Part shown: positions 1 through 41,581 of the stretch, one piece after another
Numbering within the stretch: the first letter of the stretch is position 1
Layout: each line of letters starts with the position of its first letter
Assembly: GCA_031273495.1 (NCBI GenBank)
Contig: JAISRT010000020.1
Location: forward strand, 1 to 41,581
DNA from: Candidatus Ancillula kalotermitis
Lineage (GTDB): Bacteria; Actinomycetota; Actinomycetes; Actinomycetales; Bifidobacteriaceae
Reading direction: 5' to 3'
DNA: 41,581 nt
Notes under the pieces: generated by a model
Seen by the model: the letters and a program-made list of their open reading frames with translations, nothing else
Database searches by the model: none
Told to the model about the DNA's origin: nothing
Made by a program: the position numbers and the translations under genes

Positions 1-9
1 TTTTGACTC

Positions 10-91
10 TAGGCGAAGCCTATCCGAAAAAATCGATAAACCAGTGTGCTACACTGGTTTAGTAAGAAAACTGTAACGTAGTCACAGTTTT
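10..91. repeat. Three short hairpins downstream of the ruvB unit
   Basis: Three perfect inverted repeats lie close together. Positions 10-22 form a 5-bp stem with a GAA loop, 38-60 a 10-bp stem with a 3-base loop, and 67-91 an 8-bp stem with a 9-base loop. None is followed by a strong T-run, so a classical terminator is not shown. They lie between the small gene ending at 127 and whatever lies left of the window. They could end transcription or be a processed RNA structure. No gene start is seen in 1-126. Confidence 0.5.
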
Positions 92-126
92 AAGTCAAGT
101 GTTGCGCTAGCGATTAGAACTCAGGG

Positions 127-252
127 TCACGATAATTCTTGCTCAAACTCCTTGTAGACGCGTTCGAAAACTGCAATCTGCTCATCGACACCCTTCGACT
201 CAATGCCATCGAGCTCTAGTGCAACACGCTTCTCTAAATCATCATCAGTCAT
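127..252 (-). CDS. Small acidic protein, 41 aa, actinobacterial tlyA-neighbour type
   Basis: This short reading frame starts with ATG at 252, eight bases inside the end of ruvB, and stops at 127. The overlap points to translational coupling with ruvB. The product is acidic and helical with no membrane segment. Its second half ([16 protein letters not shown]) resembles the small conserved proteins that precede tlyA in many actinobacteria, which carry a similar PVxEHVxVFExVHxxL pattern. This similarity is from memory and was not searched. Function is unknown. If right, the next gene beyond the left edge may be tlyA or a neighbour. Confidence 0.6.
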
Positions 253-1225
253 GCTTCTCCCTCCAGTACTTCAATCCCAAATCAGTAATAACCCTGCCCG
301 AAGGTGTCCGCGAAATCAATCCCATTCGGACAAGAAATGGCTCAACCCCAGACTCGATAGTGTCTGGTTCTTCACCCAAGGACGCAGCGAGTGTTGAAAT
401 ACCGACAGGCCCACCGTTAAAGCGATTGACCAGCAAGTCAACAATTCGGCGGTCTAGCGCATCGAGCCCGAAATTATCAATACCGTAGAGTTCAAGTGCA
501 GATTTTGCCGCCCGCAGGTCAACATTGCCGTTTCCGTGGACTTCTGCCCAGTCACGCACACGTTTCAGAATCCTGTTCGCTATCCTGGCAGTGCTCCTTG
601 ACCGCTTGCCAATCTCCTCTGCCGCGTCATGCTCTACGTTGATGCCCAGTATCTTAGAGCTGCGTAGAACGATTTTTGCCAAGTCAGCGGGCTCATAAAA
701 ATCCATCTGCCCGACCCACCCAAATCGGTCGAGAAGTGGCCCTGGAAGAAGTCCTTGACGTGTCGTCGCACCAATTAGCGTAAAGTGCGGAAGTGGAAGT
801 GCAATCGAGGAGGCACCGACACCTTTGCCTACCACAATGTCCACTCTGAAGTCTTCCATACCGATATAGAGCATTTCTTGCGCAGGCTTGCTCATTCGGT
901 GAATTTCATCGATGAACAGCACTTCGCCTTCAGTTAGTGCGGAAAGTATTGATGCCAAGTCCCCTGCGTGGGTGAGTGCTGGCCCCGAAGTGATTTTAAT
1001 CGGCACACCCGTAGTGTTCGCGACAATTTGGGCAAGTGTTGTTTTGCCAAGCCCCGGTGGCCCTGAAAACAGGATATGATCAGGAACACCTTTGCGCAAC
1101 ATAGCGGAGTCGAGTATTAGCGACAACTGCTCCTTTATTTGAGCCTGCCCTATGAACTCCTCAAGATTATTCGGACGCAACGACTCCTCCGAGACTTTTT
1201 CAGCTCGGTCAACTGGAACCTGCAT
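245..1225 (-). CDS. ruvB: Holliday junction branch migration ATPase RuvB
   Basis: The product (326 aa, normal RuvB length) is the hexameric AAA+ motor that, with RuvA, drives branch migration of Holliday junctions in recombinational repair. Visible motifs are Walker [10 protein letters not shown] (residues 55-63), Walker B with DEIH (106-109), sensor GATTR, and the arginine-finger region ending LLDRFG. A C-terminal winged-helix DNA-binding part follows, with [12 protein letters not shown] and a final GRVIT. The usual ruvC-ruvA partners are not upstream; a membrane protein gene is. The gene has its own promoter with -10 TATAAT at 1247-1252 and a leader of roughly 15 bases. The downstream small gene overlaps its stop. 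Confidence 0.97.
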
Positions 1226-1246
1226 GGTGATTTCTTCTATACTTCA

Positions 1247-1268
1247 ATTATACCACAACACTGTGTCA
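1247..1268 (-). promoter_or_regulatory. ruvB promoter
   Basis: On the minus strand a perfect TATAAT (1247-1252) with a TG one base upstream lies 21 bases before the ruvB ATG. TGACA sits at 1264-1268, 11 bases upstream of the -10 box. The same TGACA-N11 arrangement recurs at five other promoters in the window. Confidence 0.7.
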
Positions 1269-1281
1269 GAATGGTGCACTC

Positions 1282-3240
1282 TCACTCACCCGCGCGGAAC
1301 CGCTTCCTCTCAAAGTGCTGGACTAGCGCAGTAACCAGTAGTCCTAGTATCAAGAATGTCACGAAATACGCAATGAGCACTAGGGCGTCCTGCCAAACCA
1401 GCATCAAGTTACCGCCGTAGAATGTGTGCCGTAGCGCGTCGACAGCGTAGCCCATAGGCAAAAACTGGTGCAGAACGTGGAAAAATGGTGGCGTCGTCTG
1501 CCAAGGAAAAGTGCCACCCGACGCAGTGAGCTGGAAAATGAGTAGTAACAGACCGAAAAACATACCGACCTCTTTGAGCCCCGCGACCAGTGTGAACAGA
1601 ATCGAACTGTAAGTCAAAGTCATCAGGAGCAGGAACAGGACGGTGATCCCCAGATACGCAGGTGGCATCCCCAACCCGAACCACACCACGAGCAGGAGAA
1701 CAGCCATCTGACAAACACCTATAGTGGCAACCGGTATCCAGCGCGCAAACATTGTCGTAATTATGTCGCGAATATGTCGTAAATGTGGCAGAATTGTTGA
1801 CTTAAACACCCCGCGCGCGACATCCTCCTCGACCTCCACCTCAGTTTGCCAGCTCGACATCAAGTCCTCGCGGCGAAGTGGCTTAACGATCACGAAGAGT
1901 GCGTAGGCACCAATCCAGGACGAAAGCGCAATGAAAAACGGCATCAGGCCCGCAGCATAACCCGACGCCGAAACCGAAGACTCGTTGGTGACTTGAAGCG
2001 GAGACGCCATTATTTTCGCAACACTGCTCGCATCAGAGTCTTTAAAGCTCGGTATAAGTTTTACGCCGTCTTGCAACTTCTGCGCCAACTCACTCGAACC
2101 CGCCTGCAGCTGATCGACACCGTCAACCAGTGCCCCAGTGCCATTTAACAAGTCGTCGAGCCCTGAGGAAAGTTGTTTCGCGCCGTCGTCAAGTTGCGTG
2201 ACACCGCCTAGAAGTTGTCCAGTCGCACCGTTAAGTGTTTTCGCACCGTCCGAGACCTGATTCGCACCACGACTTAACTCATTGATTAGTGCTACATCCT
2301 GATTTGCCTTGGCGTTAAGGTCCTTGAAGTTTGCGTCGACATCCCTCAAAACCCCCTCAAGAATATGTTTCACGTCGGGAAGCAGTGCCGACGAGTTGAT
2401 TGCCTGCGTGAGGTCCGGCTTAATCTGCCGCTCCCAGATGTTGAACACCTCCTGCCCTTTATTCTGCAGACCATTCACCACCCCAGCAACTTGCGCATTC
2501 CCACCGGCAACTTGGCTCGCACCATCACTCAAAGTCTTAGTGCCCGCCTGCATTTGCACCACTGCCGCCTTAAGCTGAGTCAAACCAGTCGAGAGTTGTT
2601 TCGCGCCGTTGTCAAGTTGAGTGACACCGTCTATCAGCGTCGGCAGTTCACCCTTCATCTGGTCCACCCCATCTGCAAGTTCAGTCGCACCGTCCGCCGC
2701 GAGTTGGATGTTGTCGTGGATTTGCGTGTAGCCATTGAGGAGCTCGAGGATTATCTGCTGGACCACAGTTTTCGTGATGATATTGTTCAACTCATTGCCT
2801 AGCGTTGAGGCCGCAGTGTGCACTAAATAACTGTTCGCGTCATTAGTTATGAGCTCGATTTTCGCGCCGTTACCGACATCTACACTGCCGTTTGAAGCAT
2901 TCTTGAGCTTACTTAGGGAGTCCGAAAAGTCAGAGGGGATGAAGATGGCGAAAGAATACTCGTTAACATCTACACCGTCCTTAGCGCTCTGAAGGTCAGT
3001 CACTGTCAGTAGAAAAGGTTCCTCGTCGAGCAGTTGGTCCGCGATCTGTTTACCGTAATCGTCATCCTCACAGACAAGTGCCACTGGGACGTTCTTCATA
3101 TTGCCGTAAGGGTCCTGGTTCGCCCAGAGATACAGCCCTGAATAGAGCGAAGGCACACAAATCAACGCCAGCACCGTCAGAACTAGCATCGGCGTGCGCA
3201 CAAGACTCTTCGCGTTCGAAATCAGGCACTCTATAAACAT
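1282..3240 (-). CDS. YhgE/Pip family ABC-2-type membrane protein
   Basis: This 652-residue protein has the layout of the YhgE/Pip (phage infection protein) family. One N-terminal membrane segment (about 14-34) is followed by a long outside part and a C-terminal block of about five membrane segments (about 430-640) typical of ABC-2 permeases. Residues about 160-395 are built from repeated units of the form GVxQLxxGAxQLxxGLxxL, predicted to form long helical rods. Family members are tied to phage DNA entry in lactococci and to export or secretion roles elsewhere; the substrate here is unknown. The -10 box at 3249-3254 lies only eight bases before the ATG, so the mRNA is nearly or fully leaderless. 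Confidence 0.9.
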   Translation of the reverse strand: MFIECLISNAKSLVRTPMLVLTVLALICVPSLYSGLYLWANQDPYGNMKNVPVALVCEDDDYGKQIADQLLDEEPFLLTVTDLQSAKDGVDVNEYSFAIFIPSDFSDSLSKLKNASNGSVDVGNGAKIELITNDANSYLVHTAASTLGNELNNIITKTVVQQIILELLNGYTQIHDNIQLAADGATELADGVDQMKGELPTLIDGVTQLDNGAKQLSTGLTQLKAAVVQMQAGTKTLSDGASQVAGGNAQVAGVVNGLQNKGQEVFNIWERQIKPDLTQAINSSALLPDVKHILEGVLRDVDANFKDLNAKANQDVALINELSRGANQVSDGAKTLNGATGQLLGGVTQLDDGAKQLSSGLDDLLNGTGALVDGVDQLQAGSSELAQKLQDGVKLIPSFKDSDASSVAKIMASPLQVTNESSVSASGYAAGLMPFFIALSSWIGAYALFVIVKPLRREDLMSSWQTEVEVEEDVARGVFKSTILPHLRHIRDIITTMFARWIPVATIGVCQMAVLLLVVWFGLGMPPAYLGITVLFLLLMTLTYSSILFTLVAGLKEVGMFFGLLLLIFQLTASGGTFPWQTTPPFFHVLHQFLPMGYAVDALRHTFYGGNLMLVWQDALVLIAYFVTFLILGLLVTALVQHFERKRFRAGE

Positions 3241-3248
3241 ACACTATT

Positions 3249-3284
3249 AGTATAGCACGGACAGTGGTAACATTGTGCTATACT
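3249..3284. promoter_or_regulatory. Divergent promoters for the YhgE/Pip and GH13 genes
   Basis: Two facing extended -10 boxes share one 95-base gap. On the minus strand GTGCTATACT has its TATACT at 3249-3254, eight bases before the YhgE start. On the plus strand GTGCTATACT has its TATACT at 3279-3284, giving the GH13 gene a leader of about 45 bases that contains the ribosome site GAGAGGTG. The -35 boxes are weak. Confidence 0.75.
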
Positions 3285-3335
3285 TGGCATAGGTTGATAT
3301 GGCAATAGGTCAGGATTTGAGAGGTGTAGACGCGA

Positions 3336-4535
3336 ATGAATAATGTAAACAGAATATTTTACCAGTTCTTCTCACTAAACTATACTGTTGGCGAGCTTCG
3401 TGCATGGGGCGATTTTCTTGAGTTTATGGGCTACAATTCAGTATATTTGACACCAATTTTCAAGTCGACGGACCATTCGTATGACACTGAGGATTTTCGC
3501 CAAGTGGACCCGCGGATTGGGACGAACTCAGAGTTTAAGCAGCTGGTGGCAGAGTTTCGCTCACGGGGTATCAGCACAGTAATCGACGGTGTTTTTAACC
3601 ATGTCGGGCGTAATTTCTGGGCATTTACGGATGTGCAGCAAAATGGGCGCAATTCGAAGTATTGGGAGTGGTTCAAGGATTTAAGGATGGCGAGTGAGGT
3701 TAGTGATGACACTTGTCGCTCGAAGCAGTATTTCCCCGATGATACGGTGGACTATGAGGGCTGGGAGGGCAATTTTGATTTAGTGCTCTTGAACCATGAA
3801 TGCGAGGACTTAGTGCAGTATTTGATGGAGTGCGCGCGGTTCTGGATTGATGAGTTCGAAATTGGTGGGATACGGCTTGACGTGGCATATTCTTTGCCGT
3901 CGGATTTCGTGCGAAGTCTCCGCGACACAGTGGGACCAGATTTTTATCTACTCGGCGAGCAAATTCACGGCGATTACAAACGTCTACTTGAAGCTGGCCT
4001 CGACTCGGTGACCGATTATAACCTCTACAAAGCGCTCTGGTCATCTGTGCTTGACGACAACCTTTTCGAGGCTAATTGGACACTTGAAAAACATCAGGAG
4101 GAGTATGACGGGCGTCGGCTCTTGACATTTGTTGACAATCATGACACTGATCGCGTGGCGTCGCGCTACACTGCTGACGACGGGGTGCTGAATTTGGACA
4201 AGTTGAAAAAAGTGTACGAACTGTTGTTTCTAGTGCCGGGTGACCCTTCAATTTTCTACGGTTCGGAATTCGCATTAGAGGATAAGTGTATGCGGTCAAT
4301 AAGGGAGGACGGTGCGCCTGATGCTGACAAATTTATTCGTGCGAAAATCAGCGTGCCACGTCCAGAGCAGTTCTCAAACGAACTTTCTGAGCATATAAGG
4401 TCGCTAATCAAGACGAAGAAGGAGACCCCTGCGCTTTGGGGGTGGGACTATACGAAGCTCGAAGTTCAAAACCAGTATTTGAAGTTCGCGCGCGGCGGAG
4501 AAATATTTGAGTTCAATCTTGCTTCTCGAGGCTAA
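3336..4535 (+). CDS. Cytoplasmic GH13 (alpha-amylase family) glycosidase
   Basis: The product (399 aa) is a GH13 enzyme acting on alpha-glucosidic bonds, probably of maltodextrin or glycogen fragments inside the cell, since no signal peptide is present. All four conserved regions are seen: DGVFNH (84-89), GIRLD with nucleophile Asp182, the acid/base Glu208 in LLGEQ, and VDNHD with Asp270. It is short for the family, with only a reduced C-terminal beta domain. GAGAGGTG lies just upstream of the ATG. It is divergent from the YhgE gene and followed by the sirtuin gene after 88 bases. Exact substrate cannot be told from sequence; maltodextrin glucosidase or alpha-amylase are both possible. Confidence 0.9.
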   Translation: MNNVNRIFYQFFSLNYTVGELRAWGDFLEFMGYNSVYLTPIFKSTDHSYDTEDFRQVDPRIGTNSEFKQLVAEFRSRGISTVIDGVFNHVGRNFWAFTDVQQNGRNSKYWEWFKDLRMASEVSDDTCRSKQYFPDDTVDYEGWEGNFDLVLLNHECEDLVQYLMECARFWIDEFEIGGIRLDVAYSLPSDFVRSLRDTVGPDFYLLGEQIHGDYKRLLEAGLDSVTDYNLYKALWSSVLDDNLFEANWTLEKHQEEYDGRRLLTFVDNHDTDRVASRYTADDGVLNLDKLKKVYELLFLVPGDPSIFYGSEFALEDKCMRSIREDGAPDADKFIRAKISVPRPEQFSNELSEHIRSLIKTKKETPALWGWDYTKLEVQNQYLKFARGGEIFEFNLASRG

Positions 4536-4589
4536 CCCCGATGATCCTCCTTTCGACGCGGCAACCGATATAATGTGACGGTGAAATAC

Positions 4590-4617
4590 TTAACACATCT
4601 CATTTATGGTCTATACT
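4590..4617 (+). promoter_or_regulatory. Leaderless promoter of the sirtuin gene
   Basis: TTAACA (4590-4595), a 16-base spacer and TATACT (4612-4617) are followed by six bases and then ATG at 4624. Transcription would begin at or next to the A of the ATG. A second TATAAT at 4569-4574 could act as an alternative. Confidence 0.75.
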
Positions 4618-4623
4618 GATACC

Positions 4624-5418
4624 ATGAGCACGAAAGTTGATGAACTGCAAAACATACTCGCGCGTTCGAAGAGGACCGTATTTTTCGGTGGCGCTGGCGT
4701 GTCGACTGAGAGTGGGCTCAAGGACTTCCGTAGCGTCGATGGGCTGTATAACGAGAAATACGCATTTGCACCAGAAGTGATCTTATCGAACACATTTTTC
4801 AGGACCAAGACTAAGGAGTTCTTTGAGTTCTACCGAGACAAAATGATACTGACCACTGCGCAACCGAACCCGACACATCTGTATCTCGCGCGGAACCAGA
4901 TACCAGTGATAACGCAAAATATTGACGGACTGCACTCACTCGCGGTGGCGCATGTCAAAGGTGCTGAAGTGAATTACGGCACTCCAGTCGATGACACTAT
5001 CTACGAGCTGCACGGGTCAATACACCGTAACTACTGCACGAAATGCCACAAGTTCTACCCATTGAGCAAGATTATCGAGTCCGCAGGTGAGACGGACGGT
5101 ATTCCGCGGTGCACAAGACTTGTTGATGCGGACGGTGAAATACAGCAGAGGAAATGTAACGCAGTTGTCAAGCCAGACGTGGTGTTATATGAAGAGACGT
5201 TGCATCAGGAGGTGTGGGGTGCTGCAGAGCAGGCGCTGTCACAGGCGGACACTTTAATAGTCGGAGGCACTTCGCTGACTGTTTACCCTGCCGCCAGTCT
5301 TGTGAGTATGTTCAGAGGCGGCACACTAGTGTTGATAAACCGCGACGAAACCGCATTCACTAGTGTTGCGGACCTCGTAATCAGTGAGCCGATAGGTCAA
5401 GTCTTCGCAGGGCTTTAG
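4624..5418 (+). CDS. Sir2-family NAD-dependent protein deacylase
   Basis: The product (264 aa) removes acyl groups from protein lysines using NAD. It shows the NAD-binding GAGVSTESG (23-31), TQNIDGLH around 97-104 and the catalytic His130 in ELHGS. A four-cysteine zinc site (Cys138, Cys141, Cys163, Cys178) and the late NAD-binding motif GGTSLTVYPA follow. The longer start at 4606 was rejected because its ATG lies upstream of and inside the -10 box; the ATG at 4624 sits exactly six bases after TATACT. Normal bacterial sirtuin length. No obvious partner gene is nearby. Whether it is a deacetylase or desuccinylase cannot be decided here. Confidence 0.95.
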   Translation: MSTKVDELQNILARSKRTVFFGGAGVSTESGLKDFRSVDGLYNEKYAFAPEVILSNTFFRTKTKEFFEFYRDKMILTTAQPNPTHLYLARNQIPVITQNIDGLHSLAVAHVKGAEVNYGTPVDDTIYELHGSIHRNYCTKCHKFYPLSKIIESAGETDGIPRCTRLVDADGEIQQRKCNAVVKPDVVLYEETLHQEVWGAAEQALSQADTLIVGGTSLTVYPAASLVSMFRGGTLVLINRDETAFTSVADLVISEPIGQVFAGL

Positions 5419-5461
5419 AACACACCACACCCTCACGCGACGCAGGTCTCCGTCCCGTGTC

Positions 5462-5640
5462 ATTCTTGGATGGCTGCTGTCATTCTTGGGTGTTGCTGTC
5501 ATTCTTGGGCTTGTCCCGAGAATCCACGTGAGCGGTGTGTTCAATGGACCCTCGGCATAAAGCCAAGGGTGACAGAGTGGGAGCCAAGGGTGACAGAGTG
5601 GGAGGCTAGGGTGACAGGGTGGGAGCCTAGGGTGATGGAC
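5462..5640. repeat. Palindromic plus 21-base tandem repeats
   Basis: The gap between the sirtuin and EccC genes (5419-5687) is repeat-filled. A unit beginning GTCATTCTTGG occurs three times in tandem from about 5460; the last copy reads on into GGGCTTGTCCCGAGAATCC (to about 5525). It faces an inverted partner GGCATAAAGCCAAGGGTGAC at 5554-5573, so the two can pair. From 5562 a 21-base unit (CCAAGGGTGACAGAGTGGGA core) repeats three times, at 5562-5582, 5583-5603 and 5604-5624, with a fourth partial copy to 5640. Related sequences occur at 9500-9682, 21671-21842 and at the right edge. Confidence 0.85.
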
Positions 5641-5687
5641 ACGAACACTAGCGTGCACTCAGGGCTGAATGTCAATACCCCTGCGTC

Positions 5688-8600
5688 TTAAAACTGCACC
5701 CCGACTGCGCATTCACTTGAAATTATATACCCCCTGCTGTCGCCCTTCTCAATATACTTAAGCTGCGGGATGTCCTCGGATGTCCACTTACCCACCTGCG
5801 CGGGGTCTAGGCTGAGGCACACTATCAAGTCGCATTTCTTAATCTTCGTCTGCGCATTCCAGTCCCCAGACGCCGAGTCATCGATAACGAACACTCCACT
5901 TTCTCCTAAGTCCTCAAGGTTAGATGAGCCGATGTCCCTGACTGCGACCTCACGCATTGACCCCGCCTGGAGAACCCCTTTAAGCACATTCGCAGCCCGC
6001 TTCCTGTCAGCGCGCTTACCTCCAAGTACGCAAACCGCAAGCGCACTGAAATCCGAAATGTGCAGAGTGGACGCTATGTCTAATTCGGAGAGGTCATCAA
6101 TTCTAATTACTGACTGGTGTGGGTCCGCAACTCGCGAAGCCTCCTCTAGTGACTTAATTTGCCGTCTATTCTTGTGCTTGAGTGGCACATCTTCTGGCAG
6201 GGAAATCTGTAACTCTTGCGCATTGAAGATACCGCGCCCCGGAACGAAGCTAAGTGGCACATTCTTCTGATTAATGCCTAGAAACGCGTATTCATTCTCG
6301 TTACTCATCTCTAACACAATTCTCTGCTCGAAGAATGACAGCCAATTATTATAGACCCCACCCGAGCGTGCAACAGTAGCGGCAAGTACTACACCAAGCC
6401 CCGCAGAGTTCGCGAGAATCTGGTTGAACATGCTCAGAATTTGGGTCCCCGCCGGCTTCTCGAACTCATCGCGAAAAATGTCAATCCGGTCGATAACTAA
6501 AGTGCACTTTACCCCGTCCTCAAGAATTGCGCGAAAAAGTCTCCAAATGCGCTCGTAATCGTTAATGTCGACAATCTGAAAGGCATCCTGAATACAGGGC
6601 AGATACTTTGTGCGACTACAGTCAATAATGAACACATCCGTCCCCCTAATAGTCCCCACATTGTCGAGCAGTGCCCACTCCAGCAGCATACTTTCGAGTG
6701 CAACAGTCTTGCCAGCGCCCGTTTTCCCGAAGACAATAGTATTTTTGCGGCAGATGTTCAACTCAACCTGCTCCTGTTTCGCTGGTAGGTCTAATATAGC
6801 AAAATGTGGGCGCGACGTCTCGAACAGGTAGACGTCTTTCAGTGGCTCGAGCCACGGTCGCCGTAAAGCGCTGATATTGTTTTTGCTCGCCGCGCGATTA
6901 CACTCCTCAACCAGTATGCTCAAGAATGTCGATTTAGCATCCCTCAACTCGGTGCCAGGCTTCACCACACTGTTTTCCCGCTGGTTCAGCTGTATTTTGG
7001 TCAGTTCACCCAGTTCGAATTCGTACACCTCAACATCACTTTTCACCTCTCCAACTTCGTAACCCACGTAAGCGGCTTGCATTTCTACGGGGGTCTCGGT
7101 ATCATGTTTTATGAACAACCTGCCAGGGGTCCCACGCTTAATTCCCGCGGCGTCCTTACTGCCGATAATGTCATTTGATTCGTTCTCGTCAGCAACCCGC
7201 AGCGCAATGCGTAGATTAGTGTTAGCCTTCAAATTGTCCTTAATCACCCCGCTGGGACGCTGTGTAGCCATTATCAAGTGCACACCCAGACTTCTTCCCC
7301 GCGCCGCAATGTCTACAATTTGGTCGACGAATTCGGGCATCTCCTTCGCCAGCGCAGCAAACTCATCAACAACAATCAACAAATTCGCTAGTATTGCGCC
7401 CTCTTTCTCTTCAAGCTCTACAATGTCTTTTGCGTGATACTTACCCAATACACCTTCACGAAACTCCAACTCCGCCTTCAACGACACCAGCACTCTGCTA
7501 GTCAAATGCTCGTCAAGGTCAGTGATCATCCCTACTGTGTGCGTCAAAGTCGAACACTTCCCGAACGCAGCGCCACCTTTATAATCAACCAGCAGGAAGT
7601 TCAAGTTCTCTGGCGAACAGTTCAACGCTAGTGAGGCTATCCACGTCTGCAGAAACTCCGACTTGCCTGCACCGGTAGTCCCACCGACCAGCGTGTGTGG
7701 CCCATTTTTGCGCAAGTCAATCTCCACAACATCATTCGCACTCATCCCGACTTCGGCACTCAACTTCACTCCAGTGCCCGTATCAGTATTTGCCCATCTC
7801 GTACATATTTCTGCCCCCAGAAGTTCAGCGTCTAAATGCAGTAGATCCCCTAAGCTAATATACTTCGGAATGTTCTGGTCATTTTCGGGCACAAGACTCA
7901 AATCCCTCTTCGCGCAAACTTTTCTGCTATAATTGAGACACGACGTCTTGTCAGCCTCTGCGCACCTGGAATACTGGTGCTTAATATTTTTTTGCCGGTC
8001 GAAAAGCACATTGCTCTGTAGATTCACTACTTGCCGAACATTAAACGGTATCGTCGACGCATCCCCTGCGAGAAAAATGAAATGCAGCTTGAGCTTCGCC
8101 CCGTCCGCCATTAACTTCTCGATAATGTGCCAGTGAGTGTCAATGATGTTCTCGACAATAATAAGGAGCACCTTCTCTTGCCGTAGTTCTGCATCACTCA
8201 ACTTACTGCGCTCCGAAATCAGTTCCACTAGCGTTTGCAACACACCCAGGAACGACTTCTGCGAGCGTGAACACAGCTTAGTGTCGACATTCTGCACCCA
8301 TTTGAGCCACGCCAACTCGGGATTACTGCCCAGGCTAAGCACACCAATAGTCAAGTCATTCGGGGAGTAAAGAGTCACTAACTCAAGCAGGAAACCTTGC
8401 AGGCGACGCAACGCAAGCGGTGAGTCAACAATCAGTCCGACACCGCGCGTCAAGTCAACTAGTAGAGGCACATTCTGCAGCGTAAGCGGGGTATCATCGA
8501 GCATAACTGACGAGTCGATGTCTGCCACGCCAACTCTAACTTGCAGGAAATCGGGGTCCGACGAGTGCTTCTGCCATAGGTGAACTTGGTCAAAATCAGG

Positions 8601-9251
8601 GTTCCGACACCGTAGGACATCCTCTTCACGGTCGCGCAAACACTCCGCTTTATATCTGACTTCTTTGCACTTTTTCGCGTATTCTTTCTCTTTGCGCTTT
8701 GCCTCCCGTTTGAACTCACGCCGGGACGAAACTGTTGACGAAATCATCAGCAGTGGAGACATCAGCATAAACATAGCAGTCATAGGGTTCGGCATCATGA
8801 AATAAAACATCGCGCCCATCATCATCGGCAGCAACACATTCATTAGCGGCAACTTCGGTTTCTTGTCGTCTTTCGGCTTCTGCGGCATCTTGAACTTTTT
8901 CCCCTCAAGCAAAGGTGGTAGCACCGCGCATCGGTTATAGAACTGAATCTGCTTGTTCTTCGCGCTAGAGTCCACTTCGAGAAATTTGTCCGAACCGACC
9001 TCAACGACCTCAACAACACTGCCGTCATATATATGTGCTTGCCGTAGCATTAAGTCTGGCGCTAGACTTTTAGTGCCGCTCTCAGTTAGAACCGCGATAC
9101 TGAGTTTTCGCTCATTTGTAGTATCACTAGGCAGTAGAACCTTCGCGAGCTCGGAAACCTGCAAAGTGGGCTCGGACTCGACAATAATATCTCTAGTGCT
9201 CGCGCGGGCATTCGAGGGTCCCCGCACGACAAGTGTAAGTTTAAGTTGCAT
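5688..9251 (-). CDS. EccC/EssC-like FtsK/SpoIIIE family secretion ATPase
   Basis: The 1187-residue protein has the order seen in type VII secretion motor proteins. A small N-terminal domain (1-110) is followed by two close methionine-rich membrane segments (about 136-172), a charged helix, and a domain without P-loop (about 200-480). ATPase domain 1 has Walker A GGTTGAGKS (523-531) and Walker B LLIVVDE (624-630). ATPase domain 2 has Walker A GKTGAGKT (842-849) and a weak Walker B (VIDRID, about 919). The last domain (about 1050-1187) has no intact P-loop. No WXG100 substrate or other Ecc gene lies nearby. A -10 TAGACT six bases before the ATG suggests leaderless transcription. A role in DNA translocation is possible, but the double P-loop layout favours EccC. 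Confidence 0.9.
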   Translation of the reverse strand: MQLKLTLVVRGPSNARASTRDIIVESEPTLQVSELAKVLLPSDTTNERKLSIAVLTESGTKSLAPDLMLRQAHIYDGSVVEVVEVGSDKFLEVDSSAKNKQIQFYNRCAVLPPLLEGKKFKMPQKPKDDKKPKLPLMNVLLPMMMGAMFYFMMPNPMTAMFMLMSPLLMISSTVSSRREFKREAKRKEKEYAKKCKEVRYKAECLRDREEDVLRCRNPDFDQVHLWQKHSSDPDFLQVRVGVADIDSSVMLDDTPLTLQNVPLLVDLTRGVGLIVDSPLALRRLQGFLLELVTLYSPNDLTIGVLSLGSNPELAWLKWVQNVDTKLCSRSQKSFLGVLQTLVELISERSKLSDAELRQEKVLLIIVENIIDTHWHIIEKLMADGAKLKLHFIFLAGDASTIPFNVRQVVNLQSNVLFDRQKNIKHQYSRCAEADKTSCLNYSRKVCAKRDLSLVPENDQNIPKYISLGDLLHLDAELLGAEICTRWANTDTGTGVKLSAEVGMSANDVVEIDLRKNGPHTLVGGTTGAGKSEFLQTWIASLALNCSPENLNFLLVDYKGGAAFGKCSTLTHTVGMITDLDEHLTSRVLVSLKAELEFREGVLGKYHAKDIVELEEKEGAILANLLIVVDEFAALAKEMPEFVDQIVDIAARGRSLGVHLIMATQRPSGVIKDNLKANTNLRIALRVADENESNDIIGSKDAAGIKRGTPGRLFIKHDTETPVEMQAAYVGYEVGEVKSDVEVYEFELGELTKIQLNQRENSVVKPGTELRDAKSTFLSILVEECNRAASKNNISALRRPWLEPLKDVYLFETSRPHFAILDLPAKQEQVELNICRKNTIVFGKTGAGKTVALESMLLEWALLDNVGTIRGTDVFIIDCSRTKYLPCIQDAFQIVDINDYERIWRLFRAILEDGVKCTLVIDRIDIFRDEFEKPAGTQILSMFNQILANSAGLGVVLAATVARSGGVYNNWLSFFEQRIVLEMSNENEYAFLGINQKNVPLSFVPGRGIFNAQELQISLPEDVPLKHKNRRQIKSLEEASRVADPHQSVIRIDDLSELDIASTLHISDFSALAVCVLGGKRADRKRAANVLKGVLQAGSMREVAVRDIGSSNLEDLGESGVFVIDDSASGDWNAQTKIKKCDLIVCLSLDPAQVGKWTSEDIPQLKYIEKGDSRGYIISSECAVGVQF

Positions 9252-9257
9252 AACACT

Positions 9258-9263
9258 AGTCTA
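9258..9263 (-). promoter_or_regulatory. Leaderless -10 box of the EccC-like gene
   Basis: TAGACT on the minus strand is followed by AGTGTT and then ATG at 9251, the same six-base spacing seen at other starts. No convincing -35 box is visible. Confidence 0.5.
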
Positions 9264-9299
9264 CTAGAAACGCAGTGCTTCCCCACATCACCGTCACCT

Positions 9300-9317
9300 G
9301 CGGTTAATAAGTGCCAA
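9300..9317. repeat. GGTTAATAAGTGCCA motif, copy 1
   Basis: GCGGTTAATAAGTGCCAA occurs here and again, identical over 18 bases, at 9440-9457. GGTTAATAAGTGCCA recurs at 22375-22389 and GTTAATAAGT at 22414-22423. All copies are on the same strand and all lie in gaps between genes. It could be a protein-binding site or a fragment of a larger dispersed element. Confidence 0.6.
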
Positions 9318-9439
9318 GTTTAGGGTTATAGTGCGTTATATGTTATTTTTTTTGACTATTCCATTAAGGGGCCACGGCCCCCCACCACCCGTGGGCATTA
9401 TAGCGTAAAATACTGGTAGAAGCGCGCGGAAAGTGCGCC

Positions 9440-9457
9440 GCGGTTAATAAGTGCCAA
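9440..9457. repeat. GGTTAATAAGTGCCA motif, copy 2
   Basis: Identical to the 18-base motif at 9300-9317. It follows a small GC-rich palindrome-like stretch (GCGCGCGGAAAGTGCGCCGC). Confidence 0.6.
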
Positions 9458-9499
9458 AACTATCACCCCGTTATACTTGGACACACCGACTCGCCGCCC

Positions 9500-9682
9500 T
9501 GTCACCCTTGGCTTTATGCCTCCTGTCATCCTTGGGCTTGTCCCGAGGATCCACGCTAATCGCTCGATTTTCTGCGTTTGTCGCCAAAAATGTACAACAA
9601 GTTGTCCATTGTGGCTCGTAAACTTGAAAATCCACTGACACGATGTACTCTATAGACCCTCGGCATAAAGCCAAGGGTGACA
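9500..9682. repeat. Long inverted repeat of the palindromic element
   Basis: TGTCACCCTTGGCTTTATGC and its next base (9500-9520) form a perfect 21-base inverted repeat with 9662-9682. Inside lies a copy of GTCATCCTTGGGCTTGTCCC followed by GAGGATCCACG (9525-9551). The roughly 140-base interior has no coding signal. This is the longest form of the element seen in the window. Confidence 0.85.
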
Positions 9683-9717
9683 CGGGAACGGACACCCCGC
9701 GCACCATCCACACTAGC

Positions 9718-9777
9718 GAGCGCAGCGGTACATCCTCCCCATAATTAATTTGTTATGAATAGCACTTACTGAATTCG
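9718..9777 (+). repeat. 60-base direct repeat, copy 1
   Basis: This copy differs from 9921-9980 at one base only. It starts GAGCGCAGCGGTACATCC and ends CTTACTGAATTCG. The two copies are separated by 143 bases containing the 10-base tandem repeat and a hairpin. Confidence 0.9.
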
Positions 9778-9803
9778 TCAAATTATTCCGTAGGAAAATT
9801 TGC

Positions 9804-9860
9804 GAATGAAGTTAAATGAAGTTGAATGAAGTTGAATGAAGTTGAATGAAGAATGAAGTC
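9804..9860 (+). repeat. 10-base tandem repeat (GAATGAAGTT)
   Basis: The unit GAATGAAGTT or AAATGAAGTT is repeated about five to six times, the penultimate unit shortened to seven bases. The same word GCGAATGAAGTTA occurs once more just before the glycosyltransferase promoter at 10119-10131, which may be the source of the unit. This is a likely site of length variation. Confidence 0.85.
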
Positions 9861-9869
9861 AAAAATGGT

Positions 9870-9889
9870 CAAACTCGCTTGCGAGTTTG
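9870..9889. repeat. Perfect hairpin
   Basis: CAAACTCGC and GCGAGTTTG are separated by only two bases, giving a perfect 9-bp stem. No T-run follows on either side, so a terminator is not clearly shown. Confidence 0.6.
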
Positions 9890-9920
9890 GCAATTGGCGG
9901 AAGGTGGGGTTTGGGGAGGA

Positions 9921-9980
9921 GAGCGCAGCGGTACATCCTCCCCATAATTAATCTGTTATGAATAGCACTTACTGAATTCG
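9921..9980 (+). repeat. 60-base direct repeat, copy 2
   Basis: Second copy of 9718-9777, with one T-to-C change in the middle (AATTAATCTG versus AATTAATTTG). Sequence on both sides of the two copies differs. Confidence 0.9.
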
Positions 9981-10039
9981 ACGCATTTGGTTCGATCGCT
10001 CCGCGCTCTCATTACGCCCCTCGCACAGGCTTCACCAGT

Positions 10040-10097
10040 GCTCAAACACACTCCGCTCGCTATTGCTTCTGCAAAGCAGGCGCAACTCGCTACGCTG
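10040..10097. repeat. Dispersed GC-rich repeat, copy 1
   Basis: This stretch aligns with 33948-34006 next to the tRNA-Lys locus, with scattered mismatches and one gap. Both contain GCTTCTGCARAGCAGGCGC and end CTCGCTACGCTG. It may be an intergenic mobile element with no coding capacity. Confidence 0.75.
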
Positions 10098-10134
10098 GGC
10101 ATGGGCTTCGCCCGCATGCGAATGAAGTTAGTGC

Positions 10135-10140
10135 TATACT
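10135..10140 (+). promoter_or_regulatory. -10 box of the GT2 glycosyltransferase gene
   Basis: GTGCTATACT (TATACT at 10135-10140) is an extended -10 box. Six bases after it an in-frame ATA (10147) occurs, five codons before the ATG at 10162. The spacer ATAGAA equals the one at the acyltransferase gene starting at 33599. Confidence 0.7.
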
Positions 10141-10161
10141 ATAGAAATAGGTACTGATACC

Positions 10162-11127
10162 ATGCGTGAAAACCGTAGTCCTCGGAGCGGTGATGTTTTT
10201 TGTTTGCTAGTGCCCTGCTTTAATGAAGACGAAACCCTGAAAGTTGTTGCCCCCGTGCTGTGCGAGAAGATGGTGGGACTGATTGAGAGCGGTGCAATAT
10301 CTGAAAAGTCATGCATACTATTTGTTGATGATGGCTCCACTGACTCAACGTGGCAAATTATCGAGCACCTTGCGCAAAGTAACCAGATGATCCGTGGGTT
10401 GAAGCTCTCGAGAAATTTCGGACACCAGAACGCACTTCTAGCGGGTATGTCTGCGTCGCTACAATTTTCCGATGTCATCATCAGTATGGACGCCGACCTT
10501 CAAGATGATGTTAACGCAATCGACAAAATGCTCGCTGACTATTCTGCAGGATCCGAAATTGTCTACGCAGTGCGCTCCTCAAGAGAAAGTGATTCTAAGT
10601 TCAAGAAGTCGACTGCGCAGAGTTTCTACAAACTGATGAATGCCCTTGGTGCCTCAGTAGTCTACAATCATGCCGACTTCAGGTTGATGAGCAAGCGTGC
10701 GGTCGAAGAGTTATTGAAGTTTACTGAGGTGAACCTTTTTCTACGTGGGCTCGTTCCACTTCTGGGGTTCAAGAGCAGTAAGGTTGAGTACACTAGAGCA
10801 AAGCGCGTCGCGGGTGAGTCAAAGTATCCGTTAAAAAAGATGCTCAAGTTCGCGTTCGACGGCGTGACGTCATTTTCAGTGAAGCCACTTCGCCTTGTGA
10901 CTATTCTCGGTTTCTTAACGTTTTTCTGTGGTATTTTAGGAACGGTGTATTCAGTTGTGCAATTCTTTCGCGGAGACACTACAATCGGGTGGGCATCAAC
11001 TATCTGTTCGATTTGGTTGCTCGGAGGTGTCCAAATGATTTCCCTAGGGCTGATTGGTGAGTATGTGGGTAAAATATTCAGCGAAACGAAACGACGACCA
11101 CGGTTTATTGTTGAAGAGTTGATTTAA
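10162..11127 (+). CDS. GT2 family polyprenyl-phosphate glycosyltransferase (GtrB/DPM-like)
   Basis: The 321-residue protein has a GT-A catalytic domain followed by two membrane segments (about 242-270 and 277-305). This is the layout of enzymes that move a sugar from a nucleotide carrier to undecaprenyl phosphate. Motifs include PCFNED near 18-23, VDDGSTD (55-61) and DADLQDD (110-116) carrying the DxD metal site. The product would feed extracellular glycosylation, fitting the GT-C-like and acyltransferase genes elsewhere in the window. ATG at 10162 is the first ordinary start, but it lacks a ribosome site; an in-frame ATA at 10147 sits at the leaderless position. Its end overlaps rsmB tail-to-tail by 23 bases. 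Confidence 0.9.
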   Translation: MRENRSPRSGDVFCLLVPCFNEDETLKVVAPVLCEKMVGLIESGAISEKSCILFVDDGSTDSTWQIIEHLAQSNQMIRGLKLSRNFGHQNALLAGMSASLQFSDVIISMDADLQDDVNAIDKMLADYSAGSEIVYAVRSSRESDSKFKKSTAQSFYKLMNALGASVVYNHADFRLMSKRAVEELLKFTEVNLFLRGLVPLLGFKSSKVEYTRAKRVAGESKYPLKKMLKFAFDGVTSFSVKPLRLVTILGFLTFFCGILGTVYSVVQFFRGDTTIGWASTICSIWLLGGVQMISLGLIGEYVGKIFSETKRRPRFIVEELI

Positions 11128-12355
11128 GCAGGCAGTAATACATTGAGTCCGTGCCGTCAAGATGTGTCCAGAGTTGCTGCTCATCAATTTTTTCAAGTTC
11201 GGTATGCGTTCTTAGCACCGCATCCACCACATTAACGGTTTCTTCAAGCAATGGTGAGCATGTGGAATACAATAGCAGTCCACCAGGTTTCAGGGACTGC
11301 ACTGCTGCGGAAAATAGTTCGACTTGAAGGGCACTCAGGCACGCCACCTCGTCGAGTGTCTTGACATTGCGGAGCTCCTGGCGCCTCCGGATAGAACCCA
11401 AGCCAGAACATGGCGCATCGAGCAGTATGCGGTCAAATTTCACGTCACGTCCCGGAATTTCACGAGCATCAAGGTTGGTTAGCGTTACATTCTTGAACCG
11501 TTTCATGGAGTCACTGAGCAGCCTGAATCTGTGCGGGTGTAGTTCGTTCGCAGTCAAACTAGACTTCGCATTGCCTTCTAAGAATGTTGCCAACACTAGC
11601 GCTTTCCCCCCTGGTGCGGCACAAAAGTCTGCCCAAGCTTCCCCTTCTGGATCAACAATTCGTGCAGTAATCAGCCGGTCGGTAACCCTCAGGCTTCCGG
11701 AGTCTTGCACAATCGAAGTGCCTTGTTGAATGTCTGGATCGCTAGCGGGGTTGCCTGACGTAAGAACTCGGCTACATCTGGTCTTTAGGTCCGTTATTTC
11801 GACACTCGGAGCGGTATTATTCGCGGTGAGCAGTGCCTCGAGTTCATCAGTGCGACCCCAATGTTTGAGTGAGCTGTCATACTCGTTAAGTATCCACGAG
11901 GGGCAGGAAAAAGTGAATGCCAACTTGTCGTCGCCATCAAGTTTCGCCTCAAGCTCCACCTCAAGCTCGGGGGTCACTCGGCGCAGGACCGCGTTAAGTA
12001 TCCCAGTAAATTTGTGCAGTTTGAGTTTATGGGCAACGTTAACCATCTCGTTCACGGCGGCATACTTCTTCACGCGCATATTCAAAATCTGGTGTGCTCC
12101 CATGAGTAGCAGCACGAGCAATTCCACATCGAGTTTATCTACATCCTTTCGGACGAGTTCCGCGATAATTCGGGAGTACTTATACTGGTTCCGCACTGTG
12201 CCGTATGTCAACTCCGCAACGAGCGCTTTTTCCTGTAGGCTTAAGTCTGACCCATCGAGTGCCCTGCGAACGGCTAGATTTGCGTATCGTTTGCCCTTTA
12301 TGATTTCAAGAAGCGTTTCAAATGCGAGTAGGCGTGCTTGGTTTTTAACGGACAT
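11105..12355 (-). CDS. rsmB: 16S rRNA (cytosine-967-C5)-methyltransferase RsmB
   Basis: The product (416 aa) methylates C967 of 16S rRNA using S-adenosylmethionine. Residues 1-130 form the NusB-like RNA-binding domain. The methyltransferase part has the SAM motif DFCAAPGGK (243-251), DAPCSG (313-318) with Cys316, and the catalytic Cys366 in STCSP. The start at 12355 was chosen because the longer frame runs into the upstream gene and lacks homology there, while MSVKNQARLLAFETL is a typical RsmB beginning. It overlaps the upstream membrane gene by 11 bases, so it is the last gene of the run starting at rpmB. Confidence 0.95.
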   Translation of the reverse strand: MSVKNQARLLAFETLLEIIKGKRYANLAVRRALDGSDLSLQEKALVAELTYGTVRNQYKYSRIIAELVRKDVDKLDVELLVLLLMGAHQILNMRVKKYAAVNEMVNVAHKLKLHKFTGILNAVLRRVTPELEVELEAKLDGDDKLAFTFSCPSWILNEYDSSLKHWGRTDELEALLTANNTAPSVEITDLKTRCSRVLTSGNPASDPDIQQGTSIVQDSGSLRVTDRLITARIVDPEGEAWADFCAAPGGKALVLATFLEGNAKSSLTANELHPHRFRLLSDSMKRFKNVTLTNLDAREIPGRDVKFDRILLDAPCSGLGSIRRRQELRNVKTLDEVACLSALQVELFSAAVQSLKPGGLLLYSTCSPLLEETVNVVDAVLRTHTELEKIDEQQLWTHLDGTDSMYYCLLKSTLQQ

Positions 12356-13493
12356 CTTCACCCAACTGCACCAATTTCGCGTGTTTAGGATGCTCAGCGA
12401 TGTTTTCAATCCACGCCAAGTGCAGCCACAAGATAAAAAACGGTGTGAGATGACGAAGGAAACTGCCATAGTCTGGCTCGAAAACCGACTGCGTGACGAA
12501 GAATGCTAGTATAAAGCAGACTAGTTTCTGGGCTGTCGCGAACTCCTTGGCCTTGTTGTCGAGAAGCGTGGTTCGGAAAATCAACAAGCAGAAAAGCGCT
12601 CCAAGCAGTAGAACTCCGAAAAAGGTTAATATGTGGTATAAACTAAGTATCTCGAGCATAGGCGTGGGGACAATAAGTCGAAATTGTGCGGAAAGTAGGT
12701 TAAAAAAGACTTCAAATAGGTTCTGCGGCACCTCAAACAGGTTCATAATCAAAGAGTGTCCATCACTATTAAAATCAAACTTGAAAGAGGCGTTCGTGAA
12801 ATTCCGTATTGTTGTCAACTCTTGATGATTCGGCACCATAGAAACTAGTGCAACGCATACTGTAGAGCAAAAAACTGAACAGATCAGCCGAAACGCGGTC
12901 ATCTTCTTCCAGTTTAACACCCTTAAAAAGAAGTAAACAGCGAGTGTGATAATATAGTATGCTCGGAAGTTAGCCTGATAGTAAAAGATGGTGTAAAGTA
13001 TCAGAAAGTCACCGTATTTGAAGTTTGACGCGATGAGTACAACAAGTGTAACAACAAAAAACTGCGAAAACTCCTTAGAAGTGTGCGAAAAGTAGATCGA
13101 CGCAGTGATTAGAGCAACACACTCCACCAGAAGCACGGTTTTAGAGGCATAACTTGAGGCGGGGAGGTATTTTTGCCTGAGGAGCAACACAACTATCAGC
13201 ACAACCGAAAAAACAAGCAGTCCTTGAACTATTGGTGTCGAAAAAATGTTGAGGACTGCGACATAGAAAGTTTCATTAGGGCTATATGGCGTAAACTTGT
13301 CGAAACTATTTTTGGCGGCCGCAGTCAAACTAATACTGTCTGCACTCGTACTCTCAACTACATTTTGCTTGACGAAGATGATGGCGTACCCGACTAGTGC
13401 AGCAGCACTTAGCGCAATGAACTCGATATGTGTGCGTAGAAATGCCGAAATCCTGTTGCCCACCGTGTAAATTATGCCAAGTTGTGAAGTCAA
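12345..13493 (-). CDS. Polytopic membrane protein, unknown function
   Basis: This 382-residue protein has about eight to ten hydrophobic segments, the first at about 22-40, and outside loops of moderate length. No catalytic motif is recognised. A late FLRHLTPF segment and the general layout recall polysaccharide polymerase or GT-C proteins, but that is only a resemblance. The start is TTG at 13493, overlapping the upstream stop as TTGA; the next possible start is a GTG ten codons on. It lies between an esterase gene and rsmB in a tightly packed run. An envelope role is inferred from topology alone. Confidence 0.75.
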   Translation of the reverse strand: MTSQLGIIYTVGNRISAFLRTHIEFIALSAAALVGYAIIFVKQNVVESTSADSISLTAAAKNSFDKFTPYSPNETFYVAVLNIFSTPIVQGLLVFSVVLIVVLLLRQKYLPASSYASKTVLLVECVALITASIYFSHTSKEFSQFFVVTLVVLIASNFKYGDFLILYTIFYYQANFRAYYIITLAVYFFLRVLNWKKMTAFRLICSVFCSTVCVALVSMVPNHQELTTIRNFTNASFKFDFNSDGHSLIMNLFEVPQNLFEVFFNLLSAQFRLIVPTPMLEILSLYHILTFFGVLLLGALFCLLIFRTTLLDNKAKEFATAQKLVCFILAFFVTQSVFEPDYGSFLRHLTPFFILWLHLAWIENIAEHPKHAKLVQLGEDVR

Positions 13494-14128
13494 CTCAGGT
13501 GCACTTTCAGAAACCGCGAAATCTCCTGTACCTCTTCAAGGCAGATTGAATGGTCCATCGGGTAGTTCACGTCGACCACTGATGAGTAGTTGTTTTTGAA
13601 CCAACATTTAGCGCGCTCGGATTCGGCAGGTTCAACAATTGTGTCAAGCGTCCCCCAACCGTGAAACACTGGGATGTCGGGGGTCTCTGCGTGCGTATCG
13701 TCAGCGTCAAACGGCAAGTAACCACTCAACATCACAACTGCAGATAACCTACTGGCGAGTTCCGCACGGTTTAGTAGGTGAGTCACCATCGCACCACCTT
13801 GTGAAAAACCAAGCAGAATAATTTTACGCTGCGGGTCAATTTCCCCTGCACTTTCCTGCTCCTTCAGCCAATTCAAGAAAATGTCACCGGAGAGCTTTGC
13901 CTCATTCTTCCTCTTCGCGCGTTCAACAACAGGGTTTTCGAACCAAGCATAACCGTTCGCATAGGGCAGACTGAACGGAGCGCGGGGTGAAACATAGTCG
14001 ATGTCAAAATCGAGCACATTGACCAGCCCTGGCAGATCGTTTTCATTGGACCCCCACCCGTGTAGCAAAATTAACAGTGGACTGTCGGGATTTCGTGCTG
14101 TTGAACATACCTGAGTAATAATTTCCAC
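13490..14128 (-). CDS. Alpha/beta hydrolase, phospholipase/carboxylesterase family
   Basis: The product (212 aa) belongs to the small carboxylesterase family that includes YpfH-like enzymes. The likely triad is Ser109 in GFSQGG, Asp162 in GTLD and His193 in MDHS, and the oxyanion-side motif is LLHGWGSNEND. No signal peptide is present. The start is taken as GTG at 14128, one base after the fadD stop; the frame extends further upstream but only inside fadD. Its place directly after an acyl-CoA ligase gene suggests work on acyl esters or thioesters, which is an inference. The stop overlaps the next gene as TTGA. Confidence 0.88.
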   Translation of the reverse strand: MEIITQVCSTARNPDSPLLILLHGWGSNENDLPGLVNVLDFDIDYVSPRAPFSLPYANGYAWFENPVVERAKRKNEAKLSGDIFLNWLKEQESAGEIDPQRKIILLGFSQGGAMVTHLLNRAELASRLSAVVMLSGYLPFDADDTHAETPDIPVFHGWGTLDTIVEPAESERAKCWFKNNYSSVVDVNYPMDHSICLEEVQEISRFLKVHLS

Positions 14129-14129
14129 T

Positions 14130-15935
14130 TCACACCCCGTAAATTTCTTTGTCGATCTTCTTTTCGTTAATCCGTAGCACCTCATTGCGACGCACTTTCA
14201 TCGATGCTGTCAGCTGTCCGTTCTCTTCAGAAAAGTCTTCGTCGAGCACTATAAACTTCCGTATTGACTCCGCGCGTGAGACTGTAGCGTTCGCCTTCAC
14301 AATCACGCGCTCAATCTCCGCCTGCACTAATGGCTGTTTTGTAGCCTCTCGTGCAGTTAAAGAGTCGTCGAGCTTGTTTGACTTCAAGAAGTACTTCAGG
14401 TTTTCAGCGTCAAACGTCAGAATCGCAGAAATAAACGGACGCCTTTCGCCAACCACAACAGCATTTGCGATTATCGGAGAGGTTTTAATCAGTTCTTCCA
14501 GTGGGCTCGGACTGACGTTTTTGCCCCCCGCAGTCACGATGATATCCTTTTCGCGCCCCGTAATCTTTAAGAACCCGTATTCGTTGAGTTCACCAATATC
14601 CCCGGAACGTAGCCACCCGTCAGTTGTGAAGAGGCTCTTATTCGCTTCAGGCAGGTTATGGTACCCAGGCGTCACGCTCTCCGATTTGATCTGGATCTCG
14701 TTGCTAGTCTCGTCAATGCGCACCGAGATGCCAGGTAGTGGTTGCCCCACTGTGCCGATATTGTTCAACTTCCCGCGATTTACGAACGCGGGTGCCGCAG
14801 TCTCGGTCAAACCGTAGCCCTCAAGAATGGTCAGTCCAGCACCATTAAAGAAGTGCGCCAGGTCCGCGTCAATTGGTGCGCCCCCCGAAATCAAGAACTC
14901 GACATTTCCCCCGAGTGCGTGCTTAATCTTACTGTAAATCAGTGCTGAATAGAGTTTGTTCACTTTCGGTGCAACTGTTTGCCCCCTGAACTTGCTGTTT
15001 GCCGATTTTGACGCATCAACTGCAGTCTTCGCAGCGCGGGAGAATATCCTTCCAGCAACACCCGTTCCCGCCTTCTGGCTTGTGGCGTTGTAGACCTTCT
15101 CAAAGATGCGCGGAACGCCGAGGATGTAGGTAGGTTTGAACGCAGACAGGTCAGTGAGCAGAGTTTTGATGTCGTTGCTGATCCCGAGGGTCGTAGTTCC
15201 AGCAATCGCAACATATTCTAGATACCGCGCGAAGACATGAGCAAGTGGGAGAAAAAGAAGCAGTCGCGCATTCGGTCGCATCAACACTTCGGGAACTCCG
15301 AGCATACCATTCCGGACGATTGACAAGAAATTCCTGTGCGTTAACTCCACCCCTTTTGGGTTACCCGTCGAGCCTGAAGTGTAGACAATTGTTGCAAGGT
15401 CATCTGCTCTAACCTCGGAAATCGCCTTGCTCAGGCGTGGGTCAGCCTCCGCGGAAAGGCACTCTAGTGTTTTTGCATCCAGGATGAAAATGTTGTCCAC
15501 CTGGTTAGACTTCTCGTTCGCGGCAACAAATTTGTCCATAATGTCAGCCGACCCAGCAAAGGCATATTTAACGCTCGCGTCAAGCAAAATGTGGCTGATT
15601 TGTGCAACTGACGACGTTTCGTAGATGGGAACGACTAGCACTCCAATCATCAACCCCGCAAAGTCAAGCAACACCCATTCGAATGAGGTTGAGGCCGCGA
15701 CGGCGATGGCGTCCCCCTTTTTCAAGCCTAGAGCGAGCAGTCCAGATGCTAAGTTTCTGGCGCGGACTTGGAACTCGGAGGCGGTGACTAACTCCCACGA
15801 TGCACCCGACTTGAACTCGAAAAGCGTTTCGTGCGGGGTCTTCGCGACACGTTCCTGAAGAAGTGTATATATGTTTTCGCCGTCGCGCACAGTTGCACCA
15901 GCCGAAGCCGTAAACTCTTTCAAATTGCTGGTCAT
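14130..15935 (-). CDS. Long-chain acyl-CoA synthetase (FadD15 type)
   Basis: The product (601 aa) activates long-chain fatty acids to acyl-CoA through an acyl-adenylate. The AMP-binding P-loop TIVYTSGSTGNPKG lies near 182-195, followed by GYGLTETA, the hinge region GREKDIIVTAGGKN, and a C-terminal lysine region (ASMKVRRNE). Length is normal for the actinobacterial FadD15 group. ATG at 15935 is preceded directly by a GTG that could also serve. A weak -10 (TATTCT at 15954-15959) is possible in the 31-base gap after rpmB; read-through from rpmB is as likely. It heads a run with the esterase, membrane protein and rsmB. Confidence 0.93.
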   Translation of the reverse strand: MTSNLKEFTASAGATVRDGENIYTLLQERVAKTPHETLFEFKSGASWELVTASEFQVRARNLASGLLALGLKKGDAIAVAASTSFEWVLLDFAGLMIGVLVVPIYETSSVAQISHILLDASVKYAFAGSADIMDKFVAANEKSNQVDNIFILDAKTLECLSAEADPRLSKAISEVRADDLATIVYTSGSTGNPKGVELTHRNFLSIVRNGMLGVPEVLMRPNARLLLFLPLAHVFARYLEYVAIAGTTTLGISNDIKTLLTDLSAFKPTYILGVPRIFEKVYNATSQKAGTGVAGRIFSRAAKTAVDASKSANSKFRGQTVAPKVNKLYSALIYSKIKHALGGNVEFLISGGAPIDADLAHFFNGAGLTILEGYGLTETAAPAFVNRGKLNNIGTVGQPLPGISVRIDETSNEIQIKSESVTPGYHNLPEANKSLFTTDGWLRSGDIGELNEYGFLKITGREKDIIVTAGGKNVSPSPLEELIKTSPIIANAVVVGERRPFISAILTFDAENLKYFLKSNKLDDSLTAREATKQPLVQAEIERVIVKANATVSRAESIRKFIVLDEDFSEENGQLTASMKVRRNEVLRINEKKIDKEIYGV

Positions 15936-15966
15936 CACTCTTGAACGACGGACAGAATACTTGTTT

Positions 15967-16158
15967 CTAGCGGACGCGCTGCACTTTTCCTGCCTTGATG
16001 CAAGATGTGCAAACGTTGAGTTTCATTGGCGTTCCGTTAATTTTCGTGCGCACAGGCTGAATGTTCGGGTTCCACCGACGGTTCGTCTTGACTTGAGAGT
16101 GAGAAACATTGTGCCCAAACTCAGGTCCCTTTTCGCAAACATCACATTTCGCTGCCAT
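15967..16158 (-). CDS. rpmB: Ribosomal protein bL28 (zinc-binding form)
   Basis: The product (63 aa) is large-subunit protein bL28. It begins [20 protein letters not shown] and carries two CxxC pairs (Cys5/Cys8 and Cys50/Cys53) that bind zinc, the C+ form common in actinobacteria. An AAAGGA ribosome site lies before the ATG and a good promoter is found upstream (TTAACA at 16205-16210, 17 bases, TATACT at 16182-16187). It is the first gene of the leftward run ending with rsmB. Confidence 0.97.
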
Positions 16159-16181
16159 AATAATCCTTTCGTAACTTTCCT

Positions 16182-16210
16182 AGTATAGCGCGTTCAGGTC
16201 TTTTTGTTAA
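16182..16210 (-). promoter_or_regulatory. rpmB promoter
   Basis: TTAACA (16205-16210), a 17-base spacer and TATACT (16182-16187) read on the minus strand. The leader is about 16 bases and holds a ribosome site, unlike the leaderless promoters nearby. Confidence 0.8.
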
Positions 16211-16213
16211 ATT

Positions 16214-16302
16214 GAGGGGGGAAAGCCTTCCCCCTCGCTGCAACCTCAGCCGCTTCGCGTCGAGTTTTCCGCTACCCCCTTCGCCTAGGGGATATTCCCC
16301 TA
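16214..16302. repeat. Two hairpins between the rpmB and acyltransferase promoters
   Basis: Positions 16214-16236 form a 9-bp stem, mostly G-C, with a 5-base loop. Positions 16286-16302 form a perfect 7-bp stem (TAGGGGA/TCCCCTA) with a 3-base loop. They lie upstream of both divergent promoters and could mark a boundary or a relic element. An ATG-started frame runs through them into the acyltransferase gene, but its extra N-terminus does not look like protein. Confidence 0.6.
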
Positions 16303-16334
16303 AGACCCCTACTTCTACGCGCGGTGGGTTGTGC

Positions 16335-16340
16335 TACACT
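16335..16340 (+). promoter_or_regulatory. -10 box of the acyltransferase gene
   Basis: TTGTGCTACACT is an extended -10 box (TACACT at 16335-16340). Exactly six bases later an in-frame ATC occurs at 16347. No clear -35 box is seen. Confidence 0.65.
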
Positions 16341-16346
16341 ATTGGT

Positions 16347-17366
16347 ATCAACAATACGCAAAGTTTAACTCATAGGTTGGCATTACCCGATGTCCTACGC
16401 GGCGGGGCGATTATCCTTGTTGTCTGCGGGCACAGTTTCCTTCCCTTAGCATCGATGATCCCTAACTATCAACTCGGAATTAAGTATGCTCTGATTTGGA
16501 ACTTCCATATGCCGTTCTTATTCTTTGTCTCTGGGCTTTTTGCATCTCGACTGCTTAAACGAACATTCAAAGATGCGGTAATTCGTAAAGTACGTCAACT
16601 CATTGTGCCGTATTTACTGTTTTCAGCACTCGAAATTACTGTCAACATTTTACTCGGTGGCTTGACAAATACGAAACTTCAACCGATTAACTATTTGACG
16701 ATGTTAGTTCAGCCAGTTCAGGAGATGTGGTTTATTTACGTGTTGTTTTTCTTGTTCATGCTTTATTATGCTATCCACAAACTCTTAGATAAACACTTGG
16801 GAAGCAGTACGAAATTTTCCGTTGAACTTATTTTAGTTGTGCTAGGTTTCATTTTATTTTTTATTGGTAAAGATGTTCAAATATGGGTCATTCCTCAAAT
16901 TATGAATTACTTCGTTTTCTTCACACTCGGTGCGGCAAGTTTCAATCTTCTCAGAAATCCTTCCATAAAGCTTTGGGTAAATATAGTAGTACTGATTCCA
17001 CCTCTTGTTGTTTATGTATTCTTGTGCAAGTTTAACATTTTTATCGCAGACGCGAACCTGCTTCTAGCATTTGGACTGATTCGTACACTATTTGGAATTG
17101 TTACCTTCATCCTTTTATCATTATTGCTGATACGCGTTTCATTGCTCTCAAAGTTTCTACAGTATTGTGGAGTTGCATCAATACTTATTTATTTGCTTCA
17201 GACCTATCCAATGCAAGGGTTTAGGATTATTATCTTCAATGTCACTCATATTCTAAATCCACTAGTATACGAAATTTTCGGGAGTCTTTTAGGTGTTGCA
17301 GTGCCACTAATAATTTACTATTTTTTCAATGGCACAAAAGCATATTCGCTAATTTTTGGCAGATGA
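16347..17366 (+). CDS. Acyltransferase family 3 membrane protein
   Basis: The protein (about 339 aa) has roughly ten membrane segments and the typical start of acyltransferase family 3: LPDVLRG, then the active-site His in VVCGHSF, and later a segment with FLFFVSGLF. Such enzymes move acetyl or other acyl groups from the cytoplasm onto surface sugars. The start is uncertain. No ATG, GTG or TTG lies between the promoter and residue 10; ATC at 16347 sits at the leaderless position, and TTG at 16377 would cut close to the conserved part. The base composition looks richer in A+T than in neighbouring genes. The next gene begins right after a 42-base repeat. Confidence 0.85.
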   Translation: MNNTQSLTHRLALPDVLRGGAIILVVCGHSFLPLASMIPNYQLGIKYALIWNFHMPFLFFVSGLFASRLLKRTFKDAVIRKVRQLIVPYLLFSALEITVNILLGGLTNTKLQPINYLTMLVQPVQEMWFIYVLFFLFMLYYAIHKLLDKHLGSSTKFSVELILVVLGFILFFIGKDVQIWVIPQIMNYFVFFTLGAASFNLLRNPSIKLWVNIVVLIPPLVVYVFLCKFNIFIADANLLLAFGLIRTLFGIVTFILLSLLLIRVSLLSKFLQYCGVASILIYLLQTYPMQGFRIIIFNVTHILNPLVYEIFGSLLGVAVPLIIYYFFNGTKAYSLIFGR

Positions 17367-17408
17367 GCACCAATATGACATACAGTTGTATTAAACTGGG
17401 AGTATGAA
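17367..17408 (+). repeat. 42-base direct repeat carrying a promoter, copy 1
   Basis: These 42 bases are identical to 18978-19019. The copy begins right after the stop codon of the acyltransferase gene. It holds TGACA (17376-17380), an 11-base spacer, TAAACT (17392-17397), six bases and then ATG. So two different genes share one promoter and start. Confidence 0.95.
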
Positions 17409-18969
17409 GTTGTTAACTAGTTTTTTGAGCAGGCTAAAGGTCGAACAGGTCTTTAGACTTAAGTTTTTGGCATTTGTAATACCATTTTGCTGGTATGTGC
17501 TTGTAGATTTTGTCTTCAACCCGATGTGGTCAACAAATGATGGTCATCAACTGGCAGTTTTGACGCATGAATTAGGTACAGCATCTCCACTTTGGGACAT
17601 GCAAACAATCCTGTTTTCCCTCTTCTCTAAGCATTATCTGCCAGCACTTCTTGTCATGTCGCTAGTTTCTGCTCTGTCACTATTCAATTTTATACGGGTT
17701 TACTTAAAGTTCAGCAATTCGTCTACAAAAGAGAGGTGGGCATTCAGTATTATCGTATTTTACAGCCTTTTGCCTGTCTACTGGACATTCAACGCATCAT
17801 TCTTTCCGTCAACAAATTATCTTCCGCTAGGGCTTTTTCTGCTATCATTCCTGTTTGAGATTTACCACATTAGGGCAGCATTCTTCTCGCAGTTTCATAA
17901 AGTTGTATTGCTGGCTCTAGTGTTGTTCTGGATTTCTGAAACTCGGCGTGACGCTATGTATGCAGAGTACTTAATGGCATTAATATTTGCGCTAGTGTTT
18001 TTCCTTTCGAAACGGTATCGAACAAATCAAGGTGTATACAGTGAAATCATAGTAGATGAGCTGACGAATCATCATGGCGGAAAAGCTACACTAGTGGTGC
18101 CGACCGGGGCTACAACAAATGTCAGGGGGGGCTTCAATGTAAAGCGTCGAATTTTATTTGGTAAGATTCTACTCATTGTTCTAGTACTCAGTTTCAGTTT
18201 CAGTTTTGCGCAAGTCAGAAGTGTGCTCGGTGTGCCGGTTGCTGATCCCGCAGGTGCGGACTGGGTCTCAACAGGTGTAAGTGTCCCAATTATGATCGAC
18301 GCGAAAGCAATACTCGACAGTCCGAATCTCGAGTATATTTCATACGATGATAACAAGTGGTTCGAGGATCATGGCTTTAACCTCGAATGCCTAAAAGGAT
18401 TTAGGCCCAATATCTCTGACCCAATCAAAGGTTGTTATGTTCTTGCGATGACAAAATATCAAGCGTCGCAACAGGAATTCTTGAGACGAAGTTTGAATGT
18501 AGCTTTTTACCACCCAGAGCATACAATGACAACTTATTTGACATTTATTCGCCCACTTATCGATCCGACATATGAGTTATTCGGACTACAGAATTGGGTC
18601 GCTGCTGGCTGGAAAGATGTGGATGTCTGGATGCGTGACCTTGATGTAAACGCTAACTGTAATAAAATTTGTCAGATGTTTGACTTCGCTGCTCGAGCAA
18701 CTTTCAGGGTTCCAATTCTGAGCGTATTAATTTCAGCAGGAGGTGTCCAAATTTTTGCGTTTATCGTTTGTTTATTTGTCGGGATCCGTAAAAAGAAATA
18801 TGCACCTTTACTCTTTTTCACACCACTTATGTGCAGTTATGCCGTTCTAGCAGTTTCCGCACCAGTGCAACTTCCAGTCTATTCATATTTGGGCATCGTG
18901 ATGGCCCCATTAGCCGTAATCCTGTTTCGAGAAGAAGTTCGGCAAAAGCCTAGTTCTGATGTAGAGTAA
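17404..18969 (+). CDS. Polytopic membrane protein, GT-C glycosyltransferase-like
   Basis: This 521-residue protein has about ten membrane segments. A large outside part (about 270-440) carries paired cysteines (CLKG, CYVL, NCNKICQ). An early ND motif (MWSTNDGHQL) lies after the first segment, and SETRRDAMY lies between segments. These features are typical of GT-C glycosyltransferases that use lipid-linked sugars, perhaps the DUF6020-like group, but the assignment is tentative. The ATG lies six bases after a -10 box inside the 42-base repeat. The gene is bounded by the two repeat copies, so recombination between them would remove it and leave purC with an intact promoter. Confidence 0.8.
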   Translation: MKLLTSFLSRLKVEQVFRLKFLAFVIPFCWYVLVDFVFNPMWSTNDGHQLAVLTHELGTASPLWDMQTILFSLFSKHYLPALLVMSLVSALSLFNFIRVYLKFSNSSTKERWAFSIIVFYSLLPVYWTFNASFFPSTNYLPLGLFLLSFLFEIYHIRAAFFSQFHKVVLLALVLFWISETRRDAMYAEYLMALIFALVFFLSKRYRTNQGVYSEIIVDELTNHHGGKATLVVPTGATTNVRGGFNVKRRILFGKILLIVLVLSFSFSFAQVRSVLGVPVADPAGADWVSTGVSVPIMIDAKAILDSPNLEYISYDDNKWFEDHGFNLECLKGFRPNISDPIKGCYVLAMTKYQASQQEFLRRSLNVAFYHPEHTMTTYLTFIRPLIDPTYELFGLQNWVAAGWKDVDVWMRDLDVNANCNKICQMFDFAARATFRVPILSVLISAGGVQIFAFIVCLFVGIRKKKYAPLLFFTPLMCSYAVLAVSAPVQLPVYSYLGIVMAPLAVILFREEVRQKPSSDVE

Positions 18970-18977
18970 GATATATT

Positions 18978-19019
18978 GCACCAATATGACATACAGTTGT
19001 ATTAAACTGGGAGTATGAA
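18978..19019 (+). repeat. 42-base direct repeat carrying the purC promoter, copy 2
   Basis: Identical to 17367-17408. It holds TGACA (18987-18991), TAAACT (19003-19008), six bases and the purC ATG at 19015. Confidence 0.95.
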
Positions 19020-19902
19020 AAGCATTGACGACTGGGAAAAGATAGCTGAGGGGAAAGTGCGCGAGCTTTACGCCCCAAAGTTCGAACACCCCAAAGGTGA
19101 TGTCATTCTTGTTGTTGCATCGAACCGCATTTCAGCATTTGACTTCATTCTCGACGCTGAAATCCCACTGAAAGGTGCAGCATTGACACGGAGTTCAGTC
19201 TTCTGGTTTTACGAAATTGAGGAGAACTTAAACATCCCAACGCATTTTATTAGTGTAGATGACGAGAGTATTCCCGAAGTTTTTCGCGGGCGGGCAATGC
19301 TTTGTAAGAGGCTTAAAATGATTCCGGCTGAGTGCGTTGCACGTGGTTTCTTAACTGGGTCTGCATTTCAAGAATATGCGAAGACTGGTAAGTTCCAAGA
19401 GTTTGACTTGCCTTCTGGGCTAAAGGACGGCGCGAAATTAGACAAACCGATATTCAGTCCAGCGACGAAAGCGGCAGTGGGTGACCATGATGAAAACATA
19501 TCGTTTGACACCTTAGCAGAAATAATTGGTGAGGAACTTGCTGAGAAGTTGAGAAGCACGACACTTAAAATCTTCGAGTTCGCTAGTAAGAAATGTGAAG
19601 AAGTAGGTCTAACTCTAGTTGATACGAAGTTTGAATTTGGCATTGACCCAAGTAATGGTGAACTAACGCTTGGAGATGAAGCCCTGACGCCAGATTCGAG
19701 CAGATATCTAGACGAAAACGCAAAAAGTTTCGACAAGCAGTATGTTCGCGATTGGTTGTTGAACGAGTCAGGATGGGTAAAAGAGTCTGGGGATAAACCA
19801 CCAGCGTTGCCACACGACGTGGTCGGACAAACTTCGGAGCGTTATTTAGACCTGTTGCAGAGGTTTTGGTTGAGCATAAGTGAAGGCAAGAAAGAGTGGT
19901 AG
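19015..19902 (+). CDS. purC: SAICAR synthase PurC
   Basis: The product (295 aa) joins aspartate to CAIR with ATP in purine synthesis. Conserved pieces are GKVRELY near the N-terminus, SNRISAFD, the ECVARGFLTGSA signature, DTKFEFG and LGDEALTPDSSR. Length is that of the longer PurC type common in actinobacteria. Other pur genes are not nearby. The ATG sits six bases from TAAACT in the repeated promoter, so the mRNA is probably leaderless. rpiB follows after 39 bases. Confidence 0.97.
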   Translation: MKSIDDWEKIAEGKVRELYAPKFEHPKGDVILVVASNRISAFDFILDAEIPLKGAALTRSSVFWFYEIEENLNIPTHFISVDDESIPEVFRGRAMLCKRLKMIPAECVARGFLTGSAFQEYAKTGKFQEFDLPSGLKDGAKLDKPIFSPATKAAVGDHDENISFDTLAEIIGEELAEKLRSTTLKIFEFASKKCEEVGLTLVDTKFEFGIDPSNGELTLGDEALTPDSSRYLDENAKSFDKQYVRDWLLNESGWVKESGDKPPALPHDVVGQTSERYLDLLQRFWLSISEGKKEW

Positions 19903-19941
19903 ATTTTTTAGTATGAATGTTAGTGAAGTTAGGAGAGAAAA

Positions 19942-20394
19942 ATGAAAATAGCAGTTGCATCAGATCATGCAGGTATTGACCTGAAGTTGCCAATGTTGGA
20001 GGTCTTGAAGGAGAGGGGTATAGAGTTCACTGATTTCGGGACTCATGACCATAATTCTACTGACTATCCTTCTTGGGGTGAGCTTGTTGGCAAAAAAGTT
20101 GCGAGCGGTGAGTATGAAAAGGGGCTGCTGTTTTGCGGAACGGGAATTGGTATTTCACTGGCAGCAAACAGTGTGAAGGGAATCCGTGCGGTTGTCTGCT
20201 CAGACGTCTTTAGCGCGAAAATGAGCAGGGAGCATAACAATTGCAATATTCTTTCTCTTGGAGCGCGCGTCGTCGGGGTTGGCTTGGCAGCAGAGATCCT
20301 TAACGCTTGGCTTGATACCGATTTTGAAGATGGTGGGCGTCATCAACGGCGTGTTGACATGTTGATTGACATTCAGGACGAGAATATGAAGTAG
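19942..20394 (+). CDS. rpiB: Ribose-5-phosphate isomerase B
   Basis: The product (150 aa) interconverts ribulose-5-phosphate and ribose-5-phosphate. It starts MKIAVASDHAGIDLK and carries the catalytic region LLFCGTGIGIS with the active-site cysteine, plus SREHNNCNILSLGARV. An AGGAGAG ribosome site precedes the ATG. It lies just behind purC; both feed nucleotide synthesis, so co-transcription makes sense. A short hairpin follows its stop. Confidence 0.96.
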   Translation: MKIAVASDHAGIDLKLPMLEVLKERGIEFTDFGTHDHNSTDYPSWGELVGKKVASGEYEKGLLFCGTGIGISLAANSVKGIRAVVCSDVFSAKMSREHNNCNILSLGARVVGVGLAAEILNAWLDTDFEDGGRHQRRVDMLIDIQDENMK

Positions 20395-20411
20395 ACTGCC
20401 CTGTTGGCAGT
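20395..20411 (+). terminator. Hairpin after rpiB
   Basis: ACTGCC and GGCAGT flank a 5-base loop directly after the stop codon. The stem is perfect but no long T-run follows, so it is only a candidate terminator between convergent rpiB and rlmN. Confidence 0.4.
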
Positions 20412-20480
20412 GCGACCTTTGTGCAAATCTCGGCTGCGTTCTCGGCTGCGTAGCGCGTTGAACATCATAGTTGTGCCCTG

Positions 20481-21617
20481 TCAGCTGTCACTCAGCGCGG
20501 CAAGTTGTCCGCATGCGCCGTCGATGTCCTGACCACGTGACTCTCTTAGGGTTGTCTGTATGCCTCGGGATCGTAGCGTTTCCAGAAAGGTCGATGTAGC
20601 AGAATCAGTTGATGCGGTCCATGGCGAGCCCTCCACGTTGTTGAGCGGTATCAAGTTGACATGCACCCAGTTTGACCCTCGTCTATTTAGTATCTTTGCA
20701 AGGGTGTTGGCATGTTTTTCCGAGTCGTTAACATTCAGCATTAAGGCGTATTCAATCGAAACGCGCCGCTTCTTAGTCTGGTAGTATTGAAAAGCAGCGT
20801 CTAGCACAGTATCTAAGTCATACTTCTTGTTGATTGGAACGAGTTTGGACCGCAGTTCGTCAGTTGGTGCGTGCAGTGAAATTGCAAGCCGCAGAGGAAA
20901 CTTGGCTTCGGCAAGACGGTTTATTCCTGGAATAATGCCTGAAGTGGAGATTGTTACGTTTCGTGCAGGAATCCCAAAGTTCGGACGCGCAGTTTGCGTT
21001 CTGACTGTTGTGGTTGAGTCGTCAGTGTGGTTGATAGATGGCGCACAGATTTGCTCGAGTGCTTCAAAAATGTTGTCGAGGTTCTGCGTCGGCTCACCCT
21101 CACCCATAAAAACAATGTTCGTTAGTCGTCGTGGCTCATAAAGCGTGTGGACATCAGATGTGTTAGGGCCAAATTTTGCTGGAGAAGTGAGCGACCTGGC
21201 AGCAAAAAAGACTTGTTCGATGATTTCGCGTGAAGAAAGGTTGCGCTTGAAACCTAGCTTACCAGTTGCACAAAACGGACACCCGATGGCGCACCCAACC
21301 TGGCTCGAAATACATAGCGTTGCGCGATCAGGATATAGCATCAACACTGACTCGATGAGGTTACTATCTTGAAGGCGAAATAGTGTTTTTATCGTCTTTC
21401 CCTCATCGCCTATCTGCTGCTTTAGCGGTTCCAGCACCTGAGGAAACGCCACTTCACATAACTCTGGCGCCAGTTTCCCTATGTCAGACATGTCACGCGG
21501 GTCAATGCTAAGGTGTTCAAAATAGTGCACTTCGAGCTGCTTAGTGCGCAGTTTGGCTTGGCGTTCATCTCTGAACAGCGAGGGCGCTGATGCGTAGAGT
21601 GCATGATAATCTAGTAT
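20481..21617 (-). CDS. rlmN: Dual-specificity 23S rRNA/tRNA adenine-C2 methyltransferase RlmN
   Basis: The radical-SAM enzyme methylates A2503 of 23S rRNA and A37 of tRNAs. Numbered from the ATA at 21617, the product has 378 residues. The cluster motif CAIGCPFC gives Cys109, Cys113 and Cys116. FMGEGEP and a C-terminal Cys in GACGQL are also present. The N-terminal part RTKQLEVHYFEHLSID is typical of actinobacterial RlmN. The start is odd: TATAAT (21624-21629) is followed by six bases and then ATA, in frame. ATG at 21606 is out of frame, and the next in-frame ATG is inside the conserved domain. GTG codons exist only at or upstream of the -10 box. Confidence 0.93.
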   Translation of the reverse strand: MLDYHALYASAPSLFRDERQAKLRTKQLEVHYFEHLSIDPRDMSDIGKLAPELCEVAFPQVLEPLKQQIGDEGKTIKTLFRLQDSNLIESVLMLYPDRATLCISSQVGCAIGCPFCATGKLGFKRNLSSREIIEQVFFAARSLTSPAKFGPNTSDVHTLYEPRRLTNIVFMGEGEPTQNLDNIFEALEQICAPSINHTDDSTTTVRTQTARPNFGIPARNVTISTSGIIPGINRLAEAKFPLRLAISLHAPTDELRSKLVPINKKYDLDTVLDAAFQYYQTKKRRVSIEYALMLNVNDSEKHANTLAKILNRRGSNWVHVNLIPLNNVEGSPWTASTDSATSTFLETLRSRGIQTTLRESRGQDIDGACGQLAALSDS

Positions 21618-21623
21618 GAAGTC

Positions 21624-21652
21624 ATTATAGCACACGCACACCCCCACGTCAT
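21624..21652 (-). promoter_or_regulatory. rlmN promoter
   Basis: ATGACG (21647-21652), a 17-base spacer and TATAAT (21624-21629) preceded by TGC. Transcription should begin close to the ATA at 21617. Confidence 0.75.
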
Positions 21653-21670
21653 CCCACCGCCGCCCAGCGT

Positions 21671-21842
21671 GGCATAAAGCCAAGGGCAGGCGCGGGCTTG
21701 TCCGTCCCCTGTCATCCCTCATGGATACACTGCCTCCTCATGTCATCCCTCGGCATAAAGCCAAGGGCAAGCGCGGGCTTGTCCGCCCGCTGTCATCCTT
21801 GGGCTTGTCCGTCCCCTGTCATCCTTGGGCTTGTCCCGAGGA
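21671..21842. repeat. Palindromic elements, tandem copies
   Basis: Two direct copies about 47 bases long start at 21671 and 21752. Each runs GGCATAAAGCCAAGGGC, then CGCGGGCTTGTCCG, then CTGTCATCC. GTCATCCTTGGGCTTGTCC follows at 21792 and again at 21818, the last continuing CGAGGATC. These are the same words as at 5462-5640 and 9500-9682. The region 21723-21921 has no supportable gene. Confidence 0.85.
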
Positions 21843-21921
21843 TCTATCGCACACACTCCGCGTCGCAACGCCTCCCGCGGCGGTAAATCACCACGCTCGG
21901 GGTTACTCCGCTAGTCACACA

Positions 21922-22299
21922 CTACCTCTTGCTCACTGGTTCCCTAACCTGACGGTTACTCTCAATCCCCAAACGCTTATGCTGCTCTCTTGTAGCCTCC
22001 TCTAAGCTCTGCAACGAAACAAGTAGTAGACGCTTTCCCATCTTCTCAAAATCAAAGAAGTATGTCATATTGGTGTCTCCAACTTCAAAAAACACTGTAA
22101 GAAAGAATGTGTTACCCACAAAAATCCCCTTCGTAATGCTTGCGACTTTGACTGAAGACACTCTATTACAATACTGTTCACGTAATTGTAGTATCCTTTC
22201 CCGCACTACGCCAATGCAGCAGTCTTCTAAGTCACGCGGTCCTTTCCTTTGAAAGATCACAGCAAGGACATATTTTACGATTCCGAAAGCTAAAGCCAT
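21922..22299 (-). CDS. Orphan protein of unknown function, 125 aa
   Basis: I do not recognise this protein. It is supported by a perfect AAGGAGG ribosome site (22306-22312) at good distance from the ATG and by a -10 TATACT (22332-22337). The N-terminus is hydrophobic (about residues 1-16) and is followed by a charged part with two close cysteines. A middle beta-rich stretch includes TYFFDFEKMG, and the C-terminus is strongly charged and helical. The leadered, ribosome-site start is unlike the leaderless genes around it. It sits between repeat elements and the grpE promoter, so it may be a lineage-specific or acquired gene. Confidence 0.75.
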   Translation of the reverse strand: MALAFGIVKYVLAVIFQRKGPRDLEDCCIGVVRERILQLREQYCNRVSSVKVASITKGIFVGNTFFLTVFFEVGDTNMTYFFDFEKMGKRLLLVSLQSLEEATREQHKRLGIESNRQVREPVSKR

Positions 22300-22305
22300 A
22301 TTGTT

Positions 22306-22337
22306 CCTCCTTTTGAGTTCACCCTAATAATAGTATA
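22306..22337 (-). promoter_or_regulatory. Promoter and strong ribosome site of the orphan gene
   Basis: TATACT at 22332-22337 and AAGGAGG at 22306-22312 on the minus strand, with ATG at 22299. This is the best ribosome site in the window and decides the start. Confidence 0.75.
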
Positions 22338-22374
22338 CATCACCAGTCAATCAAACTTACTAGCCTAGTCCTTT

Positions 22375-22423
22375 GGTTAATAAGTGCCATTTTTATGAAA
22401 ATCTGCATACTCAGTTAATAAGT
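22375..22423. repeat. GGTTAATAAGTGCCA motif, copies 3 and 4
   Basis: GGTTAATAAGTGCCA at 22375-22389 and GTTAATAAGT at 22414-22423, in the gap before grpE. The motif is also at 9300 and 9440. It does not match the CIRCE or HAIR heat-shock sites. Confidence 0.55.
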
Positions 22424-22509
22424 CGCTTGAACCCAGTTAAAATCGGCATCAACAAATGAGCATTTCGCATTTCTAGCGCGTTTTCATGTCTCCTGCAGTA
22501 ATTTCGTGC

Positions 22510-22588
22510 TAAAATCATACAGACACTGAGGTGCACACTGCCCTGCGTGGAATAAACTGTGTAACTCTGCGTTACTATAATAAGGAGG
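22510..22588 (+). promoter_or_regulatory. grpE promoter region and ribosome site
   Basis: CGTGCTAAAAT gives an extended -10 (TAAAAT at 22510-22515). A second TATAAT lies at 22576-22581, directly before the ribosome site AAGGAGG (22582-22588). If the second were used, the transcript would start within the ribosome site, so the first is preferred. No HspR or HrcA site is recognised. Confidence 0.55.
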
Positions 22589-22592
22589 AATT

Positions 22593-23144
22593 ATGGCAGA
22601 GAACGAGAATAATGAAAATGAGACGAATGACGTTGATAGCGCCGTAAAAGAGGCCGAAGATATTATCAACAATGTGGCAGAGTCCGAAGAGTGTAAGCCA
22701 GAAGAGCCAGCCTGCGGGCACGACCCAGACACATTAGCTGCATTAGCGCGCGAGAGAGCCGATTTTATGAACTTCAAGACAAGAGCGTCGAAGGAGCAAG
22801 AACGTTCGCGAGGCTTTGGGAAACGTGATGCAATATTGACGTTAATTCCCGCGATTGATGAGGTGGAACGCGCAAAGGAACACGGTGACGTGGATGCTGA
22901 GTCGCCAATAGGCAAGATTATCGCGAAGATTGACGAGGCGTTTGAGAAGTTAGGCATCAAGAAGTTCGCGGAGAAGGGTGAAGAGTTCGATCCCAAGGTT
23001 CACGAAGCCTTGATGAACCGCGACGCAGGTGAGGATGATGAAATAGAAGAAGGGAAAGTGCTGATTGACAATATAGTCGAAAAGGGCTATAAACTCGATG
23101 ATGACATTATCCGGACTGCAAAGGTAACTACTGTCAGCAAATAG
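22593..23144 (+). CDS. grpE: Nucleotide exchange factor GrpE
   Basis: The product (183 aa) releases ADP from DnaK. It has an acidic N-terminal part, a long charged helix region with [20 protein letters not shown], and a typical C-terminal beta domain (HEALMNRD, then [17 protein letters not shown]). In many actinobacteria the order is dnaK-grpE-dnaJ-hspR; here dnaK is not upstream and hspR not downstream, so the cluster has been split. The ATG follows AAGGAGG. dnaJ starts seven bases after its stop. Confidence 0.95.
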
Positions 23145-23151
23145 GAGAAAT

Positions 23152-23871
23152 ATGAACGAGCAGAATTATTTCAATAAGGACTACTACAAGACACTCGGAC
23201 TGAAGAAAGATGCGAGTGAACAGGACATCAAGAAGGCATTTCGTAAGCTCAGCCGGCAATATCACCCTGACAAGAACCCAAACAACAAGGCAGCGGAGGA
23301 GAAGTTCAAGGAGATCACTGAGGCGCACACTGTTCTGGGCAATCAGCAGGAACGCGAAAAGTATGACCAGATACGAGCGATGGCAGGCGGTGGCCCCCGA
23401 TTTGCGGCAGGCGGAGGGAACGGCGGGTTTCAGGACTTTTTCGGAGGCGGTGCGCCGTTCGGTGGAGGAACCAGTTTCCGCAGTTCAGGTGGCAGTTACG
23501 GAGGCGGTGGGTTCGGTGGCATCAATCTCGACGACATTCTGAGCAGCCTAGGCGGTGGTGGTGGGTTCGGTAGTTCCAATGGATTCCAACAAGCCGCGCC
23601 AACCACACCTAGTGAACCTCAAGTCGACAAGACGATAAAAATTAGCTTCAAGAATGCGATTTTCGGTGCCAAAGTCAAGCACCGTTTCAAGGACGGGTCC
23701 GAGGTGACATTCATTATTCCTGCAGGCACCAATGACGGTAAAATCTTCCTGGTCAAGAGCCCCAGCGGTAAAAAGGAGCGCGTTAAAGTCACAATCAAAG
23801 TGCCCGACGCAACGAAGTTAACTGAGCCCGAGCAGCAGAAACTCAAGGACGCATTGACATTTCTGAGATAG
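23152..23871 (+). CDS. Short DnaJ-family co-chaperone (CbpA-like, no zinc finger)
   Basis: The product (239 aa) has a J domain (about 9-74) with the HPD motif at residues 38-40, which stimulates DnaK. A long glycine/phenylalanine-rich stretch (about 79-150) follows, then only one C-terminal substrate-binding domain (about 159-239). Full-length CbpA or DnaJ proteins have two such domains and usually over 300 residues, and the CxxCxGxG zinc repeats are absent. It follows grpE closely and shares its transcript. The short form may be a normal variant or a reduced one; the reading frame is clean to its stop. Confidence 0.9.
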
Positions 23872-23893
23872 TGACACTGCTTCGTGCTAAACT
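23872..23893 (+). promoter_or_regulatory. Promoter of the DinG-type helicase gene
   Basis: TGACA (23872-23876) overlaps the dnaJ stop region, followed by 11 bases and TAAACT (23888-23893) within CGTGCTAAACT. GTG at 23903 is nine bases on; a GTA lies at six. Confidence 0.6.
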
Positions 23894-23902
23894 ATTATTG
23901 TA

Positions 23903-26056
23903 GTGGTAAACTTAACGAAAAAAGCAGTCGAGCAAGCGTTCGATTTAATAGTCGCGCAGAAAAAAAATGCGACTAAGCGTCCCCAGCAAGTCAAACTCTC
24001 ACAAGAAATTGCGGCATCCATAAAGAATAGGCAGAACTTTCTTGGGCAGGGCTCAACCGGAATCGGGAAGACCTATGCATACTTAGTGCCTATTATTCTG
24101 TCGGGTGAGTGGACCTTGATATCAACCGCCACCAAGCACCTGTCGACCCAAATTGTAGAAAAAGATTTAGCGTTCCTGAGTGAGATTTTTCCAGATGTTA
24201 GTTTTGCTGAGATGAAGGGTGCACGCAACTACTTCTGCCCCGCAAAAGCGCAAGAGGCACTTAGCGAGTTCAATAGCAGTATTTTTAACGCAGAAGGGGA
24301 GATGCTTGACGCCGAGAAGTATGACGAATATCTCTCGGGAGGTAAACTAGACGACTACACTTTAGCGATGCTCTGGGTGTTGAAACATACTGGCGGATCC
24401 TTCAATTACATTTCGCAGTGCCCGCACAAATTAAAGCCCGACCAAGAGCAGAGCTTAACGGCGTCCTCAATGGGGTGTGCACTAAAAGTCGGTGACCAAA
24501 ACATTAAGGGTAAGACAACCCACGCCAAAGCAGATGCCAACAAATCGAAGAGTTGCAGCTTTGCACTTGAGTTTAAGTGTCCGCTTGCTAACGCGATCAA
24601 TGACGCTGCCAGCGCAAAAATACTGGTGACGACCCACGCCAACGTGGCGTCTTGGATAAATAACGAGGAGTCAATGGGGGTGTTGTCGGGCGTCAATGAC
24701 AAAAACCGTCCGATTTGGGTCGCCGACGAAGCACATGAGCTTGAAGGTGTGCTTGAAAACTGCTGGTCAACAACACTCTCAAAGGTCAACATCAACGAGT
24801 GTGTCACCCGAATCGAAAAACAGAACACAATTAAGCAGTCGCCAATCTCGGCCGGGACTATAAAAACTATCCGGTCACACTGTGAATCCCTATTGAAAGA
24901 AGTCGAGTTATCTTTCAAGAAGCACTACAAGCCTACAGGTGGGTCGAATTACGGCGAAAAAACAGTGACGATAAAAGAGCTTGACCAAGGTATAGTTGAC
25001 CAGATTAATGAGCTACTGTCAATTCTTGAACTCCAGGAGAACTTGCTTCGAGAGTGCATTTCGAACAATAGTATTCCCTCAAACTTGGGTAAGAACTTGC
25101 TGTCCGAGATTTCACGTTTCAAAGAGTTGCTATGCGGCGCGAAGTATATGAGCACTGAGGAATCCCCGCGAGTGCTTTATTTGACCCAGTCTGTTGAGAA
25201 GCGTAAAGAGGAGTATGCCGTCAAGAACTTTCCGCTGAATATAGCACGGGACCTGTCTGACTCGATGCGTGAGATGAATTTGATTGCGCTGTCTGCAACT
25301 ATGAAGGTAAATGACTCATTCGACCCGATAGCGTCAAATCTTGGCTACAAATTCTCGGGGACACCATTTCGCAGTTTCGACGCCGGCACAGTTTTTGACT
25401 ACCGAAAGCAAGGTATTCTCTACGTCCCAGATCAGGATGACTGCCCAAATCCAAAGACAAACCGTGATGAGCATCTTGAACACTTTATGCAGACTTCCGC
25501 CGAACTAATTGAGCAGGCGAAGGGAGGTGCACTCTGCTTACTGACCACAATACGCGAAGCCAAGACCTGTGCCGAATACCTACGAGAAACACTGACTGGT
25601 GATATTGAAGTGCTTTCATTCGACGACACCACGAATCTCGAGGAACTCGTTGAAAACTTCCGTGGCAGGAAAAACTCGGTTCTCGTCGGCACACGTGGCT
25701 TCTTTCAAGGCCTTGACCTTCCTGGGCAAACACTGCGCCTCGTTCTAATCAACAAAATCCCGTTTGCACCACCCTCTCCGATTACTCAAGAGCGCGAAAA
25801 GTTACTAAAACAGCAGGGCGAGAACTCGTTTATGCAAGTTTCCGTGGTCCCCGCCGCGCAACTTCTAGCTCAAGCAGCGGGGAGGTTAATCCGCAATGTT
25901 GATGACAGGGGAATAGTGGCGGTGTTTGACCCGAGAATTAAGACTACGGGCTGGGGGAGAGTGATCCTAAACTCACTTCCACCATTCTACAGAATCTCAT
26001 CACTTGACGTCTTGTTCAAGTCAGCAAAGGGCCTTGGCAAGCTCTCTAGTGAGTGA
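23903..26056 (+). CDS. DinG/XPD-family iron-sulfur ATP-dependent helicase
   Basis: The 717-residue protein is a superfamily 2 DNA helicase of the DinG/YoaA type, acting in repair of replication and R-loop problems. Walker A GSTGIGKT is at 50-57 and the DEAH box (VADEAHELEG) is near 274. Between them lie cysteines suited to an iron-sulfur cluster (FCPAK, SQCPH, SCSFALEFKCPLA). Motif VI QAAGRLIRN is near the C-terminus. No exonuclease domain precedes it. GTG is used as the start, nearly at the transcript's 5' end. It ends 20 bases from the convergent SGNH gene. Confidence 0.92.
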   Translation: MVNLTKKAVEQAFDLIVAQKKNATKRPQQVKLSQEIAASIKNRQNFLGQGSTGIGKTYAYLVPIILSGEWTLISTATKHLSTQIVEKDLAFLSEIFPDVSFAEMKGARNYFCPAKAQEALSEFNSSIFNAEGEMLDAEKYDEYLSGGKLDDYTLAMLWVLKHTGGSFNYISQCPHKLKPDQEQSLTASSMGCALKVGDQNIKGKTTHAKADANKSKSCSFALEFKCPLANAINDAASAKILVTTHANVASWINNEESMGVLSGVNDKNRPIWVADEAHELEGVLENCWSTTLSKVNINECVTRIEKQNTIKQSPISAGTIKTIRSHCESLLKEVELSFKKHYKPTGGSNYGEKTVTIKELDQGIVDQINELLSILELQENLLRECISNNSIPSNLGKNLLSEISRFKELLCGAKYMSTEESPRVLYLTQSVEKRKEEYAVKNFPLNIARDLSDSMREMNLIALSATMKVNDSFDPIASNLGYKFSGTPFRSFDAGTVFDYRKQGILYVPDQDDCPNPKTNRDEHLEHFMQTSAELIEQAKGGALCLLTTIREAKTCAEYLRETLTGDIEVLSFDDTTNLEELVENFRGRKNSVLVGTRGFFQGLDLPGQTLRLVLINKIPFAPPSPITQEREKLLKQQGENSFMQVSVVPAAQLLAQAAGRLIRNVDDRGIVAVFDPRIKTTGWGRVILNSLPPFYRISSLDVLFKSAKGLGKLSSE

Positions 26057-26076
26057 AACGTTGCACATTGCGCTCA

Positions 26077-27765
26077 TCACCGCATAATACGGTTGAACGC
26101 ATTAGCCCATAATTCTCCCAACGCGGCATACCCCTTAGTTGACAAGTGGACACCATCTGAATAGAAAAATAGGTTAGCGTTGTCCTTGAAGATGTTAAAC
26201 CCATCGAAGTCACCCGGAAAAACGAATGGATCCTGCTCAATAATCTTATCAATCGCGCTGTCAATTTGCCCTGTTATGAAGGAGTTAGTCTGCGCAGTGT
26301 CGTCTTCTGCGCCGTATTTCCCCTTAACGTAAATCGGTTTGCTCAATATAATATACTCTATACCCGACTGCTCAAGGCGCGCGACCACACTTTGCATTTC
26401 CTGCAGGAAGTTACCGTAATTCGAACTCAACGCATTATTTGTCCCCATCATCATATGCACGACTTTGATGTTCTTCTCCTTCAGGTCATTGAAAACGAAG
26501 TCATCTTTTGCCAGGTCCCCTGCAACTGAACCACCCACACCGTAATTCTCAAGCGAAAAGCCAGGTCCTAGTATTTTGAGCGCGGTGTCTGGCGCGTTAA
26601 CACATCGATAAGTGGAATAACACATAGCACCACGAGTCAAGGAATCACCAACAAACCCGATTTTCGTCACAGTCTCTGGCAACTTAACGCGTAGGAAGAT
26701 CTCAATTGCGTCGATGTAATCTGTAGAGTCGGTTAATGTTCCAGCGAATGTGCCGTTAAAATGCCAGCCACCCCACTTTGAATTGTTCGCATGCACCCGG
26801 TAAAACACGTCGTATTTCTGCACAATCGGACCGCTCAGCAGAATTTGCACAGCACTTAGCGCCCTCGACTTCTCTTTTTGTAAACCACTGCCATTGACTG
26901 ACCAAGGTGTCCAAGTCTTAATATCATTCATAAAAGCACGGTATTTCACTCCTGAACTCTCCGAAAACTGCGTATTAGGATCAAGCTTGATGTTCAAGTC
27001 CGAAATAGGCAGCCCACGGTCAATCGTCCCGCTCATCAGGCCGTTCATTCTGGTATTGTCTTGTCCAACCGTTGGGATGGTCGTATAGTATGAAATCGAA
27101 CTACCCGTGTTGTCCTCTGCGTCATTCGACTGAACACCTTTTGAATCCAGAAGCTTAAGTGTGTCCTTTGATTCAGCACGGTTATTCCTAATGCGAAGTT
27201 CATAGGCGTCAAGAACATTTTTGCCACTAAGATCACCGGCAGCTTCACCAGCGTTAACCCACGGCTCCCAGTCCGCGCCGTTGAAGAAGTGAACTCGATA
27301 ATATAGCGTTAAGTGCTCGGAAGTCTTAGTATTCACGTTGATTTTGATTGCCGAAATTGCATTGCCCTTGCCCTCCCAGCCCGCAGTCTGTCCATTCGAC
27401 CTGGTCTCTTGCCACCCGCGCTCGGAACAATATGCTGAATATTCTACACTAGCGTCAAACTCATCGAACTGTGCTTGAATTTGAAACTGCCTTAATGTTT
27501 CATCGCCTAGTGGGTCCCCCGCCGACTCGCCGTCACTGACCCAAGGTTGCCATCCAGTCGAAGAAATGTCTGCGTTGTAGAAAAACCCATTGCGCTGGTC
27601 ATCTTGTAGAACTGGTGAACTTGAATTAACACCTGCACTCTGCGTCAACTTTAGATCCGCGAAAAATAGCGTTCCTGACAGGGCAGTCAAGCATACAAGA
27701 CACACGAGGACTGCTGTAATTGTGCCGCGCGGTAACTTTCTTGCACTTGAATCGTGTGACGTCAA
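26077..27765 (-). CDS. Surface-anchored SGNH hydrolase with ChW repeats
   Basis: The 562-residue protein has an N-terminal membrane anchor (about 15-36) and about five ChW-type (clostridial hydrophobic, tryptophan) repeats, at 57-100, 107-145, 153-192, 272-310 and 319-358. A C-terminal SGNH esterase domain follows. Its blocks are GDS (373-375), GG (411-412), GTNN (441-444, normally GxND) and DGVH (537-540) with Asp and His of the triad. It should act outside the cell on acylated sugars. The start is TTG at 27765, overlapping the upstream stop as TTGA, with GAGGTGG as ribosome site. It is the last gene of the five-gene operon. Confidence 0.88.
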   Translation of the reverse strand: MTSHDSSARKLPRGTITAVLVCLVCLTALSGTLFFADLKLTQSAGVNSSSPVLQDDQRNGFFYNADISSTGWQPWVSDGESAGDPLGDETLRQFQIQAQFDEFDASVEYSAYCSERGWQETRSNGQTAGWEGKGNAISAIKINVNTKTSEHLTLYYRVHFFNGADWEPWVNAGEAAGDLSGKNVLDAYELRIRNNRAESKDTLKLLDSKGVQSNDAEDNTGSSISYYTTIPTVGQDNTRMNGLMSGTIDRGLPISDLNIKLDPNTQFSESSGVKYRAFMNDIKTWTPWSVNGSGLQKEKSRALSAVQILLSGPIVQKYDVFYRVHANNSKWGGWHFNGTFAGTLTDSTDYIDAIEIFLRVKLPETVTKIGFVGDSLTRGAMCYSTYRCVNAPDTALKILGPGFSLENYGVGGSVAGDLAKDDFVFNDLKEKNIKVVHMMMGTNNALSSNYGNFLQEMQSVVARLEQSGIEYIILSKPIYVKGKYGAEDDTAQTNSFITGQIDSAIDKIIEQDPFVFPGDFDGFNIFKDNANLFFYSDGVHLSTKGYAALGELWANAFNRIMR

Positions 27766-29756
27766 TATTCTACCACCTCTAGATTATCGTCAGGGTTCTC
27801 CTCAACAACTCTACGTACATTCTCACTGGTCTGCAAAAATAGGCGGTAGTTAATCCCGAACTTGTTGGCGCGGTTAGCAAAAAGTTCATACGTTAGCTTG
27901 TTCGTATTGTAAAGTGTGTTCAGATTGGATGGTGCGCAATGGTTTAGAGTAATATGGTTCGTTAAGTTGTTGGCAAGGTTCGTGGAAATAATTCCGTTGA
28001 TGTATGGCTCTGTGACGAACACTATGCAGTCATTGTGGATAGGATCACTCACAGTGTGTTCTAGTTTGTCGATAATCGTCTTTTCGGCGGTTAAATCAAG
28101 CATACCGCCATTGTTCTTGAAGTCCTTAACGTATGCCAAATAGTCATTGCCTGGTTCGAAAATCTTCACCGACCCGAAGTAGAGGAGTGGAACTAGTATG
28201 AAGGTTAAATAATATAGCGGTTTAATTTTTGCCCGCGCCACCAATTGTATTAAGAAAACGCAGACCACTGGTATGAAAACCGTCAAGCAGACTGTCTCAA
28301 ACTTCAGCACATAATAACTGCTGCCTTTCGCTGCGACATACATGTAGACATACAGAGCAAGCAACACTGCAGTCGAGACCATTAAAAAGACATTTAACAG
28401 GTCGAGTGAACGACTCCTGAAGAGCACACGGTCGTAGATGACGAACGCTAAGATTATCAGTATTATAGCATAAACGAAGTATCTAGGCATCGTGGGGTAT
28501 CCGCCTTGAATTAACAGCGCATCAGAGGCATTTGGCGTTTCGGGCGACGTCAAGAATAGTAGCAGAATGAGGATCAGTGAGATCAGGCTCAAAGTTAGAG
28601 GCGGTAGAACCCAAATCAGTTTACTTTTATGGACACACCGCGTGGCAGTGACTATCAGGACAATTAGAACTACTGGTGCGGCAATAAACCAAGTCGTGGT
28701 GATCGCGCAAAGGACTATGAACCCGTAAATACAAACCAGCCGTCCACCTCCGTGATTCGCGGCCAGCAGTAGCGTGCAAATAACCAAGACATAGCCGAGC
28801 ACAGGGACGAAGGAATAGAAACCGTTACGATACATCGGCGTGATAATGAAAACTGCAAGCGCTAGTGAAAGTAGTTGGATGATGATATAATCGCCAGCGC
28901 CCTTATTTTTCGCGTGTGGAAGAACAACGCGGCGGTATAACTTGTGCACGAACACTGTCAAGGCTAGTGTTGCCAAAGCGAGCGCAAGAACCTTGAAGAA
29001 GCTGTAAAAATACACCATCCAGATAGCACTCGGGTCCGACACGCTCGAAATTAGCGAGCGGCTCAAAAGCGAAGTTGTCCATTCTTGCCCTGCGGTGTAG
29101 CTGTCGTTGAAATATGAAGAGTTGTTGTCCGTGAAGAACTTCCCGAAAATATAGAGGTGGTTACCGCTGTCATCTTCAGCTTTCGCTAAGTTCTGCAAAA
29201 TCTTGTGGTCCGAGAACTCCAAGTGCGTGAAACCGTTCATGAAAATGCAAGCGCTGTAGAAAAAGAACACCAGAGTGGCAGGAATAAAATCTAGCATACT
29301 CCGTTTCGCGATGACCAACTCTCTCTTCCCGAATAGCACCAAAATCGCGGCGAACACATAAAGCACAAGGTTAAAAACAAGCGGACAGAGCTTCACTGAT
29401 GACCAATAAGTCCCAAGCGCAAATGTCGAATAATACGCAAAGACCAAGGAAATCGACAGCAGCACCCTAAATGGAAAGTTAAAGGCAAGTCGGGCTGGGA
29501 GTGGAAGATACCGCACTAATATGACAATGGCGACGAGCGGTAAAGTGATTTGCGAAATAGTTAACGCGATGATTAACGCGAGGACCAACAAAACGATGTC
29601 TAGCATCTTCTTTCCGGCCCTCAAGTCCACCAGAATACTCTTTTTTGAAGACTTGCGCGACTCTATAATGCCCTCGGCTTCGGAGTGAGGTGACTCCAAC
29701 TCGGTCTCCACAATTTTCGGTAGGACCTGTGTTGCTTCAGCATCAGAACTAGCCAT
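27762..29756 (-). CDS. Large polytopic membrane protein, GT-C-like
   Basis: The product (664 aa) has a charged cytoplasmic N-terminus of about 50 residues, some twelve membrane segments and a C-terminal outside domain of about 130 residues with paired cysteines (NDCIVF, LNHCAP). No known signature is certain. The layout and the operon suggest a GT-C glycosyltransferase or a polysaccharide polymerase or flippase-like protein. ATG at 29756 is chosen over the longer frame because GGAGGCGGGTG lies at the right distance. It overlaps the upstream DUF2142 gene by eight bases and the downstream gene by four. Confidence 0.82.
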   Translation of the reverse strand: MASSDAEATQVLPKIVETELESPHSEAEGIIESRKSSKKSILVDLRAGKKMLDIVLLVLALIIALTISQITLPLVAIVILVRYLPLPARLAFNFPFRVLLSISLVFAYYSTFALGTYWSSVKLCPLVFNLVLYVFAAILVLFGKRELVIAKRSMLDFIPATLVFFFYSACIFMNGFTHLEFSDHKILQNLAKAEDDSGNHLYIFGKFFTDNNSSYFNDSYTAGQEWTTSLLSRSLISSVSDPSAIWMVYFYSFFKVLALALATLALTVFVHKLYRRVVLPHAKNKGAGDYIIIQLLSLALAVFIITPMYRNGFYSFVPVLGYVLVICTLLLAANHGGGRLVCIYGFIVLCAITTTWFIAAPVVLIVLIVTATRCVHKSKLIWVLPPLTLSLISLILILLLFLTSPETPNASDALLIQGGYPTMPRYFVYAIILIILAFVIYDRVLFRSRSLDLLNVFLMVSTAVLLALYVYMYVAAKGSSYYVLKFETVCLTVFIPVVCVFLIQLVARAKIKPLYYLTFILVPLLYFGSVKIFEPGNDYLAYVKDFKNNGGMLDLTAEKTIIDKLEHTVSDPIHNDCIVFVTEPYINGIISTNLANNLTNHITLNHCAPSNLNTLYNTNKLTYELFANRANKFGINYRLFLQTSENVRRVVEENPDDNLEVVEY

Positions 29757-31389
29757 TTGCACCCGCCTCCGCACGATTTTTCGCTAGCTCGGCAAGTAAC
29801 TTTTGTCGCTGAACTTCACTAGTGATTTTGGATCCAGTATACGGGTCGCGCCCTGCGTTGATCATTATCTCGGCGGTCGCGGCATTCTCTAGCCTGACCT
29901 TATTGACTTCTGCCTTCGCATCGCCTAGCGTGGGGTATGTTGTCGAAATGGTGTAATTAGCGCTCTGGAAAATATACAGAGTCAGCAGTAGGCACATCAG
30001 AATTATCGTCATCTTCGGAACAAAGCTCTCCTTCTTGAACTTCAGCCCGACAAATTTACTTACCCAAGCACCCAGTGGCACGAAAAGAAGTAGTGTGATC
30101 GTGAAATAGCGCCCTTGAATACCGTCTATATGATCCGCACTTTCTCCGAGTTGCATTACTGACCAAGAAGTATACATCACATAGCAGATAACGGCAAGAA
30201 AAAGCATCCAGCATCCAGTAAAAATCGGTGTGGAGAGTTTCGGCAAGTTTTGCAAGAATTTCTTCTCCGACTCAGGGCGCCAAATAAGAAGGACTAGCAA
30301 TAGGACGAAGATGATGCATATCGGCAAGACTGTCAACTTGTACTGGAATGTGGAAAATGTGCCGAAAAAGCCACGGTAAAATGTTTCAGAATAGTCACCG
30401 AGGAATGTGTTGTAGAGGATGCGGAAGATGAGTGAAGGATGTTCAACAAGCGGGCTGACATTATTGGAATAGTCGACAAGGTTACGTCCGATGTGCGAAG
30501 TCCACCAAATCATTGTGATGCCATATCCGAGAATGCCAAGCAATCCGAACGCCCACTTCTGAATATTGAATGGCACTTTTGCGAGACTACCTGTATTAGC
30601 AGCGAACCGATTTTTTGACAAAAACAAGAGCGGGAACAGCAAGAAAATGTTGTTCACTTTGGTCAGGGCACTCAGAACGCCTATCAGTATTATAGCACAA
30701 AGCTGTTTCTTAGTCAGTTTTTCAGTAGTCGTGAATATGTTCAGGAGAAATACTATCACTGCAGCCATAAAGATGTTATTCACGTTGTCGGGTGAGACTG
30801 ACGGAGCTTGATGCAACAACATCGGCATTAACGCGAGAAAGAGTAAGAGCCATTTGCCGACGTTGAGACGCTTAATTAGGAAGAAGAAGCAGACGATGTA
30901 GAAGATTAACGAGAAGAGCGACCCGAAGAAAACTAGGCTTCCTGGGCTATTCCACACGAGTTCACCGAACCAGATTCCCAAAACACTCGGCGCGTAAAGA
31001 ATAGGGGAGTAGTTGGCATAGTGGCAATATGTTCCGGCTCGGTCATTCACGTCGATTTTTTCCGCCCAGTCGAAGGAGAATTTGTTGTAGAGCTTGTTGT
31101 CAAACTTGTCTTGCATCATTTGCGGGACGTAAGAAGTTGTGGGGCAAAACGGACCATCAATCGTCACGGAATATGCGCGTTGAAAGTGCCCTTCTGCGTC
31201 AGTTTGACTAAGAGGTGCGACTGCAAATAAACTAGCGAGCCCGAAAACGACCGCCAAGATTAAGAACGCGCGTTCTGGTGCGGACAAAACTCGTCTCAAA
31301 CTAGCCTTCAGAGCGTGAGGCGATGTGTGGGATTTCTGAGTGTGTATTAAATCTTCATTGCTCAAACTTGTGGGGCTACTTGCCTTCAT
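29749..31389 (-). CDS. DUF2142 family polytopic membrane protein
   Basis: The product (546 aa) fits DUF2142, a family of membrane proteins in actinobacterial and lactobacterial polysaccharide loci thought to be GT-C-like transferases. Characteristic pieces are DAEGHFQRAYSV after the first membrane segment (normally DExxHFxRAY), and GIQGRYFTI late in the protein. About eleven membrane segments are seen. A GGAGCAG ribosome site lies before the ATG. It overlaps the upstream SGNH gene by 14 bases and the downstream gene by eight. The sugar or acceptor is unknown. Confidence 0.87.
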   Translation of the reverse strand: MKASSPTSLSNEDLIHTQKSHTSPHALKASLRRVLSAPERAFLILAVVFGLASLFAVAPLSQTDAEGHFQRAYSVTIDGPFCPTTSYVPQMMQDKFDNKLYNKFSFDWAEKIDVNDRAGTYCHYANYSPILYAPSVLGIWFGELVWNSPGSLVFFGSLFSLIFYIVCFFFLIKRLNVGKWLLLFLALMPMLLHQAPSVSPDNVNNIFMAAVIVFLLNIFTTTEKLTKKQLCAIILIGVLSALTKVNNIFLLFPLLFLSKNRFAANTGSLAKVPFNIQKWAFGLLGILGYGITMIWWTSHIGRNLVDYSNNVSPLVEHPSLIFRILYNTFLGDYSETFYRGFFGTFSTFQYKLTVLPICIIFVLLLVLLIWRPESEKKFLQNLPKLSTPIFTGCWMLFLAVICYVMYTSWSVMQLGESADHIDGIQGRYFTITLLLFVPLGAWVSKFVGLKFKKESFVPKMTIILMCLLLTLYIFQSANYTISTTYPTLGDAKAEVNKVRLENAATAEIMINAGRDPYTGSKITSEVQRQKLLAELAKNRAEAGANG

Positions 31390-32338
31390 ATTCTGCTCCT
31401 AGAACTCGTTTGAAGGCGTCATACCAGAACTTTCCTAGAATTTCATGCCCTTTCGCGTTCGGGTGGATGCCGTAGATGTCATAATTATCTCCATTCGCGC
31501 CGACATTTGCAAACCAATCGGCAGCCGCAGTGTCACCCATAAATACGGCGGGATCCTGGTTCGCTATGTCGTCCATAACTAGCAGGTACTCGTCAAGTGA
31601 AATATTATCGTTACTAGCGCGCGTGTTTTCGCGGTTTTGTCCAATAATATAGGTCGGTCGGTGTATAATAATCTTCTGAACACCTGCACTTTCGAGCTTT
31701 CTAATCATCTCGGACAACGCGGTCCGGTAGTTATCCTTGGTCCACAGTTTCGTCACGCCACCAGCGAGCGCATCATTGGTCCCGAGCATAATCTGCACAT
31801 ATTTAATCTTCTTGTCTGTGATGTAGGTCTTCAAATAGTTCGCGTCCATTGCGGCGTCATACGCTTGCGACTGTTCTGCACCGAGTGATAGGTTCTCGAA
31901 ATTGTAGTGCTCATAGCCGATTAGGTCCGCTTCTATATTTGCAGCAGAATTCGGGCACTTCTCGTCCTTGCTAGGGTCCAGGTCCTTCGAGCAGCCGTAG
32001 CCTGCCATAATTGAGTCACCGATGAATGCTATTCCAGGAAGCCCTTCTTTCCACGCCTTTGGGTCAGTTTTTGGCGCCTCTTTCTTCGGTTGCTCGCTCT
32101 GCACTGGCTCTGGCTCGGCTTCTTCTTCGTGTTTCGCGTTTAGAAGTGGATTTTCCATTACGGGGACTTTGGGCTGTAATTCTACTGGGACAGGCTTTTC
32201 ATACCATTGACTACCGGGTGCGATGAAGTAGCATGCGAATGATAACGCGGTTAGGACAAGAAATACTGCGGAAATAATTAACTTGTATTGCTTCATTTTG
32301 CTCTTATTTTCGGCTGCTACTGGGTGCTGTTTTTCCAT
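31376..32338 (-). CDS. Membrane-anchored SGNH hydrolase
   Basis: The product (320 aa) has one membrane anchor (about 19-40) and a proline- and glutamate-rich linker (about 45-95). An outside SGNH domain follows with GDS (107-109), Gly153 in LSLG, GTND (186-189) and DIYGIH (287-292) giving Asp and His. It is likely a sugar O-acetylesterase or acetyltransferase, like the SGNH parts of OafA- and OatA-type systems. ATG at 32338 follows GGGAGGTG; the longer frame was rejected. It overlaps the acyltransferase gene by 35 bases, which suggests the two act together: one brings acyl groups across the membrane and the other transfers or removes them. Confidence 0.9.
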   Translation of the reverse strand: MEKQHPVAAENKSKMKQYKLIISAVFLVLTALSFACYFIAPGSQWYEKPVPVELQPKVPVMENPLLNAKHEEEAEPEPVQSEQPKKEAPKTDPKAWKEGLPGIAFIGDSIMAGYGCSKDLDPSKDEKCPNSAANIEADLIGYEHYNFENLSLGAEQSQAYDAAMDANYLKTYITDKKIKYVQIMLGTNDALAGGVTKLWTKDNYRTALSEMIRKLESAGVQKIIIHRPTYIIGQNRENTRASNDNISLDEYLLVMDDIANQDPAVFMGDTAAADWFANVGANGDNYDIYGIHPNAKGHEILGKFWYDAFKRVLGAEYEGK

Positions 32339-33599
32339 TTTTTTCACCTCCCGATTTTTTGTCTGATGTATATTTGTCAAGCAGATTTTTCAAATTCTCA
32401 TCAAGTTCAACAATAGGCTCTACTTTAGCCAATCCTTCTGCCAGTGAATTTGGCGTCACTATATCGAATTTCTTTGTATTACGCGGATGCCGGACACGCT
32501 GCAGAATGGGGTGTTCAACAAAAATCCAGCTGAGAGTCGCGAATATCACGGTAAGTTCGATAGTTGTGATGATATAGAGCCAAATCGGCGGTTGTGGTAT
32601 ATAATGGTTGATGACAAACACCATAATTATCTGCTGGAAGACCCATCCGTAAATGTAAACGCCATACGAGATGTCATTTTCACTTGTCAATTTGCCGAGT
32701 TTGCCGAATGTGCACGAATTGCTGAACCAGAGTAGAAAATATGTCGCGAAGGGTGCGATAAAGCCAAGTTTATTCTCGTTCATTTCGGGGACTAAAACTA
32801 AATACGCGATGCAAACCAACGCACAAATCAGTGCCACAATCCAGTATAGTTTCTTGACCTTCTCCTGAATCAAGTAGACAAGCGTTCCGCCGAGGAAAAT
32901 CGGGACGAGTCGCACCATAATTTGGAAAACGTTATGCCCAGTAATTGGTTGAGATGATGGGTCCCAAAGTATAAAGCGTGAAAATGTGAACTGCCCTATA
33001 ACACCTGCTGCCCAGATAATTCCTATTGCCCACTTATTGCGCGTGACCACCCAACTCAACAGCAGTCCAACGATTAAGTAACACGAAAACTCATAAAACA
33101 GCGTGTAGAGCGGTCCGTTCCAAGTGTGCACCACTGGGGTGTCAACAAGTGTTTTGCCAATGCCGTAGTGGTCCTGCCAGAGTGAAAGCGTTAAATTCTT
33201 TAATAGATAACTAAGTGGAGTGGGCTCCTCAGACATATAGCCCTTCAGGCTGCCGTCGTTGATGAGCTTCGCGAGCGGTGCGAAGAGTATAACTACCAGA
33301 ACCTGGATCACTAGAAATGCAGGATATATGCGCGCAATCCGCTTGACAAGGTAGTTGCCTAGATTAGTGTGCATACGGCTTGATGCGATTAAATAACCCG
33401 AAATGCAGAAGAACCCCGCCACTGCCCAGGAACCCAAGTCGACGCCGAGCACTTTCGGGGGCTTTCCGTATCCGCCGAGGATGAACGCGTGGGAAACGAT
33501 AACCAGTAGTGCAAGAAAAAGGCGCACGAGGTTCAGGGAGTTCCGTTTTGTGTTGAACTCCTTATTTAGGTTGATCTGTTTCTTGTCTGCTGCAGTCAT
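32304..33599 (-). CDS. OafA-like acyltransferase family 3 membrane protein
   Basis: The product (431 aa) has about ten membrane segments and the family 3 motifs: RNSLNLVRLFLALLVIVSHA with the active-site His, GFFCISGYLI and KRIARIYPAF. A long cytoplasmic tail (about 365-431) is lysine-rich at its end. It lacks a fused SGNH domain, which is supplied by the next gene. The ATG at 33599 lies six bases after TACACT; an apparent earlier TTG start lies in the promoter and was rejected. It heads the operon of five overlapping genes down to 26077, probably for building and acylating a surface polymer. Confidence 0.92.
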   Translation of the reverse strand: MTAADKKQINLNKEFNTKRNSLNLVRLFLALLVIVSHAFILGGYGKPPKVLGVDLGSWAVAGFFCISGYLIASSRMHTNLGNYLVKRIARIYPAFLVIQVLVVILFAPLAKLINDGSLKGYMSEEPTPLSYLLKNLTLSLWQDHYGIGKTLVDTPVVHTWNGPLYTLFYEFSCYLIVGLLLSWVVTRNKWAIGIIWAAGVIGQFTFSRFILWDPSSQPITGHNVFQIMVRLVPIFLGGTLVYLIQEKVKKLYWIVALICALVCIAYLVLVPEMNENKLGFIAPFATYFLLWFSNSCTFGKLGKLTSENDISYGVYIYGWVFQQIIMVFVINHYIPQPPIWLYIITTIELTVIFATLSWIFVEHPILQRVRHPRNTKKFDIVTPNSLAEGLAKVEPIVELDENLKNLLDKYTSDKKSGGEKNGKTAPSSSRK

Positions 33600-33605
33600 T
33601 TCTAT

Positions 33606-33633
33606 AGTGTAGCACAACTGTGTGTCATGTTAA
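33606..33633 (-). promoter_or_regulatory. Leaderless promoter of the envelope operon
   Basis: TTAACA (33628-33633), 16 bases, TACACT (33606-33611), six bases (ATAGAA) and ATG. TGACA is also present 11 bases before the -10 box, and the stretch ATGACACACAGTTGT is nearly the same as ATGACATACAGTTGT before purC. Confidence 0.85.
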
Positions 33634-33646
33634 GGTAAGCCGAGTT

Positions 33647-33730
33647 CTACAGTACCCCCGCTGGGATTACTACTCGCTACGCTGTCCGCAATGTAGCTCA
33701 GTTGACTCCTACAGTACCCCCGCTGGGATT
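33647..33730. repeat. Repeated tRNA-Lys 3' fragments
   Basis: CTACAGTACCCCCGCTGGGATT, the complement of the tRNA-Lys 3' end and its flank, occurs at 33647-33668 and 33709-33730, besides its place in the intact gene (34031-34052). In the first two copies it breaks off inside the T-loop and continues ACTACTCGCTACGC. A 61-base block at 33670-33730 equals 33992-34052 except for two or three bases. It also holds GTAGCTCAGTTGA, a D-arm fragment in the opposite direction. Confidence 0.85.
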
Positions 33731-33862
33731 ACTACTCGCTACGCAAGCAGACTCCTTCGTTCGCGGTTAGAATCCTTCAAACAAGTTTGATGATTCTACG
33801 CTCACTTCAGTCGTATCGAACCCAGGACACCCTGATTAAGAGTCAGGTGCTCTAACCAACTG
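33715..33862 (-). pseudogene. tRNA-Lys copy split in the T-loop and truncated
   Basis: Read on the minus strand, 33816-33862 is 47 bases identical to the intact tRNA-Lys from the D-loop to the first half of the T-loop. After an 85-base interruption (33731-33815) the rest of the T-arm and the acceptor 3' side follow (33715-33730). The 5' acceptor strand and part of the D-arm are missing, so it cannot make a tRNA. The interrupting piece begins ACTACTCGCTACGC and contains a hairpin at about 33769-33797. Confidence 0.75.
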
Positions 33863-33947
33863 TCATATTTTTGCCTCGCTCCTCAGCGCTCGCTTCGCTC
33901 GCTATATCGTCGCTTTCCGGCGCGGACCTCGCCTCGCCTACGCCTCG

Positions 33948-34006
33948 GCTCAAGCACACTTCGCTCGTTTAACGCTTCTGCAGAGCAGGCGCTACTCGCT
34001 ACGCTG
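33948..34006. repeat. Dispersed GC-rich repeat, copy 2
   Basis: Aligns with 10040-10097 with scattered differences. Here it lies directly before the 61-base tRNA-derived block, so the two may have spread as one unit. The surrounding 33863-33947 is also GC-rich and rich in CGCTCG words, with no gene seen. Confidence 0.75.
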
Positions 34007-34036
34007 TCCGCAATGTAGCTCAGTTGATTTCTACAG

Positions 34037-34110
34037 TACCCCCGCTGGGATTCGAACCCAGGACACCCTGATTAAGAGTCAGGTGCTCTAACCAACTGAG
34101 CTACGGAGGC
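34037..34110 (-). tRNA. tRNA-Lys (anticodon CTT)
   Basis: A 74-base cloverleaf: acceptor GCCTCCG paired with CGGGGGT (first pair G-T), D-arm GCTC/GAGC, and anticodon stem CCTGA/TCAGG with loop CTCTTAA. The variable loop is GTGTC and the T-arm CTGGG/CCCAG has loop TTCGAAT. The anticodon CTT reads lysine AAG. CCA is not encoded. The -10 TACAAT lies six bases before G1, so the transcript may start at the mature 5' end. Confidence 0.95.
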
Positions 34111-34116
34111 GTGTTG

Positions 34117-34144
34117 ATTGTAGGTGGCGCTAGTGAGGCGTCAA
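34117..34144 (-). promoter_or_regulatory. tRNA-Lys promoter
   Basis: TTGACG (34139-34144), a 16-base spacer and TACAAT (34117-34122) on the minus strand, six bases before the first base of the tRNA. Confidence 0.8.
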
Positions 34145-34199
34145 CACACAACTAGTATATTTTAGCAAACTTGAGGCAAATTGTTAAATCGCCCTGCAC

Positions 34200-34505
34200 C
34201 TAGACCGCATCGAAGCAAGAAGTTGCACCCGTGTGGCAAGTCGGCCCGTCTGGTGTCGCCAGGAACAGCAGTGCATCGTCGTCGCAGTCCGCACGAATAG
34301 ATGTGACGTGTAGGAAGTTCCCCGAGGTCGCACCTTTCACCCAGAGCTCGTTGCGTGACCGAGACCAGAACGTCGCCAGTCCAGTCTCCTTCGTCTTCTC
34401 GATTGCCTCGTAATTCGCAAACCCCAGCATCAAAACTTGCCTTGTCGCCTCGTCTTGCACTACAACAGGAACTAGCCCGACGGAATCCTGATCAAGCGTC
34501 TTCAT
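34200..34505 (-). CDS. hisI: Phosphoribosyl-AMP cyclohydrolase HisI
   Basis: The product (101 aa) opens the adenine ring in the third step of histidine synthesis. The family signature FWSRSRNELWVKGATSGN is at 47-64. Metal-site cysteines are Cys74 in DCDDDALL, Cys90 in CHTG and Cys97 in SCF. The single-function form lacks the HisE part. The ATG at 34505 lies inside the end of obgE (14-base overlap); the longer frame is only the obgE shadow. No other his gene is near; hisI is the last gene of a ribosomal-protein and Obg unit, an uncommon place. Confidence 0.95.
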   Translation of the reverse strand: MKTLDQDSVGLVPVVVQDEATRQVLMLGFANYEAIEKTKETGLATFWSRSRNELWVKGATSGNFLHVTSIRADCDDDALLFLATPDGPTCHTGATSCFDAV

Positions 34506-36129
34506 CGATCTCATACTCCTCAACCCCCTGATATGCGTGCTCGGCGTCAAAGTCCGGCTCTGCCCAATAGCCCTTTTTCCGGTCCTGCTCAAACTCTTCA
34601 CGTGTGGCAGCCCTGGCGTCTTGCCGCTGGTGGAACTGATCACGCTTCTCTTTGCGCGTCATCCGGCTGACCCTCTCGTTCATGTCAATGCGCGTGTCTT
34701 CGCCCCGTATATTCGAGTACAGTATCTCTGAACCTGCAGAAAACGCCGGCTCGAAGCTAAACGCGTAGTACTCCTGCTCAGTCTTCACGTATTTAGCACG
34801 CGAATTCGTCGTCAAAATCCTGACCTCATCATGCTCAACTGCACCAAGTTTGGTCAACTCTTCCTCAACGCCCACTTTCGCTAGTCGGTCTGCAAGGTAT
34901 CCCACCGCCTCGTCATTCGCGAAGTCTGTCTGCAACACCCAGTTTCGCAGTTTCTCACTCTCCACCTCAAAATACGGACTACTCGCGCCGCCCTTCTTCG
35001 TGATCTTGAATGTTGCTGTCTGCCCGTCACGCTTGCGGTGTAGTGGTTTAATCGTTATCTCTTCGAGTTCGTCTGCCGCCTGCGCAGTCTGCACGTATTC
35101 GTTCGCCTTAACTTCCTGGACGAGCCTGCCGAGCTCCGAAACGAATACATCAAGCCCCGCGTGTGTCGCTGCTGAAACCGAAAATGTAGTAACACCTCTA
35201 GACCTGAACTCCGCTGCAGCAAGTTCTGCTAAATCGGATGCTGCTCTGTCATCAATCTTGTTCAGTAACACAAGTTTAGGCCGCTCCAAAATCGGTGACC
35301 CTGAGTCATTATGTAACTCATCATACCGCGCTAACTCTTCAACAATTGTATCGAAATCTGAAATGGGGTCACGCCCCGGCTCGTAAGTCAAGCAGTCGAT
35401 CACATGAACTATCACTTTTGTGCGCTGGATGTGCCGCAGAAACTCGTGCCCCAACCCTTTACCTTCAGAAGCACCAGGAATCAGACCAGGCACGTCAGCA
35501 ACCGTAAAAGTGAAACCGTGCGATGACACTACACCAAGATTAGGCGTCAGCGTGGTGAACGGGTAGTCCGCGATTTTTGGACGCGCCGCTGAGATGGCAG
35601 CAACAATAGAACTCTTTCCAGCGCTCGGAAAACCCACCAGGGCAACATCAGCCAGCAGTTTCAGCTCGAAAATGAGGTCAGCTTCCTCACCCTTCACGCC
35701 GTTTAATGCAAAACCTGGTGCCTTGCGTGTCGAGGAGGCAAGTGCGGCATTACCGAGACCACCAACCCCACCTTTTAGCAGCATAAACTCCGCGGTCTCG
35801 CCAGACATATCGACAATAGTTTCACCTTCACTCGACTTTACCACTGTCCCCACGGGCACCTCAAGAACAAGGTCATCGCCACGTTTCCCGTCTTTATCGC
35901 CACCGAGTCCTTGTGTCCCCGAATCAGCACGTCTTGTGGAGTTGAAATGGAAGTCTAATAATGACTGGATTTGTGAGTTTGTCCTGAGAATGATTGACCC
36001 ACCGTTTCCGCCATTACCGCCGTTCGGTCCTGCTAGCGGTTTGAACTTTTCACGCCGAATTGAGGCGCACCCATTCCCACCGTTCCCAGCTTTGAGGTGC
36101 ACTACGGCACGGTCAATGAAGTCTACCAA
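34492..36129 (-). CDS. obgE: GTPase Obg/CgtA
   Basis: The 545-residue product is the essential ribosome-assembly GTPase. The glycine-rich Obg fold covers 1-160. The G domain has P-loop GFPSAGKSS (166-174), DVPG (212-215) and LLNKID (near 288), and an OCT domain spans about 350-435. A charged, acidic C-terminal extension (about 440-545) follows, of the kind found in bifidobacterial and other actinobacterial Obg proteins. It starts three bases after rpmA, in the conserved rplU-rpmA-obgE order. Confidence 0.97.
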   Translation of the reverse strand: MVDFIDRAVVHLKAGNGGNGCASIRREKFKPLAGPNGGNGGNGGSIILRTNSQIQSLLDFHFNSTRRADSGTQGLGGDKDGKRGDDLVLEVPVGTVVKSSEGETIVDMSGETAEFMLLKGGVGGLGNAALASSTRKAPGFALNGVKGEEADLIFELKLLADVALVGFPSAGKSSIVAAISAARPKIADYPFTTLTPNLGVVSSHGFTFTVADVPGLIPGASEGKGLGHEFLRHIQRTKVIVHVIDCLTYEPGRDPISDFDTIVEELARYDELHNDSGSPILERPKLVLLNKIDDRAASDLAELAAAEFRSRGVTTFSVSAATHAGLDVFVSELGRLVQEVKANEYVQTAQAADELEEITIKPLHRKRDGQTATFKITKKGGASSPYFEVESEKLRNWVLQTDFANDEAVGYLADRLAKVGVEEELTKLGAVEHDEVRILTTNSRAKYVKTEQEYYAFSFEPAFSAGSEILYSNIRGEDTRIDMNERVSRMTRKEKRDQFHQRQDARAATREEFEQDRKKGYWAEPDFDAEHAYQGVEEYEIDEDA

Positions 36130-36132
36130 AAC

Positions 36133-36387
36133 TTAGGCTGGCACGACGATGTCGACGACTTTACGGTCACGCCTCTCGCCAAACTTAACTTCACCTTTTG
36201 CGAGTGCGAATAGAGTGTAGTCTTTACCTAGACCAACGTTCACACCAGGGTGGAAGGATGTACCGCGTTGACGGACGATAATTTCACCAGCATTAACAAT
36301 TTCACCACCGAAGCGCTTCACTCCGAGTCGTTGTGCATTTGAATCGCGACCATTTTTTGATGACGATGCTCCCTTTTTATGTGCCAT
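36133..36387 (-). CDS. rpmA: Ribosomal protein bL27
   Basis: The product (84 aa) is large-subunit protein bL27, whose N-terminal tail reaches the peptidyl-transferase centre. It begins [20 protein letters not shown] and carries [17 protein letters not shown] and HPGVNVG, all typical. An AGGAGG ribosome site precedes the ATG. It lies 23 bases after rplU and three bases before obgE. Confidence 0.98.
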
Positions 36388-36410
36388 ACTATTCTACCTC
36401 CTAAACCTAA

Positions 36411-36743
36411 CTACGCTTTAATTCCAACAATTTTCAACCGAGTCTGCTCTTGGCGATGACCCCAACGCTTACGATACCCAGTCTTGTTCTTATACTTCAT
36501 GCCAACAATTTTAGTGCCACGTTCTTGATTCAAAACCTCTGCGGTCACTTTAACCTTTTCCAGCTTCGAAGAGTCAGCAACTACGCCTCCCTTTTCGTCC
36601 ACGTATAGGACTGCTGGCAGGTCAACTTTTGCTCCGTCAGCAAGAACTTTTCCCTTATTGTCTTTAATTCTGTTAACAACAATTACATCATCAACGCTTA
36701 CTTTTGCTTGGTTTGCACCAGTCTTTACAATTGCGTATGTCAT
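36411..36743 (-). CDS. rplU: Ribosomal protein bL21
   Basis: The product (110 aa, near the usual 103) is large-subunit protein bL21. It begins MTYAIVKTGANQAKVSVDD and ends with the conserved KYKNKTGYRKRWGHRQ followed by T-x-L-K-I. GAAAGGAAAT serves as ribosome site. It is the first gene of the rplU-rpmA-obgE-hisI unit. Confidence 0.97.
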   Translation of the reverse strand: MTYAIVKTGANQAKVSVDDVIVVNRIKDNKGKVLADGAKVDLPAVLYVDEKGGVVADSSKLEKVKVTAEVLNQERGTKIVGMKYKNKTGYRKRWGHRQEQTRLKIVGIKA

Positions 36744-36764
36744 AATTTCCTTTCTAACCTATCT

Positions 36765-36793
36765 ATTGTAGCGCGTATTGGTCTAAAAGTTAA
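36765..36793 (-). promoter_or_regulatory. rplU promoter
   Basis: TTAACT (36788-36793), 17 bases and TACAAT (36765-36770) on the minus strand. The -35 region sits next to the divergent acpS promoter. Confidence 0.75.
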
Positions 36794-36804
36794 ATCAGTT
36801 CTGC

Positions 36805-36810
36805 TACACT
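36805..36810 (+). promoter_or_regulatory. acpS -10 box
   Basis: TACACT in TTCTGCTACACT, an extended -10 box. Six bases later (ATAGAC) comes the ATT codon at 36817 that begins the conserved AcpS sequence. Confidence 0.75.
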
Positions 36811-36816
36811 ATAGAC

Positions 36817-37362
36817 ATTCGACTTGGAAACGGCGTAGATTTGGTCAACATTGGCAGTTTTGCCGACGTGTTGACTTCGGATGCTGGCGCCTGGAAGAGG
36901 ATGGTGTTCACTGGGAACGAGTTGCGCGACGCGTTGACAAGGCCGTCAGAATTTGAGACACTGGCAGGGAAGTGGGCAGCGAAAGAGGCGTTTGTCAAGG
37001 CGTGGTCAAGCTTCGAGATTGGAGTGCCACCCAAAATCCCCGACAACCTCTGGAGCGAGATTGAGATTCTCCGAGATGTGTATTCTAGACCGCTAATCAG
37101 GTTAACTGGCAGGACAAAACGTGCCTTCGAAGAGGAGCACCCCAACGCCACCATCACGCTATCGATTTCACACGACTCCGCCCCCCACGACACTCCGCAC
37201 GCAGCGCACCCACTAGCGCAACAGTCCGCACCCCACGCCTCGCAGTCCACGCCTTCCGCAAGCTGCGTGTCCAACATTACTGCGCCGTCAGTGCCGCCAG
37301 TGACAGTCCCTGAAGGCTATGCAATCGCACAAGTCATCATCATTCACCCCCATTCACTCTAA
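36817..37362 (+). CDS. acpS: Holo-[acyl-carrier-protein] synthase AcpS with an internal insertion
   Basis: The enzyme moves 4'-phosphopantetheine from CoA to acyl carrier protein. Numbered from the ATT at 36817, the product has 181 residues. The N-terminal motif LGNGVDLVNI carries the metal-binding Asp8, KWAAKEAFVKAW (52-63) carries Glu57, and SISHD (116-120) and GYAIAQV (167-173) close the fold. Between the last two lies about 46 residues rich in Ala, Pro, Ser and His that other AcpS proteins lack. The first ordinary start (TTG 36841) would remove Asp8. Upstream, an in-frame stop at 36784 limits the choice to ATT or ATA. It overlaps ptrB tail-to-tail by 23 bases. Confidence 0.93.
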   Translation: MRLGNGVDLVNIGSFADVLTSDAGAWKRMVFTGNELRDALTRPSEFETLAGKWAAKEAFVKAWSSFEIGVPPKIPDNLWSEIEILRDVYSRPLIRLTGRTKRAFEEEHPNATITLSISHDSAPHDTPHAAHPLAQQSAPHASQSTPSASCVSNITAPSVPPVTVPEGYAIAQVIIIHPHSL

Positions 37363-39571
37363 GGACATCGAGGCACCATGCGAACTCAAACGCCGTCTGT
37401 TTCCAGGAGTTGTAGCGCCCCGAAACCCCACCGTGCCCGGCTTCCATTTCGCACTTGAGCAATGCGTCATACCCGTTTTCCTGCAACTTCGCCACCCATT
37501 TTGCAGGCTCAACGTAAAGCACCCGTGTGTCGTTCAGAGAAGTAGTCGCTAAAATTCGCACCCCGCGCTTCTCATTCACGCATTTTTCAACCCCTGTAGT
37601 TCGTGTGTCCAAAGGGGCAATGTTTTCATACGGCGAGTAACTCTTCATATATTCGTAAACATCGCGGTCCTCAACTGGGTTTCCCCATTCCTCCCACTCA
37701 GGGATTGTCAGTGGCAGTTCTGGCTTTAATATACTCGTCAAGGGGTCCACAAACGGCACGTCGGCTTCAACCCCAGCGTAAAGCTCAGGCGCAAGGTTCA
37801 AAGCAGCGCCGACTAATAGGCCACCAGCACTACCGCCATTCGCAATGAGCCTGTCTGGTGCGGCAACCCCACTTTCGATCAGCCACTTCGAGCAGGCCAC
37901 GAAATCAGTGAAACTGTTACGCTTCTTGAGCAATTTCCCGTCAAGATACCACTTCCGACCCTTCTCCGACCCACCTCGAACATGCGCAACTGCGAAAACC
38001 ACACCCCGATCAAGCAATGACAACCGTGGCACAGAAAAGTAGGGATCAAGCGAAATGCCATAACTACCATAGCCGTAAATTATCGTCGGGCGGGCAATCA
38101 CACCCAAATCATCATCACATTTTGCGCCCTGCACATTTTCATGTTTCTTGTACACAATCGACATCGGAATCTTCTCGCCGTCTTCCGCCTCGACCCACAC
38201 ACGCTTTTCGCAGTATTCCGCCTGATTAAACACTGTTCCGTCCGCTAGTGCTAGAACTTCGTGCTCATCAATCAACTTCTGCTCAGCGTTCCTGACGTCA
38301 AGTGCCAGCAACTTTGATGGAGAGGTGTACGAAACGTAGGACCAACACACAATAGGCGACTTGAAGTCCGTTGCACTTGCCCCAACTGAATAGATCTCAA
38401 GTCCCTCAGGGCGTATTTCGGATGCCCGTCGCATTGCTTTGACCTTATCGTCGAGAAAGTCCTGCATTTTGAGCAAATACACCCTGTTTAGCGTGTCTTT
38501 CCGCGCGGAAACTAGTAGGAAGTCCTGATAATACGACACCCCGTTGATTTTACCCCATTCCACCGAGCTAGCGAACCTACCGAGTTTCTTGCCCAACTTC
38601 GCTGAGTTTGAGTCTTGTGAATTAGCACTTTCTGCACGAATTTCCAGCTCATATAGGTCAATGTCAAAGTCGTCGGAGTCGCGATTGTGCACCAAAAACG
38701 CTAAGTTCTGGTCAGTCAGTAGCACGATTTCTGCTTCAACATCCTTTTCCCGGGGCAGTATGCATTCGAACACACCACTCGGATTGTTGGCGTCAAGTAT
38801 CCAGATTTCGTCACTCGTTTTTGACGTCGACTCCAAATATAACCACCGTTTGTCCCTAGAAATGTCAGCCCCGACGTTAAACCTCTCGTCGTCTTCCTGA
38901 AAAACTAGCACATCCGCCTCGACTTCAGTCCCAATCTCGTGCCGCCAGACCTGAAAACTCCTCCAGGTATCGTCAAGTCTAGTGTAAAATACATACCGAC
39001 CGCTGACGTCAAAAGTTGCACCTGCCGCAGTGTCGAGTATTACATCATTTAGGTCCTCACTAGTGTTCAAATCACGAATATGTAGCTCGTATCGCTCGTT
39101 CCCCTCAACATCAAATGCGTAGAGCATAAATGCACCGTCTTCGGTAATGTCAGAGCTACCGAGGCTGTAGAACTCCGCGCTGAGCTTCTTCACTTCAACA
39201 TTTGGGTCAAAAATCACTTCAAACTCATCCTCGCGCAGAGTGTCCGACTTTCTAGGCATCCAGTCGTCCTCATTTACAACCGGGAAACGGCAAGTTAGCG
39301 CGTAGTTTAGGCCTTCAACAGTCTGCGAAAAGTACCAGAAATCGCCTACCCGTGCCGCGACCGACATATCAGTTTCCTTGGTCCGCGCCTTAATCTCAGC
39401 AAAAATCTGTTCCTGGAGCTCATTAGTGTGTGCAGTTCTCTTCTCAGTCTCCGAGTTCTGACTGTTCAGGAATTCCAACACATCTACATCATCCTTCGCG
39501 CGCATCCACTCATACTCGTCAATGAAAACATCGCCGTGGAATATACGCTCAGTTGCGACCTTCTTCACCAT
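37340..39571 (-). CDS. Oligopeptidase B-type prolyl oligopeptidase (family S9)
   Basis: The 743-residue product has an N-terminal beta-propeller (about 60-410) and a C-terminal alpha/beta hydrolase domain. The likely triad is Ser near 578 in GGSAGG, Asp near 680 in LNDTRV and His near 712 in EAGHGG. GSYG and HVRGGSEKGRKWY are typical of oligopeptidase B (PtrB). No signal peptide, so it acts on peptides in the cytoplasm, as does the product of the upstream gene. The ATG overlaps the end of pepO by seven bases, so the two are made together. Some extra length is in the propeller region. Confidence 0.93.
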   Translation of the reverse strand: MVKKVATERIFHGDVFIDEYEWMRAKDDVDVLEFLNSQNSETEKRTAHTNELQEQIFAEIKARTKETDMSVAARVGDFWYFSQTVEGLNYALTCRFPVVNEDDWMPRKSDTLREDEFEVIFDPNVEVKKLSAEFYSLGSSDITEDGAFMLYAFDVEGNERYELHIRDLNTSEDLNDVILDTAAGATFDVSGRYVFYTRLDDTWRSFQVWRHEIGTEVEADVLVFQEDDERFNVGADISRDKRWLYLESTSKTSDEIWILDANNPSGVFECILPREKDVEAEIVLLTDQNLAFLVHNRDSDDFDIDLYELEIRAESANSQDSNSAKLGKKLGRFASSVEWGKINGVSYYQDFLLVSARKDTLNRVYLLKMQDFLDDKVKAMRRASEIRPEGLEIYSVGASATDFKSPIVCWSYVSYTSPSKLLALDVRNAEQKLIDEHEVLALADGTVFNQAEYCEKRVWVEAEDGEKIPMSIVYKKHENVQGAKCDDDLGVIARPTIIYGYGSYGISLDPYFSVPRLSLLDRGVVFAVAHVRGGSEKGRKWYLDGKLLKKRNSFTDFVACSKWLIESGVAAPDRLIANGGSAGGLLVGAALNLAPELYAGVEADVPFVDPLTSILKPELPLTIPEWEEWGNPVEDRDVYEYMKSYSPYENIAPLDTRTTGVEKCVNEKRGVRILATTSLNDTRVLYVEPAKWVAKLQENGYDALLKCEMEAGHGGVSGRYNSWKQTAFEFAWCLDVLRVNGGE

Positions 39572-41484
39572 ATATCCACTCTTTCTTCAGGTGCAACATA
39601 CATCCCATCGCCTGGCTTGACGTCGAATGCCACCTGAAATGCATCAAGGTTACGCACAGTGTTCGCTCGAAACTCAGCAGGGGAGTGCGGGTCTATGGCA
39701 AGTAATGTGGTAGCGAACTCGTCAGTCGCCTTATTCCGCCAGAGCAGTGCGAACGCCTCGAAGAACTTCTGCACGCTAAATCGGTCTGCAAGGAGTAGTT
39801 CATCAATTGTTTCGAAGCCACGTGCTATACTATAGGAAAGCAATGCGATTTTCAGTCCTGCGAGGTCTCCCACGTTCTCGCCAGTAGTCAATTTGCCGTT
39901 GACATGTGCATCAGGATTACCTTCAAGTTGGAGTGGGACAAATTTATCAAACTGTGCATTGAGTTTATCTGTGAGTGCGTTAAATTTCGCTTTGTCCTCT
40001 TCGAGCCACCAGTTCTCAAGTTCACCATCTCCGCCGTATTCTGAGCCTTGATCGTCAAAACCGTGCCCAATCTCGTGCCCAATAACTGCACCAATTCCGC
40101 CGTAATTTTCCACTTCTGGGCGGTTCGGGTCAAAGAAGGGGGGCTGAAGAATCGCCGCTGGGAAGACTATCACATTTTCTGGTGGGTTATAATACGCGTT
40201 CACAGTCTGTGGTGTCATATGCCAGAGCAGTTTGTCCACTGGCTGCCCGATTTTCTTGCACTTTTCCGAATAGTTGAATCTGAGGTAGCTGAGCATATTT
40301 TCCCAGAGTGCGTCCTGAAACTGCAGGTCGGAGTAGTCATGCCAGTGCTTTGGAAGCCCAATTTCATAGGTGAACTTACTCAACTTGACTAGCGCCTTCT
40401 CCTTCGTTTTACTTGACAGCCACTTCGCCTCGCCAATACTCTTTCGATACGCCTTAATCAGATTTTCTACAAGGTTCTCCATTTGTTCACGCGCTTCTGG
40501 TGGGAAGTATTTCTCGACATACACTTGCCCAATTTCGTCACCGCAGAATGAATTGACAAGCGAGACACCCTTTTTCCAGCGCGGCGGCTCAGTTTGCATA
40601 CCCGAAAAGATGCGTGTGTATTCAAATTTGAGCGCTTCTGCCTTTTCCGTCAAAACATTTGCAAACGCCTCTACTAAATGACACTTTGCCCAGTTCTTCC
40701 ACTCAAGAAAATGTTCAGCATTCCATAGTGTTTGCATATTTTCGAAAAAGTCTACTTGGTTAATGTCAACAACAGTGTCACCGTCCACTTCGGTATACAA
40801 CTCATCTAAATGGAAATCGGCAAGCAGACTGCAGGCTTGCGAAAATAGCATCGGGTTATGGGTTTCCTGCACAATTCGGCACCTCGCGGCATCCCAATGT
40901 AACTTGGCAATCGCGGACTCAAACTTGAACACTTTCGCCGCGTCCGCACTCAGGACTGTCCCAGTGCAGATGTAGTCAACTAGATTCTGCAGTTTCGTAG
41001 TCGCTAACTCACGTAGTTCTTGATACTGCGGCTCACGATAATACGACTCGTCTGGCAAGCTCAACCCCCCTTGCGCAAAGTGCAAAGTGTTAAAGTCTGG
41101 GTTGTCGAGGTCGTTGTAGACATCAGCCCGCAAGGGTAGGAGCCCGAAAGTGCTATAGTTCTTCACTAGCCAATCGTTCAAGTCACCCCAGCTCGCGAGA
41201 TTCTCCACTTCTGCGAGCAGTTCAACTAGCGGTGCAACTCCTCGTGTTTCAATGGCATCGACATCCATATAGCTTGAATACAGCCGAAAACTCAGTGGTA
41301 TTGACCCTTGGGACCCACTATCCTCAAGCAACTCGCGCTGCACTTTTAATGACTCCTCGGCAAGTATGTCGAAACTTCCCCAACGAGGCTTATCGCTCGG
41401 GATTGTCGTATTCTCCAGCCACTCGCCATTTACCGCACGGAACAAATCATCTTGCGGACGCACTTTTTCTACATATTCACTCAT
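39565..41484 (-). CDS. M13 family zinc metallopeptidase (PepO-like)
   Basis: The 639-residue product is a neprilysin-type endopeptidase without a membrane anchor, the form found in lactobacilli and actinobacteria. The zinc motif HEIGHGFDDQG lies near residue 470, with the third ligand Glu in GENVGDLAG near 534. Substrate-binding VNAYYNPPENVIVFPA lies before it. It probably degrades oligopeptides to feed ptrB products. TATACT lies six bases before the ATG, so the mRNA is likely leaderless. It is the first gene of a two-peptidase operon. Confidence 0.95.
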   Translation of the reverse strand: MSEYVEKVRPQDDLFRAVNGEWLENTTIPSDKPRWGSFDILAEESLKVQRELLEDSGSQGSIPLSFRLYSSYMDVDAIETRGVAPLVELLAEVENLASWGDLNDWLVKNYSTFGLLPLRADVYNDLDNPDFNTLHFAQGGLSLPDESYYREPQYQELRELATTKLQNLVDYICTGTVLSADAAKVFKFESAIAKLHWDAARCRIVQETHNPMLFSQACSLLADFHLDELYTEVDGDTVVDINQVDFFENMQTLWNAEHFLEWKNWAKCHLVEAFANVLTEKAEALKFEYTRIFSGMQTEPPRWKKGVSLVNSFCGDEIGQVYVEKYFPPEAREQMENLVENLIKAYRKSIGEAKWLSSKTKEKALVKLSKFTYEIGLPKHWHDYSDLQFQDALWENMLSYLRFNYSEKCKKIGQPVDKLLWHMTPQTVNAYYNPPENVIVFPAAILQPPFFDPNRPEVENYGGIGAVIGHEIGHGFDDQGSEYGGDGELENWWLEEDKAKFNALTDKLNAQFDKFVPLQLEGNPDAHVNGKLTTGENVGDLAGLKIALLSYSIARGFETIDELLLADRFSVQKFFEAFALLWRNKATDEFATTLLAIDPHSPAEFRANTVRNLDAFQVAFDVKPGDGMYVAPEERVDIW

Positions 41485-41490
41485 ATTTCA

Positions 41491-41512
41491 AGTATACTGC
41501 GCTAGTATGTCA
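41491..41512 (-). promoter_or_regulatory. Leaderless promoter of the peptidase operon
   Basis: TGACA (41508-41512), 11 bases, TATACT (41491-41496), six bases (TGAAAT) and ATG on the minus strand. Confidence 0.75.
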
Positions 41513-41545
41513 AATTGGCAACGATATTGATGCACCCGCGCCTAT

Positions 41546-41581
41546 TGTCACCCACCTTGTCATCCTTGTGGTGTCCGTCCC
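41546..41581. repeat. Palindromic element at the right edge, partial
   Basis: GTCACCCACCTTGTCATCCTTG followed by GTGTCCGTCCC matches the words of the elements at 5462, 9500 and 21671. The copy is cut by the window end. Confidence 0.65.

Follow-up and report, generated by a model that had tools for sequence, protein, structure and literature searches.

The window, the whole stretch of 41,581 nt that was analysed, is on contig C44 of genome G000, a metagenome-assembled genome (MAG) of 1.07 Mb in 62 contigs that is 81% complete. By RlmN, the closest named relative of G000 is Candidatus Ancillula (51% identity), a match that does not establish the genus. Candidatus Ancillula is a symbiont of termite-gut flagellates and belongs to the GTDB family Bifidobacteriaceae (PMC11707648). 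The G000 bacterium itself in all likelihood lives as a symbiont of unicellular termite-gut organisms. Three genes in the window have a proposed AUH start (AUA, AUU or AUC) exactly 6 nt past an extended -10 box, and two others have ATA at this position.

36802–36810, plus strand: extended -10 box of acpS, TGCTACACT, read from the sequence
36817–37362, plus strand: acpS (NCBIfam AcpS), AUU start at 36817, exactly 6 nt past the box; forced start
16332–16340, plus strand: extended -10 box of the acyltransferase gene, TGCTACACT, read from the sequence
16347–17366, plus strand: acyltransferase gene (Acyl_transf_3, Pfam PF01757 from residue 15), proposed AUC start at 16347
21624–21632, minus strand: extended -10 box of rlmN, TGCTATAAT, read from the sequence
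20481–21617, minus strand: rlmN (NCBIfam RlmN from residue 14), proposed AUA start at 21617
10132–10140, plus strand: extended -10 box of the GT2 gene, TGCTATACT, at the end of a dispersed repeat
10147–11127, plus strand: GT2 gene, ATA 10147 at the leaderless position and ATG 10162 five codons on; start undecided
245–1240, minus strand: ruvB-like gene, TATAAT, 6 nt, ATA 1240, and ATG 1225 five codons later; start undecided

The geometry of the three AUH genes, pointed out in the first-pass annotation, is present in the sequence as TACACT-ATAGAC-ATT in acpS, TACACT-ATTGGT-ATC in the acyltransferase gene and TATAAT-GACTTC-ATA (minus strand) in rlmN, in frame in each case. The ATA of the GT2 gene was also correctly placed five codons ahead of the ATG. 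The further statement that no normal start lies between box and conserved protein holds for acpS and rlmN, but not for the acyltransferase gene, where an in-frame TTG (codon 11, approximately position 16377) precedes the first Pfam-matched residue (15) and provides an alternative start. In acpS the previous stop is 11 codons upstream, and there is no ATG, GTG or TTG from this stop to the conserved protein. Residue 3 aligns with position 3-4 of the NCBIfam AcpS profile, and the orthologues in two sister genomes (G001 and G003) have an ATG start a few codons earlier. On the reading of its frame, the AUU start of acpS is forced, and it is the strongest of the three window cases. In rlmN there are no canonical starts between the ATA and residue 14; canonical codons exist upstream, both within the promoter and 5' of it. 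The AUH starts of rlmN and the acyltransferase gene are likely, not forced, and neither is decisive taken alone.

Six other window genes have ATG at the same spacing, as had been listed in the annotation (the sirtuin ATG is at 4624).

4612–4626, plus strand: sirtuin gene, TATACT, 6 nt, ATG 4624 (leaderless AUG)
9249–9263, minus strand: EccC-like gene, TAGACT, 6 nt, ATG 9251
17392–17406, plus strand: GT-C-like gene, TAAACT, 6 nt, ATG 17404
19003–19017, plus strand: purC, TAAACT, 6 nt, ATG 19015
33597–33611, minus strand: second acyltransferase gene, TACACT, 6 nt, ATG 33599
41482–41496, minus strand: pepO, TATACT, 6 nt, ATG 41484

A nearly identical stretch of about 40 bp, caccaatatgacatacagttgtattaaactgggagtatgaa, is found ahead of the GT-C-like gene (17361–17406) and purC (18978–19017), and it looks as if the promoter had been duplicated.

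For the genome-wide scan, 1.056 Mb of G000 was taken as stretches, and 853 genes were called by our own hexamer model; the AUH curation was likewise our own. The extended -10 box TGNTANNNT followed by 6 nt and a triplet was sought near each 5' end, in the frame of the gene and in the two other frames, and the strict box for counts was TG[CT]TANA[AC]T. Approximately 150 of the 853 genes have an extended -10 box similar to TGCTATACT, exactly 6 nt and an in-frame codon. The spacing between box and ATG peaks at 6 nt, with 131 in frame and 12 out, which meets the criterion for leaderless geometry. A logo of positions -22 to -1 displays the extended -10 consensus only and no Shine-Dalgarno (SD) sequence. 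With the strict box and 6 nt, the numbers in frame and out of frame (two other frames pooled) are 106/0 for ATG, 8/0 for GTG, 13/6 for ATT, 15/12 for ATA, 4/1 for ATC, 4/5 for GTA and 2/1 for GTT; no TTG or CTG was found at this position in the G000 scan. The search for a box, six bases and an in-frame AUN that had been proposed in the annotation thus gives 106/0 for AUG and, for AUH, 32 in frame vs 19 in the two other frames together. Nine of these 19 are 'AT-ATG', in which a leaderless AUG follows after two bases, and four are 'A-TTG'; most of the remaining six lie in leadered genes that have an SD and a start downstream. Since 13 of the 19 are of the AT-ATG or A-TTG type, the true background is about 3 per frame. 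The in-frame excess of AUH relative to triplets other than RUN (purine-U-any base) has a Fisher P of 6e-5. No UUG, CUG, ACG, AAG or other non-RUN start occurs at box + 6, and the AAG-like cases then have a normal start.

Six in-frame AUH codons with a likely downstream start were taken out of the set: atpA, ruvB, the window GT2 gene, C10 21929, C30 4043 and C43 9154. The ruvB-like window gene is not counted in the curated AUH set. The GTT of rpsD (C13 43254) was rejected together with atpA, later starts being likely for both. The curated set contains 27 leaderless AUH starts (13 AUA, 10 AUU and 4 AUC), and there are five supported GUH starts (GUA or GUU), which are those of argC, thiL, ksgA and nadE (GTA) and tyrA (GTT). 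About one-fifth of the apparently leaderless genes seem to start with AUH or GUA/GUU and not with AUG, an estimate from sequence that neither protein nor RNA data back so far.

The AUH genes have housekeeping functions. By NCBIfam, the AUH/GUH genes include tpiA, ispF, coaBC, proA, lepA, argC, tyrA, trpE, priA, tilS, metF, an acyl-CoA dehydratase activase, ispG, thiL, glgX, ksgA, nadK, nadE, cinA/pncC, nadB, rsmG, prfB, an ECF sigma factor and others, as well as acpS. Twelve lack any in-frame ATG, GTG or TTG between the preceding stop and the first residue matched by the family profile and are forced starts (lepA, tyrA, priA, tilS, the ECF sigma factor, metF, the activase, ispG, glgX, acpS, cinA and prfB). 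Some family profiles begin at the proposed start itself: residue 2 matches profile position 2 in coaBC and tyrA, residue 2 matches position 1 in ispF, and residue 3 matches position 3 in acpS. The mean hexamer coding score per codon is -0.74 upstream of AUH and +0.23 past it, and the corresponding values at AUG are -0.81 and +0.24. Coding signal sets in at AUH no less sharply than at AUG. This coding switch is supportive but not independent, because the AUH set was partly picked for being in frame.

The N-termini of 28 AUH/GUH genes served as queries against three congeneric genomes (G001, G002 and G003). In metF there is an ATG in the exact column in G001 and G003, and in coaBC there is an ATG in G002. 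In sisters the start is a leaderless ATG for rsmG, nadK, glgX and the activase, and for argC and nadE it is either GTG or ATG, again leaderless. The same box in the partial sisters (291 kb of G001 and 180 kb of G003) is followed by 36 RUG and one AUH, vs 114 and 32 in G000 (Fisher P = 0.004). These counts imply that AUH starts are peculiar to G000 or its nearest relatives, with the reservation that the sister samples are small and have a lower GC content than G000.

Genes led by an SD sequence provide a control within the same genome. SD-led starts in G000 number 151/9 in and out of frame for ATG and 32/30 for AUH. The in-frame AUH codons after an SD are mostly 'ATA ATG' and were thus rejected as starts. 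This leaves at most three plausible SD-led AUH starts in about 184 genes, two of which have a TTG alternative. AUH represents approximately 18% of leaderless starts vs at most about 2% of SD-led starts, and with 28 and 3 AUH counted the difference has a Fisher P of 2e-8.

The translation machinery that was examined (IF3 and the initiator tRNA candidate) shows nothing that explains AUH use. In the initiator tRNA candidate, the anticodon stem is the usual GGG/CCC and the loop reads CTCATAA. An altered initiator tRNA was rejected as the cause, the candidate being ordinary in appearance, with the qualification that its 5' end is lost at a contig end. Loss of IF3 was also rejected, as IF3 is present in G000 (C28 5089–5751, locus L028). 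It is among the most divergent of its family and, at the site equivalent to E. coli Arg99, carries Lys instead of the Arg of the three sisters; one order-level relative has Ser there. Lys also replaces Gly in the DYGK motif, unlike in the sisters. The R99L/R131P mutants of IF3 have a relaxed-fidelity phenotype. IF3 antagonises the selection of leaderless starts, and infC mutants with flexible codon choice raise this selection (PMC9031893). The Lys at the Arg99 position is only a lead, its effect being unknown. In mitochondrial-type AUN initiation, a modified anticodon of tRNA-Met lets AUA be read as Met. A tilS gene and three CAU tRNAs were found in G000, as expected if AUA is read as Ile; tRNA modifications are invisible in sequence. 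The tilS gene (C24 14626, locus L024), whose product makes the AUA-reading tRNA-Ile, itself apparently starts with AUU.

The explanation that best fits these data, and which we consider probable, is initiation at the 5' end with fMet-tRNA at a leaderless RUN, the third base of which is not proofread; no transcription start site (TSS), ribosome-profiling or N-terminal peptide data are available for it. The promoter would place the 5' end of the mRNA at the codon, a TSS at +1 being inferred. Ribosomes, probably 70S by inference, would then start with the ordinary initiator fMet-tRNA at the 5'-terminal purine-U-any base; fMet as the amino acid inserted at AUH is also inferred. AUG would be preferred, AUA, AUU and AUC accepted, and GUA/GUU used more rarely, besides GUG, while AUG is retained with hardly an exception in the SD-led genes of this cell. 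Point mutation of an ancestral AUG or GUG, in a small symbiont population whose leaderless initiation tolerates a third-base mismatch, is the most likely source of the AUH codons, an origin that is likewise inferred.

These genes could instead start elsewhere. AUH would then merely reflect a tendency of TSSs to fall on an A followed by T, and translation would use ATG, GTG or TTG codons upstream or downstream. The six in-frame AUH cases removed for a likely downstream start are of this kind, and rlmN and the acyltransferase gene have other canonical codons within the open frame. As an account of the whole set it is improbable, however, as the 12 forced cases leave no canonical codon to be used, and the in-frame excess, the coding switch and the orthologue starts concur against it. 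A relaxation of start proofreading in all initiation, e.g., by an altered IF3, which would make AUH merely more visible in leaderless genes, would accommodate the possible SD-led AUH starts (up to three) and the divergent IF3 with its Lys. We regard it as a possible but doubtful explanation, in that the share of AUH is so much lower in SD-led than in leaderless starts, and Arg to Lys is a conservative change of unknown effect; relaxed proofreading by IF3 remains an inference. Errors in sequencing or assembly, or RNA editing at the base level back to AUG, have to be mentioned for a genome that is a MAG, but can be given hardly any credence. The cases are spread over many contigs and affect leaderless start codons in their third base alone, with no damage to reading frames or to other start codons. 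We know of no RNA editing system for restoring AUG at such codons.

The first-pass annotation had suggested that 5'-end position rather than codon identity sets initiation, with any AUN accepted. This inference is supported by the in-frame and out-of-frame counts, the coding switch, the forced starts, the orthologue starts and the SD-led control, and needs three changes. GUA and GUU are also used (tyrA, argC, nadE, ksgA and thiL), so 5'-RUN fits better than AUN. The first two bases matter, no UUG, CUG or other non-RUN being found at that position, so codon identity does play a part. The AUN codons are also not equal. As a start, AUH probably falls short of AUG, given that some six leadered promoters tolerate a 5'-AUH out of frame and none an AUG. 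UUG starts apparently have a 1-nt leader (box + 7) and never occur at box + 6, e.g., C39 12993 (dxr) and C14 15310; the rule is therefore not purely positional. Whether a 5'-terminal position and a purine-U doublet are enough for a start, as a 5'-RUN rule (AUN and GUN) separate from the AUG-based rule of SD-led genes and convergent with mitochondria, we consider an evenly balanced question.

The leaderless genes of G000 are similar to those of mycobacteria and other Actinobacteria in that many genes have a -10 box that precedes the start by a few bases, no SD and a 5'-terminal start codon (inferred in G000). In mycobacteria any mRNA beginning with AUG or GUG is translated, no other leaderless start codon is used, and leadered genes accept AUU (Shell et al. 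2015, PMC4633059). G000 has the reverse pattern, with AUH/GUH in leaderless genes and hardly in SD-led genes, and the mycobacterial restriction to RUG is not met by its 27 AUH and 5 GUH curated starts, 12 of them forced. In E. coli leaderless mRNAs reportedly need AUG (PMC9031893). The closest analogue is found in human mitochondria, where AUA and AUU starts are present only on transcripts without a 5' UTR (PMC5771143). G000 meets this restriction, its leaderless state being inferred from promoter position; unconventional starts are tied to an absent 5' UTR in both, which thus work alike, by analogy and not by kinship. Unlike G000, the mitochondrion is an organelle whose mRNAs are few and whose genetic code and set of initiation factors differ, and AUC, GUA and GUU are outside that description. 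In leaderless genes of Deinococcus, a -10 motif precedes the ORF by 6-7 bp, and the examples in the portion of the source available to us have ATG or GTG (PMC12340547). The geometry is that of G000, with only ATG/GTG starts exemplified in that portion. Judging by the title of a 2010 paper by Baudet and colleagues, D. deserti, which is rich in leaderless genes, is said to use non-canonical initiation codons, and these may be a partial precedent. The infC gene of E. coli has an AUU start, as a single SD-led and autoregulated gene. G000 shares AUU as a start; unlike infC, it has a leaderless class of unrelated genes, and its AUH codons are preceded by a -10 box and not by an SD. A switch from AUG to AUU is very rare in bacteria, with one in 61,358 ancestral AUG starts (PMC5622118). 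A literature search turned up no account of bacteria with a class of leaderless AUH genes.

It is an unsolved problem why leaderless translation should be restricted to AUG in E. coli and to RUG in mycobacteria. G000, which by inference from sequence tolerates any third base, and its sisters, which keep AUG/GUG at the same genes, provide a direct comparative handle on how the start codon is enforced without an SD. They also offer a parallel in bacteria to the AUN starts of mitochondria. In such genomes, about 30 gene starts would be misplaced or missed by standard gene callers.

The repeat ahead of the GT2 gene, which ends in TGCGAATGAAGTTAGTGCTATACT, is found at window positions 10117–10140 and at about 40 other sites in the genome. 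It has an extended -10 box at its end and is directly ahead of many leaderless genes, and the sequence past the box is unique; the repeat may spread promoters. AUH as a by-product of this repeat was rejected: it is present at some AUH genes, but many have no repeat, and many copies precede ATG. Other intergenic repeats, of the form 'cggcataaagccaagggtgacat / gggcttgtccgtcccctgtcatcc', are common and are present at window positions 21650–21860 and in other intergenic regions.
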